Source: Candidatus Tectimicrobiota bacterium | Lineage (GTDB): Bacteria > JACPUC01 | Assembly (NCBI GenBank): GCA_016192455.1 | Contig: JACPUC010000026.1 | Span: 186,001-250,000 of the forward strand | DNA length: 64,000 nucleotides | Direction of reading: 5' to 3' | Shown: positions 1 through 64,000 of the stretch, in pieces | Numbering within the stretch: the first letter of the stretch is position 1 | Layout of the letters: each line of letters begins with the position of its first letter | Notes under the pieces: model-generated | The model's database searches: none | Seen by the model: only the letters and a program-made list of their open reading frames with translations | What the model was told of the DNA's origin: nothing | Program-made: the position numbers and the translations under genes

Positions 1-914
1 CGGCAGGAATCCGCGCGGTGATTTCCACCATCTCAGTGCAAGCTCCGCCGCGGTCCTGCCGGCGACGCGCCAGCCGGCTCCTCGGCTCGAAGAAGGGCGC
101 AGGTGTGGGGTGGGCACCTGCGGGCGCCGCCGCGGCGCGCTTTGAGTTCTGGGACCGCAAGCGGCTCCGACAGGCAGCCTGGCACTGAGCGACCGAGTGG
201 AATATAGCTTATGCCATCTCAGCGGCAAGCGGAAGGGGGCCGGCGGCCAGGGGCGGGGCAGGCAGGTCTGTCTGCCGTGCCGGTACGGGCAGGCGTTAGC
301 TGGAAGGAGGAGGCTGCAGGCGCAGGCGCAGAAGTTCGCGCTTCATCTCGTCCTGGCGGCGCACCAGGAGACGAGCGCTGGAGTGGAGGAGCAGCCGGTG
401 CAGGAGAGACAGGGCAAGGACAAGGACGACGGTCAGACCTGCCAACCGCGGCAGCCAAGCGCCGACCGTGCCGAGGTAGGGGCTCGCCCCTGACCACGAG
501 AGCTTGAGTACAGCAAGGAGCAGGGTCTGGACGTCCATACCGTCCCGCCTTAAGGTTCTCTCGCGCGCGAGAGCATCATGACTCTCCTTGGCTCTGCCTC
601 TCTGGTACTGCATCGGCAGAGCGTGCAGAACCTTGAGCGACACGCTGGGGCAGCCTACACTGTCGCCGGTCGCTTCTGCCTCTTTACCCTGTGTCGGGAT
701 GCCCCAGGGGCAAGCGCGGGCGGGGAGATGGCGGGCGCCGCAAAACGGAGATGCCGCCGGCGCCCATCCCTTCGAGAGCTACCGGTGGGATGCGTCGCGG
801 CGCCGCAGGATGCGTGGTAAACGGAGGTGAGTCCAGGGGAATGTCTTCCCCATCCGGCGATGGGCGACGTTCCGAAGCTGTCCCAAGGAACGCCAGCGGA
901 GAACGAGTTTAGCC
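1..914. other. gene-poor 5' region of the window
   Basis: No open frame here shows a recognisable domain. Overlapping frames on both strands give low-complexity Arg/Ala/Gly-rich translations typical of high-GC non-coding DNA. The only candidate gene is a small minus-strand frame with a hydrophobic segment, listed separately. No tRNA or rRNA was seen. Confidence 0.5.
296..538 (-). CDS. possible small single-pass membrane protein, unknown
   Basis: An 80-residue frame starting MDVQTLLLAVLKLS. It has a strongly hydrophobic stretch around residues 27-45 (LAGLTVVLVLALSLLHRLLL), followed by a basic, leucine-rich and possibly coiled-coil tail (RRQDEMKRELLRLRLQ). This membrane-anchor-plus-helix layout is the only reason to consider it real. 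The ribosome-binding site is weak (GGCGGGACGGT directly upstream) and no family is recognised. It could be a chance frame. Confidence 0.3.
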   Translation of the reverse strand: MDVQTLLLAVLKLSWSGASPYLGTVGAWLPRLAGLTVVLVLALSLLHRLLLHSSARLLVRRQDEMKRELLRLRLQPPPSS

Positions 915-1889
915 ATGCAGGTGCAAGACCTCTTGCCCCGCTTCTCGCAGCAGTCGGTGATGGTGCTGGGTGATCTGGTGGTGGAGAAGTACGTTTGGGG
1001 CACGGCGCGAGGTCTGGCGAATGATGCGCCCGTACCCGTGCTGCGGGTCGAAGGCGAGGAGTACCAACTCGGCGGGGCCGCGAACGTGGCGCGTCACCTC
1101 GCGGCCTTGGGGGCACAGGTGCGCCTCTGCGGCTTGGTGGGGTACGACGACGCGGCGCACGCCTTGCGGCGCTCGGTGCGCCAGTCCGGCATTGACACCA
1201 GTGGCATCTTCCCGGCCCAGGGCCGGCAGACAGCCTCCAAGGTCAGGGTGCTCTCGCACCAGCACGGCCAGCAACTCCTGCAGCTCGACTATGAGCCGCC
1301 GCGCAGCACCACGGACCTCGAGCGCGGCAGCCTGCGCACGTACATTGAAGCCACGCTGGAGAGCACCGACTGCCTGATCCTGTGCGACTACGAGAAAGAG
1401 ACGTATGGCTCGCTGGAGTTCGTCCAGGAGCTGGCGCGCCTGGCCGCCGCCCAGAAGGTCCTGACGGTTGCCGATGCTCACCCCGCCGGCGTGTCGCTGC
1501 TCCGTGACACGCACCTCACCTTGGTGAGCGATGCCGCCGCGCGTGACCTCCACGCCACGCTCTACGAGCACTCCGGAGTCAGCCGCGGGGAGCTGGCCCG
1601 CGACCTCCTCGAGTTCCTGCACTGCGGCGCGATCGTCCTCATCGACGCGGCAGAGGGGATGCTGGGGGTGCGCCAGGAGGGTGAAGCGGCGAGCATCCCC
1701 TGCAGCCTCGGTGCGCCGTTTTCGGTCCTCGGCCTGCGCGAGCCCCTGCTCGGCACCCTAACCCTCTGCCTCCTCGCGGGAGGCGATCTTGGCTTGGCCC
1801 TGCGCGTGGCTGGGCGTGCCGGCGCGAAGCTCGTCAGCAAACCCGGACCGGCGTCGCTGCGCCCCGAGGAGCTTTTGGACGATTCCTGA
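915..1889 (+). CDS. PfkB/RfaE-like sugar-kinase homologue lacking the catalytic motif
   Basis: A 324-residue protein of the ribokinase (PfkB) fold, closest in pattern to the kinase domain of the heptose enzyme RfaE/HldE. The N-terminus aligns well: GDLVVEKY for the family GDVMLDRY, NDAPVPVLRV for EAPVPVVKV, and GGAANVARHLAALGA for the sugar-binding glycine motif. Near the C-terminus the family's GAGD anion-hole and catalytic-base motif should precede the hydrophobic helix (LTLCLLAGGDL). Here it reads GLREP, so the catalytic Asp is missing. The ADP-heptose nucleotidyltransferase domain is also absent. It is probably a catalytically dead or repurposed sugar-binding protein. The fold is clear and the function is not. 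Confidence 0.75.
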   Translation: MQVQDLLPRFSQQSVMVLGDLVVEKYVWGTARGLANDAPVPVLRVEGEEYQLGGAANVARHLAALGAQVRLCGLVGYDDAAHALRRSVRQSGIDTSGIFPAQGRQTASKVRVLSHQHGQQLLQLDYEPPRSTTDLERGSLRTYIEATLESTDCLILCDYEKETYGSLEFVQELARLAAAQKVLTVADAHPAGVSLLRDTHLTLVSDAAARDLHATLYEHSGVSRGELARDLLEFLHCGAIVLIDAAEGMLGVRQEGEAASIPCSLGAPFSVLGLREPLLGTLTLCLLAGGDLGLALRVAGRAGAKLVSKPGPASLRPEELLDDS

Positions 1890-2088
1890 GGAGGCAACCG
1901 TACCTCCTGGCAGGCAGAGCGCCGCTTGCTGGCGGCGGGCGTCCTCCGCGTGGCTGGAGTCTGGCCCACGCCGTGCGTGGCCGGCGGGCACCAAAGACAT
2001 ACCACGCAGGGGGCGGTTGGGTGACCGGCTTCGGCATGCCGCGGCTCGGGTGAACTGCTGGCGAAACGGGCAAAAGGCCAGAATTTCA

Positions 2089-2117
2089 TTGACATCCATT
2101 CGCCATTCTGGTAGAGA
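2089..2117 (+). promoter_or_regulatory. sigma70-type promoter of the atp genes
   Basis: A perfect -35 TTGACA at 2089-2094 is followed by a 17-bp spacer and TAGAGA at 2112-2117, the latter preceded by TGG. It lies about 40 bases upstream of the atpZ start in a relatively AT-rich patch. The -10 is weak, so the call rests mainly on the -35, the spacing and the position. Confidence 0.5.
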
Positions 2118-2159
2118 GAGAAGGTCTAACCGCCGCCCAGCCATGAGCGGCGAATTCTT

Positions 2160-2423
2160 ATGGCTAAGAACCAGTGGCAGTCCTTCCGTCAGGTCTTTCG
2201 CCTTATTGGCGACTTCAGCACTATCGGGCTGCAACTCGTCATTTCAACCTGCCTCGGCTTGGCGGCAGGGTTCTATCTCGACCGTTGGCTGCGGACGCAG
2301 CCGATTCTGACGTTGGTGTTTCTCGTCCTCGGCATCGCAGCCGGCTTCATCAACATCTTCCGTACCCTGCAGCGGATTCCGCGACAGAAACGGAATGACC
2401 GAGAGGACGAGGACCGTGACTAA
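2160..2423 (+). CDS. atpZ: AtpZ/ATPase gene1-type F0 accessory membrane protein
   Basis: A protein of 87 residues with two predicted membrane helices (about 20-38 and 46-66) separated by YLDRWLRTQP, then a basic tail. This two-helix hairpin with an FxxG-xxxGFYLDRW-type pattern is typical of the small AtpZ/gene1 proteins that precede atpI. The family has been linked to Mg2+/Ca2+ uptake or F0 assembly. It overlaps the start of the next gene, so translation is likely coupled. The ATG at 2160 has only a weak Shine-Dalgarno sequence. Confidence 0.8.
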   Translation: MAKNQWQSFRQVFRLIGDFSTIGLQLVISTCLGLAAGFYLDRWLRTQPILTLVFLVLGIAAGFINIFRTLQRIPRQKRNDREDEDRD

Positions 2424-2826
2424 GACGCCAGGAGAGCGTGGACGGACGCGCCTGCTGCGCACCCTCGAACGCCACGGCTGGATCTGGCTGGGGGTGCTTG
2501 TCGGCGCGACGCTGCTTTGGGGGCATTGGGAAGCAGCGGCGCGTTTGGCGTTGGGCGGCGCGATCAGCGTGCTGAACTTCCGCTGGCTCTGCTTCTTCTA
2601 CCAGCATGTCCTGCCGCGGCGCAGCCGCCGGTTGCACCTGCTCGCCGGCCTCGGTTACCTGGCGCGGTACGTGGTGATCGGCTTCCTCCTCTACCTGGCC
2701 CTGAGCAAGAACACCGTCGAGCTGCTGGCGCTCATCGCCGGGCTGTCGCTGATGGTCTTCGTCATTCCCGGCGTTGGCTTGTGGACCTTGCGGCATACGC
2801 CCCACGGTCAGTTTGAGGCTCGCTGA
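2395..2826 (+). CDS. atpI: ATP synthase protein I, c-ring assembly factor
   Basis: A protein of 143 residues with four predicted membrane helices, matching the AtpI (ATP synthase I) family that assists c-ring assembly. It overlaps atpZ by 29 bases if the ATG at 2395 is used. An in-frame GTG at 2416, preceded by GAGGACGAGGACC, would overlap less and has a better ribosome-binding site. Its TGA stop shares one base with the atpB ATG, which implies translational coupling. Confidence 0.75.
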   Translation: MTERTRTVTKTPGERGRTRLLRTLERHGWIWLGVLVGATLLWGHWEAAARLALGGAISVLNFRWLCFFYQHVLPRRSRRLHLLAGLGYLARYVVIGFLLYLALSKNTVELLALIAGLSLMVFVIPGVGLWTLRHTPHGQFEAR

Positions 2827-3506
2827 TGGAACATCCGCTGCTCTACCTCAACTACATCGTGAACTGGCTGGCCCCCGGCTTCCTGGATAAAGAGCACGTC
2901 ACGTATACGTGGTTCCTCATCCTCCTCTTCCTGGCCGCGGGGTTGCTGGTGCGGCGGCGCCTGGAGCGCGTGCCGCGCGGGGCCCAGAACGTTTTCGAGG
3001 CGGTGGTCGAGGGCATCACGAGCTTCATGGACACCACCATGGGGCACGGCGGCTCGCGCTACTTCCCCCTTATCGGCGCGCTGGCCTTCTTCATCCTCCT
3101 CTCCAATCTCATGGGGATCATCCCCGGCGGCATGTCCCCCACGAGCAACATCAACACCAACGCCGCCTGCGCCCTCACCGTCTTCCTCGCCACCCACTAC
3201 GTGGGCTTCAAAACGCATGGGATCAAGTACGTGCGGCACTTCACCGGCCCCATCATCTGGTTGGCGCCGCTGATGATGCCGATCGAGATCATCGGTCACT
3301 TGGCCAGGCCTCTTTCTCTCTCGGTGCGTCTGTTCGGCAACATTCGAGGGGAAGACCTGGTAATCATCATCCTGGTGTCGCTCGTGCCCCTCATCGTGCC
3401 GCTGCCGATGTTTTTCCTGGCGATCTTCACCAGCATTATCCAGACGTTCGTCTTCTGTCTCCTGTCCATGATCTACATTGCGGGCGCCATGGAACACGCC
3501 CACTAA
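2826..3506 (+). CDS. atpB: F0F1 ATP synthase subunit a
   Basis: A protein of 226 residues with five to six membrane helices. The hallmark fourth-helix motif SLSVRLFGNIRGEDL is present. Its Arg168 corresponds to the invariant stator arginine that faces the c-ring carboxylate and drives ion translocation. The length is normal for subunit a of organisms with a split atp operon. Only F0 a and c are encoded here; b/b', delta, alpha, gamma, beta and epsilon must lie elsewhere. Confidence 0.95.
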   Translation: MEHPLLYLNYIVNWLAPGFLDKEHVTYTWFLILLFLAAGLLVRRRLERVPRGAQNVFEAVVEGITSFMDTTMGHGGSRYFPLIGALAFFILLSNLMGIIPGGMSPTSNINTNAACALTVFLATHYVGFKTHGIKYVRHFTGPIIWLAPLMMPIEIIGHLARPLSLSVRLFGNIRGEDLVIIILVSLVPLIVPLPMFFLAIFTSIIQTFVFCLLSMIYIAGAMEHAH

Positions 3507-3562
3507 ATCGACATCGGGTCTGCATCGCCCATTAAGCCGGTTGCATTGAAAGGAGGAACCTC

Positions 3563-3913
3563 ATGGCGAAGACATGGCTCGTCTCAACCCTCAGCGCGCT
3601 TCTGCTGACCTTCGTCGTGGTGCCGGCTGCTCTCGCGCAAGGGGCTGGGGAGAGCGGCAAGATCAGCTACTTCATCTGGGCCGCCATCGTCTCCGGTGGC
3701 GCGCTTGCCCTGGCGGCCATGGCGGGCGCTTTCGGCCAGTCCCGCGGCCTCTCTGCGGCACTCGACGGGATTTCCCGCAATCCGAGCGCCTCGGGGCAGC
3801 TCACCACCACGCTCATCATCGGCCTGGCCCTCATCGAGTCGTTGGTCATCTACGTGCTCGTCGTCAGCCTCATCCTCCTGTTTGTCGATCCCTTCAAGAT
3901 GCTGGCTGGTTAG
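3563..3913 (+). CDS. atpE: F0F1 ATP synthase subunit c with N-terminal signal-like extension
   Basis: A protein of 116 residues. An N-terminal hydrophobic leader (WLVSTLSALLLTFVVVPAALAQ) precedes the two-helix hairpin, as in other c subunits made as longer precursors. The ion-binding carboxylate is Glu92 in LIESLVIY. Gln59 in helix 1, Ser93 and Tyr97 are also present, which is three of the partners used by Na+-binding c-rings, but Leu replaces the Thr that follows Ser. AGGAGGAACCTC precedes the ATG at good spacing. It is the last gene of the F0 set. Confidence 0.93.
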   Translation: MAKTWLVSTLSALLLTFVVVPAALAQGAGESGKISYFIWAAIVSGGALALAAMAGAFGQSRGLSAALDGISRNPSASGQLTTTLIIGLALIESLVIYVLVVSLILLFVDPFKMLAG

Positions 3914-4156
3914 AGCAGCTAACGGGGGAGACCTCGCGAGGTCGGCGCTGCCGGCCGCGGACCGGCGCTGCGGCCCGCCCGACGCTTCTCGGGAGGCTAA
4001 CGGCGCCTGAGAGGCATCTTCCATGGGAACCGGGCTGAGCAACCTGTAGGGGACGACCGGGCGGGCGAAGGGCGAAGGCGGAGAGCGCAGGCCAGCGTTC
4101 TTCATCATGGAGGCTTCGCGAGAGGAACGAGAAGGCCCGGCATACGGAGGTGATGG

Positions 4157-5563
4157 ATGGCGCGCAAAGCCCCAACAGAACCGATCTACTATGACCGAGA
4201 GGTCGAGACCATGCCCCGCGAGCAGAAGGAGGCTATGCGCCTGCAGAAGCTGCGCAGCCTGCTGGAACACCTGCTTGCCAGCAATGGTTTCTATGGCCCA
4301 CGCCTAAAGAAGGCAGGCGTGAGGCCGCAAGCCATTACGTCGATCGCCGAGTTCCGCAAGCGCGTGCCGGCGACCTTGAAGCAGGAGCTCGTGGCCGACC
4401 AGGAGGAGAACCCTCCGTATGGCAAGCGGCTTGGCGTTCCCGAAGAGCAGCTCGCGCAGATTTTCATGACCAGCGGCACCTCCGGCATCGGCCAGGAGGT
4501 CAGCCCGCTGTCGAAGAGCGACACCTACCACGCGGCGCTGGGATTCGCCTTTCAGCTCAACGCCGGGGGCCTGGCGCCGGGCGACATCTCGGCGCACATG
4601 TGGCCCGTGGCCACGATGCCCGGCGGGCTCGCCGCCCTCGAGGGGCTGCGCATGCTGAAGACGAACCCGATGATCCTCGGCATCTTCGACACCAAGAAGA
4701 AGCTCCAACTCATGGTGCGGTTCAACGTGCACCACCTCTTCACCACGCCCGCCTACCTCACGCGCCTGGCGCTGCTGGCGCAGGAGATGGGCATCGAACC
4801 GCGGCGCGACCTGTCGCGCCTGAAGGCGATCACCCTCTCCACGGAAGCCTTCCCCCCCATCTGGGCGCACAACATGGAAGCCTTCTGGGGCGTGCCCCTG
4901 CAAGACTGCTACGGCTCCACGCAGCTCGGCACGGTGTTCGCCTTCACCACCGAGCGCGGGGTGGCGCCGGGCGGCGCGCGGGGCGTCTACCACACCCTCG
5001 ACCACATGGGGATTGTGGAGATTGTCGATCCGCAAAGCGGCGAAGAGGTCCCTTACGGGGAGTACGGCGAGCCGATCGTCACGCCGCTCTGGCGGGAGGC
5101 GTCCCCGGTGCTGCGCTTCCGCTCGGGAGACCGGGTGCGGCGCCTACCCCCGACCAGCGAGATCGACGGACGCACCTGCGACACCTGGGAGATGGGAACG
5201 ATCTCCCGCCTCGACGACATGATCAAGATGAAGGCCACCAACATCTGGCCCTCGACGATTGATGAAGTCCTCTTCGCTCATGCCGAGATCGATGAGTACA
5301 ACGGCCGGGTCCTCATTGATGCCCAGGGCCGGGAGCGGGTGCAGATCAAGCTGGAGTTCAAAACCCACATCACCTCTGAGAGCGTCAAGCAGGCGGTGCT
5401 GGCCAAGCTTCCCAGCCAGCTCCGCGAGAAGACCGGCATGACGATCGAGGTGGAGGCGGCGCCTTTCGGCACCATCGAGCGCTTCGAGTACAAGGCGCGG
5501 CGCTGGAAAGACGAGCGCATGAGCGGCCTCGAGGGAGTCCGCTTCCGCGACAAGGCCGTGTAA
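4157..5563 (+). CDS. phenylacetate-CoA ligase (PaaK)-family AMP-forming ligase
   Basis: A 468-residue adenylate-forming enzyme of the PaaK type, which activates an aromatic or other carboxylic acid to its CoA thioester via an acyl-adenylate. The phosphate-binding loop reads MTSGTSGIGQE; the family Lys/Pro after TSGTSG is replaced by IG. The aromatic loop YGSTQLG, the ribose-binding RFRSGDRVR and the C-terminal lysine segment FEYKARRW are in place. GGAGGTGATGG precedes the ATG. The aromatic-CoA reductases further along make an aromatic acid a reasonable substrate, but the substrate cannot be read from the sequence. Confidence 0.85.
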   Translation: MARKAPTEPIYYDREVETMPREQKEAMRLQKLRSLLEHLLASNGFYGPRLKKAGVRPQAITSIAEFRKRVPATLKQELVADQEENPPYGKRLGVPEEQLAQIFMTSGTSGIGQEVSPLSKSDTYHAALGFAFQLNAGGLAPGDISAHMWPVATMPGGLAALEGLRMLKTNPMILGIFDTKKKLQLMVRFNVHHLFTTPAYLTRLALLAQEMGIEPRRDLSRLKAITLSTEAFPPIWAHNMEAFWGVPLQDCYGSTQLGTVFAFTTERGVAPGGARGVYHTLDHMGIVEIVDPQSGEEVPYGEYGEPIVTPLWREASPVLRFRSGDRVRRLPPTSEIDGRTCDTWEMGTISRLDDMIKMKATNIWPSTIDEVLFAHAEIDEYNGRVLIDAQGRERVQIKLEFKTHITSESVKQAVLAKLPSQLREKTGMTIEVEAAPFGTIERFEYKARRWKDERMSGLEGVRFRDKAV

Positions 5564-5793
5564 AAGCGTGGCGTCGGTCGCTCCGGTGGCAGGGCCTTCT
5601 CGGGGCGGGCCTCCCCGAGAAGGCGGCGAAAGCGGCCCGACCAGCATCTCGAAGCATGTGGGCCTCCCCGGCGCTCCATTGCCACCGAGGAAGTCCACCC
5701 TACCGAGCAGAGGCTGCGCGTTTCCTGCCTCATCTCCTTCCGCGCCAGGGTCCGCGACGCGCAGTGCATCCCATTGCTGAACCGTTGAACTTC

Positions 5794-6513
5794 GTGAGCG
5801 CGATCGCCTCGTCGTTCGTCATCTGCATGCCGCTGGCATCGGCTCGGCTGAGCTGGGGCCACCTCTTCGGCAATCAGGCCCCCGTGGAGCTCGAGGTCGG
5901 CTTCGGCAAGGGGATGTTCCTTCTCAGCGAAGCGGCGGCGCGCCCACAGGTGAATTTCGTCGGCCTCGAGGTGGCCGGCAAGTACCACCACCACACCCTC
6001 CAGCGCGTGGAAGGGCGCCGGCTCCAGAACGTGCGGCTGATCCACGGCGAGGCGGGCGAGGTGATCAGCCGGCATGTCGCGGATACCAGCCTGCAGGCCA
6101 TCCACATTTACTTCCCCGACCCCTGGCACAAGAAGCGCCACAAGAAGCGCCGCCTCTTCGGGCCGGGATTCCTCTACCATGCCGCGCGCACCCTGCGCCG
6201 CAACGGAGCGCTCTACATCGCCACCGACTACGCGGAGTACTTCGACTCCATCGTGGAGCGCGTCGAAGCATGCGGCTACTTTGGCCGTCTGCTCCAGAGC
6301 CCTTTCGTGGAGCGCTGGCAAGCCTCGTTCCGAGAAGGCCGAAAGACGACGGCCTGCGGCACGGCGCCGGCGGAGCAGCCGCGCCTTCCCCAGTCCCCCC
6401 CGCCGCCGGGTGGCGCGCAGGCCGCCACGGACCTCCCCCTCACACACTATGAGCGCAAGTATCGCCGCGAGGGGCGCAGAATCTACGCCGCTCACTACGT
6501 GGTGCAACGGTGA
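5794..6513 (+). CDS. trmB: tRNA (guanine-N7-)-methyltransferase
   Basis: TrmB family, which methylates G46 of tRNAs with S-adenosylmethionine. The SAM-binding motif VELEVGFGKGMFLL, the NFVGLEV second motif and the signature IHIYFPDPWHKKRHKKRRL are all clear. The C-terminus carries a Pro/Ala-rich insertion (around PPPPGGAQAA) before the final LTHYERKYRREGRRIY motif that is absent from short homologues. The start is uncertain. A GTG at 5794 gives a typical N-terminus; an upstream ATG at 5656 would add 46 unconserved residues, and an ATG at 5827 is also possible. Confidence 0.88.
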   Translation: MSAIASSFVICMPLASARLSWGHLFGNQAPVELEVGFGKGMFLLSEAAARPQVNFVGLEVAGKYHHHTLQRVEGRRLQNVRLIHGEAGEVISRHVADTSLQAIHIYFPDPWHKKRHKKRRLFGPGFLYHAARTLRRNGALYIATDYAEYFDSIVERVEACGYFGRLLQSPFVERWQASFREGRKTTACGTAPAEQPRLPQSPPPPGGAQAATDLPLTHYERKYRREGRRIYAAHYVVQR

Positions 6514-6826
6514 GGCGTCCTGAGCGGCGGCCCGTCTTTGCTCCGCCCGCGAGTTGCTCCCCTCTGCCGTGAGCGCCAGGCTGCGTCCTCCAGGTTGCGC
6601 AGGGGCGACCCGCAGCTCATATGTTCGCTTGACGGCGCCAACCACGGAGGCCGGTCGGATGGTTCGCAACGAGGGTGGCAGCCTGCCCGCCTGAGTTTCG
6701 GCGACCCGCCAGAAGGGGTCTGGAGACCAGTGGAGGATCGGCCCCGCGCCTCCCCTCCTGGCCCTGCCCAACGTCCCGCTGCCCCACTATCCGTCCCATC
6801 CTCTGGTAAAACGAAGGAGATGCATC
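6514..6826. other. intergenic, nothing recognised
   Basis: 313 bases between trmB and the transporter pair. I see no conserved frame, repeat or clear terminator. An AAGGAG ribosome-binding site for the next gene lies at its 3' end. Confidence 0.4.
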
Positions 6827-7411
6827 ATGGAGATGCCGCGCAGCAACCTTCCACACCCGCAGCCGCTCGCCGGCTGGACCGGGAATCCCCTGCAAGGTGT
6901 TCCGCCGCCTCGTTACGCCTCACCCTACGCCGCCGGCGCCGCCCTTGGCGGCGTCCTCCTCCTCACCTTCCTGGTGATGGGGCATGGGCTGGGCGCCTCC
7001 GGCGCGTTCGCCCGCCTCGGCGTGGCCCTGCTCGGCTTGGCGGCGCCCGCGGCAACGAAGGCGCACGCCTACTTTTCGCTCTACCTCTCTCCGGACCGCT
7101 CCACCCTGAATGCCTGGATCGTCTATGAGGTAGTCGGCGTTCTCGTCGGCGCGTTCGTCAGCGGCCTGCTTGCCCGCCGCCTGAGGTGGGAGGCGGTACG
7201 CAGCCCCAACGCGCACCGCAGGCTGCGTCTGCCGCTGGCCCTGGTCGGCGGCGTCCTCGTCGGCTTCGCGGCGCGCCTGGCCGGCGGCTGCACGAGCGGC
7301 ATCGGCCTCTCCGGAGGCGCCGTCCTGGCGCTTGCCGGCTGGCTCTTCATCCTCTGTTTCTTCGCCGGCGGCTACCTTGCGGCCGCCGCGGTGCGGAGGG
7401 AATGGCAATGA
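6827..7411 (+). CDS. YeeE/YedE-type (thiosulfate/sulfur-compound) membrane transporter, first half
   Basis: A 194-residue membrane protein with about four or five hydrophobic segments. It carries the family signature AGGCTSGIGLSGG near residue 150, whose Cys is one of the conserved thiols used by TsuA-type proteins to relay thiosulfate. It is half the size of a full YeeE/YedE protein. The following gene supplies the complementary GGYxPGTS half, and the two overlap at ATGA (stop 7409-7411, start 7408), so they are translationally coupled and probably form one transporter. The substrate could be thiosulfate or another sulfur or selenium species. Confidence 0.82.
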   Translation: MEMPRSNLPHPQPLAGWTGNPLQGVPPPRYASPYAAGAALGGVLLLTFLVMGHGLGASGAFARLGVALLGLAAPAATKAHAYFSLYLSPDRSTLNAWIVYEVVGVLVGAFVSGLLARRLRWEAVRSPNAHRRLRLPLALVGGVLVGFAARLAGGCTSGIGLSGGAVLALAGWLFILCFFAGGYLAAAAVRREWQ

Positions 7412-8010
7412 TGCCCCTGACCTCGCTGAACTTCTTCTCCCCCTGGCTGGCAACCCCGGCCGCCCTCCTCCTCGGCTTCGGCTTCGGCTTCTGGCTGGAA
7501 CGCGGCGGCCTCGGCAACGCCCGCAAGCTCACCGGCATGTTCTACTTGACCGATTTCGTCGTCGTGCGGGTCATGTTCAGCGCCGTGGTGGTCGCCGCCT
7601 TTGGTCTGGCCCTCTTCCAGGCGCTGGGCATTCTCGACCTGAAGCTGGTCTACCTCCCCCCCCTGGCACTCGGCGGCATCATCATCGGCGGCCTGCTCAT
7701 GGGTATCGGGTTCGTCACCGGCGGGTATTGACCGGGAACCTCGGCCGCGGGCGCGGCCACGGGGAAGTGGGATGCCCTGGTGTTTATCGTGGGGATGGTG
7801 CTCGGGGTGTGGGGGTACGGCGCCGGCTATGCGCTCTTCGGGCCGCTGGGAGAGGCGGGTGATCTCGGCGTCATCACGCTGCAGGGCTTGCTGGGACTAC
7901 CGACTCTGGTCGTGGTGGTGGCGGCGGCGGCCCTCGCCCTGGTTCTCTTCTGGCTCAGCGCGCGCCTCGAGCGCCCCGCCCGGCAGGAGAAACTCCCTGT
8001 CCAGCAGTAG
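7408..8010 (+). CDS. candidate selenoprotein: YeeE/DUF6691-type transporter half with in-frame TGA at the conserved Cys
   Basis: The frame starting MMPLTSLNFF runs to a TGA at 7729-7731 and continues in the same frame to a TAG ending at 8010. Around the TGA the product reads GFVTGGY-U-PGTSAAGAATGKWDALVFIVG. Homologues carry GGYCPGTS at this point, so the TGA replaces exactly the conserved Cys (residue 108 of 200). Both sides have family-like membrane helices. A GC-rich hairpin begins 11 nt after the TGA, as expected for a bacterial SECIS. Selenocysteine insertion explains this best; a frame-preserving nonsense mutation at this one codon is the alternative. GCGGAGGGA precedes the start, and the gene is coupled to the upstream partner. 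No sel genes are in the window. Confidence 0.78.
7729..7760 (+). promoter_or_regulatory. UGA codon with candidate bacterial SECIS hairpin
   Basis: The TGA (7729-7731) is followed by a perfect 6-bp stem: GGCCGC at 7743-7748 pairs with GCGGCC at 7753-7758 around the loop GGGC (7749-7752). A further CC/GG pair lies outside a small internal loop. The apical loop begins 17 nt after the UGA and is G-rich, which falls in the range expected for bacterial SECIS elements read by SelB. In such a GC-rich genome hairpins are common, so the position matters more than the stem. Confidence 0.5.
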
Positions 8011-8182
8011 ACTTTGCCGCCGCCGGGTGGTCATTTCAAGGGACTACGGCGAGGAGTTGGGGCTCCTCCGCGGAGAAATCGTGATTGCAAAGCTCCCCCC
8101 ACCTCGGACGTGGGTGCAGCGAGGTGTTCAATCGTCAGGATTTCCGCGCCGCAGTGCTCCGCCGTCGGATGGCAAGACTGGT

Positions 8183-10315
8183 CTACTCTTCCTCCACCTT
8201 CCGCACCTCGCAGAGATGCCCGATCAGCCACGAGGTTCCCTCGATGGGATCGTACGGCGGTCCGTCGGGGATAACCATGCTGATGTTGCTCTCGAAGCAG
8301 CCGTAATCGGGGGCTGGTTTCTCCGGGTACCACCAGTAGCCGTAAGCGGAAACGACGTCCGGCGGCACGTTTTCCGTCACCTTGGCTCTCTGCTTGCACC
8401 GTCCAAATCCCGTCTCGATCCAAACCCAATCACCCTCGCGGATGCCACGCTCGGCGGCGGCGCGCTGGTGAATCTCGACGGTGGCGACCGGCTTGGTTTT
8501 GCGCAGCGAGGGGGAGTGGCGCTGGCGGCTGTTGAAGAACCGTGCCTCGCGCGGGGCGATGAGCTGAAGCGGATAGGCGCGCCGAACGTCCGAACCGGGG
8601 GCGGGGCTCCGGGGCAGCTCGTGGTGCACCGGCAGGGGTTCGTAGCCGTACCGTTCAAGGAGGGTGGAATACAATTCCACCTTTCCGGTCGGGGTGTTGA
8701 AACCGTGCTCTTCGTAAGCCTTGTACTTGATGGGAATGGCGAGCCGCCGCTGTTTCTTGAGGTCGTCGAACCTCATGTTCAGGCCGCTGACCTGAAAATC
8801 GAGAAACTCCTCGACACTGTTCCACGGGATAAAATCGTGCGGCAGAAGCTTGCGCGCCCGCATCTCCTTGGCCAGTTCAATGAAAATCTTGTTATCGTCC
8901 CAGGCTTCGCCCAGCGGCTCGATCGCCCGTTCGCTTGCCGGGATGTGCAGGGAATGCCACTCCGGTCCAATCTCCTCGCGCTCCAACCACGTAACCGCGG
9001 GGAGGAAGACGTCGGCCAGCTCCGTGGTGGGCGTCTGGAAACAGTCCACGGCAACGATGAGGTCGAGTCGGCGGAAGGCTTCCCGGACACGCTGTGGGTC
9101 GGGGGTGTTCAAGGCGTAGTTGTTGCCCGTGACGATGGCTCCCTTGACGCCGGAGTGGGCGGAGAGCATCTCGTCGATGACCAGGGAGTTATGACTGGTG
9201 GCCCCGACGCCGTTGGGACCGGTCCAGAGTGGAAACTCCCGAGCCCCGCGGGCCTCCGCCTCGATCGCTGCCGGCAGCCGCCACGCCTTGCCGAAGACCA
9301 TCTCTCCCCTGGACACGAACCCGTCAAGCCGCTTGGGGAGGAGGTTGCCTCCCTGTACGTCGATGTTCCCCGACAGGGCGACCAGCAACGTGATGCCGCG
9401 ACAGGCTTGCGTGGAGTTGGGTTTGCGGGTCAACCCATTGCGGGCAAACATGCAGGCCGGCTTGGTGGTGGCGTACAGCCGCGCCGCCTGCACCAAGCTT
9501 TCAGCCGGAACGCCGGTGATCCGTTCCACCTCACCGGGCGGGTACTTCTGAACGTGTTCCCGTAGCTGCTCGAAGCCGTAACACCAAGCCTTGACGAACG
9601 GCGTATCGTAGAGTTCTTCGTTGATGATGACGTGCATCATGCCCAGCGCCAGGGCCCCATCAGTTCCTGGCCGCACGGGCAGCCACACGTCCGCGCGCCC
9701 CGCCACCGTGGTTTTGCGCGGGTCCACGACGATGAGTTTGGCGCCCCGGTTGCACCCTTCGACGATCTTCTTCCAATAGGGGGGATGGGAAGCCTGAGGA
9801 TTGGTCCCCCACAGGAGGTAGCAGCGGCTGTGATCCAGGTCGTGATAGGCGAAGTGCGTGATCGGGCCCCCGACGGTCACATGATCCGCGACCATTCCCG
9901 GCCCTTCACACCACAGCGGCGTGGTGCTGACGATGTCGGGGCTGCCGAGCGAGCGGGTGAACAGCGTCGACATGATGCACCGGGAGGTTCCAGGGTATCC
10001 CGCGAACGCCACGATGGCTTTCGGGCCGTGTGCGCGGATGATCTGTTCGAGCCCATCGGCAACCCGCGTCAGCGCTTCGGGCCAGGTGATGCGGACCCAT
10101 TTCCCTGCTTCCCGCCCGCCCTCTTTCCACAAGGGCGAGGTGACGCGCTGGGGTGAGTAGGTGACTTCGTGAGCATTCGCTCCCTTGATGCAGATGCCAC
10201 CTCGATAGACGGGGTCTTCGGGGTCGCCCCTCAGCCCGCGGATGCGGCCCTCCGCAACATCCACCTCCAAATGACAATACATATAACAGTCGCTGCAAAT
10301 GCTGTGGCGGATCAT
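8183..10315 (-). CDS. molybdopterin (bis-MGD) oxidoreductase, DMSO-reductase family, orphan catalytic subunit
   Basis: A protein of 710 residues from the ATG at 10315 (GGAGG seven bases upstream). The N-terminal [4Fe-4S] motif is C7-x2-C10-x3-C14-x27-C42 (CSDCYMYC ... GGICIKG). The likely metal ligand is the Cys in PLWCEGPG. Motifs for the two pterins follow (LLWGTNPQASHP, LPVRPGTDGAL, and the C-terminal ETGFGRCKQRAKV region). The length resembles soluble family members such as acetylene hydratase, but the Asp next to that enzyme's cluster is Tyr here. No Fe-S or membrane-anchor partner is adjacent and no Tat signal is visible, so a cytoplasmic enzyme is likely. It is divergent from the nitrilase gene. 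Substrate unknown. Confidence 0.85.
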   Translation of the reverse strand: MIRHSICSDCYMYCHLEVDVAEGRIRGLRGDPEDPVYRGGICIKGANAHEVTYSPQRVTSPLWKEGGREAGKWVRITWPEALTRVADGLEQIIRAHGPKAIVAFAGYPGTSRCIMSTLFTRSLGSPDIVSTTPLWCEGPGMVADHVTVGGPITHFAYHDLDHSRCYLLWGTNPQASHPPYWKKIVEGCNRGAKLIVVDPRKTTVAGRADVWLPVRPGTDGALALGMMHVIINEELYDTPFVKAWCYGFEQLREHVQKYPPGEVERITGVPAESLVQAARLYATTKPACMFARNGLTRKPNSTQACRGITLLVALSGNIDVQGGNLLPKRLDGFVSRGEMVFGKAWRLPAAIEAEARGAREFPLWTGPNGVGATSHNSLVIDEMLSAHSGVKGAIVTGNNYALNTPDPQRVREAFRRLDLIVAVDCFQTPTTELADVFLPAVTWLEREEIGPEWHSLHIPASERAIEPLGEAWDDNKIFIELAKEMRARKLLPHDFIPWNSVEEFLDFQVSGLNMRFDDLKKQRRLAIPIKYKAYEEHGFNTPTGKVELYSTLLERYGYEPLPVHHELPRSPAPGSDVRRAYPLQLIAPREARFFNSRQRHSPSLRKTKPVATVEIHQRAAAERGIREGDWVWIETGFGRCKQRAKVTENVPPDVVSAYGYWWYPEKPAPDYGCFESNISMVIPDGPPYDPIEGTSWLIGHLCEVRKVEEE

Positions 10316-10611
10316 CCCCTGTCCTCCGTTCCGCGGCCTCCCCCCCTGCATCTTGCCTCGCCCGCAGGCACTACGTCAAACCCTTGAGCGCCGAAATCCT
10401 TCCTCAAATCATTGGTAGAGTACATCCCCTTCTCCTCACTATGTCAAGTCTAACTAATCCTCGGTACGGTTGCAGGGTGCGCATCGCTTGCGCCGGGGGC
10501 GCGCAGAGTGCTAGGCTAGAGCAACGCCGTCCTTCAACCCTGGAAGCCGCGGCACCCCCTGCCGGCATGCCGCGCATCACCCCCGCCGCCAGGCTGGAGA
10601 GGAGGATCATC

Positions 10612-11700
10612 ATGATCGAACGCTACACCGCCATGGGCTTGCAGACCAGCGTCTGGTACATCGAGACGCGCGCCGACTGCAAGCGCAACCTCGAGCATAT
10701 CCTCGAGTGCATCGACTCAGCGTACTGGGTGGGCTCAACGGAGTTCCCGGTGAAGCTCATCTGCATCCCCGAGGGCGCCATCCAGGGATTCACCGACTCC
10801 ACCTTCGACTGGGAGCAGGCGAAATCCGCCCGCGAGCTCTTCTGCGAGCTGCCGGGGTGGGAAACGGACATGCTGGCCACCAAGGCCAAGGAGCTGGACA
10901 CCTACATCATGTCGCAGTTGCGGGTCAGGAAGCCGGAGTTCCCTGACTACTACTTCAACGTCGCCTTCATCATCAGCCCCCAGGGTGAGATCATCTACCA
11001 GTACCACAAGCTGCAAGTCTTCGTGGGCGAGCCCTCGACGGTGCCGCACGACGTCTGGGACAAGTGGGTGGAACTCTACGGCGAGACCATGGACGCCTTC
11101 TTCCCCGTCTGCGACACGGAGATCGGGCGCATCGGCGCGGTCATCTGCATGGACGCCTTCTTCCCGGAGACGTCGCGCGGCATGGCGATGAACGGCGCCG
11201 AGGTCCTCTACATGCCCTCCACCTACGACCCCTACGTCGGCAACGACTGGTACGAGATTCAGCGCCGCTCGCGCGCCATCGACAACTCGCTCTTCGTCAT
11301 CGCGCCGAATACCGGCCAGCGCTACCTGCACAAGCACTCGGCGGCGCCGGTAGACATGTTCGGAGGCGACTCGATGATCGTGGACTACAAAGGCCAAGTC
11401 CTCTCGCGCCACCGCTCGGCCGCCGACTCTTACGTCAGCGCCGTGATCGACATCGAGGCGCTGCGCGACTGGCGCATCAACAGCCGCTTCCCGAACACCA
11501 TGAAGGACCTACGCACCGAGCAGTTCAAGCTCATCTACGAAGAGCCGGTGTTCGAGAAGAACATGGCCCTGCACAAGCCGAAGGGGCGGCGCGCCGAGCG
11601 CGAGCCGTACTTTGCGCGCAGCATCCAACGTCTGGTTGATCGCGGCATCTGGAAGCGCCCGCGCTACCAGCGCACCGACCGCACCACGCTGAAGGACTGA
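10612..11700 (+). CDS. carbon-nitrogen hydrolase (nitrilase superfamily)
   Basis: A 362-residue nitrilase-fold enzyme with the full triad: Glu54 in ICIPEGA, Lys133 in YHKLQVF and Cys179 in GAVICMDAFFPE. Such enzymes cleave nitriles, amides or N-carbamoyl groups via a Cys thioester. The GGAGAGGAGG at 10596-10605, six bases before the ATG at 10612, fixes the start; longer upstream readings lack support. The C-terminus after about residue 270 is long, as in aliphatic-amidase-like branches. A solute-binding protein follows, so amide or nitrile uptake and hydrolysis is possible. Confidence 0.88.
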   Translation: MIERYTAMGLQTSVWYIETRADCKRNLEHILECIDSAYWVGSTEFPVKLICIPEGAIQGFTDSTFDWEQAKSARELFCELPGWETDMLATKAKELDTYIMSQLRVRKPEFPDYYFNVAFIISPQGEIIYQYHKLQVFVGEPSTVPHDVWDKWVELYGETMDAFFPVCDTEIGRIGAVICMDAFFPETSRGMAMNGAEVLYMPSTYDPYVGNDWYEIQRRSRAIDNSLFVIAPNTGQRYLHKHSAAPVDMFGGDSMIVDYKGQVLSRHRSAADSYVSAVIDIEALRDWRINSRFPNTMKDLRTEQFKLIYEEPVFEKNMALHKPKGRRAEREPYFARSIQRLVDRGIWKRPRYQRTDRTTLKD

Positions 11701-11705
11701 GCCGC

Positions 11706-11737
11706 GTGCCGCGCCAGCAGCGCGGCGCGCGCGGCAC
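11706..11737 (+). terminator. GC-rich hairpin after the nitrilase gene
   Basis: GTGCCGCGC at 11706-11714 pairs perfectly with GCGCGGCAC at 11729-11737. It begins five bases after the stop codon. There is no T-run after it, so it may only stabilise the 3' end or act with Rho. Confidence 0.35.
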
Positions 11738-11860
11738 GTTGCCGCGGCAGAATCCCCACGGGGGAGGCGCGACGCGCCGGGCGCTTCCCCTCTCTCGATC
11801 GTAGGACGCGAACTGTCCCGCGCCAGTGGGACGGTTCTCACTAGAGAAAGGGGGTCGGCA

Positions 11861-13033
11861 ATGCGATCCCGCTGTTTCCTGTGGAATTTCCTGATCGTGG
11901 CCCTCGGTCTCGCTCTTAGCTTTGTGCCGCTACAAGCGGCTTCCGCCGCAAGCGACGAGGTGGTGATCGGCGTGCCGCTCCCGACGAGCGGCTACATGAC
12001 CTACTACGGCAGCCAGCAGCTCCAGGCCACGCAGATGGCGGTCGAGGATATCAACAAGGCAGGTGGCATCAAGGGCCGCAAGCTTCGCATCATTCACTAT
12101 GACACTGCGAGTAAGCCCCAGGAGGCGATTACCGCGGTGCGCAAGCTCATTGAGCATGACAAGGTGTTGGCCCTTGCCGGTCCGCTCCTCAGCAGCTCAA
12201 CGCGGGTGGCGTTCCCGGTGGCCAACCGCGCCGGGGTGCCCATCGTCTCGTCCGCCTCCTCAGCACCCGGCATCGCCGCCGACAACCGGCCGTGGTCTTT
12301 CCGCAACACCGCCTTGGAGGCCGATACCGCCCGCCCCGCCCTCGAGTACTGGGTGAAACACTTCAAACTCAAGCGCGTGGCGATCATCGTGGATACCAAG
12401 GACTTCGTCAGCAAGTCCTACGGCACGGAGGTGGTCCCGGCCCTGCTGAAGGAGTTCGGCGTCGAGATCGCTGATACGGTGAGCCTGCAGTCGGGTGACG
12501 TCGATTTCAGCGCCCAGGTCACCCGCGTGAAGCAGATCAACCCTGAGGGCATCGTGCTAGCGGCGCTCTACAATGAAGCGGCGGGCATCGCCCGCGAGGT
12601 GCGGCGGCAAGGCATGACCCAACCGTTCTACGGCGGCAACCCCCTTGCCGGCCCAGGCTACGTGGAGCGTGGCGGCAAGGCCGTGGAAGGCACCATCGTC
12701 GCCAGCGGCTTCTGGGCCGATGATCCGAAGCCGGAGATCGCCGCCTGGGTGAAGCGCTTCAAAGATCTCAGCCCGCAGCACTCGGCGCCACACGAGGTCG
12801 CCCTTTACCAGTACCAGACGATGTGGATTTTCAAGCATTGCATCGAGTCCACCGGAGCCACCCTCGATGCCAAGGACATCAAAAGTGACCGCGAGAAGAT
12901 TCGCGACTGCTGGGCCGGCTTGAAAGATTTCGCGGTGCTCGGCGGCACCATGTCAATCAACAAAGATGGCGACGCCAAGCGCGATGCGAACATCCTCACG
13001 ATTAAGGACGCCAAGTTCATCAAGTTGAACTGA
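11861..13033 (+). CDS. ABC transporter periplasmic binding protein, branched-chain amino acid type
   Basis: A 390-residue secreted protein. A signal peptide (FLIVALGLALSFVPLQAASA) is followed by the Peripla_BP_6/LivJ pattern: VVIGVPLPTSGYMTYYGSQQLQ, AVEDINKAGGIKGRKL and the ligand-contact region LLSSSTRVAFPVANRAGVPIVSS. AAAGGGGGTCGGCA precedes the ATG. In lineages rich in acyl-CoA metabolism such proteins often bind aromatic or short organic acids rather than amino acids. No permease or ATPase genes are adjacent, so it is an orphan binding protein here. Confidence 0.88.
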   Translation: MRSRCFLWNFLIVALGLALSFVPLQAASAASDEVVIGVPLPTSGYMTYYGSQQLQATQMAVEDINKAGGIKGRKLRIIHYDTASKPQEAITAVRKLIEHDKVLALAGPLLSSSTRVAFPVANRAGVPIVSSASSAPGIAADNRPWSFRNTALEADTARPALEYWVKHFKLKRVAIIVDTKDFVSKSYGTEVVPALLKEFGVEIADTVSLQSGDVDFSAQVTRVKQINPEGIVLAALYNEAAGIAREVRRQGMTQPFYGGNPLAGPGYVERGGKAVEGTIVASGFWADDPKPEIAAWVKRFKDLSPQHSAPHEVALYQYQTMWIFKHCIESTGATLDAKDIKSDREKIRDCWAGLKDFAVLGGTMSINKDGDAKRDANILTIKDAKFIKLN

Positions 13034-13162
13034 CTCAGGTCTCGGAAAGAGCCATACGAACTCGCGGCGGAGAGCGCAGGCGGGGAGGAGAGTTTGAACG
13101 GCGATCCTCTCTGCCCTCGCCGCGCCCGAGGGGACAGCGAGGGGACGCGGCGCCCTGTTGAC

Positions 13163-13355
13163 AGTGTCGTCGTGTCCCCTAAGTTCCATCGCAAAATCCG
13201 CGAGGGTACCTTGTCCCCCCGCGCACCCCGCCGACGCGAGCTGCTGCGCAGGTCGCGGGGAATGGGGATGTTGGGGAGCATGGGTCCCACATGAGTTCCC
13301 CTCCGATGCAGCGAGCAACGCCGCAAATTTTTCAGCGAACTTGTGAGACATGAGA
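13163..13355 (+). repeat. diverged copy (D) of the ~195-bp intergenic element
   Basis: It has the same orientation as the copy at 33573-33769. Shared landmarks in order are AGTGT at the left end, CCATCGCAA..CCGCGAGGG, CCCCGCGCACCCCG, a GCGAGCTGCTGCGCAG hairpin segment, GGGGAATGGGGATGTTGGGGA and a right end AACTTGTGAGACATGAGA matching AATTTGTGTGACGTAACACT. Many substitutions separate it from the other copies, so it is older. It lies 130 bp after the binding-protein stop codon. The rest of 13034-13556 shows no gene. Confidence 0.6.
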
Positions 13356-13556
13356 TTAGCGAGCCTTGTTTCTACGGCCCTGGGGTACGTGGTCTTCACG
13401 CAGCCTCACCACCACGGCACCCTAAGCAGCTCACCTGCCGAGAACTTGTGGGACCTGAAGCCGGGCATCCCGCCGACAAGGCCTGAACCGCCGGCATCTC
13501 CTTCCCGCTGCCTGCAGGAGCGAGCGTCCGCGGCAGCGTCGTGAGCGGAGCGGAGG

Positions 13557-13934
13557 ATGGCGTCCTGGTTGACGAAGCTCTGGAGCCACCTGACAGAAAC
13601 GGGGCGCCGCGAGCCAGCCGCCGCCGCGCCGGTCGTCGAGGCCGTCCTTCTGACGCGCCCAGGTTGCTGCCTGTGCGATGAGCTGAAGGCGGCCCTGCAA
13701 CGGGCGGCGCAGCGGTCCCCCCTACATCTCCTCGAGATTGACGTCTCCTCCAGCCCCGCCCTGGAAGCTGCGTACGGCGAGCGCATCCCCCTCCTGTGGC
13801 TGAACGGGAGCCTCAGCGCCAAGTACCGTATCTCCGAGCAGGAGCTGCACGAAAAGCTGCGGCGCGCAGGGACCCATCGCGCCAAGCTGCCGGAGGAGAT
13901 CAGGCGCGGCCTTGGTCGGGGGAACCCCGCGTAG
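13557..13934 (+). CDS. glutaredoxin-like thiol-disulfide protein
   Basis: A 125-residue protein. After a variable N-terminus of about 28 residues comes a thioredoxin-fold core, VEAVLLTRPGCCLCDELKAAL, with a CxxC-type redox site. Then follow the cis-Pro strand (ERIPLLWLNGSL) and a basic tail. It matches the small glutaredoxin-like (DUF836/YbbN-unrelated) proteins. The partner and the reductant are unknown. Its 3' end lies 80 bases from the convergent pgeF gene. Confidence 0.7.
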   Translation: MASWLTKLWSHLTETGRREPAAAAPVVEAVLLTRPGCCLCDELKAALQRAAQRSPLHLLEIDVSSSPALEAAYGERIPLLWLNGSLSAKYRISEQELHEKLRRAGTHRAKLPEEIRRGLGRGNPA

Positions 13935-14014
13935 ACCCGGGGGAAAGCAGCCTGGCTCATCCTTGCGGGCAGGCCACGGTCGTTGCCTTCGGGAAGCGCC
14001 GCCGGGCCTGCGCA

Positions 14015-14911
14015 TCACGCTGTTTCCCGCCCCTGGAGCGCAATGAGGCTGAGCTGCGCGCCGCGGCGTTCGCCCTGCCTACGGTGACTGAAAAAGTACG
14101 CCGGGTGACACTTCGTGCACAGGGGCAGGGTGCCAATGTGCGCTCCCCGCAGACCGCAGCGTTGCAGGAGTCGCCGCACGGTTCCCGCCAGATCGAGATG
14201 CCAGCGGTCCTGCGACCTCGGCAGGAAGGTTTCGGCAGCCGTAACGCCGACGGCTGCAAAGGCCTCAAAGACATCCCGCCCCACCTCGTAGCAACAGGCG
14301 CCGATGGCCGGGCCGATACCGGCGCGTAGGTTCGCGGCATCACACCCCGCCTCGTCACCGAGACGCTCGACCACGCGCTCAATGATCGCCGCCGCAACGC
14401 CCCGCCAGCCGACATGCACCGCCGCGATCAGCCCGCACGTGGGATCATGCAGCAGCAGCGGCACGCAATCGGCGGTGCTGACCGCCAAGGCAATGCCGGG
14501 TGTGGTGGTGAAGAGAGCGTCGGCGGCCTGCCGGCTGGCCCTCGCCAGGTCCTCCCCGGCCTTCGAGAGCCGCAGCACCGCGCTCCCATGCACCTGGCGC
14601 ATGGTGACCACCGCCTCTGGAGGCAGGTTGACGGCCGTGGCCGCGGCCGCGAGGTCCGGCCTGCTCCGCGCCGGCTCGGAGATGGGCGCCCCTCCTCCCC
14701 GCGTTCGGGAGTCTGGCTCCGGGCGAGCTCCCACATGCGCCGCCGCGGACATCGCTGCAGCGCACTTCCTGTGCGTGAGAAAGGCGTGCGTGACGAGGGG
14801 TTCCGTGGCGAGAACGGGCAGGGTAAAGTAGAGCGCCCCGCCGGCGCCGATTTGCGTCACACACCCCTGCCGCGCCGCCCGCAGCGTGGCGTGATCAGCT
14901 CCTTCGTTCAT
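14015..14911 (-). CDS. pgeF: peptidoglycan editing factor / YfiH-type laccase-domain protein
   Basis: A 298-residue protein of the YfiH/PgeF (Cu-oxidase_4) family, which corrects wrong amino acids (L-Ser for L-Ala) at the first position of peptidoglycan stem precursors. Some homologues act on purine nucleosides or phenols. Signatures present are MRQVHGSAVL, ALAVSTADCVPLLL, IAAVHVGWRG, GIGPAIGACCYEVG and the C-terminal DxxLCTKCHPAYFFSHRR, which supply the His/Cys metal-site residues. The N-terminal 90 residues are longer than usual. Confidence 0.88.
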   Translation of the reverse strand: MNEGADHATLRAARQGCVTQIGAGGALYFTLPVLATEPLVTHAFLTHRKCAAAMSAAAHVGARPEPDSRTRGGGAPISEPARSRPDLAAAATAVNLPPEAVVTMRQVHGSAVLRLSKAGEDLARASRQAADALFTTTPGIALAVSTADCVPLLLHDPTCGLIAAVHVGWRGVAAAIIERVVERLGDEAGCDAANLRAGIGPAIGACCYEVGRDVFEAFAAVGVTAAETFLPRSQDRWHLDLAGTVRRLLQRCGLRGAHIGTLPLCTKCHPAYFFSHRRQGERRGAQLSLIALQGRETA

Positions 14912-15062
14912 GACACCTCCAATGCCTCGCTTCGGGCAGGTGGACGAACCTGCGCCGCTGCAACGGGAGTGAGCAAGAAAACACTGGTTCGAACCGTTGC
15001 GGGAGCTTCAGGTACGGTCGCAGAGGTCCCGCGGCGATATCATGATGCCTGCCTTTTTTTCG

Positions 15063-15091
15063 TTGCCGGGACAGTTCTTTCTTGCTATACT
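15063..15091 (+). promoter_or_regulatory. sigma70-like promoter for the small gene at 15164
   Basis: TTGCCG at 15063-15068, a 17-bp spacer, then TATACT at 15086-15091. It sits in an unusually T-rich stretch for this genome, about 65 bases upstream of the small gene's RBS. The spacing and the -10 are good and the -35 is moderate. Confidence 0.55.
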
Positions 15092-15163
15092 TAGGGTAAC
15101 AGTTTGCCTTGTTGTCGGCACATAGCGCGTGTCACCTTCAGCGATACTCGAGAGGACCATGAA

Positions 15164-15391
15164 GTGAATCGTTCCGAGGTGAAGAAGAATCTCAAAGAGA
15201 ACAAAGTTCTGCGTGTTGGCGAAGTACAGATTGAATCTGAAAACGATCTCTACTATGTGACCATCAATGGTCACGCCCTTCACACCGACGACTTTGAGCT
15301 CGCCTACCGACGTTTCACCACTGCGCTGAAGGAGCACGGCCACGCACCCGTGGGCGAGCGGCTCAACCAGCAAGAGTGCGAAGGCTCGTAG
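15164..15391 (+). CDS. small conserved-looking hypothetical protein
   Basis: A 75-residue protein from a GTG at 15164 with AGAGGA seven bases upstream. The product begins VNRSEVKKNLKENKVLRVGEVQIE, has alternating polar and hydrophobic beta-strand-like segments (DLYYVTINGHALHTDD) and then a helix (ELAYRRFTTALKEHG). Composition is balanced, unlike chance frames nearby, and a promoter precedes it. I do not recognise a family. Upstream in-frame codons back to 15104 are unlikely to be translated. Confidence 0.6.
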   Translation: MNRSEVKKNLKENKVLRVGEVQIESENDLYYVTINGHALHTDDFELAYRRFTTALKEHGHAPVGERLNQQECEGS

Positions 15392-16659
15392 TCCCCGCGC
15401 CAGGTTTCCCCTGCGCCTCAACGAGGTTGCAGGGGGGAGTTGGATGCGGGGAGCTGGCGTGCGCCGCGATAACCATCTCCGTGCGCTTTCTTTGCTGCTC
15501 CAAAGAGACCTATGCAAAGAGATTGGGCACTCCGCAAGAGGAGTGCCATTTCTCTTTCTTACCACAGAGCTGCGTTGGGGAGCAATCGCGGCGCGCGCGG
15601 TTCGCCCTGCAACGAAGCATCGTTTCATCTTACGAAGCGCTGCATGTGTCAAGTTCGGCAGGGCTTTTCTTACCACATTCTTCGGCGGGAGGGTGAGAGA
15701 TTTCGCGCCCCGGCCAACCTCAACGGCTTGCGGGGCTACACTCTGAACCCATCACGCACCCGAGGCGCGATACTTCGGCTTTCCGGCTGCCGCGCTGGAC
15801 ACGTCTGGCGGCGGGGTCCCCACATCTGGATGGTGTTTCCACTTCCTTCCCTGCCCGTGCCGGTCACTCAGTCCTCTTCCGTTGGGTTGAACGTCCGAGA
15901 AGAACTTTGGGGAGACGACCGGGGTGGCGCGCCGCATCCTGGATACTCCCATTTGCGGCGCCGGCGCAAGCAACGGATTCATTCCTTCCCAAGTCTCCCT
16001 CCTCCAACCCCGTTTCGCCAGGGTCCGGCCCTGGCGCCAGCCCCTTTCAGGGTGTGTTCCAATTCTCTGCCGCCCCCTGCGCCTGACCTCTTGACCGCGC
16101 CCACCCCCAGAAAAAAATGTTTCGAACGACGCAAGAAATAACTCCAAGCTGCCGACAATTACAATGAGGGAGCACGAACCTCGCGGCAGGGTGAAGGACG
16201 CCCTCGAGGATGCTCCAGGAGCGTGCTTCTGCCATTGCGGTCTCCCCCTCGGCGTGGCTTCGAGGCAGCGGGGAGCAAACCTCCGCCTACCTGGAAGAGC
16301 CGGCGGGCATGGTGAGTCAAGGTGTCCCACACCAGGGTCGAAGTTATGACATCGTTGCGCAGCGCCCAGCGTGCGAGAGGACGGAGTTTGCCCTGCCGCA
16401 TCGAAATGCCGCTCCCAAGCCCTTGCTTGGAGCATCATGTCCTCGGCAGCCCGGAGCGGGCCTGCGCACGAGAGCTGCTCGGCAGGAATGGCACGGAGTT
16501 TGCTTATACAAATGGCAGGAGAAACCAGAGTGAGGCTTCGGATTCACCTCGCAACGCGGCCTCGCCGCTCCCGCACCAGGAGGCGCGTCGCGCGCGGGAG
16601 AGCACGGCAAGCTTCCTGACGGGGTAAGCTCTTACGAGTCATTCTAGAGGAGGGGGGAG
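15392..16659. other. 1.27-kb region with no recognisable gene
   Basis: Both strands carry only chance-like frames with Ser/Arg/Pro-rich translations. Base composition is lower in GC than in the flanking genes, and there are short A/T runs (AAAAAAA near 16111). TTGACC at about 16092 and TACAAT near 16158 could be promoter pieces but do not form a well-spaced pair. No repeat shared with other parts of the window was seen. It might hold an RNA gene or a decayed gene. Confidence 0.4.
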
Positions 16660-16848
16660 ATGAGTAAGGCGGCTGCTTTCACCACACCGTGTGAAGTCAT
16701 TCATACCACGCTGTATGACCTTCTTGCCTGCATCGGCGAGGCATGCGACAGCGAGGAAGAGATCATCGCCACGCTGGAGCACCTTTTGGCAACCCACCGC
16801 GTGACCGTCGATGACGAGTACGCCACGATCGTCCAGCTCGCCGCCTAG
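16660..16848 (+). CDS. small acidic hypothetical protein
   Basis: A 62-residue protein beginning MSKAAAFTTPCEVIHTTLYDLLACIGEACDSEEEI. A strong AGGAGGGGGGAG ribosome-binding site precedes the ATG. The protein is acidic and mostly helical (EEIIATLEHLLATHRVTVDDEY), and its three Cys could be redox or metal related. No family recognised. The good RBS and the biased composition make it likely real. Confidence 0.6.
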   Translation: MSKAAAFTTPCEVIHTTLYDLLACIGEACDSEEEIIATLEHLLATHRVTVDDEYATIVQLAA

Positions 16849-17625
16849 CACGGATGCAGGGAGGATCGCCGTTTCGCCCTGCCCGAGCAGCCGCGGAAGC
16901 GGTGACCGCCTCGGGTGGCAGGCGCGTAACGAGGCCCGCCAAGAAGTCTACAGCTTGCCGGGTCGCTCCCTGCCACGCTCACCAGCACCGCGCGCCGGCG
17001 TCATGAACGTGGCGGCCGCGATCTCTGCAAGTCCTTAAGGACGTGACAGTTTCCGACAGCCAGCGCGGCTTGCGGGGCCCCGGCGGGGTCCTTCTTCCCT
17101 ATCGGCTCCCATCCAGACAGCTTCTCGCCAGCCACCCAGCGCCAGACTCACCCAGCCGGCTGCGTCAGCACCAGCATGACGCTCCCCAAGCGTGTTCCCA
17201 TCAGCAAACCATGGGACATTTTTGCCGGGTTCCGCGCGATGTTGCACGCAGGCCACAACAGCTCCTCTCCTGCGGAAGCCGTTCAGGCCGAGCGCTCTCC
17301 CCAGCGGCCGCGTTCATCGCTCGCAGAGCGCTGACCGAGAGGCAACCGTGCAGGATGAGGTGGACTCGGCGGGAGTGGCCGACAGGCTGGAAATACTACT
17401 CTCAGGTGCTGGTCGCTCGATGAAACTTCACAAGACTCTGGATAGGATGGTCAGACCGTCAAACGGAAGCCCTCGAACGGCCAGATGCGTCCGAAGTTGC
17501 CCGACGTCCTCGACTTGCGGCATCTTGACCAGCAGCAAGGAGCGGGGCGCCCGAGGCTCCTTCCGCGGGCGCACCGCCACCTTTGCGGAGCTGAGGGAAC
17601 GGGCGCGGCGCGCGCCGCGCCGGCC
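16849..17625. other. intergenic region, no gene recognised
   Basis: 777 bases between a small plus-strand gene and the 3' end of the HD-GYP regulator. Frames here are Arg/Pro/Ala-rich and overlap one another. A GCGCGGCGCGCGCCGCG run near 17610 can fold back on itself just past the regulator's stop codon and might end its transcript. Confidence 0.35.
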
Positions 17626-18759
17626 CTACTGGTACTTCTTGCGAATCTGGTCGAAGTTCTCCTCCTGCTCGAGGAAGCAGGCCACGACGGCTGGATCGAG
17701 AGCCGTTCCCGAGCCGTGCACAATCATCGCTCGGCTCTCCGCATGGGAGAAGGCCGGTTTGTAGCAACGGCGGGAGGTCAGGGCATCGTACATGTCCGCC
17801 AGGATGACGATGCGGGCGCACAGGGGGATGCGCCGGCGCGTCAGCCCCAGCGGATAACCTTTGCCATCCCAGCGTTCGTGGTGGTGGAGGGCGATCTCCG
17901 TCGCCATGGTGAGGAAGGTCTCCGAGAAGTTCAGCACCTCTTTGAGCGCTTGATCCGCCTCGCCGAGGATGGCCGCCCCGATCGTCGTGTGCAGCTTCAT
18001 GAGCACCCATTCGGCGTCGGTAAGGTGCCCGGGCTTCAGGAGGATGCCCTCGGGAATGCCGATCTTGCCGATGTCGTGCAGGATACTCCCCTTCTCCACC
18101 CGTTGGATGTATTCGTCATCCACCTCGCCCAGGTAGCTCGGCTTCTCGGCAAGGCTTTGCGCCAGGAGCACGGAGTATCGTTGCATGCGATCAAGATGGC
18201 CGGTGATCATGGGATCGCGATGCTCGGCAATCCTGGCCAGGGTGGCCACCGTCACGCCCTGGGTGACGCTAATCTCTTTCAGACGCTGGGAGAGGAGCTT
18301 CTCCAGGTCGCAGAGGCGGGCGTTCTTGGCGGTAAGCTCCTGGATGATCGAGCGCTCGCGGATCACCCGGTTGAGTTTCGCCTCCATCTCCTCCACGCGG
18401 AACGGCTTGGTGAGAAAATCACTGGCGCCGGCGTTAATCACCTGGTTATAGACGAACTGGTCGCCATAGCCGGTGACGACAATGACATCCATCTCGGCAT
18501 GGCTCTGCTTCGTCTGCGCCAGCAGCTCCAGGCCATCCATCGCAGGGAGGTTGATGTCGGTGATCATGACATCGAAACGCTCCGTCTCCAGCTTCTCCAG
18601 GGCCTCCTCGGCAGAGCCCACCGTCACGCAGGTATGACCGAGGTTCGTCAGCATTTCGCTGTAGAGCTGGTGGAGCGATACCTCGTCGTCCACCAGGAGA
18701 AGCTGCTGGGGCTTCGCCTGGGCTAAGTTCGGCATGATCTGCGTAAGTACCTGTTCCAT
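17626..18759 (-). CDS. two-component response regulator with HD-GYP output domain
   Basis: A 377-residue protein from the ATG at 18759 (ACAGGAG upstream). The N-terminal receiver domain spans residues 18-135 with LLVDDE, the phospho-acceptor Asp68 in MITDINLP, and the TKP lysine. A coiled linker leads to an HD-GYP domain: SILHDIGKIGIPEGILLKPGHL, LHHHERWDGKGYPLGL and ARIVILADMYDALTS. This architecture (RpfG-like) degrades cyclic di-GMP when phosphorylated, so it probably controls motility, biofilm or surface traits. No cognate histidine kinase is adjacent. A longer upstream reading frame lacks a start signal. Confidence 0.92.
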   Translation of the reverse strand: MEQVLTQIMPNLAQAKPQQLLLVDDEVSLHQLYSEMLTNLGHTCVTVGSAEEALEKLETERFDVMITDINLPAMDGLELLAQTKQSHAEMDVIVVTGYGDQFVYNQVINAGASDFLTKPFRVEEMEAKLNRVIRERSIIQELTAKNARLCDLEKLLSQRLKEISVTQGVTVATLARIAEHRDPMITGHLDRMQRYSVLLAQSLAEKPSYLGEVDDEYIQRVEKGSILHDIGKIGIPEGILLKPGHLTDAEWVLMKLHTTIGAAILGEADQALKEVLNFSETFLTMATEIALHHHERWDGKGYPLGLTRRRIPLCARIVILADMYDALTSRRCYKPAFSHAESRAMIVHGSGTALDPAVVACFLEQEENFDQIRKKYQ

Positions 18760-19068
18760 GCAGGAACACTCCTGTCGGAATGCGCACCCCCGGCCGGAGG
18801 ACGGATTGTGTCTTCCCCGGCCAGTTGCTATGGTAGCAGTGTGTGTATCGGTGCAAAGGCGCGGAATCTTAACGGAAAAGATGCCACTCGCATGGGGGGA
18901 GGAGGGGAATCCATGCCGCGGCTCAATGCTGCTTGGATCGCCCCGCAGGGCGGCGGCGGCCGCGGCGAGACGGGGCGCCTCCCGGCACACCGCTGGGTGT
19001 GGACCTCGCGCGCGGCGCACCAGGCCGCCGCAGAAGAGCATCGCAGAGCGCCGGCCGCGGCCGGCCCC

Positions 19069-20040
19069 ATGCCGAACCGCCCAGGCCCCCTGGCACCATG
19101 CCGGTTCGCGCTCCTGGTCGGCGCGCTGCTGGTCCACCTGGCAACTCAGCCGGCGGCTGCGCAAGGAGGTTCCTGGGAGCGGGGCGCACCCTCGCGCTGG
19201 GAACGCACTGAGGTGGCCGCTGCCGCGCTCGCCGGCACGATCTACGTGGTGGGCGGCTTTCACAGCCGAGGCGAGGTCACCGACCTGCTGGAGAGCTACG
19301 ATCCCAGGAGCCAGAGGTGGGAGGTCCGCGCTCCCCTCCCCCGGCGGCTCCATCACGTCGCCATGGCGGCCCTTGCCGACCGTCTCTACGTCGTGGGAGG
19401 CTTCCGGGGGGAGGCCACCTGGCGCCCCGTGGCCACAACCTGGGAATACGACCCTGCGGCGAATCGGTGGCGCCGGCTGCAGGACCTCCCGGCGCCGCGC
19501 GGCGCCCTCGCCGCCGCCGTCTTCAGAGACGCGCTCTATGCGGCAGGGGGTGTGACCAACAGCTCAGTGGCAACGTTCGAGCGCTTTGATCCACGCCGCA
19601 ACTCCTGGGCGCAGCTTCCTCCCATGCCGACGGCACGCGATCACCTCGCCCTGGCGGCAGCGCGGGGTAGGCTCTACGCCATCGGCGGTCGACGGCAGAC
19701 GTTCGCGGCGAACCTGAAGACGGTCGAGGCCTTCGATCCCGTCACCCGCACCTGGAGCGAGGCCGCTCCACTCCTCGCGCCGCGCAGCGGCTTTGCCGCC
19801 GCCAGCCTCGGTGAGCGCATCTACGTCTTCGGCGGTGAATCGCCCGAGGGCACCTTCAACACCACGGAACGCTACGATCCAACCACGAACACCTGGCTGC
19901 GCCTCGCCGCCATGCCGACAGCGCGCCACGGGCTGGGCGCCGCCGTGGTCGGGAAGCGCATCGTCGTCCTCGGGGGAGGGCCGCGGCCCGGCTTCTCCTT
20001 CAGCGGCATCGTGGAAACCTTCACCCCGCCCGCCAACTAA
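19069..20040 (+). CDS. secreted Kelch-repeat beta-propeller protein
   Basis: A 323-residue protein if translation begins at the ATG at 19069, which places a signal peptide (FALLVGALLVHLATQPAAAQ) at the N-terminus; an earlier ATG at 18892 would bury it. Six Kelch blades follow, each with the GG pair: IYVVGGFHSRG, LYVVGGFRGEA, LYAAGGVTNSS, LYAIGGRRQTF, IYVFGGESPEG and VVLGGGPRPG, plus the conserved Tyr-Trp spacing (YDPRSQRWE, YDPAANRWR). Kelch propellers bind partners or carbohydrates and a few are oxidases. The Tyr-Cys cofactor of galactose oxidase is not seen. Confidence 0.85.
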   Translation: MPNRPGPLAPCRFALLVGALLVHLATQPAAAQGGSWERGAPSRWERTEVAAAALAGTIYVVGGFHSRGEVTDLLESYDPRSQRWEVRAPLPRRLHHVAMAALADRLYVVGGFRGEATWRPVATTWEYDPAANRWRRLQDLPAPRGALAAAVFRDALYAAGGVTNSSVATFERFDPRRNSWAQLPPMPTARDHLALAAARGRLYAIGGRRQTFAANLKTVEAFDPVTRTWSEAAPLLAPRSGFAAASLGERIYVFGGESPEGTFNTTERYDPTTNTWLRLAAMPTARHGLGAAVVGKRIVVLGGGPRPGFSFSGIVETFTPPAN

Positions 20041-20076
20041 CCTTGGTTGGCGACTTCCCGTGCAGCGGCGTTTCCC

Positions 20077-20877
20077 ATGCAACCGCAGCTCGACACGCTC
20101 ATCTCCGCCGCAGCCACCGCCCAACGGCCGGCGCTGGTCATCCTGCGTCATTCAACCCCCGAAGCGCAGGCGGCGGAGCACCTCGGCGTCTTCCCGGCGG
20201 CCTTCGCCCCGCCTACCTTCGCGCACATCGCCCTCATCCAACGCGCGCAACGCCAGGCCCGTCTCGATGCCGTCCTCCTCCTCCTCAACCTGCGCAACGC
20301 CGACAAGGGGGATATGCGGCGGGACCTCCAGCATAGCGTCGCGATGCTCGAGCTGCTCTGCCGCCGCGTCACCTGGCTCGGCCTGGGACTCAGCAGCCAT
20401 CCCTACTTCCTCGACATGCTGGAGGCGCTGCGCGACGCCAGCGTGCAGGGCCGGGTCAGCTTCCTCGTCGGCTTCGACACCCTGGTGCGTATCCTCGACC
20501 CCGAGGGGCGGTACCTGGGCCACTACGCCACGCCCCGCGCTAGCCGCGCCGAGGCCCTCGCCGCCCTCTTCAGCACCGCCTCGGCCCTGGTGGCCGGCCG
20601 CGCCCAGCGCAGCGCCCGCGACCTTCACGATCTCCTCGTGGAGCAGGGAGCGGCGGCGTGGCAGGCGAGCATCAGCTACCTGCCGATGCCGAAAGGGCTC
20701 CACGGCGTCTCCTCGAGCCTGGTGCGCGAGCGCGTGCGAGGCATGGCGGGTATCGAGGACCTGGTGCCGCGCAGCATCGCAGCCTATATTGCCACGCATC
20801 GTCTCTACGAGGGCCGGGGACGCGGGCCGTCACGGGGAGCCTCGGGAAGTTACCCCGCCCCCGTGGAGGAAGCGTGA
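20077..20877 (+). CDS. NadD-like nucleotidyltransferase
   Basis: A 266-residue protein. VFPAAFAPPTFAHIALIQRA resembles the nucleotide-binding GxFNPPHxGH motif, but Ala/Phe replace the usual Gly and Pro-His residues. The C-terminal VSSSLVRERVRGMAGIEDLVPRSIAAYIATHRLY matches the ISSTxIR...LVPxxVxxYIxxHxLY signature of nicotinate-mononucleotide adenylyltransferases. It may be a divergent cytidylyl- or adenylyltransferase rather than the housekeeping enzyme. The start is uncertain: an ATG at 20077 or a TTG at 20047. It begins 36 bases after the Kelch gene. Confidence 0.7.
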   Translation: MQPQLDTLISAAATAQRPALVILRHSTPEAQAAEHLGVFPAAFAPPTFAHIALIQRAQRQARLDAVLLLLNLRNADKGDMRRDLQHSVAMLELLCRRVTWLGLGLSSHPYFLDMLEALRDASVQGRVSFLVGFDTLVRILDPEGRYLGHYATPRASRAEALAALFSTASALVAGRAQRSARDLHDLLVEQGAAAWQASISYLPMPKGLHGVSSSLVRERVRGMAGIEDLVPRSIAAYIATHRLYEGRGRGPSRGASGSYPAPVEEA

Positions 20878-21238
20878 ACCCCGCCGCGCGCCAGGCAGCT
20901 TCTCCCCGCCATGCCGCACGGAGCAACCGCCAGCCGGCGCTCGTTGAGGCGATGCGACGGCTACCCCCGCGGCGGGAGCATCGTCCCTTTCAGGCAGGTG
21001 CATCGGCAGGTCGGTGCGCCCGTTTGCGTCCAGGGTGGCGCTCCCCACCTCCACTTGCCCGCCGAGAGGCGGGAGCCTCCCCATGCCGCGGCATGGAGGA
21101 ACTTCTTGGATTCAGCAGGCACGGGTACGATGCTTCCCGCTCCTCTCCACGCCCGGGGCGGCCTCCTGCGATGCAGGCGGGAACCAGCCGCGCGGCGCTC
21201 CCCGCTCCCACCTTGGGACCCCACTTTGGGAGTTCACC
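20878..21238. other. intergenic, GC-rich hairpins only
   Basis: 361 bases between the nucleotidyltransferase and the surA-like gene. Several inverted repeats (for example around CCGCCGAGAGGCGG at about 21060) could fold, but no gene or known element is recognised. Confidence 0.35.
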
Positions 21239-22243
21239 ATGAACAGTAAGCGACTGCTCGTCGCGCTCTCCGTCTCCCTGGCGGCCTCTCTGCTGCCGCT
21301 AGGCCAGCTCTTGGCGCAGCCGGCGCCGAACCCCGCTGCAGCGCCGCAGGGCAAAGCTGAGACGCGCGCCGCGACGGTCAACGGCAAGACCATCATGCTC
21401 AGCGAGGTCAACCGCGCGCTGCGGCTGCGTTTCAATGTTCCGGAGACGGTCGTAAACTCGGACCCGCGCTTCCTGGAGCTGCGGCAGACGGTGCTCCAGA
21501 ACCTCATCGACGCGGAGCTGCTGCTCGTGGAGGCGCGGCGGCGCAACCTCGCGGTCGACGAAGCCCGCATCCAGCAACACCTCACGAACATTCGCGGGCG
21601 GTTCCCCGATGAGAAGAGCTTCGAGGCGGCGCTGCGGGAGCAGGATCTCACCCCCGCCAGCCTGCACGACGATCTCCGCGATGCCCTGCTGCGGGATGAC
21701 CTGCTCCAAGCCGAGATCGAGCCCACCCTGGCGTCGAATGACGAGGAGGTGAGCGCCTTCTACCAGCAGCACCGCAACCGCTACGCACGCTCCGAAGCGG
21801 TGCATGCGCGCCACATTCTCATCAGGGTTCCCGACGGCGCCGATGCGGCGCAGCGGGAGGCCGCGCGCAAGAAGGCGGAGACGGTCCTGGCGGAGGTCCG
21901 CCAAGGCAAGCGCGACTTTGCGGAGATCGCCCGCCAGTTCTCCGAGGGACCGACCGGGCCGCGGGGGGGCGATCTCGGCTACTTCACCCGCGGCCAGATG
22001 GTGGCCCCTTTCGAGGCCGCTGCCTGGGCGTTGAAAGCCGGCGGCGTGAGCGACCTCGTCGAGACCCGCTTCGGATTCCACATCATCAAGGTGGAGGACC
22101 ATCGGCCAGCCCAGGAGGCACCCTTGAGCGAGGTGAAGGATCAGGTGCGCGAGGACGTCCTGCAGGAGAAGCGCCGCCAGCGCTATGACGCCTTTCTCGG
22201 CAACCTGCGCCAGCGGACCGCCATCACCCTCCACCTCGACTAG
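21239..22243 (+). CDS. periplasmic SurA/PpiD-type peptidyl-prolyl isomerase chaperone
   Basis: A 334-residue protein from the ATG at 21239. A signal peptide (LLVALSVSLAASLLPLGQLLAQ) is followed by a SurA N-domain (VNGKTIMLSEVNRALRL ... QNLIDAELLLVEARRR). A parvulin rotamase domain occupies residues 190-290: VHARHILIRVPDGAD, FAEIARQFSEGPTGPRGGDLGYFTRGQMVAPFE and VETRFGFHIIKVEDHR. It probably escorts outer-membrane proteins through the periplasm. Its TAG stop (22241-22243) overlaps the terminus of a repeat element. Confidence 0.9.
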   Translation: MNSKRLLVALSVSLAASLLPLGQLLAQPAPNPAAAPQGKAETRAATVNGKTIMLSEVNRALRLRFNVPETVVNSDPRFLELRQTVLQNLIDAELLLVEARRRNLAVDEARIQQHLTNIRGRFPDEKSFEAALREQDLTPASLHDDLRDALLRDDLLQAEIEPTLASNDEEVSAFYQQHRNRYARSEAVHARHILIRVPDGADAAQREAARKKAETVLAEVRQGKRDFAEIARQFSEGPTGPRGGDLGYFTRGQMVAPFEAAAWALKAGGVSDLVETRFGFHIIKVEDHRPAQEAPLSEVKDQVREDVLQEKRRQRYDAFLGNLRQRTAITLHLD

Positions 22244-22438
22244 TGTTACGTCACACAAATTCCATCCTTAATCGGACGCTTTCTTCGGGCCATGTGGTGG
22301 GGGAGTTTTTGCGCAAGACCGTGGCTTCCCCACACCCCCAATCCCCGTGAGCTGCGCAGCAGCTCGCGTAGTCGGGGTGCGCGAGGGGGCGAGGCTCCCT
22401 CGCAAATTCTTGCGATAGAATTTGTGAAACAGCACACT
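22242..22438 (+). repeat. 197-bp intergenic element, copy A
   Basis: It runs from AGTGTTACGTCACACAAATT to GTGAAACAGCACACT. The ends form an imperfect terminal inverted repeat (AGTGT...ACACT, and internally CACAAATTC on both sides). Inside are perfect hairpins, GAGCTGC/GCAGCTC and GCGAGGG/CCCTCGC. A copy about 95% identical and of exactly the same length lies inverted at 33573-33769. The left end overlaps the surA-like TAG stop codon. It separates convergent surA and lptG. No coding capacity, so it is MITE-like or a REP-type structured element. Confidence 0.85.
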
Positions 22439-22515
22439 GGCAGGCTGCCGACGGCCGTCGCCGCTCCCCAGCCGGCTACCCCGGTCCGGCGGCAGCCGCC
22501 GCTGGAAGTCTCGGC

Positions 22516-23598
22516 TCAGCGCGGGAAACTGGCGAGGAGATAGGCTCCGCCGGCAGCGAAGACGAGGTTCGGAGTCCACGCCGCGAGGAGGGCGGGGAGG
22601 ATCCCCTTATAGCCGGCGGTGAGGCTGAGGGAGAGGATGACAAAGTAGGCGAGCGACAACCCGAGGGTGACGGCGATCCCCAGGGCGGTGCCGCTGCGGC
22701 GTCCTGGACGCAGCGACAAGGGCAGGCCGATGAGCACCATGAGAATCGGCACCCATGGTTGGGCCAGCTTGTTCTGCAGGTCCACCGTGTAGCGGGTGTC
22801 ATCAAGGCCGTGCTCGCGGGCTCGCTGCACGAAGCGGTAGATTTCCCCCAGCGTCATGTTCTCCGGCTTCTTGCGCAGCTCGAGGAAATCACCGGGTTCC
22901 TCCGGGAAGGTGCGCAGGAGCGTCGCTTGGTGCTCGTATTGGACATCGCCGTCGGGCGTGAACTCATGCGCATAGGCATTCACGAAGCGCCAGGTTCCCC
23001 CCTCGAAAAAGGCGTGCTCCGCATCGAGACGCCGCCGTACCTGGTGGTTCTCGTCGAACATGTAGATCGTCACGCCGTGCAGCGAGTTCGTGGGGCGGTG
23101 GAAGTAGCGCACGTGCCAGATCCTCGACTCGCGATCGCGGTACCAGAGATCGTTGTCGCGAAACACCCCGCGCGGCTCCTTGCCTTCGACCTTCTCGCGC
23201 ATCGTGCGGTCAACGAGCGTGTTGGCCAGCGGCACCACCACCTCATGGGCGGCGACCAGGAACAGGCTCACCGCCACGGCGCACCAGAACATCGGCTTGC
23301 CGATGCTCACCAGGCTCATGCCGGCGCACCGCATCGCCGTCGTCTCCTGGTTGCGGGCCTTCAAGGTCAAGGTCAGCACGGTTGCGAGGAGCACCGCGAA
23401 GGGAGCCGTCTGCGTGAAGATGAAGGGGAGCCGGTAGAAAAAGTAAGTGAGCGCATGGACGAGGCGCGCCTGGTGCTCGATGAAATCGTCGACGCGCTCG
23501 AAGAACTCCACCAGCAGGTAGATGCTGGTGAAGATCACCAGGCTGAGACCTAACAGGCTTAGGAACTCGCGCAGGAGATAGCGATGCACGATCTTCAC
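22516..23598 (-). CDS. lptG: LPS export ABC transporter permease LptG
   Basis: A 360-residue YjgP/YjgQ-family protein with three N-terminal and three C-terminal membrane helices flanking a periplasmic beta-jellyroll. It begins VKIVHRYLLREFLSLLGLSLV and ends with LGLSLAYFVILSLSLTAGYKGILPALLAAWTPNLVF, as in LptG. With LptF and LptB it extracts LPS from the inner membrane. The GTG start at 23598 overlaps the lptF TGA (GTGA), which shows translational coupling and rules out the longer upstream reading. Confidence 0.92.
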   Translation of the reverse strand: MKIVHRYLLREFLSLLGLSLVIFTSIYLLVEFFERVDDFIEHQARLVHALTYFFYRLPFIFTQTAPFAVLLATVLTLTLKARNQETTAMRCAGMSLVSIGKPMFWCAVAVSLFLVAAHEVVVPLANTLVDRTMREKVEGKEPRGVFRDNDLWYRDRESRIWHVRYFHRPTNSLHGVTIYMFDENHQVRRRLDAEHAFFEGGTWRFVNAYAHEFTPDGDVQYEHQATLLRTFPEEPGDFLELRKKPENMTLGEIYRFVQRAREHGLDDTRYTVDLQNKLAQPWVPILMVLIGLPLSLRPGRRSGTALGIAVTLGLSLAYFVILSLSLTAGYKGILPALLAAWTPNLVFAAGGAYLLASFPR

Positions 23599-24785
23599 GC
23601 CCGCTCCTGTCGCGCGAAGCGCTTTGGGAAACGCCGCGCCAGCCACATCTGCGCCTGGTCGAGGACGCGGAGCATGCTGCTCAACCCGGCCTCGCGGCTG
23701 ACCCCCACCATGAGGTAAGAGCCGATCAGTCCCAGGAAGAGATTGGGGCTCCACGCCGCCACCACCGCAGGCACCACCCCCTCCCCGCCCAGGGACTTGC
23801 CGGCGGTCAGCAAGAGGTAGTAGCTGAGGATGACGGCCAGGCTGGCGATCATGCCGCCGAAGCGCCCGGAGCGGCGGTTGAGCATCCCCAGGGGGGCACC
23901 AATGAGGCCCAGGATCAAACTCGCAAAGGGGAGAGCAAATTTCTGCTGAAACTCGATGCGCAACTGATGGGTCGGTCGGCCGGCGCGCTCCTGCTGCTGG
24001 ATGAAGGCGGAGAGCTCCCGCGGCGTCATCTCGCGCGTGCTTTTGCGCAAGGGAGCGCGCAGCTCCGCGCCGAACGACAGGGTGAGGTCGTAGCGGGCAA
24101 AGCGGAGGTAATCGTACTTCTCCTTGCCACCATCCCAGCTATGGATGCTCCCATTCTTCAGACGCAGGAAGATTTTCAACTCCGCCGGATCGACGAAGAG
24201 CATTCCTTCGTCCGCCGTGATGGTCTGGGGCGCCTTGGGGTCGCGCGAGTCCGCGATGAGCACCCCGCGCAGGAAGGTGCCGTCGCGCTCCGCTTCGTCG
24301 ACGTAGAGCATCACCCCGGGGAAGTAGTCGTTGAAGACCCGCGCCCGCAGGCCCACATCGGCCCGCATGCGCAGGATTGAGAAGAGGTACCTGCGAAAGG
24401 CATGGTTGCTGCGCGGCACGGTTGACACCATGAAGACCGCGGCGACGAGCCCCACCGCAACGGAGAAGGCGATCATCGGACGCAGCAAGCGCACCAGGCT
24501 GACGCCGCTGGCGCGCAGCACGGTGATCTCGGAATCGGTGGCCAGGCGGCTGAACGCCATGACGATCGCCACGAGCTGCGCCATCGGCAAGGTGACGGCC
24601 AGGTACGACGGCAGGAGGTAGAGGAGAAGCAGGAAGACGCCCCCGAGGGGCACCCCTTTCTTCACCACCAGGTCGGTGAGCTGAAGGAGCTGCGCCAAGC
24701 CGAGCACAATTGTCAGCACGGCCACGTTGGCCACGAAGAGCAGGGCGATTTCCCGAAAAAGGTAGCGATCGATGATCTTGAGCAC
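23595..24785 (-). CDS. lptF: LPS export ABC transporter permease LptF
   Basis: A 396-residue YjgP/YjgQ-family protein, the partner of LptG, with the same six-helix plus periplasmic-domain plan (LKIIDRYLFREIALLFVANVA ... MLNRRSGRFGGMIASLAVILSYYLL). I chose the GTG at 24785 because family members begin just before the IIDRYLLRE motif; another GTG at 24854 would add 23 residues. TAGAAT (about 24862-24867, minus strand) could be the -10 of the operon promoter. The C-terminus carries an extra amphipathic, basic tail (RRFPKRFARQERA). Confidence 0.92.
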   Translation of the reverse strand: MLKIIDRYLFREIALLFVANVAVLTIVLGLAQLLQLTDLVVKKGVPLGGVFLLLLYLLPSYLAVTLPMAQLVAIVMAFSRLATDSEITVLRASGVSLVRLLRPMIAFSVAVGLVAAVFMVSTVPRSNHAFRRYLFSILRMRADVGLRARVFNDYFPGVMLYVDEAERDGTFLRGVLIADSRDPKAPQTITADEGMLFVDPAELKIFLRLKNGSIHSWDGGKEKYDYLRFARYDLTLSFGAELRAPLRKSTREMTPRELSAFIQQQERAGRPTHQLRIEFQQKFALPFASLILGLIGAPLGMLNRRSGRFGGMIASLAVILSYYLLLTAGKSLGGEGVVPAVVAAWSPNLFLGLIGSYLMVGVSREAGLSSMLRVLDQAQMWLARRFPKRFARQERA

Positions 24786-24912
24786 GGCGAGCTCGGCATC
24801 GTTGAGAAAGAGGAAGTCGCGCCTCGGGACGTGAGAGATCCCGACCGGCAGCACCGAATGATTCTACCACACTCCTGGGGCGCCGGAGCCGAGAGAGGCA
24901 TGGCGGGACGAA

Positions 24913-26496
24913 TTGGCGGCGCCGGCCGCGCCGCTGCGGCGCTCGGCGGCGGGGGGGTGGGACGTGAGCTGGAGAAGCTGTGCGGCGCCGGGCCAACCTG
25001 TGCCGACACGCCGACCAGAGCGCCCGCAAGGCGGTGCGGGTGGCTGGCTCGCCGTCGTTCTTGGAACCTGGTTGTGGTGGGTTGCCGCGGCCGCCGCGGC
25101 GCAGGGTCAGCTCCACTTGCCTCCAGGCTTCACCGCCAACGTCTACTTCCGCAGCGGCCCCGCCGGCAGTCTACGCCGCCCCACCTCCCTGGCGTTTGAC
25201 GGCGCCGGCGGGCTCTACGTTGGGGAGCTGGGCGGCCGAATCCTCCTCCTCAGCGATGACGACGCGGATGGCGAGGCAGACCGTCTCATCGAGTTCGCCA
25301 GCGGCCTCGGCTCGAGCACCGGCATCGCCCTTCACGATGGCGCGCTCTACGCCTCCAGCCGCGGCAGCGTCGTGCGGCTGCGCGACCGCGACGGCGACGG
25401 CCGCGCTGACGAACGGCAGGTGATCATCAGCGGCCTGCCGACGGGACGGCATCAGAACAACGGCATCGCCTTCGGCCCCGATGGCCTCCTCTACCACTGC
25501 ATCGGCTCGCGCAGCGACGGCAGCGAAGCGCGTCTCGAGGTGCTGCCGCTGGAGGCGAGCATCGTGCGCGCCACGCCGCACGGCGAGGAGCTGGAGGTGT
25601 TCGCCAGCGGCCTGCGGAACTGCTACGACCTCGCCTTCCATCCCGTCAGCGGCGAACTCTACGCCACCGATAACGGCCGCGACGTGCCCGACTCCGGCGT
25701 GCCGGAGGAGCTGAATCTCATCGTTGCCGAGGGAGACTATGGCTGGCCGGATTGCTGGGGAAACGGCGGCGGGTCCACCTGCAGTGGCACCCTCCCACCC
25801 ATCGCCACCCTGCAGGCCCACTCCTCAGCGGATGGGCTTGCCTTCTCCAGCGGGACGCAGTTTCCCGCCGCCTATCGCACCAACCTCTTTGTGGCGCTCT
25901 TCGGGGCCAACAGCGGCGATCCCACAATCGGCAAGCGCGTCGTGCGCATTCGCCTGCCCGAGGCCGGCGAGGAGGCCCAGGTTGCGGACTTCGCCCTCGG
26001 CTTCGAGAACCCGCTCGACCTGGCGTTCGGACCGGATGGCAGCCTCTACGTGGCGGACTACGGCGCCGAAACGATCTACCGCATCAGCTTCGTCGGCGGC
26101 GGCGAGGAAGGCCTTCCGCCCAGCCTGGCGCCGAGCTTGCGCCTGCGCGCCGGGGCGCCGACCTACCGGCGCGGCGACACCTTGGCGCTCGAGCTTGAAG
26201 CGGAGAACGCCTCGGCAGCCTCGGCGCTGGACCCCTACGTTGCGATCATCCTTCCCGGCGGCCAGTTCGTAACCCTGCCGGCGCCGTTCGCGTTCAGCCG
26301 GCTCGGGGAGGTCCGCCGCTATGAGGCGGCGCTGCCGACCAGCAGCCCGGAGGTGATCGTGCGGTTCAGCGCCAGCGCTACCCTCGAGGCAGGGGAGTAC
26401 CGCCTTGTCGCTGTGCTCGCCCGGCGCGGCGCCGATCCCGTCAAATCGGAAAACCAGCTCTCCGTTGAGCAGACGAGCTTTACCCTCCTGCCGTAG
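24913..26496 (+). CDS. secreted PQQ-dependent sugar (glucose/sorbosone) dehydrogenase-like protein
   Basis: A protein of up to 527 residues. A hydrophobic signal region (WLAVVLGTWLWWVAAAAAAQG) is followed by a six-bladed propeller of the GSDH type: PPGFTANVYFRS, RPTSLAFDGAGGLYVGELGG, GRHQNNGIAFGPDGLLY, GLRNCYDLAFHPVSGELYATDNGRD, NLIVAEGDYGWPDCWGN and NPLDLAFGPDGSLYVADYGA. The His-Asn pair and the Trp-Pro segment are in the places used for PQQ/Ca2+. A C-terminal beta-sandwich of about 120 residues follows. The start is uncertain; a GTG at 24964 also keeps the signal peptide. The sugar substrate and PQQ supply are unknown. Confidence 0.82.
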   Translation: MAAPAAPLRRSAAGGWDVSWRSCAAPGQPVPTRRPERPQGGAGGWLAVVLGTWLWWVAAAAAAQGQLHLPPGFTANVYFRSGPAGSLRRPTSLAFDGAGGLYVGELGGRILLLSDDDADGEADRLIEFASGLGSSTGIALHDGALYASSRGSVVRLRDRDGDGRADERQVIISGLPTGRHQNNGIAFGPDGLLYHCIGSRSDGSEARLEVLPLEASIVRATPHGEELEVFASGLRNCYDLAFHPVSGELYATDNGRDVPDSGVPEELNLIVAEGDYGWPDCWGNGGGSTCSGTLPPIATLQAHSSADGLAFSSGTQFPAAYRTNLFVALFGANSGDPTIGKRVVRIRLPEAGEEAQVADFALGFENPLDLAFGPDGSLYVADYGAETIYRISFVGGGEEGLPPSLAPSLRLRAGAPTYRRGDTLALELEAENASAASALDPYVAIILPGGQFVTLPAPFAFSRLGEVRRYEAALPTSSPEVIVRFSASATLEAGEYRLVAVLARRGADPVKSENQLSVEQTSFTLLP

Positions 26497-26548
26497 GCGT
26501 TTTCCACGCCCCCGAACCCCGGCCTGCGCAGACAACCGGCACGAGAAA

Positions 26549-26574
26549 GGGCAGGGAACCTTCGCTCCCTGCCC
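26549..26574. terminator. hairpin terminator between convergent genes
   Basis: GGGCAGGGA (26549-26557) pairs perfectly with TCCCTGCCC (26566-26574) around an 8-base loop. It sits between two converging stop codons (26496 and 26594) and is likely bidirectional. There is no long T-run. Confidence 0.6.
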
Positions 26575-26593
26575 CAGCCGGTCATTCGTCTGA

Positions 26594-27217
26594 CTACTTT
26601 GGACTATTTTGCTTAGCCGGCTCAGGCGCCTTGGCGGGCTCAGCGGGCTTCATCGGCGCCGCCGCCTTGGGCGGCTCGGCCGCTTTTGCCGGTGCAGCGG
26701 GCGCAGCCGCCTTTGCCGGTGCAGCCGCCTTTGCAGGCGCGGCTGGCTTCGAAGCTTTCGCCGGCGCGGCGCGGCCGGCCTTGGGTGCGGGCTTGGCAGC
26801 GGCGGGCTTGGCGGCCGGCTTGGCGGCAGGCTTAGCGGCGGCGGGCTTGGCAGCGGGCTTCGCGGCGGCGGGCTTGGAGACTTTCTCCATGCCGCTCACC
26901 CGCAACTCCGTGCCGATGAGTCGATCATCCTGGCGCGTATACTTCAACGAGACTCGCTTGCCCTTCTGAAGATCGCCGAGGCTCTTGATCCCTCTGAGCT
27001 TCGCAGCCTTGTCGAGCGTGACGCCGACCGTCAGCGTCCCCTTCTTCGCTGGCACTTCGATCACCACCGCATTCTGCGCCACATCAACCGCCGAGACGGC
27101 TCCCGTGGCCCAGCGCACCTGCCCAGGTTCAATGGTCTTCGCCAGAGCCGAAGGAACGAGGATTGCGAGAGCCAGGATGAGCAAGCCAGCCGCAACTGCG
27201 TGTCCGATCCTAATCAT
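26594..27217 (-). CDS. secreted protein with Lys-Pro-Ala repeat tail
   Basis: A 207-residue protein from the ATG at 27217 (GGAGGTGGAAGA upstream). A signal peptide (GLLILALAILVPSALA) precedes a compact domain of about 80 residues (VRWATGAVSAVDVAQNAVVIEVP ... KGKRVSLKYTRQDDRLIGTELRV) that looks like a small beta-barrel. The last 100 residues are low-complexity KPAAAKPAA/APAKAA repeats, positively charged and probably extended, which could bind nucleic acid, peptidoglycan or LPS. The coding DNA is correspondingly repetitive. Family not recognised. Confidence 0.75.
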   Translation of the reverse strand: MIRIGHAVAAGLLILALAILVPSALAKTIEPGQVRWATGAVSAVDVAQNAVVIEVPAKKGTLTVGVTLDKAAKLRGIKSLGDLQKGKRVSLKYTRQDDRLIGTELRVSGMEKVSKPAAAKPAAKPAAAKPAAKPAAKPAAAKPAPKAGRAAPAKASKPAAPAKAAAPAKAAAPAAPAKAAEPPKAAAPMKPAEPAKAPEPAKQNSPK

Positions 27218-27698
27218 TCTTCCACCTCCACTCCTGGGTACCCAGACCCACCGGTCATGATGGATGAGGGAACTTCGCCATGAAGGCTCCGGCATCCCGA
27301 CCGCCACAGGTTCATGCCGCCGCGCGATCGGCGGCGGCGCGGTACTACGGCCCCCTCCACGGATCATTTGGGCGATTCGACGACCTCGCGCCGCGTCCTT
27401 CTCCCTCACCTGCCCTACCACTCAAGTATACATGCCTTCCTGCTGCCTGCCAACGAGAACCCGCAACCATACCGCGGCGCGGCTCTCAAGGCCAGCCCCA
27501 AGGGGCGCTGAGAGGCGCCCCCAGCTTGGGCGAGAATGGGGTGGCGATGTACGGAGGCTTCGCCCTCCTCTTCGTGCCGGGCGGTTGCCGGCCACCGCTC
27601 GCCTGGCGCCACAACGCCGCTGACCACCCCCCTTCCACGCCAGAGCAGCCCGCGCCGCGCCCCCTCCCGCGCCCACCGCGAGGAAGTTCCCAGGCTGC
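27218..27698. other. intergenic, nothing recognised
   Basis: 481 bases upstream of the Lys-Pro-Ala protein gene and downstream of the ABC permease. No gene-like frame, shared repeat or strong hairpin with a T-run was seen. Confidence 0.35.
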
Positions 27699-28529
27699 TC
27701 AGATGCGCCCGCGCGCAAATCGCGTCTCCAGCCGCGCCAGGCAAAACTTATCGACGAGATAGACCATGACGATGATGGCGACGATGGTCGCAAACATGAG
27801 CGGCGTATCGAACTCCTGGCGGGCGCGGTTCATGAGGTAACCGAGTCCGGTATCGGCGCCGAAGAGCTCGGAGATGAGGGAGACCTTCCAGGCCACGCCG
27901 TACGACACCCGCAGCGAGGAGAAGATGAACGGGAAGAGCATCGGCAAGACGACCTTGCGCAGCACCCGCAGACGCGCGCGGGTGAAGCTGTGGGCCATTT
28001 CGAGAATCTCCGTATCGAGCGACTTCATCCCCTCGTACATGTTGATCATGCAGAACGGCAGGAGAATGGCGGTTTCCACGAAGATGACGGAACCATCGGA
28101 GACGCCGAACCAGAGCACGGCGAGGAGCGCCCAGCCAAGGGAGGGGAAGGCATTGAAGAATGGGATGACGCGATCGGCGACGAGGACATCGAACTGCTTC
28201 AGGTAGGTCGGCACGAGCGCCACAAGGCCGCCGAGGACGAGCGCGAGAAAGGTCGAGATGAGGACCCGCGCCAGCGAGGCGTAGGTATGAAGTCCCCAGT
28301 TGGTGCTGAGGTCGAAGAGGAGTTTTGCGCTCAGCTTCAAGACCTTGCCGGGAGCCGGCAGGACGAACTCCGGCAAGCCTTGCGCCGCCCACCACCAGCC
28401 GATGAGGAGCAGAAGGATCACCAGCTCCGCCAGCATGCGGTTCTTGGTGACCGTGAAGCGGCGCACGCCAACCGTGCCGGCCCTGGTATCTTCCGACGGC
28501 AATGGGGCGACGCTCATACCTTCGCGCAC
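27699..28529 (-). CDS. ABC transporter permease, nitrate/sulfonate/taurine type
   Basis: A 276-residue inner-membrane protein of the SsuC/TauC/NrtB type with six helices. The cytoplasmic EAA loop reads SFTRARLRVLRKVVLPMLFPFIFSSLRVSYGVAWKV, the contact site for the ATPase. A downstream ATG four codons in (MSVAPLPSED) is an alternative start. The upstream neighbour on the same strand encodes the binding protein, now broken by a stop codon. No ATPase gene is in the window, so the system is incomplete here. Confidence 0.88.
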   Translation of the reverse strand: MREGMSVAPLPSEDTRAGTVGVRRFTVTKNRMLAELVILLLLIGWWWAAQGLPEFVLPAPGKVLKLSAKLLFDLSTNWGLHTYASLARVLISTFLALVLGGLVALVPTYLKQFDVLVADRVIPFFNAFPSLGWALLAVLWFGVSDGSVIFVETAILLPFCMINMYEGMKSLDTEILEMAHSFTRARLRVLRKVVLPMLFPFIFSSLRVSYGVAWKVSLISELFGADTGLGYLMNRARQEFDTPLMFATIVAIIVMVYLVDKFCLARLETRFARGRI

Positions 28530-28622
28530 TCCATCTGCTGGCGCAGGGGGACACCCAGCATGAGAGGATCACCACCGGCTGCGCAGGGCGCCGCCGCGCA
28601 CGGAAGACCGGCGCACGAACCT

Positions 28623-29675
28623 CTACTTCTTCGCCCAGTAGCCGCGGAAGAGCATGCTTTCTACCGGCGGGTAGCTGTCGATGAAACCCGCCTCCTTCGA
28701 CAACCGCAGGAGCGTATCGAGGGTTTTGATGTCGATCTCCCCCAGTTCGCCGGTGATGGTGTTCCACTCCATCCAGTCGAGGAACATCTAGGCGGGGCGA
28801 TCGTTCAGTTTCGCCAGCTCTTGGGCGACCTCTTGCGCATGTTCGCGGGAGTACTTGCTCGACTCGTAGCTCAACCGCTGCTCCACTTCAATGAGCTTCG
28901 CTTTTTTCGCCAGCACGCTGTCGTACGTGATGTACACCGAGGGCATGAACTTGACCTGAAAGAAGTCGCGGAACTCCGGCACGGTGTCCTGCAGGACCTG
29001 GTACTCACCGGAATCGAGCACCTTGCGGGCAAAACTCTGGAGCGTGAAGCCGGCATCCACCCGGTCTTTCAGGAGCGTGGTCCCGATGGTGGTGATGGGG
29101 ATCTCCTGGCAGCGGATGTCGCCTCCCTTGGAGATATTCAGCCCGTTCTTCTTCCAGAGCAGGAGCTGCATCTGCGCCACTGAGGTCGAGCCTAGGGAGA
29201 AGACGGCGACGGTCTTACCCTTGAGCTGCTCCGGCTTGGTGATTGGCGAGCCCTTCTTGGTGAACAGGATCTGCCCGCCGGTGGCGGTCAGGCCCCCCAT
29301 GATGATCTTCACATCCAGGCCGCGCTGGCGCGCCCGCACGGCCCCGAGGATCGAGGTCTCGGCGATATCGAACTGGCGCGAGCCGGTGGCCTGAATGAGC
29401 GCCGAGATGTCCAGCCCCGTCAGCTTCAGGTCTACCAGGTCAGATTTCACCTTGCCGCTCGCAATGGCAGGATAGACGGCATCGTAGCCCTTGTCGAAAA
29501 AATGCGCCATGGTGATCGTCTCTTTCGCGGCCGCGCCGCCTCGTGAGCCGAGGATCACCAGCCCCAGCAGCATGAGCACGAACCACGATCCCCTCCACGA
29601 CCTCCCCCCCCCGATTGCGAATCGACCTCCATCTCCATTCAGGCGACAGAGCCTGGCGACAACGCTGCACCCCAC
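28623..29675 (-). pseudogene. ABC substrate-binding protein (NMT1/SsuA-like) interrupted by an in-frame amber codon
   Basis: The reading frame encodes a signal segment (WFVLMLLGLVILGSRGGAAA) and a NMT1/TauA-like binding protein (TITMAHFFDKGYDAVYPAI ... GLDVKIIMGGLTATGG). It ends with TAG at 28788-28790 after LNDRPA. The same frame then continues for 54 codons, MFLDWMEWNTITGELGEIDI to MLFRGYWAKK, ending in TAG at 28623. That segment looks like the normal C-terminus of the family. So one nonsense codon removes the last 15% of the protein, including part of a lobe. It could be a genuine pseudogene, a recent mutation or a base-call error. Confidence 0.8.
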
Positions 29676-29912
29676 TCCGCAGACCCAGCTTCATCTACAT
29701 GCAGACCGGGAGCGACAGAGAGGGTGACCGGAGCATTGTCAAAAGGAGCAAGCCTTGCTACAGTACCTCAAGTATGGGAAAAGTTCCAGGGGCGCGGGCG
29801 CGGCGTCCCCTGTAGGAACGCGGCAGGCGCGACGGCACAGCAAGTCAACCCCGGGCATGTGGGAGGCGCATCGCTTACACTCCCACGCACCCATCAGGTG
29901 AGATAGAGAGCC

Positions 29913-31607
29913 ATGAGTCCCTTCGATGCAATCACCTTGGAGCTGATGTGGAGCCGCCTCATCTCGATCGCGCAGGAGCAGGCGCGGGCGCTCGTCCAGG
30001 CATCGTTCTCCACCCTCGTGGGGGAGACCGAGGACATCGCCAGCGGCATCTACGACGCGCAGGGAAACATCATCGCGCAGGGGGTCACCGGCACGCAAGG
30101 CATCCTCATCGGCATGGGGCGGGGGATCAAGCACATCCTCGCCCAGTTCCCCCCCGAACGCCTGCGGCCCGGCGATGTCCTCATCTGCAACGACCCCTGG
30201 CTGTTCACCGGGCACAAGTTCGACATCACCATTGCCATGCCGGTCTTTCTGGGGGGTCGCTTCGTCGGCATGACCGGCACCGTCTCGCACGCCACGGATG
30301 TCGGCGGCATCAAGTCGCCCGGCGACTCGGAGGAGGTCTACGAGGAGGGCTTGCACATCCCCATCCTGAAGCTCTACAAGGCCGGCAAGCTGAATGAGGA
30401 TGTGCACGAGATGATCCGCTCAAACGTGCGCATGGAGACCCTGGTCATGGGTGACCTCATGGCTCAGGTGGCAGCCTGCGAGGTGGGACAGCACAAGGTG
30501 CAAGCGTTCCTGCGGGAGTACGAGCTCGACAGCCTGGAGGCTCTCTCGACGGCCATCATGGAGCGCACCGAGGCCGCCGTGAAGGCGGCCATCCGCGCCT
30601 TCCCCGACGGGAGCTGGTCACACACCGTGCTGCTGGACGGCATGGAGGAGCCCCTGCAGGTGCGGGCGCGCCTCACGGTGCAGGGCGAGGAGATGCTGGT
30701 GGACTTCGCCGGCAGCTCGCCGCAGACGACCCGCGGCGCCATCAACGCGGTGAAGAACTTCACCGACGCCTACACCCTGCACGCTATCAAGACGCTGCTG
30801 CTGAGCGACGTGCCGAACAACGAGGGCTTCTTCCGCTCGGTGCGCATCGAGGCGCCGGCGGGCACGATTGTCAATGCCAGCTTCCCGGCGCCGGTGATGT
30901 CCCGCCAGATGATGACTTCCTTCGTCTCCTCCGCCGTCTTCGGCTGCCTGACGCAGGCGCTGCCGGGACGGGTCATCGCCGAGTCGGGGATCACGCAGAT
31001 GGGTCTGATCAACGGCCATGACGCCGGCGGCCGGCCGTACGTCTACTGGCTGCTGGGATTCGGCGGCATGGGGGGACGGCCGGGGATGGACGGCCACCAC
31101 GCCACGAATTTCCCAGCCAACATCGGCAATGTGCCTGTCGAAATCATTGAGGCTCTGACGCCGGTGCGGGTGGTGCGCAAGGGCCTCATTCCCGACTCCG
31201 GCGGCGCCGGCAAGTGGCGCGGCGGCTGCGACCAGGAGATCACCGTCACCGTCGCCAGCCCCTATCCGGCCACCATCAACTGCTTCTTCGAGCGCACCAC
31301 GGTGGAGCCGCGCGGCTACCACGGCGGGAGGAACGGCCGCCGCGCCATCGCCCAGATCAACGGCCGGGAGGTCCACCCGAAGCGCAAGGCTCTCCTGCAA
31401 CCGGGCGACGAGCTCACCTACAGCAGTTGCGGCGGCGGCGGGCTCTTCCCGGCCGAGGAGCGGGATGCGGAGGCGGTGCTGCGGGACGTTTTGGAAGGCT
31501 ACGTGAGTGTGGAAGCGGCGCGCCGCGACTACAAGGTAGCCCTGGACCTGGCGACGCTGACGGTGGACGCGGAGGAGACAGCGAAGCTGCGCCGCGATGG
31601 GATGTAG
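29913..31607 (+). CDS. hydantoinase B / oxoprolinase-family subunit (HyuB), orphan
   Basis: A 564-residue HyuB-family protein (MSPFDAITLELMWSRLISIAQEQARALVQASFS, GDVLICNDPW, VSHATDVGGIKSPGD, GSSPQTTRGAINAVKN and LIPDSGGAGKWRGGCDQEI). It is the metal-binding half of ATP-dependent hydantoinases/oxoprolinases; related proteins occur in acetone/acetophenone carboxylases and caprolactamase. The ATP-binding HyuA partner that normally precedes it is missing from this window. It is transcribed divergently from the broken binding-protein gene. Substrate unknown. Confidence 0.88.
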   Translation: MSPFDAITLELMWSRLISIAQEQARALVQASFSTLVGETEDIASGIYDAQGNIIAQGVTGTQGILIGMGRGIKHILAQFPPERLRPGDVLICNDPWLFTGHKFDITIAMPVFLGGRFVGMTGTVSHATDVGGIKSPGDSEEVYEEGLHIPILKLYKAGKLNEDVHEMIRSNVRMETLVMGDLMAQVAACEVGQHKVQAFLREYELDSLEALSTAIMERTEAAVKAAIRAFPDGSWSHTVLLDGMEEPLQVRARLTVQGEEMLVDFAGSSPQTTRGAINAVKNFTDAYTLHAIKTLLLSDVPNNEGFFRSVRIEAPAGTIVNASFPAPVMSRQMMTSFVSSAVFGCLTQALPGRVIAESGITQMGLINGHDAGGRPYVYWLLGFGGMGGRPGMDGHHATNFPANIGNVPVEIIEALTPVRVVRKGLIPDSGGAGKWRGGCDQEITVTVASPYPATINCFFERTTVEPRGYHGGRNGRRAIAQINGREVHPKRKALLQPGDELTYSSCGGGGLFPAEERDAEAVLRDVLEGYVSVEAARRDYKVALDLATLTVDAEETAKLRRDGM

Positions 31608-31765
31608 TCTTGCCACGCTTCAGGCAGGTCCCCATGGGCCTGCGGCCCGCCCGCGAAGCTGATGAGAATGGGGTATGCTCGGCGGTACCGTTTGCGCAAC
31701 GATGTTGACCGTTCCTTGGTACGCGCCGGTCTGCCGAACGGGAGAATCGCGGATGATCGCCGATG

Positions 31766-31793
31766 GTAGGGGCGGTTCGCGAAGCGCCCCTAC
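31766..31793. repeat. 28-bp palindromic REP-like repeat, copy 1
   Basis: An almost perfect palindrome starting GTAGGGGCGGTTCGCGAA and ending CGCCCCTAC; a single mismatched pair breaks the symmetry. It lies between the convergent hydantoinase-B and FAD-oxidoreductase genes. A second copy is at 56156-56183. As RNA it forms a stable hairpin and could end transcripts or block 3' exonuclease. The remainder of 31608-31893 shows no gene. Confidence 0.8.
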
Positions 31794-31893
31794 GAGATGA
31801 TCCGTGTGCCTCCGTCGTGCTCACCCATCCGTTCCGGCTGGCTGTCGCGCTTCAACTGCGGTGGCAAACTCGTGAGACGCAGCCGCAGCGTCC

Positions 31894-33318
31894 CTACCGC
31901 GCCTCCCCGCCCTCGTGGTACTCCGCATCGATATTGACCAGCCAGGGATCGTAGCGCCCCAGCCCCAGGACGTTGCGCGCCGCCAGCAGCCCGGTGGCGA
32001 TGGCGTGGTCCTGATTGTTGTACTTGAACATGCCGGAACGGCCGATGGGCTGCAGGTTCGTCAGCCGGTCGAGCCAAGCTTTGATGATGGCGATGTGCTC
32101 GTGGTAGCCGAGTTCGATCACGGGGTAGGCTTGCTGGCTGCGCACGACGAAGCCTGAGAGCACGTCGCGGGGGTGAACGAAGCCCATCTGCCGCAGCTCG
32201 TCCGCGGCCACCTCGATGAGCTCCTCATCGGCGCGCTTCCAGAAATCGTCCCCCTCAAACGCGAAGTATTCCACGGTGAGGGGGCTCGTCCCTTCCCCAT
32301 CGGCCATCTGCGGCGAGAAGTTGCGGTAATTGGCGACCCGCGCCATCCGCACCTCGCGGGAATGCACATAGATCCAGTTGTCGGGAAAGGGGAGGCCCCG
32401 CACTTTCAGGTGCACTCCGAGATGGCCGCGGTAGCGCAGGCGGCGACAGGCGGCCAGGACCGCCTCCGGCGGCGGCGGCTCCAGCATCTCGACCATGGCG
32501 ATGAGCGGCATGCTCGACAGCACCTGCGCTGCTTCGACCTCCTCCTCCTGGCCGTCCGGTCCCTGCGCGACAACGCTGCGAATCCGCATGCCGTCGCGCC
32601 GCAACCCCACCACCCGGCGACCCAGGAGGATCGTCCCACCACGCACCTCCACCAGGTCGGCCAGCTTTTCGTAGAACATGCCGGCGCCATGGCGAGGGAA
32701 GAGGAACTCATCCACGAGGGTTTTCACGGTATGCTTCTTGGGACTGAGCAGCGCGTGCTTCAGCGCCACGCCCAGACTCAGCCCCTTGATGCGCTGCGCC
32801 GCCCAATCGGCGCCGATGCGGTCGCAGGAGATGCCCCAGACCTTTTCCGTGTAGGTTTTGAAGAAGGTCTCGTAGAGGCGCGCCCCGAAGTGGTCGATCA
32901 TCCACTCCTCGAAGGTGTGCTGCGGGCGCGGCGCCAGGCGATGCCGCAGGCGCGCCCGGGCGTAGCTCAGGAACATCAACACCGCGCTCGCCGGGCCGAC
33001 GCCGAAGAGCGCGTTCACCGGTGAGAGCGGGTAGTTGAAGAGCTTGTTGCGGTAATGGATGCGGGTCAGGCGAGCGACGCGCAGCAGGTCCTCCGCCACG
33101 ACCTCGACAAAGAGCTGGTGCACCTCCTCGTTCCTGGTGAAGAAGCGGTGCGGCCCGATGTCGAAGCGGCAGCCGTCATGCTGGATGGTGCGCGCCAACC
33201 CGCCCACCTGCTCGAGGCGCTCCAGCACCCGCACCGAGGCGCCGTGCCGGGTCAGTTCGTAGGCCGCGGCGAGACCGGAGGGCCCGGCTCCAAGAATGAC
33301 GGCATCGGCTCCAGGCAT
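31894..33318 (-). CDS. FAD-dependent amine-oxidase-like / UDP-galactopyranose-mutase-like oxidoreductase
   Basis: A protein of 474 residues from the ATG at 33318. The N-terminal dinucleotide-binding motif is AVILGAGPSGLAAAYELTRHGASVRVLER, followed by GGLARTIQHDGCRFDIGPHRFFT, typical of the NAD(P)-binding Rossmann/UDP-galactopyranose-mutase-like group. The C-terminus has a PIGRSGMFKYNNQDHAIATGLLAARNVLG motif for FAD. Relatives act in polysaccharide or carotenoid-type chemistry. The substrate cannot be named. The 5' flank (33319-33572) holds no gene. Confidence 0.8.
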   Translation of the reverse strand: MPGADAVILGAGPSGLAAAYELTRHGASVRVLERLEQVGGLARTIQHDGCRFDIGPHRFFTRNEEVHQLFVEVVAEDLLRVARLTRIHYRNKLFNYPLSPVNALFGVGPASAVLMFLSYARARLRHRLAPRPQHTFEEWMIDHFGARLYETFFKTYTEKVWGISCDRIGADWAAQRIKGLSLGVALKHALLSPKKHTVKTLVDEFLFPRHGAGMFYEKLADLVEVRGGTILLGRRVVGLRRDGMRIRSVVAQGPDGQEEEVEAAQVLSSMPLIAMVEMLEPPPPEAVLAACRRLRYRGHLGVHLKVRGLPFPDNWIYVHSREVRMARVANYRNFSPQMADGEGTSPLTVEYFAFEGDDFWKRADEELIEVAADELRQMGFVHPRDVLSGFVVRSQQAYPVIELGYHEHIAIIKAWLDRLTNLQPIGRSGMFKYNNQDHAIATGLLAARNVLGLGRYDPWLVNIDAEYHEGGEAR

Positions 33319-33572
33319 GGGCGTCTTGCGTGCGGGGCAAAAGAAACTCTGGGCAGCTTTTTGGCCGCTGCTCGCACGATCGTTGAAGATAGAGAAATCC
33401 GGCGCGCAAGACAAGGGCGAGGGGCAGGATGTGGTGGGGAAGCGAGGCGGGGGCGAGCGGCCGGCAGAGAGAAGCCTTGCCCGCCATGGCTGGTCAGGCC
33501 GGTGGCAGGCGAGCAAGGTTCCCCTCGCCGCGCCTGGAATCGGCGAGGCAGGATGGGGGCTTTACCCCGCCA

Positions 33573-33769
33573 AGTGTGCTGTTTCACACATTCTATCGCA
33601 AGAATTTGCGAGGGAGCCTCGCCCCCTCGCGCACCCCGACTACGCGAGCTGCCGCGCAGCTCGCGAGGATTGGGGGTGTGGGGAAGCAAAGGTCTTGCGC
33701 AAAAACTCCCCCACCACATGGCCCGAAGAAGGCGTCCGATTAAGGAGGGAATTTGTGTGACGTAACACT
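33573..33769 (-). repeat. 197-bp intergenic element, copy B
   Basis: Reverse complement of copy A (22242-22438), same length and about 95% identical, with the same AGTGT/ACACT termini and internal hairpins. On the minus strand it begins exactly at the TAG stop codon of the short-chain dehydrogenase gene (TAG then TGTTACG), the same junction as in copy A. The two copies are 11 kb apart and inverted. Confidence 0.85.
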
Positions 33770-34583
33770 ACGAAGCGAAGTGGCAGGAGACCCCGCCGTC
33801 GACGGGGAGCGCCACGCCGGTGATGAAGCGGGACTGGTCACTCACCAGGAAGAGGGCGGCCTCGCCGATGTCCTTCGGGTCGGCGAGATACCCCACGAGG
33901 ATGCCGCGGAGCATGTGCTGGCGGGTTGCCTCGGGGTCGGGCGATTCATTGATGATCCGCTCGATGCCGCGCGTCGTGGCAAAGCTCGGGCAGATGCAGT
34001 TGACGCGGATGTTCTGGGCGCTGTACTCCACCGCCAGGGCGCGCGTGAGCTGCACCACGCCCCCCTTCGCGGCGCAGTAGGCCGCCTCGTTGGGGCGCCC
34101 GTTCAGCCCGGCCACCGAGGCGATGTTGAGGATCACCCCGCCCCCCTTCTCGAGCATGTGCGGGATGGTGTATTTCGACGTCAGGTAGATCGAGGTGAGG
34201 TTCACCGCGAGGGTGCGATCCCACAGCTCCTCGGGCAGGTCCGCCAGCTTGCCGGTGTAGCCGAAGGTGCCGCCGGCGTTGTTGACCAGGATGTCAAGCC
34301 GACCGAAGCGCGCGATGGTCTGCTTGATGACCTCCTGGACGCTCTGCGACACCGACACATCCATCTTCACGGCGAACGCCGCGACGCCGAGCGCCTCGGC
34401 CTGCTCGACGGTGCCCGCGCCGCGCTTCGATGAGATGTCGGCGATGACGACATTCGCCCCCGCCGCCGCGAGCTTCAGGGCGATTGCTTCGCCAAGCCCC
34501 GCCCCCCCCGCGGTGATGAGGGCACTCTTGCCTACCAGCAACTTCGCCGTCTGCGTCGCGGCCTGAGCTTCAGCCTGCGTCAT
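33768..34583 (-). CDS. short-chain dehydrogenase/reductase
   Basis: A 271-residue classical SDR from the ATG at 34583 (AAGGAGCAG upstream). NAD(P) site TAGGAGLGEAI, the acidic/aliphatic beta2 segment VVIADIS, NNAGG, and the catalytic Ser-Tyr-Lys in NIASVAGLNGRPNEAAYCAAKGG; GITGVALPVDGG at the C-terminus. VIADI with Asp after beta2 suggests NAD+. It is the last gene of the acyl-CoA dehydrogenase-hcrCAB run, so a 3-hydroxyacyl-CoA or alicyclic alcohol dehydrogenase role is plausible but inferred. Confidence 0.88.
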   Translation of the reverse strand: MTQAEAQAATQTAKLLVGKSALITAGGAGLGEAIALKLAAAGANVVIADISSKRGAGTVEQAEALGVAAFAVKMDVSVSQSVQEVIKQTIARFGRLDILVNNAGGTFGYTGKLADLPEELWDRTLAVNLTSIYLTSKYTIPHMLEKGGGVILNIASVAGLNGRPNEAAYCAAKGGVVQLTRALAVEYSAQNIRVNCICPSFATTRGIERIINESPDPEATRQHMLRGILVGYLADPKDIGEAALFLVSDQSRFITGVALPVDGGVSCHFAS

Positions 34584-34683
34584 CAGCACTGCTCCTTCTC
34601 GCACCTCACCGCCGTGCGGCGCGTGGCAACGGCTGGCGGCTTATCGACCGCCAACCCCTCGCGCACTCGCAGAGACTTCCCTC

Positions 34684-35673
34684 TTAGACACCCGCCAGGG
34701 CGCGCAGGCGGCGCTCGAAGAGGATGCGCACCATGCGTTTCCGATGACCCGGCTCGGCATTCGTCGTCTTGGTCGGGTGAGCGGCTTTCCAGAGCGCCTG
34801 ACCGGCGGCGCTGATGCTCTCCGGCGTCAGCGGCTCATTCTCCAGAATGCGCGCCGCCTCGTCAACGAGGAAGGGCCGCGCCTCCAAGCCTGTCAGGGCG
34901 ATGCGGGCGCTGCGGCAGTGACCGTTGGCGCCGGCGCGCACCAGCGACACGGCGATGCCGGCAAGGGGAAAGTCGATGGTGCCGCGGCGCCGGAACTTCT
35001 CGTAGAAACCACAGGCGCCGAGCTCCGGCGGCGGCACCTGGAACGAGGTGATGATCTCCGCCGGCTTCAGGGTAAATGGGTGCTTCCCGTCGTTCGTGTA
35101 GAGATCGGCCAGAGGAAACCGCCGGACGCCGCCCGGCCCCTCGACGGTCACCGTGGCGCCGAGGGCCAGGAGCGCCGGGGCCACGTCGCCCGAGAAGGCC
35201 GCCACGCACTCCTGCTTACCGTGCACGACGTAGCAGACCTCCCCATCCTCCTTGAAGCAGGGGCCGTAGCTCCGGCGCCAGAACTCGTCCTGGTTGTAGT
35301 AGCGGCAGCGGGTGTCGAGGCAGGCGTTGCCGCCCACCGTCCCCATGTTCTGGTGATGCCAGCTTCCGGCTTTCGAGGCCGCCTCCTGGAGCAGCGGGTA
35401 GTGCTGCGCCACCAGCGGCGAGGTCTTCAGCTCCTGCAGGGTGACGAGCGCCCCGATCCGCAGGCCGCCGGCATCGTAGGCCAGGCGGCGCAGCTCGGCC
35501 ACGCGGCGCAGCCCCACGAGGTGGCGGGGGGTGAACAGGCCCTGCTTCATGGAGACGAGGAGGTCCGTCCCTCCGGCCATCAGCTTCGCCTCGGCGGGGT
35601 TCTCCTGCAGGACGGCGCAGGCCTCCTTCACGGAGCGCACCGCATGGTACCTGAACGTGGGCAAGAGTAGCAT
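34684..35673 (-). CDS. hcrB: 4-hydroxybenzoyl-CoA reductase, FAD/[4Fe-4S] subunit
   Basis: A 329-residue FAD-binding subunit of the xanthine-oxidase family. What marks it as 4-hydroxybenzoyl-CoA reductase is the extra loop at residues 123-156 (bases 35206-35307). It has four Cys (C123, C139, C147, C156) within TRCRYYNQDEFWRR, GPC, EVC and KQEC. The spacing C-x15-C-x7-C-x8-C is what I recall for the additional [4Fe-4S] cluster of the Thauera aromatica enzyme, which ordinary xanthine-dehydrogenase FAD subunits lack. The cluster helps drive electrons towards the phenolic ring. The FAD motif LMAGGTDLL and MGTVGGNACLDTRC are present. Its ATG directly follows the hcrA stop (TGAATG), with AGGAGGGG inside the hcrA end. 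Confidence 0.92.
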   Translation of the reverse strand: MLLLPTFRYHAVRSVKEACAVLQENPAEAKLMAGGTDLLVSMKQGLFTPRHLVGLRRVAELRRLAYDAGGLRIGALVTLQELKTSPLVAQHYPLLQEAASKAGSWHHQNMGTVGGNACLDTRCRYYNQDEFWRRSYGPCFKEDGEVCYVVHGKQECVAAFSGDVAPALLALGATVTVEGPGGVRRFPLADLYTNDGKHPFTLKPAEIITSFQVPPPELGACGFYEKFRRRGTIDFPLAGIAVSLVRAGANGHCRSARIALTGLEARPFLVDEAARILENEPLTPESISAAGQALWKAAHPTKTTNAEPGHRKRMVRILFERRLRALAGV

Positions 35674-37965
35674 TCAACCCCTCCTCTGGCGCTGCTTGGC
35701 CTCGAGCGCCTTTACCACGTCGGCGGGCGAGATCGGCAGCCGGGTAAACATCACGCCGGTGGCATCGTAGACGGCATTGACGAGGGCGGAGATCACCGCC
35801 AGGCCCGCCGCCTCGGCCGCCTCCTTGGCGCCGTAGGGGCCGTCAGGATCGTTCGACTCAACGATCAGGGAGACGATCTCCGGGGTCTCCTTGATGGTCG
35901 GGATATGGTACTCCAGCAGGTTCGGGTTCAGGGCCATCCCGCCGTCCCACGTGAACCCCTCGTGGAACACCTGGCCGATGCCGAAGAGTACCGACCCGTG
36001 CACCTGCCCGTCCACGGCGCGGGGATTGATGGCCTTGCCGCAATCCTGCGCCGCCGCCACCTTCAGGACGGTCACCTCGCCGGTTTCTGGATCAACCTCC
36101 ACCTCGGCGGTCACGGCGCCATAGCTGTAGGTGCCGGTGGCCTGGCCGTACTGCTTGCCCGGCGTCAGCCAATCGCGATTGAAGTTAATTTTCGGCGTGT
36201 AGCTGCCGCGGCCGAGCACCGGGCGGCCGACGGCGTAGGCATGGCGCACCAGGGCGCCGATGCCGACGCGGCGCTGCGGCGCGCCGCGCACCCAGAGCTC
36301 GCCGTTGTAGCCCTCGATGTCCGCCACGTTCGCCTCCAGGCGCTCCGCCGCCAGCGCCAGCAACTGCTCGCGGGCGTCGAGCGCCGCGGCGCGCACGCCG
36401 TTGCCGGAGACGAAGGTGGCCGACATGCTGTAGGCGCCGGGGTCCTGCGGCGTCGTCTCGGAGTCGGCGGAGATGAGCTCGATGCTGGAGACGGGTACGC
36501 CCAGCGCCTCGGCGGCCACCTGCACCACCATCGTGTTGTTCCCCTGGCCGTTGTCCACGGCGCCGGTGAACAGCGTCAGGCTGGCATCCTCGTTGAACTT
36601 GAGGTAGGCGGAGGAGCTGGAGCGGAAGCCCATGTTGAAGCCGTTGATCATCCCCGCGCCGCCGATGCCGCGCCCGCGCAGCTTGCCGTTGGCGGACGGC
36701 TTCGGCGTCTTCCAGTTGACGGCGCCGGCGCACGCCTCGAGGGCCTCGCTGAGGCCGGAGCTGACGACGCGCGAGCCGCTCAGGGCTTCCTCCCCCGTCT
36801 TCATGGCGTTGCGCAGGCGGATGTCCAGGGGATCGATGCCAAGGTCCTTGGCGCAGAGATCGAGGAGGCAGCTCTCGGCGTAGTGAACCTGCTGGCCGCC
36901 GTGCCCCTTCATAGCGCCGCGGATGGGCCGGTTCGTGTAGATGCGGCGACCGCGCCAGCGCAGGCTCTTGCTGCGCAGGGCGATCTCGACCATCGCCAGG
37001 GGCCAGCCGATGGCGATGGGGCCGGTGCTCATGTAGGCGCCGCCGTCGGCAAGGAGATCGAGGGTCTTCGCCAGGATGGCGCCGTCCTTGGTCAGCGCCA
37101 ATCCCATGGTGACCTCCATGGGGTGCTTCTGGCGCGACATCATGAGGGACTCTTCGCGGCTTAGGGTGATGCGCACCGGGCGGCCGCAGGCGATGCTCAG
37201 GCGGGCGGCGCAGTAGTCGGCCGGGAAGGTTTCGGAGCGTCCGCCGAAGGCGCCGCCGGAGAAGACCTTGTGGACGCGGATTTTCTGCGCCGGCAGGTCG
37301 AGGACGTTGGAGAGGGCGCGGCGGCGCGCGAAGGGGGAGGTGGTCGGCGCCCAGATAAGGAGCTTGCCGCCGCTGTAGGAGGCGAGGACGCCGTAGGGCT
37401 CCATCTGCACGTGCGAGATGGCCTCGCAGAAGAAGGTCTCCGTGCGGCGGTAGTCGGCCCGGCGCCAGCACGCATCCACGTCGCCGTAAGAGGTGTTGTT
37501 CTCGGCGCCGATGTTGTTCGGTGCATGCTCGTGGAGCTGCGGCGCCCCCGGCTCCATCGCCTTCTTGAAGTCGAAGACGGCGGGCAGATCCTCGTAGTCG
37601 ACGCTGATGAGCGCCAGCGCCTCCTGGGCGACGTCCTGGCTGGTGGCCGCCACCGCGGCTACTTCCTCGCCGATGTAGCGCACCTTGTCGCGCGCCAGGA
37701 GGAACTGGTCGCGGCTGTTCGTGAAGACCCCGTAGGGGATGCCGGCGTACGACTCGCCGGTGACGACGGCCCGCACGCCGCGCAGCTTCTTCGCCTTGCT
37801 CACGTCGATGCCGCGGATGCGCGCATGGGGGAAGGGGGAGCGCAGGATGGCGCCGTAGAGCATGCCGGGCGGACGATGGTCGGAATAGTAGGCAGCCGCT
37901 CCGGTCACCTTCTCGATGCCGTCCACGCTCGGGATCGGCTGGCCTACCACGTGGAGGTCGTTCAT
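35674..37965 (-). CDS. hcrA: 4-hydroxybenzoyl-CoA reductase, molybdopterin subunit
   Basis: A 763-residue large subunit that binds the molybdenum-MCD cofactor and removes the para-hydroxyl of 4-hydroxybenzoyl-CoA to give benzoyl-CoA. Motifs: GVRAVVTGESY near the N-terminus, VFSGGAFGGRSETFPADY, the RGAMKGHGGQQ loop, GAVDNGQGNNTMVVQVAAEALG and the active-site Glu region PYGAKEAAEAAG. The length matches known HcrA (about 770). GAGGAGATGTC precedes the ATG. Assignment as Hcr rather than another xanthine-dehydrogenase relative rests mainly on the neighbouring HcrB loop. Confidence 0.88.
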   Translation of the reverse strand: MNDLHVVGQPIPSVDGIEKVTGAAAYYSDHRPPGMLYGAILRSPFPHARIRGIDVSKAKKLRGVRAVVTGESYAGIPYGVFTNSRDQFLLARDKVRYIGEEVAAVAATSQDVAQEALALISVDYEDLPAVFDFKKAMEPGAPQLHEHAPNNIGAENNTSYGDVDACWRRADYRRTETFFCEAISHVQMEPYGVLASYSGGKLLIWAPTTSPFARRRALSNVLDLPAQKIRVHKVFSGGAFGGRSETFPADYCAARLSIACGRPVRITLSREESLMMSRQKHPMEVTMGLALTKDGAILAKTLDLLADGGAYMSTGPIAIGWPLAMVEIALRSKSLRWRGRRIYTNRPIRGAMKGHGGQQVHYAESCLLDLCAKDLGIDPLDIRLRNAMKTGEEALSGSRVVSSGLSEALEACAGAVNWKTPKPSANGKLRGRGIGGAGMINGFNMGFRSSSSAYLKFNEDASLTLFTGAVDNGQGNNTMVVQVAAEALGVPVSSIELISADSETTPQDPGAYSMSATFVSGNGVRAAALDAREQLLALAAERLEANVADIEGYNGELWVRGAPQRRVGIGALVRHAYAVGRPVLGRGSYTPKINFNRDWLTPGKQYGQATGTYSYGAVTAEVEVDPETGEVTVLKVAAAQDCGKAINPRAVDGQVHGSVLFGIGQVFHEGFTWDGGMALNPNLLEYHIPTIKETPEIVSLIVESNDPDGPYGAKEAAEAAGLAVISALVNAVYDATGVMFTRLPISPADVVKALEAKQRQRRG

Positions 37966-37974
37966 GACATCTCC

Positions 37975-38469
37975 TCAAACCTGCACGGGCGCGCGCATCG
38001 CCGCGGCGGCTCTCTGCACGGCCTCGATGATGTGGACGTAGCCGGTGCAGCGACAGAGCACTGAACCAAGGGCCGCGCGGATGTCCTCGACGCCCGCCTC
38101 GGGGCAGCGCTCGAGCAGCGCCTTCGCCGACAGGATCATGCCCGCGGTGCAGTAGCCGCACTGCATCGCCCAGGTGTCGAGGAAGGCCGTCTGCAGCGGA
38201 TGGAGCTGACCGTTCTCCGCCAGCCCTTCGATGGTCTCGACCCGCCGTCCGTCGCACTCCACGGCGAGGGTGAGGCAGGAGAGCACCGGCTGGCCGTCGA
38301 GGAGGAGGGTGCAGCAACCGCAGTCGCCCTTGTTGCACCCCATCTTGGCGCCAGTGAGGTGGAGGTCCTCACGAATGACATCAAGGAGGGTGCGATGGGT
38401 GGGCGTGGTGAGGTCATGGGGTTCCCCATTCACCTCCAGCTCAATCGTCTGGTAGCAAGGTTCCGTCAT
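37975..38469 (-). CDS. hcrC: 4-hydroxybenzoyl-CoA reductase, [2Fe-2S] subunit
   Basis: A 164-residue subunit carrying two [2Fe-2S] clusters: a plant-ferredoxin type (GCNKGDCGCCTLLLDG with a later SC) and an alpha-helical type (MQCGYCTAGM with VLCRCTGY). All eight Cys are present. It passes electrons between the Mo and FAD subunits. It begins the hcrC-A-B order with nine bases to hcrA. AAGG lies upstream of the ATG at 38469. Confidence 0.9.
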   Translation of the reverse strand: MTEPCYQTIELEVNGEPHDLTTPTHRTLLDVIREDLHLTGAKMGCNKGDCGCCTLLLDGQPVLSCLTLAVECDGRRVETIEGLAENGQLHPLQTAFLDTWAMQCGYCTAGMILSAKALLERCPEAGVEDIRAALGSVLCRCTGYVHIIEAVQRAAAAMRAPVQV

Positions 38470-38643
38470 TACCTTGTTCCCTTCTTAGCACATGGATCAA
38501 CCGGGTCCGCTCTCGCCGCGGCAACCTGGCGGGGTCCCAGCTCCGCTTCTCTGAGGTGTTCCCCTGCTTCGCCCAAGGCGCCCAGGCGCAGGCGGGCGGG
38601 GTGCGCGCCAGCGCGGTTGCACGCTGCTCCCGAGCCCTAGGGG

Positions 38644-39819
38644 CTACCCCGCCAGTAGCGCGCGAGCCACGATCAGGCGCTGGATTTCCGCCGAGCCGTC
38701 GTAGATGCGCATAATGCGCGTGTCGCGGTACATCCGCTCGACCAGGCTCGCCGCCGCGCCGTCGGCCTGGAGGCCGAGGATGCCGAAGAAGTCCACGGCG
38801 CGGTCGGCGACGCGGTTGACCACCTCCGTGCCGAAGAACTTCGCCATCGAGGCCTCCGTCGAGCAGCGCTCGCCGCGGCCCATGCGCGCCGCCGTGGTGT
38901 AGAGGAGCAGCCGCAGGGCGTAGATCTCCGTCTCATTCGCGGCCAATAGCTCCGCGAGCCTGCCGCGCCGCCCCCGCACGCCGAAACCGGCGCCGTTCCC
39001 GGCCCGCTTCCCAGCCTGGGCGGCAGCGTACTCCCGGCAGCTCTCCTGCAGGCGGCCCGCCGCCCCCAGCCCGCCGGCCGCCATGCCAAGGCGCCCCTTG
39101 TCGAGGGCACGCATGGCGACGCGGAACCCCTTGTTCACTTCGCCGATGACGTTGCGCTTCGGCACGCGGCAGTCGTGCAGGCGCAGCTCGCAGGTGGCCG
39201 CGCCGCGCAGCCCCATGAGGCGGTCGACCGGGCCGAGATCCAGACCCGGCGTCTGGCGCTCCACGAAGAACGCCGTCATGCCGCGGTTGCCGGCCGCCGG
39301 GTTCGTCTTCGCCAGGATGGTGTAGTAACTCGCGTGCGGCCCGTTCGACACCCAGATCTTTTGGCCGTTGAGCACGTAGGCATCGCCGTCGTCGACGGCC
39401 CGCGTTTGGATGGCGGCGGCATCCGAGCCGGCATTCGGCTCGGTGAGGGCGAGGGAGGCAATGGCCTCGCCGCGCGCCAGCTTCGGCAGGTAGGCGCGCT
39501 TCAGCTCCTCGGAGCCTTCGTACACCAGGCCCATGGCGCCGATGCCGCTGTTTGTTGTGATGCGCGTGCGCAGGCAGAGGTTTGTGGTGGCGATCTCTTC
39601 AAGGACGAGGATCTCCGCCACCAGCGGCAGCTCGAGGCCCCCATAGGCGGCGGGGATGCTCAATCCGAAGAGGCCCAGCTCGCGCATGCGCCGCAGGAGG
39701 TGCTCCGGGATAACCCCTTCCTCCTCGATCCGCTGTTCCAGCGGGCGCACCTCGCGGCGCACGAAGTCCCGCACCTGGTCACGCAGCGTTAACTCAGCGG
39801 CACTGAATCCAAAATGCAT
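38644..39819 (-). CDS. acyl-CoA dehydrogenase with Asp at the usual catalytic-Glu position
   Basis: A 391-residue FAD enzyme: ALTEPNAGSDAAAIQT and IWVSNG in the FAD/substrate region, and RIYDGSAEIQRLIVARALL at the C-terminus. In most family members the last motif is YEGTxEIQR and its Glu is the alpha-proton base; here it is Asp374. I recall, without being able to verify it, that alicyclic acyl-CoA dehydrogenases of benzoate and cyclohexanecarboxylate metabolism deviate at this site. It is the first gene of the run leading into hcrCAB, with a probable FNR box 270 bases upstream. Cyclohexanecarboxyl-CoA or a ring-cleavage acyl-CoA are candidate substrates. Confidence 0.88.
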   Translation of the reverse strand: MHFGFSAAELTLRDQVRDFVRREVRPLEQRIEEEGVIPEHLLRRMRELGLFGLSIPAAYGGLELPLVAEILVLEEIATTNLCLRTRITTNSGIGAMGLVYEGSEELKRAYLPKLARGEAIASLALTEPNAGSDAAAIQTRAVDDGDAYVLNGQKIWVSNGPHASYYTILAKTNPAAGNRGMTAFFVERQTPGLDLGPVDRLMGLRGAATCELRLHDCRVPKRNVIGEVNKGFRVAMRALDKGRLGMAAGGLGAAGRLQESCREYAAAQAGKRAGNGAGFGVRGRRGRLAELLAANETEIYALRLLLYTTAARMGRGERCSTEASMAKFFGTEVVNRVADRAVDFFGILGLQADGAAASLVERMYRDTRIMRIYDGSAEIQRLIVARALLAG

Positions 39820-40512
39820 CCTGGAAAGCCCGGCTGGATGAGACGACGGAGCAGCGGGGGGAATTGAGAGGCTGGCGGCGTGCGGCAGGTGGGCGATACA
39901 TCGTCCTCCCCGAGGCAGTTCCCCTTCGCGAGCTGGAGCAATAGTCGTGCCGGCCTCCTTACGTCGCCGCCGCTGCGGGGAGAGGGCGTGAGCCGCCGCC
40001 CCGTGCAGGCGGTCGCCACCGAGGAACTCCGCCGCATCGCTCTCTGCCGCGTGGTTGGCCTATATGTTGCGGCTCGAAATGGCGGCTTTCATTGATCCAC
40101 GTCAAGTTTTCCCCTTCCAGCCGGGAGCATATTAGCCACGCAGAGAGCTGTCATGGCGATGGCGCTAAGCGGCAGCGTGCTGCGCTCCACCGCTTACCGC
40201 GCCACCCGGCGAGTGGCGCGCGCCGTGCGCGAGGCAAATCGCCGCGGGAGATCAAACTCCTGGAGGTGAACGGTTGGCAACGGCCCCGCTTCGGGCCCGT
40301 AGAAGCCGTTGCCTCGCGTGCACCTTGAGAAGCCACCACGGTTGGGGGGAAAGGGTGGCAGGCGGGCCGGCGCGGCGGCGTTAACCGCCGGCGTCACAGC
40401 TTATCCCGCGCCTGATGGCTCCACACCCCCCTGACTACTCTCGGCCGACGGGCGCACCTGAGTGCGCAATTCGCCCCGCAATCGCCACGAAGCTAGCCAG
40501 GAGATTGAGAGG
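39820..40512. other. divergent intergenic control region
   Basis: 693 bases between the minus-strand acyl-CoA dehydrogenase-hcr run and the plus-strand hemerythrin gene. It has no recognisable gene. It contains the FNR-type box at 40092-40105 and a TATA-rich hexamer (CATATA on the minus strand, about 40062-40067) where a -10 element of the minus-strand promoter would lie. Confidence 0.5.
40092..40105 (-). promoter_or_regulatory. FNR/CRP-family operator upstream of the acyl-CoA dehydrogenase-hcr genes
   Basis: TTGATCCACGTCAA matches the TTGAT-N4-ATCAA FNR consensus except for one G. Variants ending GTCAA are common targets of FNR-type regulators. On the minus strand a CATATA hexamer lies about 34 bp downstream of the box centre, close to the spacing of FNR-activated promoters. 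The adjacent fnr-like gene provides the obvious regulator. Confidence 0.6.
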
Positions 40513-41022
40513 GTGACGAATCCACTGGACCTGCTTACAGAACAGCATCAACACGGCTTGCGCGAGCTGGACCGCCTCGACGCCGCGCTCTCCAGAGTGC
40601 AGACGAGCGGCAACCTTGCGGCTGAGCTGGCGACGATCAGGCAGGCGGTCACGTTCCTTGATACGGAGGTGCGCCAGCATAACCAGATCGAGGAGGACCA
40701 CCTCTTCCCCGTGCTTGAAGCCACCGCTCCCGGCGGCCCCATCGGGGTGATGCTGGATGAGCACCGTGAGCTGTGGGCCGCACTCGATGCGCTGCAGAAC
40801 AGCCTCCGCAAACTGGCGGCGAGGAGCACCGATGAGGCGGCGCGCGATCTCCTGCTGCGCGAGGGGCTGCACATCTGCGACCTGCTGCGCAACCACATCG
40901 CCAAGGAGGAGAACATCCTCTTCCCCAGCGCCCGCGAATGCCTGACGCCGAGCCAGCTCGAGCGCATCTCCTGGGCCATGGAGGGGGAAGCCTCGGAGGA
41001 GTACAAGCGGCGCGACACGTGA
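40513..41022 (+). CDS. hemerythrin-like (HHE) protein
   Basis: A 169-residue four-helix protein from a GTG at 40513 (AGGAG at 40499-40503). Predicted di-iron ligands lie in LTEQHQHGLREL, VRQHNQIEEDHLFP, LDEHRELW and LRNHIAKEENILFP, giving the expected His and Glu set for an HHE domain. Such proteins bind O2 or NO or handle iron. It lies between the hcr arm and the FNR gene; a related protein closes the bcr arm at 50152, suggesting oxygen protection or sensing for these sensitive reductases. Confidence 0.82.
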   Translation: MTNPLDLLTEQHQHGLRELDRLDAALSRVQTSGNLAAELATIRQAVTFLDTEVRQHNQIEEDHLFPVLEATAPGGPIGVMLDEHRELWAALDALQNSLRKLAARSTDEAARDLLLREGLHICDLLRNHIAKEENILFPSARECLTPSQLERISWAMEGEASEEYKRRDT

Positions 41023-41864
41023 CTTAGCGCGTGCCGTGCTGGCGGCTCACGGCAGACGCCGGCTCTGCCTGCCTTTTCTCCCTTGGGGCGCCAAGAAAGG
41101 GGCATGGCTGCTTGCCATGAACGCGCCACGGAAAGCGCTCACCGCCAACAAGCTGGAAGGGGGAGGACCGGCTGCGGCAAGGCAGAAGAAGGGGCTGTTG
41201 CGCCTGATTTCTCTAGTATCCGATGACGTTACTGTCGCGTGTGTGGCATTTTGTCCCGATTCTATGTCTCAGACTATCTTCATTGTCCCACTGTTTGAAG
41301 GTCTCCCCCCTCCGCAGAACCAGTAAAGCTCTCCCAAGACACCTTTCTTCATCCCCAACCCAGTGGCGAGCGCATTTTCTTGACTTTTGTCATACTCTTA
41401 GGGTACTCATAAGGTGTTGTGCTACAATGAATTGGTTTTTCCAGTCCGAACTAGAGGCAGATGGGGAGGGGGAGTACGCCGCCCGGGGGGCGGAATTTGG
41501 CACTAAACATGCTCCAAGCAAGAATCAGGACTCTTCCCAGTCGGCGCCGCGGTTGCACCACACAGCCGCTGGATAGGGTTGGAGGGAGTGCCAAGAGGGA
41601 TGCCCTTCTTCCATCAGGCTGCTGGAGGGGCGCGGCCGAGAAGGCGCAACGAGAGGATGGCGAAGAGAGGCGCACGCATCCGAGGCACGTGGGAGGGGGC
41701 GCCGGGCGGCGGAGCGAACGAGCTGCAAGGGTGGCACGCTCTACCGACGCGGACACGGAGCTGAGCGTGCGCCGCGCCAGGCCTCTCCCAGGTTCGCCTC
41801 TCCAAGCTCGCATCAACTCCGGCGTTGTTGCCGGTGGAGCTTTCGTTGGGATGAGGAGGTCGCT
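41023..41864. other. intergenic region upstream of the fnr-like gene
   Basis: 842 bases without a convincing gene; frames here are short or Arg/Gly-rich. A distinctly AT-rich patch at 41330-41430 carries promoter and operator signals listed separately. A long leader (about 430 bases) would result if that promoter serves the fnr-like gene. Confidence 0.4.
41380..41428 (+). promoter_or_regulatory. promoter region with CRP/FNR-like palindrome upstream of the fnr-like gene
   Basis: TTGACTTTTGTCAT at 41380-41393 is a near-symmetric TTGAC-N4-GTCAA-type site of the CRP/FNR superfamily. Thirty bases on, TGC-TACAAT (41420-41428) is an extended -10. Together they suggest an activated or autoregulated promoter. 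The distance to the gene start (about 430 bases) is a caveat. Confidence 0.45.
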
Positions 41865-42560
41865 ATGCAACCGAATTGCGCAAGCTGTAAGTCGACCACC
41901 GACTGTCATTGGAGCTCATTGAACGACAAGCTCATCGAGGACCTGGTTCACCAGAGCAGCGTGCGCAGCTATGCCAAGAAGCAATACATCTTCCATGAAT
42001 CGGATCCGGTGCATGGCTTGTACATCCTGTGCGAAGGCCTCGTGAAGCTCATCAAGACCACCGCCAACAGCCGCCAGGTCATCGTCAAGCTGGTATATCC
42101 CGGGGAACTTCTCGGGGGCCTCTTCTTCCTGAACGGCAACGACGCCTCCTTCTCCGCCCAGGCGGTGGAAGACTCCTCCATCTGCTTCACGCATCGCAGC
42201 TACATCGAGCAGGTACTGCTGCGCGACGCCAACCTCTCTCTCAACCTCCTCACCTACTTCAACGAACAACTCTGCAACAGCTTCCAGACCCTGTGCGAGT
42301 TTGCCGCCTTCGACGTGGAGCAGCGCCTCGCCGGCACCCTGCTGCGCTTTGCCGAGCACTACTCCGTGGAGACGCGGGACGGCTTGGCCTGTCATCTGCC
42401 GCTGCGGCGCGGCGAGCTGGCCGAGTTCCTCGGCACCACCGCCGAGACCACAGCGCGCACCCTCAGCAACTTGAAGCGGCAGCAGATCATCGCCCTGGAA
42501 CGGCGCACCATCACCTTCCTGGATGTTGACCGCCTGCGGGCCATTGCCAAACGCTCCTGA
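41865..42560 (+). CDS. FNR-type oxygen-sensing transcription regulator
   Basis: A 231-residue CRP/FNR-family activator. The N-terminal Cys pattern is C5-x2-C8-x5-C14 (NCASCKSTTDCHW), exactly the spacing of the FNR [4Fe-4S] ligands. Cys107 in AVEDSSICFTHR aligns with the fourth ligand (E. coli Cys122). The cyclic-nucleotide-like barrel (residues 25-135), dimer helix and helix-turn-helix (LRRGELAEFLGTTAETTARTLSNLKRQQ) follow. The recognition helix ETTAR resembles FNR ETISR, so TTGAT half-sites are expected; two lie nearby. By analogy with AadR (Rhodopseudomonas) and AcpR (Azoarcus) it should switch on aromatic-CoA reduction when oxygen is absent. Confidence 0.92.
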   Translation: MQPNCASCKSTTDCHWSSLNDKLIEDLVHQSSVRSYAKKQYIFHESDPVHGLYILCEGLVKLIKTTANSRQVIVKLVYPGELLGGLFFLNGNDASFSAQAVEDSSICFTHRSYIEQVLLRDANLSLNLLTYFNEQLCNSFQTLCEFAAFDVEQRLAGTLLRFAEHYSVETRDGLACHLPLRRGELAEFLGTTAETTARTLSNLKRQQIIALERRTITFLDVDRLRAIAKRS

Positions 42561-42709
42561 CGCCAGTCTGCACCCCCGCTGGTTTCCAACGGGGCTCCTC
42601 TTCACGCCACCTGAAACGCGCTTCACGGGGATAAAAAAAGTGGCGAAGAGATTCGTTAGCTATGAAATTATGTGTGAGCATAAAAATTTTGCTCAAATCG
42701 TTAGATTCC

Positions 42710-42723
42710 TTGATTTTCATCAA
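42710..42723 (+). promoter_or_regulatory. consensus FNR box upstream of the benzoyl-CoA reductase genes
   Basis: TTGATTTTCATCAA is a perfect TTGAT-N4-ATCAA FNR operator in a strikingly AT-rich island (about 42625-42735) between the fnr-like gene and the first plus-strand pathway gene. The coding start at 42986 is 263 bases away. A -10 would be expected near 42745-42752, where CATGTTG is only a modest match. The rest of 42561-42985 contains no gene. Confidence 0.75.
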
Positions 42724-42985
42724 TTTTTTCCACCAACGACTGGCGCATGTTGTGGAACGAGAAAGCCGCCAGCCGGCGCCGAGAGCATGCTCCCGGCAGG
42801 CTGCTGGCCTCGAACTCCTGCCGCCGCAAAGCAGGCGCCGGCGGGAGAGGCCGCGGGATCAGCAGGGCCGCCGGCCAACGAGAGCGGAGGTCAAATTGCA
42901 AGCGGGCCACAGGGCGGAGCGGGTGACGAACGGCAGGCGGCTGGCGAGTCGCCGGCGGCGCTCATTCTGAGAAGGAACCCAGGCT

Positions 42986-43831
42986 GTGACGGGCGCGATC
43001 GACATCCTCTGCTACTTCTTCAGCCATGAAGCGATCCAGAAGTACTGGTACGACTGCGAGGAGCTCTACCGCGTGGTGCTCTGGTGGCAGATGCAGGATC
43101 GCGTGCAGGGACGCTCGCTCGACGAGTTCGTCGCCCTGCTGGACGAGGCGGGGGTGGAGAAGGTGCTCATCCCGGCCACGAAGATGATGTCCTACAAGAC
43201 CAAGAAGATGCTATGGGACATCAGCCCCGACGAGGTTCTCGCCGTCGTGCAGAGCAAGCCGGACCGCTTCGTCGGCATGGCGGGCTTCAACCCCTACAGC
43301 GGCATGGCCGGGGTGCAAGAAGTGGAGCATGCGGTGCGTACCCTCGGCTTCCGCGGCGTCCACCTCCACACCTATGGCTTCGGCCTCGAGCTGGACCACC
43401 GCAAGTACTACCCGCTCTACGCCAAGTGCGTCGAGCTTGGCGTTCCCGTCGTCATGCAGGTGGGCCACTCCGCCGAGCACATGCCCAGCGCCCTGGGCCG
43501 GCCCATCCTGGTTGATACCATCGCCCTCGATTTCCCCGATCTGAACATCGTGGGGGCCCACACCGGCTGGCCGTGGACCGACGAGATGATCGCCCTCGCC
43601 TGGAAGCACGAGAACGTCTACATCGGCATCGACGCGCACCACCCCCGCTACCTCGATCCCTCCCTCCTCCGCTTCATGAAGTCGCGCGGCAGGACGAAGG
43701 TCCTGTGGGGAACGAACTACCCGGTGGTGGCGCACGCCTCGGCCAACTACATGCGCGAACACCTGGGCCTCAGCCCAGAAGTGCAAGACCTGATCCTGCG
43801 CGAGAATGCGCGCAAGCTTTTCGGGTTGTAA
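42986..43831 (+). CDS. amidohydrolase-2-family protein with degenerate metal site
   Basis: A 281-residue TIM-barrel protein of the ACMSD-like amidohydrolase_2 family from a GTG at 42986 (AAGGAACC upstream). The first strand should give D-x-H-x-H but reads IDILCYF (Leu8 and Tyr10 replace both His). The last-strand Asp of FGSDYP is Asn (WGTNYPV). Two other His positions remain (QVGHSAEH and GAHTGWPW). So at least three of the five usual metal ligands are lost. It may be a non-metal enzyme, a substrate-binding subunit or a decarboxylase/hydratase with altered chemistry. It directly precedes bcrC (61 bases). Confidence 0.85.
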   Translation: MTGAIDILCYFFSHEAIQKYWYDCEELYRVVLWWQMQDRVQGRSLDEFVALLDEAGVEKVLIPATKMMSYKTKKMLWDISPDEVLAVVQSKPDRFVGMAGFNPYSGMAGVQEVEHAVRTLGFRGVHLHTYGFGLELDHRKYYPLYAKCVELGVPVVMQVGHSAEHMPSALGRPILVDTIALDFPDLNIVGAHTGWPWTDEMIALAWKHENVYIGIDAHHPRYLDPSLLRFMKSRGRTKVLWGTNYPVVAHASANYMREHLGLSPEVQDLILRENARKLFGL

Positions 43832-43892
43832 CGGTTTCGCACCGGCGGCTGCGCCCGCATGGCGCGCGGCGGAGCCGGAGGGAGGGGTGAGC

Positions 43893-45050
43893 GTGAGTCT
43901 GCAACAACACCTGCAACGCTGCCGCAAGGTGGTGTACGACATGAACTTCACCTACGTCGACGCCTGGAGGCAGCAGCACCCCCAGGGCAAGGTGGTGGGC
44001 TGTTTCCCCGTGTACATCCCGCGCGAGGTCATCCACGCCGCCGGCATGCTCCCCGTGGGCATCTACGGCGGCGGGCTGGAGATCGAGATCGACCGCGCCG
44101 ACGCGCGCGTGCAGTCCTTCATCTGCTCTATCAGCCGCAGCACCCTCGAGCTCGGCATGTCGCACTACCTGAAGAACTTCGACGCCATGTACTTCACCTC
44201 CGTGTGCGACGTGGCGCGCAACCTCTCCGGCGTCTGGGAGCGCAATTTCCCCAGCGTCCTCGTGGAGTACATCCACTTCCCGCAGAACATGGAGTCGAAG
44301 AGCTCGGTGCCGTACTACAGCGGCGAGATGCGCGGTCTGTGCCAGAACCTCGAGCGCATCGGCAACGTCACCATCACCGACGAGCAGTTGCGCCACAGCA
44401 TCCAGGTCTACAACGAGAACCGGGCGCTGCATCGCCAGCTCACCACCTTCAAGCAAGAGAACCCCGGCAAGCTCGACGCCAGCGAGCTCTACCTCCTGCA
44501 GCGCGCCGGCGCCTGCCTGCCCGTTGAGGAGCACACCGCCATGTTGCGCGAGGTGCTCGACGAACTGCCGCGCCGCGAGGGCAAGCGCCGCGACCGCATC
44601 CGCGTGGTGCTGGAAGGGGCCTTCTGCGAACAACCGCCGCTCGAGCTCATCGAGATCATCGAAGAGGCCGGTTGCGACATCGTCGCCAGCGACTTTGCGC
44701 TCGGCCTCATGTGGTTCCTCGAGGATGTGCCGGTGCAGGGCAACCCCCTGGAGAACCTGGCGCGGAGCTACCTGACGCAGAGCGACTACAGCTCCGTGCG
44801 CCATTACGGACTGAAGCGCCGCGATTACAGCTTGGTCGAGAAGGTGCGCCGAGTGAAGGCCGACGGCGTGCTCTTCTGCATCGCCAAGTTCTGCGAACCG
44901 GCCCTCATCGACTACGTCACCCACAAGAATACCCTGGAGCGCGAGGGCATCCCCCTCGTGAACTTCGAGTTCGAGGAGAAGATGGGGGTGTTCGAGAACA
45001 TCCGCATGCAAGTTGAGACCTTCGCCGAGTCCATCTTGCTGTTTGCCTAG
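43893..45050 (+). CDS. bcrC: class I benzoyl-CoA reductase, catalytic-side subunit C (BcrC/BzdN-like)
   Basis: A 385-residue protein of the 2-hydroxyacyl-CoA dehydratase D superfamily. The text is specifically Bcr-like: GCFPVYIPREVIHAAGMLPVGIYGGG, QSFICSISRSTLELG, TSVCDVARNLSGVWERNFP and IQVYNENRALHRQL, segments I recognise from Thauera BcrC and Azoarcus BzdN. Cys78 and Cys105 are candidate cluster ligands. With BcrB it forms the ring-reducing module holding [4Fe-4S] clusters and benzoyl-CoA. The GTG at 43893 with GGAGGGAGG upstream gives the normal length; longer starts are unconserved. Confidence 0.92.
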   Translation: MSLQQHLQRCRKVVYDMNFTYVDAWRQQHPQGKVVGCFPVYIPREVIHAAGMLPVGIYGGGLEIEIDRADARVQSFICSISRSTLELGMSHYLKNFDAMYFTSVCDVARNLSGVWERNFPSVLVEYIHFPQNMESKSSVPYYSGEMRGLCQNLERIGNVTITDEQLRHSIQVYNENRALHRQLTTFKQENPGKLDASELYLLQRAGACLPVEEHTAMLREVLDELPRREGKRRDRIRVVLEGAFCEQPPLELIEIIEEAGCDIVASDFALGLMWFLEDVPVQGNPLENLARSYLTQSDYSSVRHYGLKRRDYSLVEKVRRVKADGVLFCIAKFCEPALIDYVTHKNTLEREGIPLVNFEFEEKMGVFENIRMQVETFAESILLFA

Positions 45051-45060
45051 GGGGGAACGC

Positions 45061-46317
45061 ATGGAGCAGAAACCTACCTTAAAGTACAAGAACCTGGCGA
45101 TGAACACCCAGCGCGACCTGCTCGCCACCTGGTACGGGAAGCTTGCCACGGCCGAGGAGACCAAGCTCCCCATCGCTTACATGCTGGTGCCCGGCAGCGT
45201 CAGCGAGCTGGTGCGCCTGATGGGCTTCGAGATCGTCTTCCCGGAGATCAACGCGCTGCAGTGCGGCATGAAGAAGACCGCCGGCAAGATGATCTTGAAA
45301 GCCGAAGACCTCGGCTATTCCTCCGACGTCTGCGGCTACGTGAAGAACGAGGTGGGCCTCTTCCTCACGGACCGGGAGTCTCCGACCGGGAAACTGCCGG
45401 CGCCCGACCTCCTGGTCTGCAACTACGTGGGCTGCACCACCTTCGTGAAGTGGTTCGAAGCCCTCGCCTCCTACTACGAAGTGCCGCTCTTCATGCTCGA
45501 CGCCCCCTACATCCGCGGCGACGGCATCACCCTGCACCAGCGCGACTACTTCGTGCAGCAGTTGCGTGATCTGGCGGACCTCTGCGGCTCCATCTCCGGC
45601 GCCAAGTACGACGAAGACAAGCTGAAGGAGATGCTGCGCTACTCGAAGGAAGCCGAAGACTTGTGGGTGAAGATCCTGCACTCGGCGAAGCACGTCCCCA
45701 CCCCCATCGACTCCTACTTCGAGGCCGTCTTCTTCATGTCGCCGGTCTTCCTCATGCGCGGCATGCCGGAGACCGTGGAGTTCTACAAGAACGCCTGGCT
45801 CGAGGTGGAGGAGCGCATGCAGCTCGGCATCGGCCCCCTGCCCGAGGAGAAAGTGCGCGCCGTCATTGAAGGCCCGCCCGCCTGGCCGCACTTCCGGGCT
45901 TTCTGGGACCTCTTCAAGAAGTGGGGCGTGGTGAGCGTCGCCTCGACCTACTCCAAGGTCGGCGGCCTCTTCGACCTGGGATTCCGGCATGATCCCGACC
46001 ATCCGCTGGAGAGCATCGCGGAGTACTGCATGGGGTGCTACACGAACATCAGCCTGCCGAAACGGGCCAAGCTCCTGAAGCAGTACCTCGAGGAGTACTC
46101 CGCCGATTGCCTCGTCATTCACTCCGTGAAGAGCTGTCGCTCCTTCTCCATGGGACAGGCCGACATGCGGGAGTACTTCATGCACGAAGTGAATGTGCCG
46201 ACTCTGCAGATCGAGTCCGACCTAGCCGATCCCCGTTACTTCCAGCGGGCTCAGCTCATGAACCGCATTGACGCGTTCTTCGAATCGCTCGAGCACCGCA
46301 GGCTGACGGCGGTGTAG
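45061..46317 (+). CDS. bcrB: class I benzoyl-CoA reductase subunit B (BcrB/BzdO-like)
   Basis: A 418-residue partner of BcrC. Highly diagnostic segments: [104 protein letters not shown] and the C-terminal [13 protein letters not shown]. These follow the known BcrB sequence closely. The conserved Cys in VGC, CMGC and KSC are probable cluster ligands. The ATG at 45061 (GGGGGGAACGC upstream) lies ten bases after bcrC; an upstream in-frame start inside bcrC is unlikely. Confidence 0.93.
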
Positions 46318-46378
46318 TTCGCGCCGCGCCGCGGCAGCGCCAGTTCACGAAGGCAAGAGGTGCGAGGGGGAAGATGCC

Positions 46379-47188
46379 ATGTACGTTGCCGGTGTAGACG
46401 TAGGGTCAACGCAAACCAAGGCAGTGATCCTGGATGGAGACAAGAAGATCGTGGGGCGCGGCCTCACGCACACGGGCGCCAACGTTATCGCCGCCGCCCA
46501 GCGCGCCTTCGACGAGGCGCGCCAGGAGGCGGGCGTGCAGCAGGATGAGGTGACCTATACCATCGGCACGGGGTATGGGCGCTACAAGGTCCCCTTCGGG
46601 GATACCCAGGTCACCGAGATAAGCTGTCACGCCAGAGGCGCCTGCTACCTCTTCCCGGCAACGCGGACCGTCCTCGACATCGGCGGGCAGGACACCAAGG
46701 GCATCCGCACCAACGAGCTGGGAGAGGTGGTGGATTTCGTCATGAACGACAAGTGCGCGGCGGGCACCGGGCGCTTCCTGGCCGCCGCGGCCGAGGTCAT
46801 GGGGTTGACGCTTGACCAGCTTGGCGAAACCTCGCTCCGCTCGCAGAAGGCCCTGCGCATCACCAACGTCTGCACGGTCTTCGTGGAGACCGAGATCATG
46901 GCGCAGCTCGCCCGCGGCCGCTCCGTGGAAGACATCCTGCACGGCGTGCACAACTCCATCTCCGGTCGCAGCGTCAGCCTGTTGCGCCGCGTCGGTCTCG
47001 AGCCGGAGATCACCATGACCGGCGGCGTGGCGCGCAACGTCGGCATGGTCTCGGCGCTGGAGGAGCGCATGCAGCTCAAAATCAACGTCAGCGCGGACTC
47101 CCACTACGTCGGCGCCCTGGGAGCCAGTATCTTCGCCTGGGAGCGCGAGTTCGCGCACGTCGCCGCCGGCGAGCGGAAAGGGGAGTAG
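46379..47188 (+). CDS. bcrA: benzoyl-CoA reductase ATPase/electron-activating subunit A (BcrA/BzdP-like)
   Basis: A 269-residue ASKHA-fold ATPase that uses ATP to push low-potential electrons into the BcrBC module. Phosphate motifs: DVGSTQTK (7-14) and DIGGQDTK (100-107). [11 protein letters not shown] is present, as is the adenosine motif [11 protein letters not shown]. The bridging [4Fe-4S] cluster ligands are Cys126 ([12 protein letters not shown]) and Cys165 ([13 protein letters not shown]). The short length of both activator subunits (about 270 residues) resembles the Azoarcus BzdPQ type rather than Thauera, where BcrA is much longer. Confidence 0.92.
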
Positions 47189-47190
47189 CG

Positions 47191-47997
47191 ATGGCCTTCA
47201 CCGCAGGCATCGATATCGGCACGCGGATGACCAAGACCCTCATCTACAATACCGACAGCAAGGAGATCGTTGCCGCTGTCATCGATCTCACCGGGCACAA
47301 CCTGGGGGCCGCGGCGCAGCGCACCTTCGACGCGGCCCTGGCGAAGGCCGGCTTGAAGGCGGCGGACATCGGCTACGTCGCCACCACCGGCTACGGCCGC
47401 TACCAGGTGGAGTTCCGCAACATCCAGATCACGGAGATTTCCTGCCACTCGAAGGGCGCCCTGAAGCTCTTCCCGAAGACGCAGAGCGTCCTCGACGTGG
47501 GAGCCCAGAACTCGCGCGCCATGCGCGTGGCGCCGAATGGCCGGGTGACGAGCTTCCGCATGAACGAGAAGTGCGCCAGCGGCGCCGGGCGGTTCATCGA
47601 GCGCGTCGCCGGCGCGCTCGAGATTGAACTCGACCAGTTCGGCCCCATGTCGCTGAAAGCCGCCAACCCGCAGGAGATCAGCAGCGTCTGCGCCGTGCTC
47701 GCCGAGTCGGAGGTGATCAACCACGTCACGGAAGGGCAGGAGATCGAGGATATCCTCATGGGCGCCAACAACGCGGTGAGCGACCGCATCGTAGCGCTGC
47801 TGCGGCAGGTCAAGGTGGAGCCGGAGGTGACCCTCACCGGCGGCGTGGCGAAGAATGCGGGCATGGTGAAGGCGCTCGAGAACCGCCTCGAGCTGTCCCT
47901 GAATGTCTCTGAGCTCTCGGAGTACGCGGGTGCTCTGGGAGCCTGTGTCTTCGCCAGCGAACGTCTGGCCAAGATGGGACAACGGGTGGCGGCCTGA
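47191..47997 (+). CDS. bcrD: benzoyl-CoA reductase ATPase/electron-activating subunit D (BcrD/BzdQ-like)
   Basis: A 268-residue homologue of the preceding subunit that would form the heterodimeric activator. Cluster ligands Cys128 (MNEKCASGAGRF) and Cys167 (ISSVCAVLAESEV) are kept, as are GIDIGTRMTK and LTGGVAKNAGM. The second phosphate motif reads DVGAQNSRAM instead of DIGGQDxK, so its Asp is Asn and the site may hydrolyse ATP poorly. This asymmetry also occurs in known BcrD-type subunits as I recall them. It begins two bases after bcrA, with GGAAAGGGGAG overlapping the bcrA end. Confidence 0.92.
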   Translation: MAFTAGIDIGTRMTKTLIYNTDSKEIVAAVIDLTGHNLGAAAQRTFDAALAKAGLKAADIGYVATTGYGRYQVEFRNIQITEISCHSKGALKLFPKTQSVLDVGAQNSRAMRVAPNGRVTSFRMNEKCASGAGRFIERVAGALEIELDQFGPMSLKAANPQEISSVCAVLAESEVINHVTEGQEIEDILMGANNAVSDRIVALLRQVKVEPEVTLTGGVAKNAGMVKALENRLELSLNVSELSEYAGALGACVFASERLAKMGQRVAA

Positions 47998-48218
47998 GGT
48001 GGCGATGCCGCTCGCCTCTAGCCGCTGGCTGTCACCCGTTGGCAGCCGGGGAAGGCGGCGCGGCACGGCGGCGGATGAAGGCGGTTCGGAGCCCGGGCGG
48101 GGCGCACCAGCCCCTCCCTGGGTGCCGCGAGCGCCGGTCCGGCGACCGGACGGCGCTCGCGCCCTACGGCCTTGGGCGCAACGCCGATACTGCCGCCGGG
48201 CCAGCGGAGAATGGCGCC

Positions 48219-49148
48219 ATGAAGACGCCCGTCATCGACGTCCACCTGCACGCCTCGTCGATCTCCGGCTGGGGACGGCAGTGGCCCTTCGTGGAGTCAT
48301 TTGCCGCCACCAGCGGCTTCTACGAGACCGTCGACGCCAACGGGGTCATGAAACCGGAGCTGGTGGAGGCCCTGCTGCGGCGCTGCGGCATTGATTACGC
48401 CCTCCTCCTGCCGGAGCTCAGCCCCCTCACCACGTACTACGTCGAGAATGAGTGGGTCTTCGAGTTCTGCAAGCACAGCACGCGGTTCCTGCCCTGCGCC
48501 AACATCAACCCGCACCTCGAGCACGACCTGGGGGGCCTGGTGCGCCGCTACATCGCCGAGCATGGTCTGCGGGCCATCAAGCTGGCGCCCACCTACCAGC
48601 ATTTCTACCCGAACGACTCCCGCCTCTACCCGCTTTACGCCGTGGCCGAGGAGTGCGGCCTGCCGGTCCACATCCACACCGGCACCTCGATCTTCCGGCA
48701 GGCCAAGATCAAGTACGGCTATCCCCTCCTCCTCGACGACATCGCCGTGGACTTCCCGCGCCTGAAGCTCGTGGCCGTGCACAGCGGCCGACGCTTCTGG
48801 TACGATGAGGCGTTCTTCCTTGGCGAGCAGCACGAGAACGTCTACCTGGAGATCGCCGGCCTGCCGCCCAAGAAGCTGCCGGAGTACTTCCCCAAGTTCA
48901 AAACGCTGACCCACAAGTTCATCTTCGGCTCCGACTGGCCGGCGATGCCGAGCCTCGAGGGGAACATCGCCCAGGTGCGGGCCCTGCCGATCCCACCGGA
49001 GGATCAGGACGCTATCCTCGGCGGCACGGCGGCGCGCCTGCTCGGCATCGGCACGGAAACCTTCACCGACCAGGACGAGAGGCCGCGCCGGCAGTCCCAC
49101 GGGGAGTCCGCGGTAGGCGGGCGCAGCGCAGGAACCACCTCATCCTGA
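48219..49148 (+). CDS. amidohydrolase-2-family metal-dependent hydrolase (intact site)
   Basis: A 309-residue TIM-barrel hydrolase from the ATG at 48219 (GGAG upstream). It retains all the expected metal ligands: VIDVHLHA, LPVHIHTGT, LVAVHSGRR and FIFGSDWP. Family members hydrolyse C-N or C-C bonds or decarboxylate. It lies 221 bases after bcrD in the same direction. Paired with the degenerate homologue before bcrC, it may form a heteromeric enzyme or act on ring-reduction products. A Ser/Gly/Arg-rich tail of about 30 residues is likely disordered. Confidence 0.85.
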   Translation: MKTPVIDVHLHASSISGWGRQWPFVESFAATSGFYETVDANGVMKPELVEALLRRCGIDYALLLPELSPLTTYYVENEWVFEFCKHSTRFLPCANINPHLEHDLGGLVRRYIAEHGLRAIKLAPTYQHFYPNDSRLYPLYAVAEECGLPVHIHTGTSIFRQAKIKYGYPLLLDDIAVDFPRLKLVAVHSGRRFWYDEAFFLGEQHENVYLEIAGLPPKKLPEYFPKFKTLTHKFIFGSDWPAMPSLEGNIAQVRALPIPPEDQDAILGGTAARLLGIGTETFTDQDERPRRQSHGESAVGGRSAGTTSS

Positions 49149-49305
49149 AGGCAGGCCGAGGCTCTTCCCATCTCCGGGCATGTCGCCGCGAAACGCAGGG
49201 TGCGACGGCAGGGCGGCGTCGGGCGTCGGCGCGCCGGCGGCGTGGCTCGATGCCGGCGCAGCTCCTTCCCCTCCACGGCAGGTAACCACGAGAAGGAAGC
49301 AACCT

Positions 49306-50058
49306 ATGGACGTCGCTGACAAGGTCTCGATCATCACCGCGGCAGCCTCCGGGATCGGCAAGGCGACGGCAAGGCGCTTCGCCGAGCTTGGCGCTCGTGT
49401 CATCCTGGTGGACATTAACGAGGGCGCCTTGACGGCGGCGGCCAAGGAGCTCGCCGAGGCCGGCTATGCGGCGCAGCCCGAGGCGTGCGACATCACCAAC
49501 CAGGAGGCGGTGCAGGCGCTGGTCCGCCGCGTGCTCGAACAGCGCCAGCGCATCGACGTGCTGGTGAACGCGGTCGGCTGGGGGAATATCGAACCGTTCC
49601 TGGACGGCACCCTGGCGTACTGGCAGAAGCTCATCCAGCTCAACCTGATGGGCACTCTCATCATGTCGCACGCCGTGCTGCCGAGCATGCTGGCGCGGCA
49701 GAGCGGCAGCATCGTCAACCTCGCCTCCGATGCCGGGCGCGTCGGCAGCCTGGGCGAAACGGTCTATGCCGCCGCCAAGGGAGGGGTGATCGCCTTCACG
49801 AAATCCCTGGCGCGCGAGGTCTCCCGCCACGGCGTCCTGGTGAACTGCATCTCCCCCGGCCCCACGGACACCCCGCTGCTGCGCGAGCATGCCGGCACCG
49901 GCAGTGTCATCGAGAAGATGGTGAAGGCCATCCCCATGCGCCGCATCGCCCAGCCGGAGGAGCTGGCCAACGCCATCGTCTTCATGGCCTCGCGGGAGAA
50001 TACGTACATCACCGGGCAAGTGCTGAGCGTCAGCGGCGGCCTCACGATGTCCGGCTAA
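49306..50058 (+). CDS. SDR resembling 2-hydroxycyclohexanecarboxyl-CoA dehydrogenase (BadH)
   Basis: A 250-residue SDR from the ATG at 49306 (AGAAGGAAGC upstream). The sequence tracks Rhodopseudomonas BadH in many places: ITAAASGIGKATARRFAELGA, ASDAGRVGSLGETVYAAAKGG (Ser-Tyr-Lys catalytic set), SPGPTDTPLL and YITGQVLSVSGGLTMSG. BadH oxidises 2-hydroxycyclohexane-1-carboxyl-CoA to the ketone in alicyclic and benzoate degradation. VILVDI suggests NAD+. The nucleotide motif TAAASGIG has Ala for the first Gly, like the SDR at 33768. Placement after bcrCBAD supports a ring-alcohol oxidation role. Confidence 0.83.
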   Translation: MDVADKVSIITAAASGIGKATARRFAELGARVILVDINEGALTAAAKELAEAGYAAQPEACDITNQEAVQALVRRVLEQRQRIDVLVNAVGWGNIEPFLDGTLAYWQKLIQLNLMGTLIMSHAVLPSMLARQSGSIVNLASDAGRVGSLGETVYAAAKGGVIAFTKSLAREVSRHGVLVNCISPGPTDTPLLREHAGTGSVIEKMVKAIPMRRIAQPEELANAIVFMASRENTYITGQVLSVSGGLTMSG

Positions 50059-50151
50059 CGCCGTCCCGGCCTGCCGCCGCGGGCATGCCGGCGCCGGCGC
50101 TCCGCCCGCAGCGCTCCCCCATCCGCTGCCGTTGACGTGGGGACTGGAACG

Positions 50152-50724
50152 ATGCAGAAGCTCCCCGAAGGCTACCTGCAGCATGATCACCAGGCGATCA
50201 TGCGGATGCTCACGCAGGTTGAAGGGGCATTGCAGCAGTTGGCCGCGACGGGCACGCTGCCGAACGCCTCGCTGCACGCCCTGGTGCGCAGGCTCGATGA
50301 CGAGGTTGAGCGCCATTTCATGAAAGAGGAACTGGTGCTGGGGCCCGTGTTGAGCCAGGTGGAGCCGGACGAGCGCGCGGCGCTGAGCGAGATCCTGCAG
50401 GACCACGAACGCCTGCGGCAAGAGATGGGCGCCTTCCGGGCCGCGGTGGAGCTGCACGAGGAGGGACACCTGCGCCCGAAGTCGACGGCGCAGTCGAAAC
50501 TCATCCTGCGCGGCCTCGACCTGGTGCGCAGCCTCGTGCAGCATATGCAGCGCGAGGAGAGCAGCTCCTTCCTCGATGCCGAGCGCCAGCTCAGCAGCGA
50601 ACAGCGCCTGGCGGTGGCGCAGCAGCTCCGCGAGGCCGCCGTCTGGGAAGACCTCGCCGCGCCCCCGGAGCTGAACGCCCCTCCGCACGGCGGCAGTTCA
50701 GGGTCGTCCCACGAGGCGCCTTGA
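50152..50724 (+). CDS. hemerythrin-like (HHE) protein, second copy
   Basis: A 190-residue helical protein from the ATG at 50152 with His/Glu motifs spaced as in HHE domains: YLQHDHQAIMRM, VERHFMKEELVLGP, LQDHERLRQEM and VQHMQREESSSFLDAE. It probably binds a di-iron centre and O2 or NO. It ends the plus-strand aromatic block and is a distant relative of the protein at 40513. The disordered Pro/Gly/Ser tail after residue 170 is unlike that copy. Confidence 0.78.
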   Translation: MQKLPEGYLQHDHQAIMRMLTQVEGALQQLAATGTLPNASLHALVRRLDDEVERHFMKEELVLGPVLSQVEPDERAALSEILQDHERLRQEMGAFRAAVELHEEGHLRPKSTAQSKLILRGLDLVRSLVQHMQREESSSFLDAERQLSSEQRLAVAQQLREAAVWEDLAAPPELNAPPHGGSSGSSHEAP

Positions 50725-50797
50725 GGGCGGTCGCGTCTCGGGCTCCCCAGCTTTCACGAAGCGCTTGCGGGGGCGCTTCCCGGTTCAGGAGTGAAAA

Positions 50798-50823
50798 AGG
50801 CCGGTCTCATCGGAGACCGGCCT
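50798..50823 (-). terminator. rho-independent terminator for the Cys-repeat gene
   Basis: A perfect 11-bp stem, AGGCCGGTCTC (50798-50808) with GAGACCGGCCT (50813-50823), has a 4-base loop. On the minus strand it is followed by TTTTTC, a classical terminator about 60 bases after the stop at 50885. It may also stop plus-strand transcripts coming from the bcr block. Confidence 0.8.
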
Positions 50824-50884
50824 CTCTACTTCTGGATGGTACTCGAGCGTGGGCCCTACCCGAGCGAGCAGAGCCGCTCCCTCA

Positions 50885-51238
50885 CTACTTCTTCGGCGCG
50901 CACGGTTGGGCTGCGTCGGTCTTCTTCGGCGCGCACGGCTGGGCCGCATCCGTCTTCTTCGCCGCACACGGCTGAGCGGCATCCGTCGTCTTCGGCGCGC
51001 ACGGTTGAGCGGCTTCCTTCTTCGGCGCGCACGGTTGGGCCGGGGCCGTCGCTTGGGCCACGACGATGGAGTTGCCGTCCACCGGCGTCATCGGAGTTTC
51101 AACCGGAGCACTCGCCACTTCCAATTTCGCGCTGCTGAAGTGGCTGCAGCCACCCAGGTCGCCCGCCACCGCCGGACCCGCCAGCAGAAGCCCCACCCCC
51201 ATGACCATGACCAACATTGCGAAACAGCGTCCTTTCAT
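50885..51238 (-). CDS. secreted small protein with Cys-containing 11-residue tandem repeats
   Basis: A 117-residue protein from the ATG at 51238 (GAGGAGGATGAGAG upstream). A signal peptide (FAMLVMVMGVGLLLAGPAVA) is followed by a short linker and then five near-identical units of AQPCAPKKTDA type (QPCAPKKEA, QPCAPKTTDA, QPCAAKKTDA, QPCAPKKTDA, QPCAPKK). Evenly spaced Cys and Lys could bind metal or form cross-links at the cell surface. A terminator follows. No family recognised. The repeated 33-bp DNA unit could expand or contract. Confidence 0.75.
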   Translation of the reverse strand: MKGRCFAMLVMVMGVGLLLAGPAVAGDLGGCSHFSSAKLEVASAPVETPMTPVDGNSIVVAQATAPAQPCAPKKEAAQPCAPKTTDAAQPCAAKKTDAAQPCAPKKTDAAQPCAPKK

Positions 51239-51972
51239 TCTCTCATCCTCCTCTTCCTTCGATTCGCGTTGCACGGGACCTCGCCCCCACTTGGGAACCT
51301 CTTCCCAGGCTGGCGAGCTACACGACTGCTCCGGTCAAGCGTCTTGACCACACCCAGGAAGTACCGCTTTAACATCACCTCCTCCGGAAGTTATTCCAGT
51401 TTCTCCATTTTTTGGCTCAAAACATCAATTGAGCCCAATCACAGTAGCTAGCGCACGCGGAAGCACGACGTCACGCACGGGATGCCGGCTTATTGGCGAC
51501 CGTGGGTCAGCACCGATCTCCGCGGTGGATCACCCCAGAGAGCGCCACCCAGAGGACCGACCGGGATCGCCAAAGATTGCCAATCCTATCCACCGCGCTC
51601 TTCTGCCTTCTCGGCTCACCAACGCCGTTCGGGGCCATTCTCCTCGGCGCACGGCTGGCCCAGTTCGACGTTGCCGTGCCGCTCCGTCGCCCCCAGCTCG
51701 CCAAGTGCCGGCGGTATGCGCCCGGTGAGCTGCGGGATGCGCATAAGGATGTAAGCCTTCCACGTTGCCACAGTAAACGCAAGTAAAATTTTTCCCCCTC
51801 CGCTGGAACCCTGTCCCAAGAGCTGCGCCGCAGATCGCCCCCTTCCCTCTTCCCGCCTGCCACCACCGCCGCGCCCCGCGCCAGGACTTCCCGTCGCTTT
51901 TGCCAATCTGGCGCCGCCTCAAAACGGTTAGCGGCCGCCGGGGATGCAGCGCGGTGCGGCGCTCGCACCGGC
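51239..51972. other. intergenic region, no gene recognised
   Basis: 734 bases between the Cys-repeat gene start and the third amidohydrolase. It includes an inverted repeat, GGCTCAA (51414-51420) with TTGAGCC (51429-51435), next to a T-run at 51407-51413. The T-run is on the wrong side for a terminator in either direction. TTGACCACACCC near 51344 may be a fragment of a promoter. No coding frame is convincing. Confidence 0.35.
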
Positions 51973-52998
51973 TCAGTTCGCGCCCACGAACGATTTCCCG
52001 TAGAAGCGCCGGGCGTTCTCCCCGAGGATGGCTCGCTTCGCAGAGTCGCTCAGCTCCTTGCGCTCGAGGATCGGCGCGGTGCAGTCAGGGTACGTCATAT
52101 CCCAGTGCGGGTAATCCGAAGCGAAGAGAATCGCCTGCTCCCCCAGGTTCTCCACCGCGAACGGCATGGTCTCCTCTTCCGGCTCGCAAGAGAAGTAGAT
52201 GCGTCCCCCCTTGACGTGCTCGCTCGGCATCACCTTCAGGTTCGGGGCCTCGACGGCGCGCTTCTCGTACTCCTCGTCCATGCGATCCATCCAGTAGGGC
52301 ACCCAGCCGGCCCCCGCTTCCAGGAAGCCGAGTCGCAGGGTGGAGAAGCGATCGCAGATGCCGCTGAAGATCACCGCGGTAAGCTGCCGCATGATGGGCA
52401 GCGGATGGCCGCAGGTGTGCACACAGATGAAGGCGTCGAACATCTCCGTCCCCGGCTCATCGCCGCCGCTGGCATGGATGGCCAGGGGCACGTTCAAGCG
52501 CTCTGCCTCCTCGTAAAGCGGGTAGAACTCCGAATTGCCGAAGCTTTTGGCGTGCCCATGCGCCGGCAGCATCCCCCCCACCAGCCCATGCTTCGTGACA
52601 GCGCGGTTGAGTTCGGCCGTGGCCAGCTCGCCGTTGGGCGGCAGGAGGGCCACCGCCGAAAGCCGCCCGCCCGCCTGGGCGCAGTGATCGGCAACCCAGT
52701 CGTTGTAAGCGCGGCAGAGCGCTGTGGCAAACTCCGGCTCGCGAATCTTGCCGATGAAGAGCCCAAGCGTCGGGTAGAGAACGGAGTGCTGGATCTTCGA
52801 GAGGTCCATATCGGCGAGCCGCTCCCGCACATCGGTGCCGGGCCTGCCCAGGGTGCCGCCCATTCTGCGGTCATACGACTCCATGGGGTAGAGCGGCGAG
52901 GAGCGCCGGCGGTAAGGCTCATCCAGGTAGCCACGATAACAGACCTCCTCCAGGTCCATCGCATGTCCATCCGCGTCAATGATCGCGAACTCTCCCAT
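51973..52998 (-). CDS. amidohydrolase-2-family hydrolase (third member)
   Basis: A 341-residue protein beginning MGEFAIIDADGHAMDLEEVCYRG. The DxDxH variant of the metal motif (IDADGH) is common in a large uncharacterised branch of amidohydrolase_2 proteins from soil and hydrocarbon-degrading bacteria. LAIHASGG, a His-rich CVHTCGHPLPIM segment and ILFASDYPHWD supply the remaining ligands. It is divergent from the moeA-like gene. Substrate unknown; a role with the aromatic block is possible by proximity only. Confidence 0.85.
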   Translation of the reverse strand: MGEFAIIDADGHAMDLEEVCYRGYLDEPYRRRSSPLYPMESYDRRMGGTLGRPGTDVRERLADMDLSKIQHSVLYPTLGLFIGKIREPEFATALCRAYNDWVADHCAQAGGRLSAVALLPPNGELATAELNRAVTKHGLVGGMLPAHGHAKSFGNSEFYPLYEEAERLNVPLAIHASGGDEPGTEMFDAFICVHTCGHPLPIMRQLTAVIFSGICDRFSTLRLGFLEAGAGWVPYWMDRMDEEYEKRAVEAPNLKVMPSEHVKGGRIYFSCEPEEETMPFAVENLGEQAILFASDYPHWDMTYPDCTAPILERKELSDSAKRAILGENARRFYGKSFVGAN

Positions 52999-53227
52999 AC
53001 CGCGCTCTCCTCCCTCATCTCATCCTTGCTCGCCTTGCCGTTGGCGCCGAACTCTCCTATCGTAACCGGCGGCGGGCACGGCGCCCGCGCTTCTGGTCGA
53101 TCCCCACCGCCTTGGGCGCTCCCCCCTCTCGCGCGCCTGGAGTCTCTCCCGCCACGGGAGCGCGCCTGACATAGTGTACTCTTTGGCGAGGAATTCTCAA
53201 CTATTTCCTTTTCTCATAGGTGGTAAC

Positions 53228-54487
53228 GTGGATATTCAGGCTCTCCTGCGGACCGCACCCAGCGTCGATGAGGCGAGGCGGATTCTGCTCGAGGCGATAA
53301 CACCGCTCGCCGAGGAGACGATGCCGGCGAGGCAGGCGCTCGGCCGCTGCGTCCGCCGCTCGGTCCCAGCCCGCCTGAACCTGCCGGGATGGGCGAAATC
53401 GGGGATGGACGGCTACGCCCTGCGCGCCGCCGACAGCGCCGGCGCTTCGGCGGCGACGCCGCGCCGCCTCCCCATCGCCGGCACCGTCACCGCCGGCGGC
53501 GCGGCGATCGCCACCGTGCCCCCCGGGAGCTGCGCCCGCGTGATGACCGGCGGACTCCTCCCCGATGATCTCGACTGCGTCGTGCCGCTGGAAGACGCGC
53601 GCCGCGACGGGGAAAACCTGGTCCTCGAGCGGCCGCTGTCGCCGGGGACCTACGTGCGCGCCGCCGGCAGCGAGGTCGGCGCCGGCAGCGTGTTAGCGCC
53701 GGCCTGCCATGAGTTGACGGCGGAGCGCCTCGAGCTGCTCAGCTCGCAGGGCATCCTGGAGGTTGTGGTGGGAACGCGGCCGCGAGTGGCGATCTTCTCC
53801 ACCGGCGATGAGCTTATCGACCCCGACGCGCCAGGCGCGCCCTCTGCGCTGCCGCGCGGTTCCATCTACTGCTCGAACAACCACTACTTCGGGGCGCTGG
53901 CGGAGTCGGCAGGGGGACTGCCGTGGCTCCTCGGCACGGCGGTCGATGAGCGCGCCGTCATCGCCGCCAGGCTCGGGGAGGCCATGAGCGCCGAGGTCGT
54001 GCTCATCACCGGCGGCACGGGACTTGGCGATAAGGACCTGGCGGCGCCGGTCATGAAGGAGTGCGGCCTCGACCTCCTCTTCAAAAACGTGCGCATGCGG
54101 CCCGGCACCTTCATTGCCGTGGGACGGCGCGGCGCCACGCTCGTCTTCTCGCTCTCCGGCTACGCGAACGCCGCGGCCATCACCTACGAGCTGCTGGTGC
54201 GACCGGCGCTGCGCGCCCTGCAGGGCTTCGCTCCCCAGCCGGCGGTGGAGCTCGAGGCCGTCCTCGACTGCGACCTGCGCGCCCGCCCGGGACTCCCCAC
54301 CTACCTGCGGGGCGTCCTAAGCTGGCGGCCCGGCGGTTGGCACGCCGACCGTTGGAAATCCGGCCACCCCGGCGCCGCCCCCCTCGTCAACGCCCTCATC
54401 GTCATGCCGCCCGAGCGTACCCAGATGCGCGCCGGTGAGAAGGTCACCGCTATCCTGACGCATCCGGAGCGCGCGGTCTTCCAGTGA
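53228..54487 (+). CDS. MoeA-like molybdopterin molybdenumtransferase
   Basis: A 419-residue protein from a GTG at 53228 (AGGTGG upstream). MoeA-family motifs: NLPGWAKSGMDGYALRA (usual S-x-MDGYA), SCARVMTGGLLPDDLDCVVPLED, STGDELIDP, LITGGTGLGDKDLAAPVM and VFSLSGYANAAAITYELLVRPAL (usual LPGNPVSA). It inserts molybdate into the pterin cofactor. Differences in the last motif place it outside the classical MoeA group. The window encodes three molybdenum enzymes (8183, the hcr set, 56252) that would need this activity. Confidence 0.82.
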   Translation: MDIQALLRTAPSVDEARRILLEAITPLAEETMPARQALGRCVRRSVPARLNLPGWAKSGMDGYALRAADSAGASAATPRRLPIAGTVTAGGAAIATVPPGSCARVMTGGLLPDDLDCVVPLEDARRDGENLVLERPLSPGTYVRAAGSEVGAGSVLAPACHELTAERLELLSSQGILEVVVGTRPRVAIFSTGDELIDPDAPGAPSALPRGSIYCSNNHYFGALAESAGGLPWLLGTAVDERAVIAARLGEAMSAEVVLITGGTGLGDKDLAAPVMKECGLDLLFKNVRMRPGTFIAVGRRGATLVFSLSGYANAAAITYELLVRPALRALQGFAPQPAVELEAVLDCDLRARPGLPTYLRGVLSWRPGGWHADRWKSGHPGAAPLVNALIVMPPERTQMRAGEKVTAILTHPERAVFQ

Positions 54488-54713
54488 TGGGCGTGACAAG
54501 CAGTCAGCGGGCAAGGTAGGGGCAAACCTGGAAAGAAGGCTTTTTGCGGGAGCCCCTTGCTCTCCCCCACCTGCCTATCGCCCCAGCCTGCTTGCGCGCT
54601 GCGCAGGCAAGTGGGGCAGGCAGGCACCCCCATTTGCTGCGAGCCGCGTGGCAATTCGCGTAAGGGAGGGGGAGGAGGAAGCGACCTCAGCCTGCGTCCC
54701 CCCTCGTCCTGCC

Positions 54714-55997
54714 TCACTCCTGGTCTTGCAGGAAGGCGTGGGCGAAGATGAGGGCGTCCCGCTCCAGGTACTCGAGGCGGCAGTACTCGTTCGGCTGGTG
54801 GCCGCTGTTGTCGCTCTGGCAGTAGACGACGGCGGGGTAGCCAGCCTGGCGCAAGTAAGTCGCCACCGTGCCGACGCCCATGCCGATGCGTCTCGGCTCG
54901 CGCGCCGCCACCTCGCGCACCGCCTGCCGCACCGCCTGGTAGGCCGGCGCCTGTTCGTCGACCGCGGGCACGGAGGGGCGCGCCTGCACGAGGTTGATGT
55001 CGATCTCGACCGCCGCGCGCGCCGCCACGGCCGCGGCGATCTCACGCATGGCCGCGAGCACGGCGTCCAGGTCGTAGACCGGCAGGACGCGGCAGTCGAG
55101 GTAGAAGACGTCCGTGCCTGGAATCATGTTGATGTTGCCGATGTTGGCGTCGTGGCGGGTGGGCTCGAAGGTGCTCCGCGGCGGCTCGAAGAGGGGGTCG
55201 CTGGCCGGAAACCTGGCGTAGAGGTCATCGAGCGCCAGCACCAGCCGGGCAGCGGCGCGATGGCTGTTGCTGCCGAGGTGCGGCAGGCTGCTGTGGCATT
55301 GCGCACCGCGGACGGTGCAGCGCACCTGCAAGATCGCCTTCTCGGCCACCTCGATGCTGAAACCGGCGCCGCAGCCGGTGTCGGGGGCGATGACGAGGTC
55401 GCCCGGTGAGAAGAAGGCGCCGCGGCCCAGGACGTGGCTGATGCCGAACTGGTTCCCCGTCTCTTCGTCGGCGACGAAGGCGATGCCGACCGTGCGCCGC
55501 GGTGGCAGACCAAGAGCGCCTAAAGCTCGCAAGGCAAAGACAGAGGCCACGATCCCCTGGTGGTTGTCTTCCGCGCCGCGGCCGATGAGGCGGTCGCCGT
55601 CGGTGCGCAGCTCGTAGGGGTCCGCCTCCCAGAGCGACAGATCGCCCGGCGGCACGACATCGAGGTGCGACACCACCCAGGTGGCCGGGGGGCGGGCAGC
55701 GGAGGAGGAGGAAACCGCCCCGGAGCGCCCCGCCGCCGCGCGCCCCGACAGCCGCGCGGCGACGTTCGGCCGCTGCCCGGCGGGCACGCTCGCGTCAGGG
55801 GCGTGCGCCGTCTCGATGTCGCCGAGCCCGGCCTGCCGCAGGTAGTCGACGAGAAGCCGCGCCTTTTCCCATTCCCCCTCGCCGCCGTTGCGGGGCCCGA
55901 TGGCGGGCACGGCGGTGAGCAGGCGCATGAGCTCGATCATCTCGCCGCGCCGCGCCTGCAAGAATCGCTGCACAGCGCCCAGGCGTTGCAACCCCAT
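54714..55997 (-). CDS. M20-family metallopeptidase (ArgE/DapE type)
   Basis: A 427-residue di-zinc hydrolase: WVVSHLDVVPPGD (first His and Asp), IGRGAEDNHQG (bridging Asp), VADEETGN (catalytic Glu and ligand), IAPDTG and C-terminal His in SDNSGHQPNEYC. A Ser/Ala/Gly-rich insertion lies before the first ligand (GRAAAGRSGAVSSSSAARPP). It probably cleaves small peptides or N-acyl amino acids. The exact substrate is unknown. Its 5' flank carries repeat copy C. Confidence 0.88.
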   Translation of the reverse strand: MGLQRLGAVQRFLQARRGEMIELMRLLTAVPAIGPRNGGEGEWEKARLLVDYLRQAGLGDIETAHAPDASVPAGQRPNVAARLSGRAAAGRSGAVSSSSAARPPATWVVSHLDVVPPGDLSLWEADPYELRTDGDRLIGRGAEDNHQGIVASVFALRALGALGLPPRRTVGIAFVADEETGNQFGISHVLGRGAFFSPGDLVIAPDTGCGAGFSIEVAEKAILQVRCTVRGAQCHSSLPHLGSNSHRAAARLVLALDDLYARFPASDPLFEPPRSTFEPTRHDANIGNINMIPGTDVFYLDCRVLPVYDLDAVLAAMREIAAAVAARAAVEIDINLVQARPSVPAVDEQAPAYQAVRQAVREVAAREPRRIGMGVGTVATYLRQAGYPAVVYCQSDNSGHQPNEYCRLEYLERDALIFAHAFLQDQE

Positions 55998-56044
55998 ACG
56001 CCCTTCCTCACGCCGCCTCAGACGCTAGCCCCGCCAGGGCGACC

Positions 56045-56254
56045 GGTGGCGCTCACAAGTTTCATCCTAAAATCGACGTCTTCTTCGATCCATGCGAGGG
56101 GGAAAATTTGGTGTGGGAGACCCTTGCTCCCCCACACCCCCATTCCCCGCGAGCGGTAGGGGCGGTTCGCGAACCGCCCTTACGATGAGGGGTGCGCGAG
56201 GGGGCGCGGCTCCCTCGCAACTCAAGGCGATCAAACTTGAGAAGCAGCACCCTA
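56045..56254 (+). repeat. diverged ~210-bp element, copy C, touching the next gene's stop codon
   Basis: It aligns along its length with copy A: CACAAGTTTCATCCTAAAAT, TTCTTCG..CCATG, CCCCACACCCCCATTCCCCG, GGGGTGCGCGAGGGGGCG, CTCCCTCGCAA and AGCAGCACC at the right end. Its central hairpin arm has been replaced by the 28-bp palindrome. The right end runs into the TAG stop (56252-56254, minus strand) of the molybdopterin gene. It is thus the third copy whose end coincides with a stop codon, here through the opposite end of the element. The start boundary is approximate. Confidence 0.75.
56156..56183. repeat. 28-bp palindromic REP-like repeat, copy 2 (nested)
   Basis: It begins GTAGGGGCGGTTCGCGAACC and ends CGCCCTTAC, differing from the copy at 31766-31793 by a few bases near the arms. 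It sits precisely where other copies of the larger element have their central GAGCTGC/GCAGCTC hairpin, so it was inserted or exchanged there. Confidence 0.8.
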
Positions 56255-58687
56255 CGCCGCCCCCTCCGCCTTGGCCGCCTGCATGAGATGCCAGAGGGAG
56301 TTGGGGGTGACGGGGAGCTCGTTGATTTCGATCCCCAGGGGGTGGAGGGCATCGTCCACCGCCGCCGCCAGGACGACGGGGGCCGACATGGTGCTGCTCT
56401 CGCCGCAGCCTTTCGAGCCCAGGACGGTGAACGGCGACGGCGTGACGATATGGTCGATGCTGATCGTCGGCGCTTCCACCGCCGTGGGGCAGAGGTAATC
56501 CATGAAGGTGGCGGCGAGGAACTGGCCGTCGTCGGCATACTTCAGCTCTTCGTACATCGCTCCGCCGATGCCGTGCAGGGCGCTGCCGTAAATCTGACCT
56601 TCGACGAGGTTCGGGTTGAGGATGACGCCGCAGTCGTGCACCGAGGTGTAGTGCACGATCTTCACCTCGGCGGTCTCGGGGTCCACCTCCACCGCCATGA
56701 CATCGGTGATGAAGCTGTAGGTGTTCGATGAATTAACGCGATCAAACTCATCGGGCACCGCGGCGGTGGGGAAGTTGAAGAGGTAGGTCGCGGCCAGGCC
56801 CGGCTCCATGTCCTTCGGCAGGCTGTCCGTGCTCCAGTGCGCCAGGCCGGCGAGGTCGCGCACGGAGAGGCCGCGCTTCGGCGTCCCCTTGACGCGGACG
56901 ACGCCCTCCTCCAGCTCCAGGTCGTCGCGGCTTACCTCCAGGACGTGAGCCGCGATGCGGAACATCTTCTCCTTCACCTTGCGGGCCGCCATGGCGAAGG
57001 CGCTGGCTCCCACCGAGGCGAAGCGGCTGGAGTAGGTGCCGGTGGTGATGCTCCAGACGCGCGTGAAGGTGTCCATCTGCCCCTCGACGTGCACGTCCTC
57101 GATCGGCACGGTCAGCTCGTCGGCGACGATCTGCGCCACCGCCGTCTCGTGCCCCTGCCCTTCCGGCACGGTGTTGAGGAGGACGTGCACCTTGCCCAAC
57201 GGGTCGATCTTGAGCTGGCCCGTCTCGCTCGAGCCCGATTTCGACTGGTAGCCCGCGGCGGCGCGCTCCTCCGGCGTCCAGGCGACGGTGATGTAGGCCA
57301 TGTTGGTCACCGACGGATCGACCGCCGTGCTGATGCCGACGCCGAAGAGGCGCCCTTCGGCGCGCGCCTGGCGTTGGCGCCGGCGCAGCTCCTCGTAGCG
57401 GCTCACATCAAGGGCCTTGTGCAGCACCGCCTGGTAGTTGCCGATGTCGTAGATGCCGCCGCTCGGCGTGGTGTAGGGGAACTCATCAGGGCGCACGAGG
57501 TTCTTCAGGCGCAGCTCGGCGGGGTCCAGGTTCATGGCCCTGGCCATCTTGTCGATGGTGCGCTCGATGCCGAAGTAGAGCTGCTGGCAGCCGTAGCCGC
57601 GATTGGGGCCGGTGGGCGATTTGTTCGTGGTCATGGCGTAGCAGTCGAGCCGCAGGTTCCGGTGGCGGTAGCCGTTCGAGGAGTTGCCGGTGGTGCGGTA
57701 GAGGTTGGCCGGCTCGGGCGTGCGCAGGTAGGCCCCCTGGTTGTCGATGAACTTCGCCTTCATGCCGGTGATGGTGCCGTCGTTGGTGACCGCGATGTCC
57801 CAGTGGGCGGTGCGGTCGGCGCCGCTGCAGCTCGCCAGGAGGTGCTCGCGGCGGTCCTCGATCCACTTCACGGTCTGCCCGGTCTTCATCGCCATGATCG
57901 CCACCAGGACGATGTAGGGGTAGATGGAGACCTTGTTGCCGAAGCCGCCACCGATGTCCTGCGGCACGATGAAGCGCAGCTTGTGCTCCTGCAGCTTCAG
58001 GGCGCGCGCCGTCACCGGGTGCATGATGAACGGCCCGTGGAAGTTCGACCAAGCGGTCAGCACGCCGCTGAGGGGGTCATGGTGGGCCACGACCGCGAAC
58101 CCCTCCATCGGTGAGGAGGTATACTTCGGGTAGTAGTAGCTGCCGGAGAAGACCCGGTCGGCCTCGGCGAAGGCTTTGTCCACGTCGCCGTAGCTCAGCA
58201 GGCGGTGGTTCACCACGTTGCTGCCGACCTCCTCGTGCAGGACCGGCGCGCTCGCTTCGAGGGCTTTCACCTCGCTGACCACCGCCGGCAGCACCTCGTA
58301 CTCCACCTCGATGAGGTCGAGGGCGTCCTCAGCCAGGTAGCGGTTGCTGGCGACGATCGCCGCCACCGGCTCGCCGACGAAGCGCGCCTTGTCCGTGGCG
58401 GTGCAGTAGTACTTCAGCGGCGCGGCGACCCCCAGGCCGAAGGGTCGGGTCATCCTCAGGACGTCCTCCGGGGTAATCGCCCCCAGCACCCCCGGCGCCG
58501 CCAGCGCCCGGCTCGCGTCGACGCGCTTGATGCGGGCATGCGCGTGGGGGCTGCGCAGAATAGCCAGGTGCCGCACGTTCGGCAGCGGCAGGTCATCGAC
58601 GTACTGGCCGCGGCCGGTCAGCAGGCGGGGATCCTCCAAGCGCTTCATCGGCTGGCCAACCCATTTCTTTCTGCGTTCGCTCATCAT
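56252..58687 (-). CDS. xanthine-dehydrogenase-family molybdopterin subunit (aldehyde-oxidase/CoxL-like), orphan
   Basis: An 811-residue Mo-pterin large subunit from the ATG at 58687 (GAGGGGGGCA upstream). Motifs: VGQPMKRLEDPRLLTGRGQYVDDLPLPN, FVGEPVAAIVA, PQDIGGGFGNKVSIYPY and the active-site Glu in VLGSKGCGESSTM. The CO-dehydrogenase signature AYRCSFR is replaced by PNRGYGCQQ, so it is not a form I CO dehydrogenase. The usual FAD and [2Fe-2S] partner genes are not adjacent. The substrate may be an aldehyde or N-heterocycle. Its stop codon is shared with repeat copy C. Confidence 0.88.
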   Translation of the reverse strand: MMSERRKKWVGQPMKRLEDPRLLTGRGQYVDDLPLPNVRHLAILRSPHAHARIKRVDASRALAAPGVLGAITPEDVLRMTRPFGLGVAAPLKYYCTATDKARFVGEPVAAIVASNRYLAEDALDLIEVEYEVLPAVVSEVKALEASAPVLHEEVGSNVVNHRLLSYGDVDKAFAEADRVFSGSYYYPKYTSSPMEGFAVVAHHDPLSGVLTAWSNFHGPFIMHPVTARALKLQEHKLRFIVPQDIGGGFGNKVSIYPYIVLVAIMAMKTGQTVKWIEDRREHLLASCSGADRTAHWDIAVTNDGTITGMKAKFIDNQGAYLRTPEPANLYRTTGNSSNGYRHRNLRLDCYAMTTNKSPTGPNRGYGCQQLYFGIERTIDKMARAMNLDPAELRLKNLVRPDEFPYTTPSGGIYDIGNYQAVLHKALDVSRYEELRRRQRQARAEGRLFGVGISTAVDPSVTNMAYITVAWTPEERAAAGYQSKSGSSETGQLKIDPLGKVHVLLNTVPEGQGHETAVAQIVADELTVPIEDVHVEGQMDTFTRVWSITTGTYSSRFASVGASAFAMAARKVKEKMFRIAAHVLEVSRDDLELEEGVVRVKGTPKRGLSVRDLAGLAHWSTDSLPKDMEPGLAATYLFNFPTAAVPDEFDRVNSSNTYSFITDVMAVEVDPETAEVKIVHYTSVHDCGVILNPNLVEGQIYGSALHGIGGAMYEELKYADDGQFLAATFMDYLCPTAVEAPTISIDHIVTPSPFTVLGSKGCGESSTMSAPVVLAAAVDDALHPLGIEINELPVTPNSLWHLMQAAKAEGAA

Positions 58688-58953
58688 TGCCCCCCTCGTC
58701 ATGCGCCTCGTCGAGATGGAGATTGAAGCATCCGTCGCCGCCCGCGCCTCCGCCGGGAACCTGGGTCGCGCGCCAGGCGCTTGCGATCCAGACCTACCTT
58801 GTCGCTGATATAGCCCGAATATATCTCATTTCACACTGCCAGTGAACCCAGGCCTCCAAGCCGGCGCTGCGTAAGCAGATGAAGCCTCCACCGCGCGCGG
58901 CCCACCCCATGAGACGCCGCCGGCACCCCGCCCGCGCCGGGGCGGCGGCTCCG

Positions 58954-59024
58954 TTGCAGGGTCGGAGCGCGGGGGCTATAATTGATCGGGAGTAGGGCGA
59001 GGAAACCTCCCGCGCACGGGAGGT
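58954..59024 (+). promoter_or_regulatory. strong -10 promoter with leader hairpin before the MBL-fold gene
   Basis: TTGCAG (58954-58959), a 17-bp spacer, and a perfect TATAAT at 58977-58982. About 20 bases downstream, ACCTCCCG (59005-59012) pairs perfectly with CGGGAGGT (59017-59024) around CGCA. The leader to the gene start at 59130 is about 140 bases. The hairpin may influence the leader; no known riboswitch is recognised. The rest of 58688-59129 holds no gene. Confidence 0.55.
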
Positions 59025-59129
59025 CCCATGCCGCCGCGATGCTGGCGCGGCCTTCATGTGCGTTCCTTATAGATCAGCACCATATCGCCACGTTCAGCCG
59101 CAAGCGGCTGATTTGTCTGAAAGCTCCGC

Positions 59130-59762
59130 ATGCTCATCGAGACCTTTCCCGTCGGCCCGTTCCAGTGCAACTGCACCATCCTGGCCGACGATGCGACGCG
59201 GGAAGCGATCATCATCGACCCCGGCGACGAGCCGGAGCAGATTCTCGACATCGTGCGGGTGAACAACCTCACGGTGCGCTACCTGATCCACACGCACGCG
59301 CACATGGACCACATCCTCGGCACGCGACGGGTGAAGGAGGCGACCGGCGCGGCGATCCTCCTGCACCGGGCCGACGAGTGGCTCTACCGCAACCTGCGGA
59401 TGCAGGCCTCAATGTTCGGGGTTGAGGTGAACGACCCGCCGGCCATCGACGCCTACCTTGAGGATGGCCAGGCGGTGACCTTCGGCGCCGGCGGCGAGGC
59501 GCGCGTCATCCACACCCCGGGACACAGCCCGGGCAGCGTCTGCTTCCGCCTGCGCGACGAGCAGGAGATCCTCTTCTCCGGCGACACGCTCTTCGCCCAG
59601 GGGATCGGGCGCACCGACCTCTGGGGCGGCTCCTTCGAGACCCTCATGCGCTCCATCCGCGATCGCCTCCTGATCCTGGATGATGAGACGCTGCTGCATC
59701 CCGGCCATGGGCCAAGCAGCACCGTGTGGCAGGAGAAGCGCCGCAACCCCTGGCTGCAGTGA
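59130..59762 (+). CDS. metallo-beta-lactamase-fold hydrolase (glyoxalase II-like)
   Basis: A 210-residue protein with THAHMDH (His56, His58, Asp60, His61), a second-sphere HTPGHSPGS, FSGDTLFAQGIGRTDLWGG and a final LHPGHGPSST. It belongs to the YcbL/glyoxalase-II-like thioester hydrolase branch and probably cleaves a glutathione- or other thioester. It starts the plus-strand run towards the CoA genes, with a strong promoter upstream. Confidence 0.9.
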   Translation: MLIETFPVGPFQCNCTILADDATREAIIIDPGDEPEQILDIVRVNNLTVRYLIHTHAHMDHILGTRRVKEATGAAILLHRADEWLYRNLRMQASMFGVEVNDPPAIDAYLEDGQAVTFGAGGEARVIHTPGHSPGSVCFRLRDEQEILFSGDTLFAQGIGRTDLWGGSFETLMRSIRDRLLILDDETLLHPGHGPSSTVWQEKRRNPWLQ

Positions 59763-60076
59763 GGCACGGCGGGATGCGCGGCGGAACAGCCGGTGGTCGG
59801 GCGGACCGCCAGCCCCGCGGCCGGGCCGCGGCTCCCTGTCGCCGGTAGCCGCGCGGCAGGCTGGCTCGTCGCGCGCGGCGCTCGTGCCCTCGTGCGGGGG
59901 GCGGGCCGTGGTCCCGTGCTGCAAACGGAATGGATCGGAGGCGCTCTCGCGCCCCACCATGTTGAAATCGAGTCGCAAGAGGCCCGTCATGACGGCCTGA
60001 CGCGTTGGGCAGCGTGGCAGCGCCTGCCGTGCTCCTCGCAGTCGTTCTTGGCATTCAGGGTGAAGGAGTGTGCCGA

Positions 60077-60478
60077 ATGAACATCACGTTCGTCAATCCA
60101 GAGAGCATGTCGCCCCCGCATGGCTTCTCCCATGCCGTGAAGACAATAGCCCAAACGACGCTCTACATTGCCGGGCAGGTCGGCTCCGGCAAGGATGGCG
60201 TCATTCAACACCGCGGCGACCTCGTCGGCCAGTTCGAGCTCACCCTGCAAAATATCAAGACGCTGGTGGAGGAGGCCGGCGGCAAGGTTGAGCACATCGT
60301 GAAGATGAACCTCTACACGAAGGATGTGCGCCAGTATGTCAGCAAGCTGCGAGATCTCGGGGGGGTCTACCGCAAGTATTTCGGCAAGCACTTCCCGGCC
60401 ATGACCTTGGCGGGGGTGACGGACCTCTATAACGAGGGGGCGCTGATCGAGATCGAGGCGGTGGCGGTGCTTGACTAA
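60077..60478 (+). CDS. RidA-family enamine/imine deaminase-like protein
   Basis: A 133-residue YjgF/YER057c/UK114 protein from the ATG at 60077 (GAAGGAGTG upstream). It contains YIAGQVGSGKDGVI, QFELTLQNIKTLVEEAGGKVEHIVKMNLY and the C-terminal LIEIEAVAVLD. The usual catalytic Arg of RidA (in the VRPxxPAR.. motif) is not found; the corresponding stretch is HFPAMTLAGVTDLY, so it may act on another substrate than 2-aminoacrylate. Confidence 0.85.
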   Translation: MNITFVNPESMSPPHGFSHAVKTIAQTTLYIAGQVGSGKDGVIQHRGDLVGQFELTLQNIKTLVEEAGGKVEHIVKMNLYTKDVRQYVSKLRDLGGVYRKYFGKHFPAMTLAGVTDLYNEGALIEIEAVAVLD

Positions 60479-60660
60479 GGCCTAACCTTGGCGATACGGT
60501 AGGAGCGCGACGCAACGGAGCGCGAGCAAAGGTTCGAGAAGGCCGCCGTGCAGTCCGCGCGGCGGGGGAGCGACGAGGCCGGCTCCCGGGGCCGGCGCGG
60601 TTCTCTCTCCGAGGCGACGCCAGAGTCAGGCGTGTCGCCGGTCGTCATCTCGCGTGGGGT

Positions 60661-61896
60661 ATGAACATGGCAGATTCAGCGCAGGACAACAAGCCTCTCC
60701 GCGGCATCCGCGTGGTCAGCATGGAGCAACAGGTCGCCGGTCCTTACTGCACGCAGATGCTGGCCCACCAGGGAGCCGAGGTCATCAAGATCGAACGACC
60801 GGGCAGCGGCGACTCGAGCCGCGAGATGGCTCCCATCCTGAAGAACGACAAGGGCGAGGTGAACAGCGGCTACTTCATGCGCTTCAACCTCAACAAGAAG
60901 AGCATCACCCTCAACACCCGCTCGGACGAAGGCCGGGAGATTTTCAAGGGTCTGGCGCGGCAGGCGGACGTGATCGTCGAGAACTTCCGCCCCGGCATGA
61001 TGCAGAAGCTGGGGATCGGCTACGACGTCCTGAGCAACCTCAACCCCCGCCTCATTTACGCCAGCATCAGCGGCTTCGGCACGCTCGACCAGTACAAGGG
61101 ACCCTACAGCGACCGTCCCGCCTATGACATCGTCTCGCAGGCGATGGGCGGGCTGATGCACGTCTGCGGGCAGGCCGGCGGTCCCCCCACCTGGCTTGGC
61201 ATCGCCCTGGGCGACATCTACTCCGGCGTCATGGCCGCCTACGGCATCACCCTGGCGCTCATCCACCGCCAGCATACCGGCGAGGGGCAGTACCTCGACA
61301 TCTCCATGTACGACAACATGGCCTCGCTTGCCGAGCGCTACCTCGTGGCCTACTCGCTCACCGACCAGGTGATGTCGCGCGGCAAGGAGAAATTCATCGC
61401 CCCCTGGGGACCGTTCCAGGTGAAGGACGGTTACGTGGCCCTCATCGTCGCCACCGAGAGCGACTGGGCGAAGTTCTGCACCGCCATCGGCCACGACGAG
61501 CTGATCGGGCACGAGAAGACCAAGTCCGGCCCGGCGCGCGCCGCGAACATGGAGAGCTTCATCGGCCCCATCATCAGCGAGTGGTTCATGCAGCATACGA
61601 AGCAGGAGGTCACCGAGATACTCCTGCGGGACGGCATGCCGGTCGGCCCGGTGCAGGACCCCAGGGAGGTCTTTGAGTGCCCGCACATCAAGGCCCGCGA
61701 CCTCATCGTGGAGACGAACGACCCCATCGTTGGTCCCGTGAAGCTCATCGGCTCGCCGCTGAAGCTGTCGAAATCGCCGGAGCAGCTCACCGAGCCGGTG
61801 CCCAGTCTCGGCCAGCACACCGATGAGGTGCTCCGCACTCTCCTCGGCTACTCCGCCGAACAGATTGCCAAGGCCCGCCAGGCCGGCGTGGTGTAA
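60661..61896 (+). CDS. class III (CaiB/BaiF-type) CoA transferase
   Basis: A 411-residue family III CoA transferase: GIRVVSMEQQVAGPYCTQMLAHQGAEVIKIE, the acyl-accepting Asp156 in DRPAYDIVSQAMGG, NLNPRLIYASISGFG and GQYLDISMYDNMAS. It moves CoA between carboxylic acids, the donor commonly succinyl-, formyl- or benzylsuccinyl-type CoA. It is followed 56 bases later by a thiolase and then a mutase gene. The acid is not predictable from the sequence. Confidence 0.92.
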   Translation: MNMADSAQDNKPLRGIRVVSMEQQVAGPYCTQMLAHQGAEVIKIERPGSGDSSREMAPILKNDKGEVNSGYFMRFNLNKKSITLNTRSDEGREIFKGLARQADVIVENFRPGMMQKLGIGYDVLSNLNPRLIYASISGFGTLDQYKGPYSDRPAYDIVSQAMGGLMHVCGQAGGPPTWLGIALGDIYSGVMAAYGITLALIHRQHTGEGQYLDISMYDNMASLAERYLVAYSLTDQVMSRGKEKFIAPWGPFQVKDGYVALIVATESDWAKFCTAIGHDELIGHEKTKSGPARAANMESFIGPIISEWFMQHTKQEVTEILLRDGMPVGPVQDPREVFECPHIKARDLIVETNDPIVGPVKLIGSPLKLSKSPEQLTEPVPSLGQHTDEVLRTLLGYSAEQIAKARQAGVV

Positions 61897-61952
61897 CTGT
61901 CGTGGAGGAGTTGAAGAGCCGTTCCACGGCGGCGCCTGAAGGAGATGATCCC

Positions 61953-63149
61953 ATGGAAGACCTTGTGATTGTGAGCGCAGTGCGCACCCCCTTCGCTGCC
62001 TTCGGCGGCACGCTGAAAGACTTCTCGCTGCCGACCCTGGGGAGCATCGTGATCGCCGAGGCGTTGGCCCGCGCCAAGGTGCAGCCCGAGGAGGTGGACG
62101 AGATCGCCATGGGGGTCAACCTGCCCGGCTCCGATCGCTCCATCGCCCGGCAGGCCATGCTGAAGGCCGGCATCCCGGAAGAGCGCGTCGCCTACACCGT
62201 GGACCGCGCCTGCTGCTCCTCGCTGGTCGCCATCACCCTGGCCTCGCGCGGCGTGCGTTCCGGCGATGCCGCCATCGCCGTGGCCGGCGGCACCGAGAAC
62301 ATGAGCAAGGTGCCCTACTTCGTCCACGACGCCCGCTGGGGTCATCGCCTGGGCGACATCGTGCTGAAGGACCAACTCGTCATAAGCTGCCCGCACACCG
62401 GCGTGCCGCGGGCCGTGCAGGCGGGCGAGGAGGCGGTGAAGTTCGGCGTCAGCCGTGAGGAACAGGACGAGTGGGCCTTCAACAGCCAGGAGCGCTACTT
62501 CGCCGCCGACGCCGCCGGCAAGTTCGCCGATGAGCTGGTGCCGGTGAAGGTGAAGCAGCGCAAGGGACCCGCCATCCCCTTCGAGAAGGACGAGTCGCCG
62601 CGCCGCACCACCCTCGAGAAGCTGGCCCAGCTTCAGACCATCTACGGCAGCCCCACGGTCACCGCCGGCAACGCCCCCGGCCTCAACACCGGCGCCTCGG
62701 CCTTGGTACTTATGTCGCGCCGTCTGGCGGAGAAGCGGGGGATTCAGCCCCTCGCCATCCTGCACACCACCGCCATGGTCTCCGGGCATCCCCACAGCCT
62801 GGCGTCGATCCCCGCCGTGGCGGCCAAGAAGGCGTTGGACCGGGTCGGCAAGCGCATCGAGGAGATGGACGTCATCGAGATCAACGAGGCCTTCGCCGCC
62901 ATGCCGCTGGTCTCTACCCTGGTGCTCGCCGGCAACGACGTGAAGAAAGCGCAGGCGCTGCGGGCACGCACCAACGTGAACGGCGGCGCCATCGCCCTCG
63001 GCCACCCCACCGGAGCGACCGCCGCCCGCCTGGTCATGACCACGGCCTACGAGCTGCGTCGGCGCGGCGGCGGCTGGGGTGTGGCGACCCTCTGCGGCGG
63101 CATCGGCGAAGGCGAGGCGGCCGTCGTGGAGGTGCCACCCTCCTGGTAG
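61953..63149 (+). CDS. thiolase-family acyl-CoA acetyltransferase
   Basis: A 398-residue thiolase from the ATG at 61953 (GAAGGAGATGATCCC). The nucleophile region is DRACCSSLVAI (Cys87, followed by an unusual second Cys). GGTENMSKVPYF, EINEAFAAMPLV, ALGHPTGATAARLV (His) and TLCGGIGEGEAAVV (second Cys) complete the active site. It would cleave or form 3-ketoacyl-CoA and so could serve the last step of ring-derived beta-oxidation. The Cys-Cys-Ser-Ser variant differs from the common C-G/S-S-G. Confidence 0.92.
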   Translation: MEDLVIVSAVRTPFAAFGGTLKDFSLPTLGSIVIAEALARAKVQPEEVDEIAMGVNLPGSDRSIARQAMLKAGIPEERVAYTVDRACCSSLVAITLASRGVRSGDAAIAVAGGTENMSKVPYFVHDARWGHRLGDIVLKDQLVISCPHTGVPRAVQAGEEAVKFGVSREEQDEWAFNSQERYFAADAAGKFADELVPVKVKQRKGPAIPFEKDESPRRTTLEKLAQLQTIYGSPTVTAGNAPGLNTGASALVLMSRRLAEKRGIQPLAILHTTAMVSGHPHSLASIPAVAAKKALDRVGKRIEEMDVIEINEAFAAMPLVSTLVLAGNDVKKAQALRARTNVNGGAIALGHPTGATAARLVMTTAYELRRRGGGWGVATLCGGIGEGEAAVVEVPPSW

Positions 63150-63233
63150 CACTACCAGGAGGGGCGGCGAAGGGGACGCAGCCCCCCGTGCGCCGCGCAT
63201 CGCCGCCGCCTCTCACTGATCAGGAACCACGCC

Positions 63234-64000
63234 ATGTCCGAACAACCCGCCAACGATGCGCAGCTTCGCGCCCATGCCGAAGCCTGGCGCAAGGCAACCC
63301 TGGAACCGGAGCGCGCCAAAAAGGGCGAGCGGCGGCCGCAGTTCACGACGCGCTCCGGCATCCCCGTGGAGCCTCTCTACACGCCGCTGCACCTTGACGG
63401 GTTTGACTACGAACGGCAGCTTGGTTTCCCCGGCGAGTACCCGTACACGCGCGGCGTCGATCCCAACATGTACCGTTCGCAGCTCTGGACCATGGGGCAG
63501 TATGCCGGCTTCGGCTCCGCCGAGGACTCGAACCGCCGCTTCAAGCTCCTCGTCGAGAAGGGCGGCACCGGTTTCTCCATCGCCCTCGACCTGCCGGTGC
63601 AGACCGGGCGCGACTCCGACGACCCGCGGGCCATGGGCGAGGTCGGCAAGGTCGGCGTGGCCCTCAACTCCCGCAAGGACATGGAGGCGCTGCTCGACGG
63701 CGTGCCCCTGAGCAAGGTGCGGCAAATCCGCACCACGGCCAACTCCGTCGGCAACATCCTCCTGGCCTACTTCTGTTGCGCCGCCGAGGCCCAGGGGATC
63801 GCCCCCACCAGCTTCAACGTGCTGCTGCAGAATGATCCCCTGAAGGAGTACATCGGGCGCGGCACCTTCATCTACCCGCCGCGCGCCGCCATCCGCGTCA
63901 CGGCGGACGTCATGGCCTACTGCGCCGAGCACCTGCCGAACTGGACCTCGGTGAACGTCTCCGGCTACCACATCCAGGAGTCCGGCGCCACCGCGCCGCA
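63234..64000 (+). CDS. acyl-CoA mutase large subunit, B12-dependent, N-terminal part (cut by the window end)
   Basis: The first 255 residues of a methylmalonyl-CoA-mutase-family catalytic domain from the ATG at 63234. Clear motifs: EYPYTRGVDPNMYRSQLWTM, QYAGFGSAEDSNRRFKLLVEKGGTGFSIALDLPVQTGRDSDDP, GEVGKVGVALNSRKDM, LLQNDPLKEYIGRGTFIYPP and VSGYHIQESGATA. The usual MRQYAGFG is MGQYAGFG here, with Gly replacing Arg two residues before the substrate-contact Tyr. Ethylmalonyl-, isobutyryl- or another branched acyl-CoA could be the substrate instead of methylmalonyl-CoA. The gene continues beyond the window. Confidence 0.88.
   Translation, partial: MSEQPANDAQLRAHAEAWRKATLEPERAKKGERRPQFTTRSGIPVEPLYTPLHLDGFDYERQLGFPGEYPYTRGVDPNMYRSQLWTMGQYAGFGSAEDSNRRFKLLVEKGGTGFSIALDLPVQTGRDSDDPRAMGEVGKVGVALNSRKDMEALLDGVPLSKVRQIRTTANSVGNILLAYFCCAAEAQGIAPTSFNVLLQNDPLKEYIGRGTFIYPPRAAIRVTADVMAYCAEHLPNWTSVNVSGYHIQESGATAP

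Follow-up and report, generated by a model that had tools for sequence, protein, structure and literature searches.

The window, a stretch of 64,000 nucleotides of contig JACPUC010000026.1, carries two overlapping genes of interest on its forward strand (Table 1). The downstream gene was read from the sequence as a frame of 201 codons (7408-8010) with one inner TGA (7729-7731) and a TAG terminator. In its product the TGA stands in the context GGY-U-PGTS, at the invariant Cys column of the Sulf_transp family (PF04143), and there is no Cys elsewhere in the chain. An earlier note on this DNA had described a frame open through the TGA, with family-like sequence on both sides and the TGA exactly between GGY and PGTS, where relatives have Cys; both descriptions were borne out, the column in relatives being Cys or TGA. 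The partner gene upstream was also as described, with its own Cys signature (GGCTSGIGLSG) and an overlap at ATGA. GGAGGG is found just 5' of this overlap, which is likely to serve translational coupling, and the partner lies 5' of the Sec gene, in the same order, in most TGA loci.

Table 1. Features of the transporter pair in the window.
Feature	Position	Strand	Basis
C-half (PmpA-like) Sulf_transp partner, Cys155 (GGCTSG), TsuA Cys293 equivalent	6827..7411	+	PF04143; alignment with 6leo
ATGA overlap, partner stop / predicted selenoprotein start	7408..7411	+	read from sequence
N-half (PmpB-like) Sulf_transp membrane subunit, predicted selenoprotein gene, 200 aa with Sec108	7408..8010	+	open frame, single TGA; PF04143; AlphaFold2 model
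TGA codon 108, predicted Sec108, TsuA Cys91 position	7729..7731	+	column TGA/Cys in homologues; phmmer alignment to 8j4c
bSECIS-like hairpin, 6-bp stem GGCCGC/GCGGCC, apical loop GGGC	7743..7758	+	-11.7 kcal/mol; relatives

Family membership was assessed with the gathering cut-off of 27 bits that applies to both PF04143 and DUF6691 (PF20398). The Sec subunit scored 54.5 bits against PF04143 over profile positions 7-160 (the N-half) and the partner 83.2 bits over positions 177-309 (the C-half), both above the cut-off; these were the sole two PF04143 matches in the source genome. The score against DUF6691 was 21.9 bits, below the cut-off, so that of the original designation, 'YeeE/DUF6691-type', the first part stood and the second did not. 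Codon 108 was placed at residue 91 of TsuA by a phmmer alignment to 8j4c, counted through an alignment gap in a weak match (E 0.1), and partner Cys155 was placed on the GGC of TsuA Cys293 by alignment to 6leo 238-324 (E 9e-6). The three Cys of TsuA (22, 91 and 293) were not all recovered: Sec108 occupies the Cys91 site and partner Cys155 the Cys293 site. As in PmpAB, the pair consists of two short, neighbouring subunits that match the two YeeE halves, and a single conserved Cys position is found in each. In an AlphaFold2 model of the Sec subunit (pLDDT 82), residue 108 is flanked by one long and one short helix. The best PDB matches of this model were YeeE/TsuA structures (6lep, 6leo and 8k1r; TM 0.61-0.66, with weak Foldseek E-values of 1.8 and above), and no other fold ranked among its PDB matches. 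The prediction that the gene product is one half of a transporter has good support from the family and weaker support from the fold. The TsuA/YeeE models NF052577 and NF041049, whose cut-offs (400 and 645 bits) were set for full-length proteins, scored the window proteins at 20.5 and 39.4 bits and a full-length relative (L124) at 59.3 bits. No NCBIfam model reached its cut-off on six family members scanned, and genes of this kind are therefore likely to be mis-annotated as two fragments.

The relatives sample comprised 386 genomes, 70 of them with homologues. Among the loci checked from this unbiased sample, 35 distinct homologues covered the column, 31 with Cys and 4 with TGA (window included); neither TAA nor TAG occurred at the site in these 35. 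A TGA-specific DNA pattern was also scanned against 84,980 species genomes and returned at least 118 stretches. Among the matches listed, 109 of 118 were of PF04143 type with TGA in the same column (window not counted), a recurrence that excludes chance as the origin of the TGA in the window; the other nine were chance matches and were removed. Since this pattern demanded TGA, no TGA/Cys ratio was taken from the scan, only from the relatives sample and a search of Anaerolineae. The latter gave 22 close matches, of which 17 had an inner TGA and 5 lacked it; the column was checked in nine, four of which had TGA and five Cys. Cys/Sec pairs at the column, which the earlier note had suggested looking for among homologues, therefore exist. 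By record titles, the TGA carriers among the matches listed were mostly Chloroflexota; the others included Rokubacteria, Desulfosporosinus and relatives, Nitrospirota, Nitrospinota, Acidobacteriota, Pseudomonadota, SAR324, Latescibacterota, Spirochaetota, deltaproteobacterial groups and Methylomirabilota. Searches with the window protein itself found no related loci in genome contigs and viral contigs, where the peptide patterns were probably too specific, and no match in plasmids by tblastn; a phylum-level search returned the source genome as sole entry. In a tree built by a quick method, with many weak forks, at least 14 Sec/Cys changes were needed, 4 of them forced by well-supported branches, and the window sequence grouped with Rokubacteria and a deltaproteobacterium.

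Several variants of the site and of the protein were seen. In three Anaerolineae Cys orthologues (L178, L179 and L180) CAAP replaces UPGT, the rest of the protein being 56-59% identical. In ten TGA loci (L078, L086, L120, L124, L125, L133, L134, L145, L156 and L157) Sec would stand at the same site and 270-311 aa follow the TGA, forming a full-length YeeE-like protein; in three more (L095, L111 and L144) the 270-311 aa after the TGA are a half protein running into rhodanese-like neighbour sequence.

Selection downstream of the TGA was estimated from 39 disjoint close pairs of TGA genes. The pN/pS values of 0.02-0.57 indicate that the downstream protein is under purifying selection; the decayed downstream frame that had been named as evidence against the proposal was not seen, the frame being conserved in relatives. 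These data bear on the reading of the TGA as a true stop, whether in a pseudogene, through a sequencing error or as the intended end of a short protein of 107 aa. Neighbouring genes do use TGA as an ordinary stop, which would suit such a reading, but the same TGA recurs in more than 100 species, followed by selected sequence and a hairpin typical of TGA genes, in a genome with full Sec machinery, and this leaves it very improbable. Pseudogene and sequencing error were rejected on the recurrence of the TGA and on downstream selection; a base-call error at 7729-7731 is implausible given an identical TGA in so many species.

The hairpin after the TGA was examined in the window and in relatives. 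A 6-bp GC stem 11 nt downstream of the UGA, with a G-rich loop 17 nt away, had been noted before and was read again at these distances (stem 7743-7748 and 7753-7758, loop 7749-7752). The bSECIS model calls for a loop of 3-9 nt with G in loop position 1-2, 16-37 nt from the UGA, and an energy of -7.5 kcal/mol or lower (PMC13188914); the GGGC loop, its distance and its energy all lie within these limits. When the sequence after the UGA was folded, as had been suggested, the hairpin was within the minimum-energy fold of every stretch tried. Its energy alone was unexceptional against shuffles (z 0.2 to -1.8 depending on the stretch), so its support comes from relatives. There, a best hairpin with a small GG-containing loop 15-25 nt past the codon was found in 104 of 111 TGA genes versus 4 of 31 Cys homologues (Fisher 1.6e-18; energies MWU 4e-15; the sequences are related, so that these p-values overstate independence). 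The loops in TGA genes were mostly GGU or GGUC, 17-20 nt past the UGA, and compensatory base pairs occurred in several registers (C-G/A-U/U-A and G-C/A-U in the commonest, G-C/U-A/A-U/C-G in another). The five close Cys orthologues from Anaerolineae (56-71% identity) lacked the GGU-loop hairpin. Synonymous-codon shuffles gave a weak signal (mean z -0.8 versus 0.0 for Cys) because stem positions overlap conserved codons; the Cys homologues are the stronger control.

The source genome (4.46 Mb, 88% complete) was searched for selenocysteine machinery. It contains tRNA-Sec (75.5 bits, anticodon TCA), SelB (366 bits) with an adjoining SelA, identified in the translation by visual inspection, and SelD (389 bits); selA, selB, selC and selD, for which a search had been advised, are thus all present. 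The selD gene (L173, source-genome contig 3: 190907-191827) is itself interrupted in frame by a TGA, close to its start (VKVAG-U-AAK), and a hairpin with a GGG loop follows at 17 nt; it would be a second gene needing UGA to be read as Sec. Of 50 TGA genomes, 41 gave a strong SelB match, and 5 of the remaining 9 had tRNA-Sec (66-76 bits). SelB did not serve to tell TGA carriers from Cys carriers, being common in both: it was present in 28 of 43 Cys carriers in one sample and in most of those from Anaerolineae. Its presence in carriers was accordingly taken as capability, not association. Ordinary genes near the window pair, several of them confident, have TGA as their terminator, which means that UGA has not simply been reassigned. 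Decoding of the UGA as another residue (Trp, or near-cognate read-through) was rated the least probable reading of all, and nothing was found in its favour: the column was Cys in all non-TGA homologues examined and never Trp, and selB, tRNA-Sec and a Sec-type selD stand beside those ordinary TGA stops. Taken with the recurrence of the TGA and its hairpin, the comparisons identify the gene with high confidence as a predicted selenoprotein gene, in which the inner stop codon is almost certainly read as selenocysteine.

Gene neighbourhoods were used for the question of substrate. A molybdopterin oxidoreductase was found near the pair in about 70 loci, usually directly downstream; in these neighbourhoods, 48 loci also had a ferredoxin-type subunit and 38 an NrfD-type membrane subunit. 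A representative neighbour oxidoreductase has a Tat-like motif at its start (by eye), and its closest match was PhsA thiosulfate reductase (558 bits, cut-off 694). Cytochromes, Rieske-like proteins and rhodaneses recurred near TGA loci. In the window, a molybdenum oxidoreductase (8183-10351) with a Cys at the likely Mo-ligand position scored below the cut-offs of formate dehydrogenase and PhsA models; it lies on the opposite strand, convergent with the pair, and the sulfur operon context of the window is for this reason borrowed from relatives. A TusA/YeeD-type acceptor (PF01206) was not found in the 88%-complete source genome; such a protein was present in 11 of 14 control genomes. Transport of selenium or sulfur compounds, which the earlier note had suggested, is plausible. 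The PhsABC-like context in relatives favours reduced sulfur over selenium; thiosulfate, polysulfide, sulfane sulfur or a similar reduced species would most likely be the cargo.

Two other functions were weighed with Sec taken as real. The pair could move a selenium compound (selenite, selenosulfate or selenide), as proposed for YedE, which co-occurs with SelD (PMC5322559). Some neighbours resemble parts of selenite/tellurite (Ext) operons (an ExtM-like cytochrome and an ExtH-like rhodanese), and family members are weakly similar to the YedE models TIGR04112 and NF033796, but their scores of 18-48 bits fall far under the cut-offs (200 and 350 bits). The recurrent operon partner is closest to PhsA, and when yedE and further candidates were deleted in M. 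maripaludis, the results did not clearly point to selenium transport (PMC11097638), so selenium was considered an unlikely cargo. A sulfur sensor or redox relay, as opposed to a bulk importer, was judged somewhat less probable still. SoxT1B of Hyphomicrobium, which acts for SoxR, is a YeeE-like signal transduction unit (PMC11582611), and about 22 loci have an ArsR-family regulator in the vicinity of the pair; the neighbours in most loci, however, are respiratory and not regulatory, and next to the window pair there is no ArsR-type gene belonging to that cluster.

The best explanation of the sequence data, with a probability of roughly 85%, would be that the UGA is read as Sec by way of the hairpin, that the product is the N-half of a split YeeE/TsuA-type transporter and that the substrate is reduced sulfur. 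On the comparative evidence, SelB and tRNA-Sec would decode the UGA, aided by the hairpin directly downstream. The product would form the N-half, and that of the overlapping upstream gene the C-half, of a PmpAB-like membrane transporter, the two subunits being predicted to pair into one pore. In TsuA, Cys 293, 91 and 22 are thought to hand on thiosulfate in succession (PMC11073785); TsuA/YeeE cannot do without Cys91 and Cys293, and its two halves have their counterparts in PmpB and PmpA (PMC11582611). On this basis, the most fitting description of the window pair is a PmpAB-like transporter whose relay is formed by Sec and Cys. The relay would have two steps, partner Cys155 first and Sec108 in the middle position; Cys22 has no equivalent in the pair. 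With its lower pKa and stronger nucleophilicity, Sec should make transient binding of the substrate faster or looser; alternatively, a labile Se-S bond may allow a sulfur atom, not the whole anion, to be passed on. In two loci (L066 and L171) the conserved Cys of the partner is likewise replaced by TGA (DG-U-TSG), 422 nt 5' of the UPGT TGA, each with its own hairpin (loop AGUG or AGUGG). These are apparent double-Sec transporters, and both relay positions could accordingly be Sec. Whether these genes make up a widespread uncatalogued class, in which the middle relay residue of a sulfur transporter is Sec and sulfur passes the membrane by way of a covalent Se-S intermediate, often beside a PhsABC-type molybdoenzyme chain and sometimes with both positions Sec, is doubtful as a whole.

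Most well-studied selenoproteins are redox enzymes, and Sec is seldom found on a membrane transport path. Carriers number more than 100 species, including the cultivated Desulfosporosinus and Acididesulfobacillus, and close Cys orthologues exist, which makes the role of Sec versus Cys in the passage of a sulfur compound through a membrane directly testable. No description of Sec in the UPGT form was found in the literature, of which coverage was partial, so that an earlier mention cannot be fully excluded.

A YeeE/YedE thiosulfate transporter family selenoprotein (PF04143; WP_012471001.1), with Sec in GUxSG, was catalogued in a 2026 review (PMC13188914), and the family is also listed in PMC9312934. 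It shares with the window protein the Pfam family and a single Sec at a conserved transport Cys, but its Sec is at the Cys293-type site of the other half, whereas that of the window is at the Cys91-type site (UPGT); the window partner has Cys, not Sec, in the corresponding GGCTSG. The TsuA/YeeE thiosulfate transporter (6leo, 8k1r) is alike in fold and in the Cys91 and Cys293 positions; it is one chain with a relay of Cys 22, 91 and 293 and no Sec, whereas the window has two chains with one Sec and one Cys. PmpA and PmpB of Serratia are likewise two short subunits that represent the C- and N-halves of YeeE, and their role as a sulfur-transporting heterodimer is itself a proposal (PMC11582611); they are about 130 aa long, whereas the window subunits have 194 and 200 aa and the PmpB-like one has Sec for Cys. 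YedE/FdhT (TIGR04112, NF033796) is distantly related and has a proposed selenium link (PMC5322559), but it is described with a conserved Cys, not Sec, and the window scores lie far under its cut-offs. The UPGT selenoprotein is thus a real, widespread and new form within the already known family of YeeE/YedE selenoproteins.
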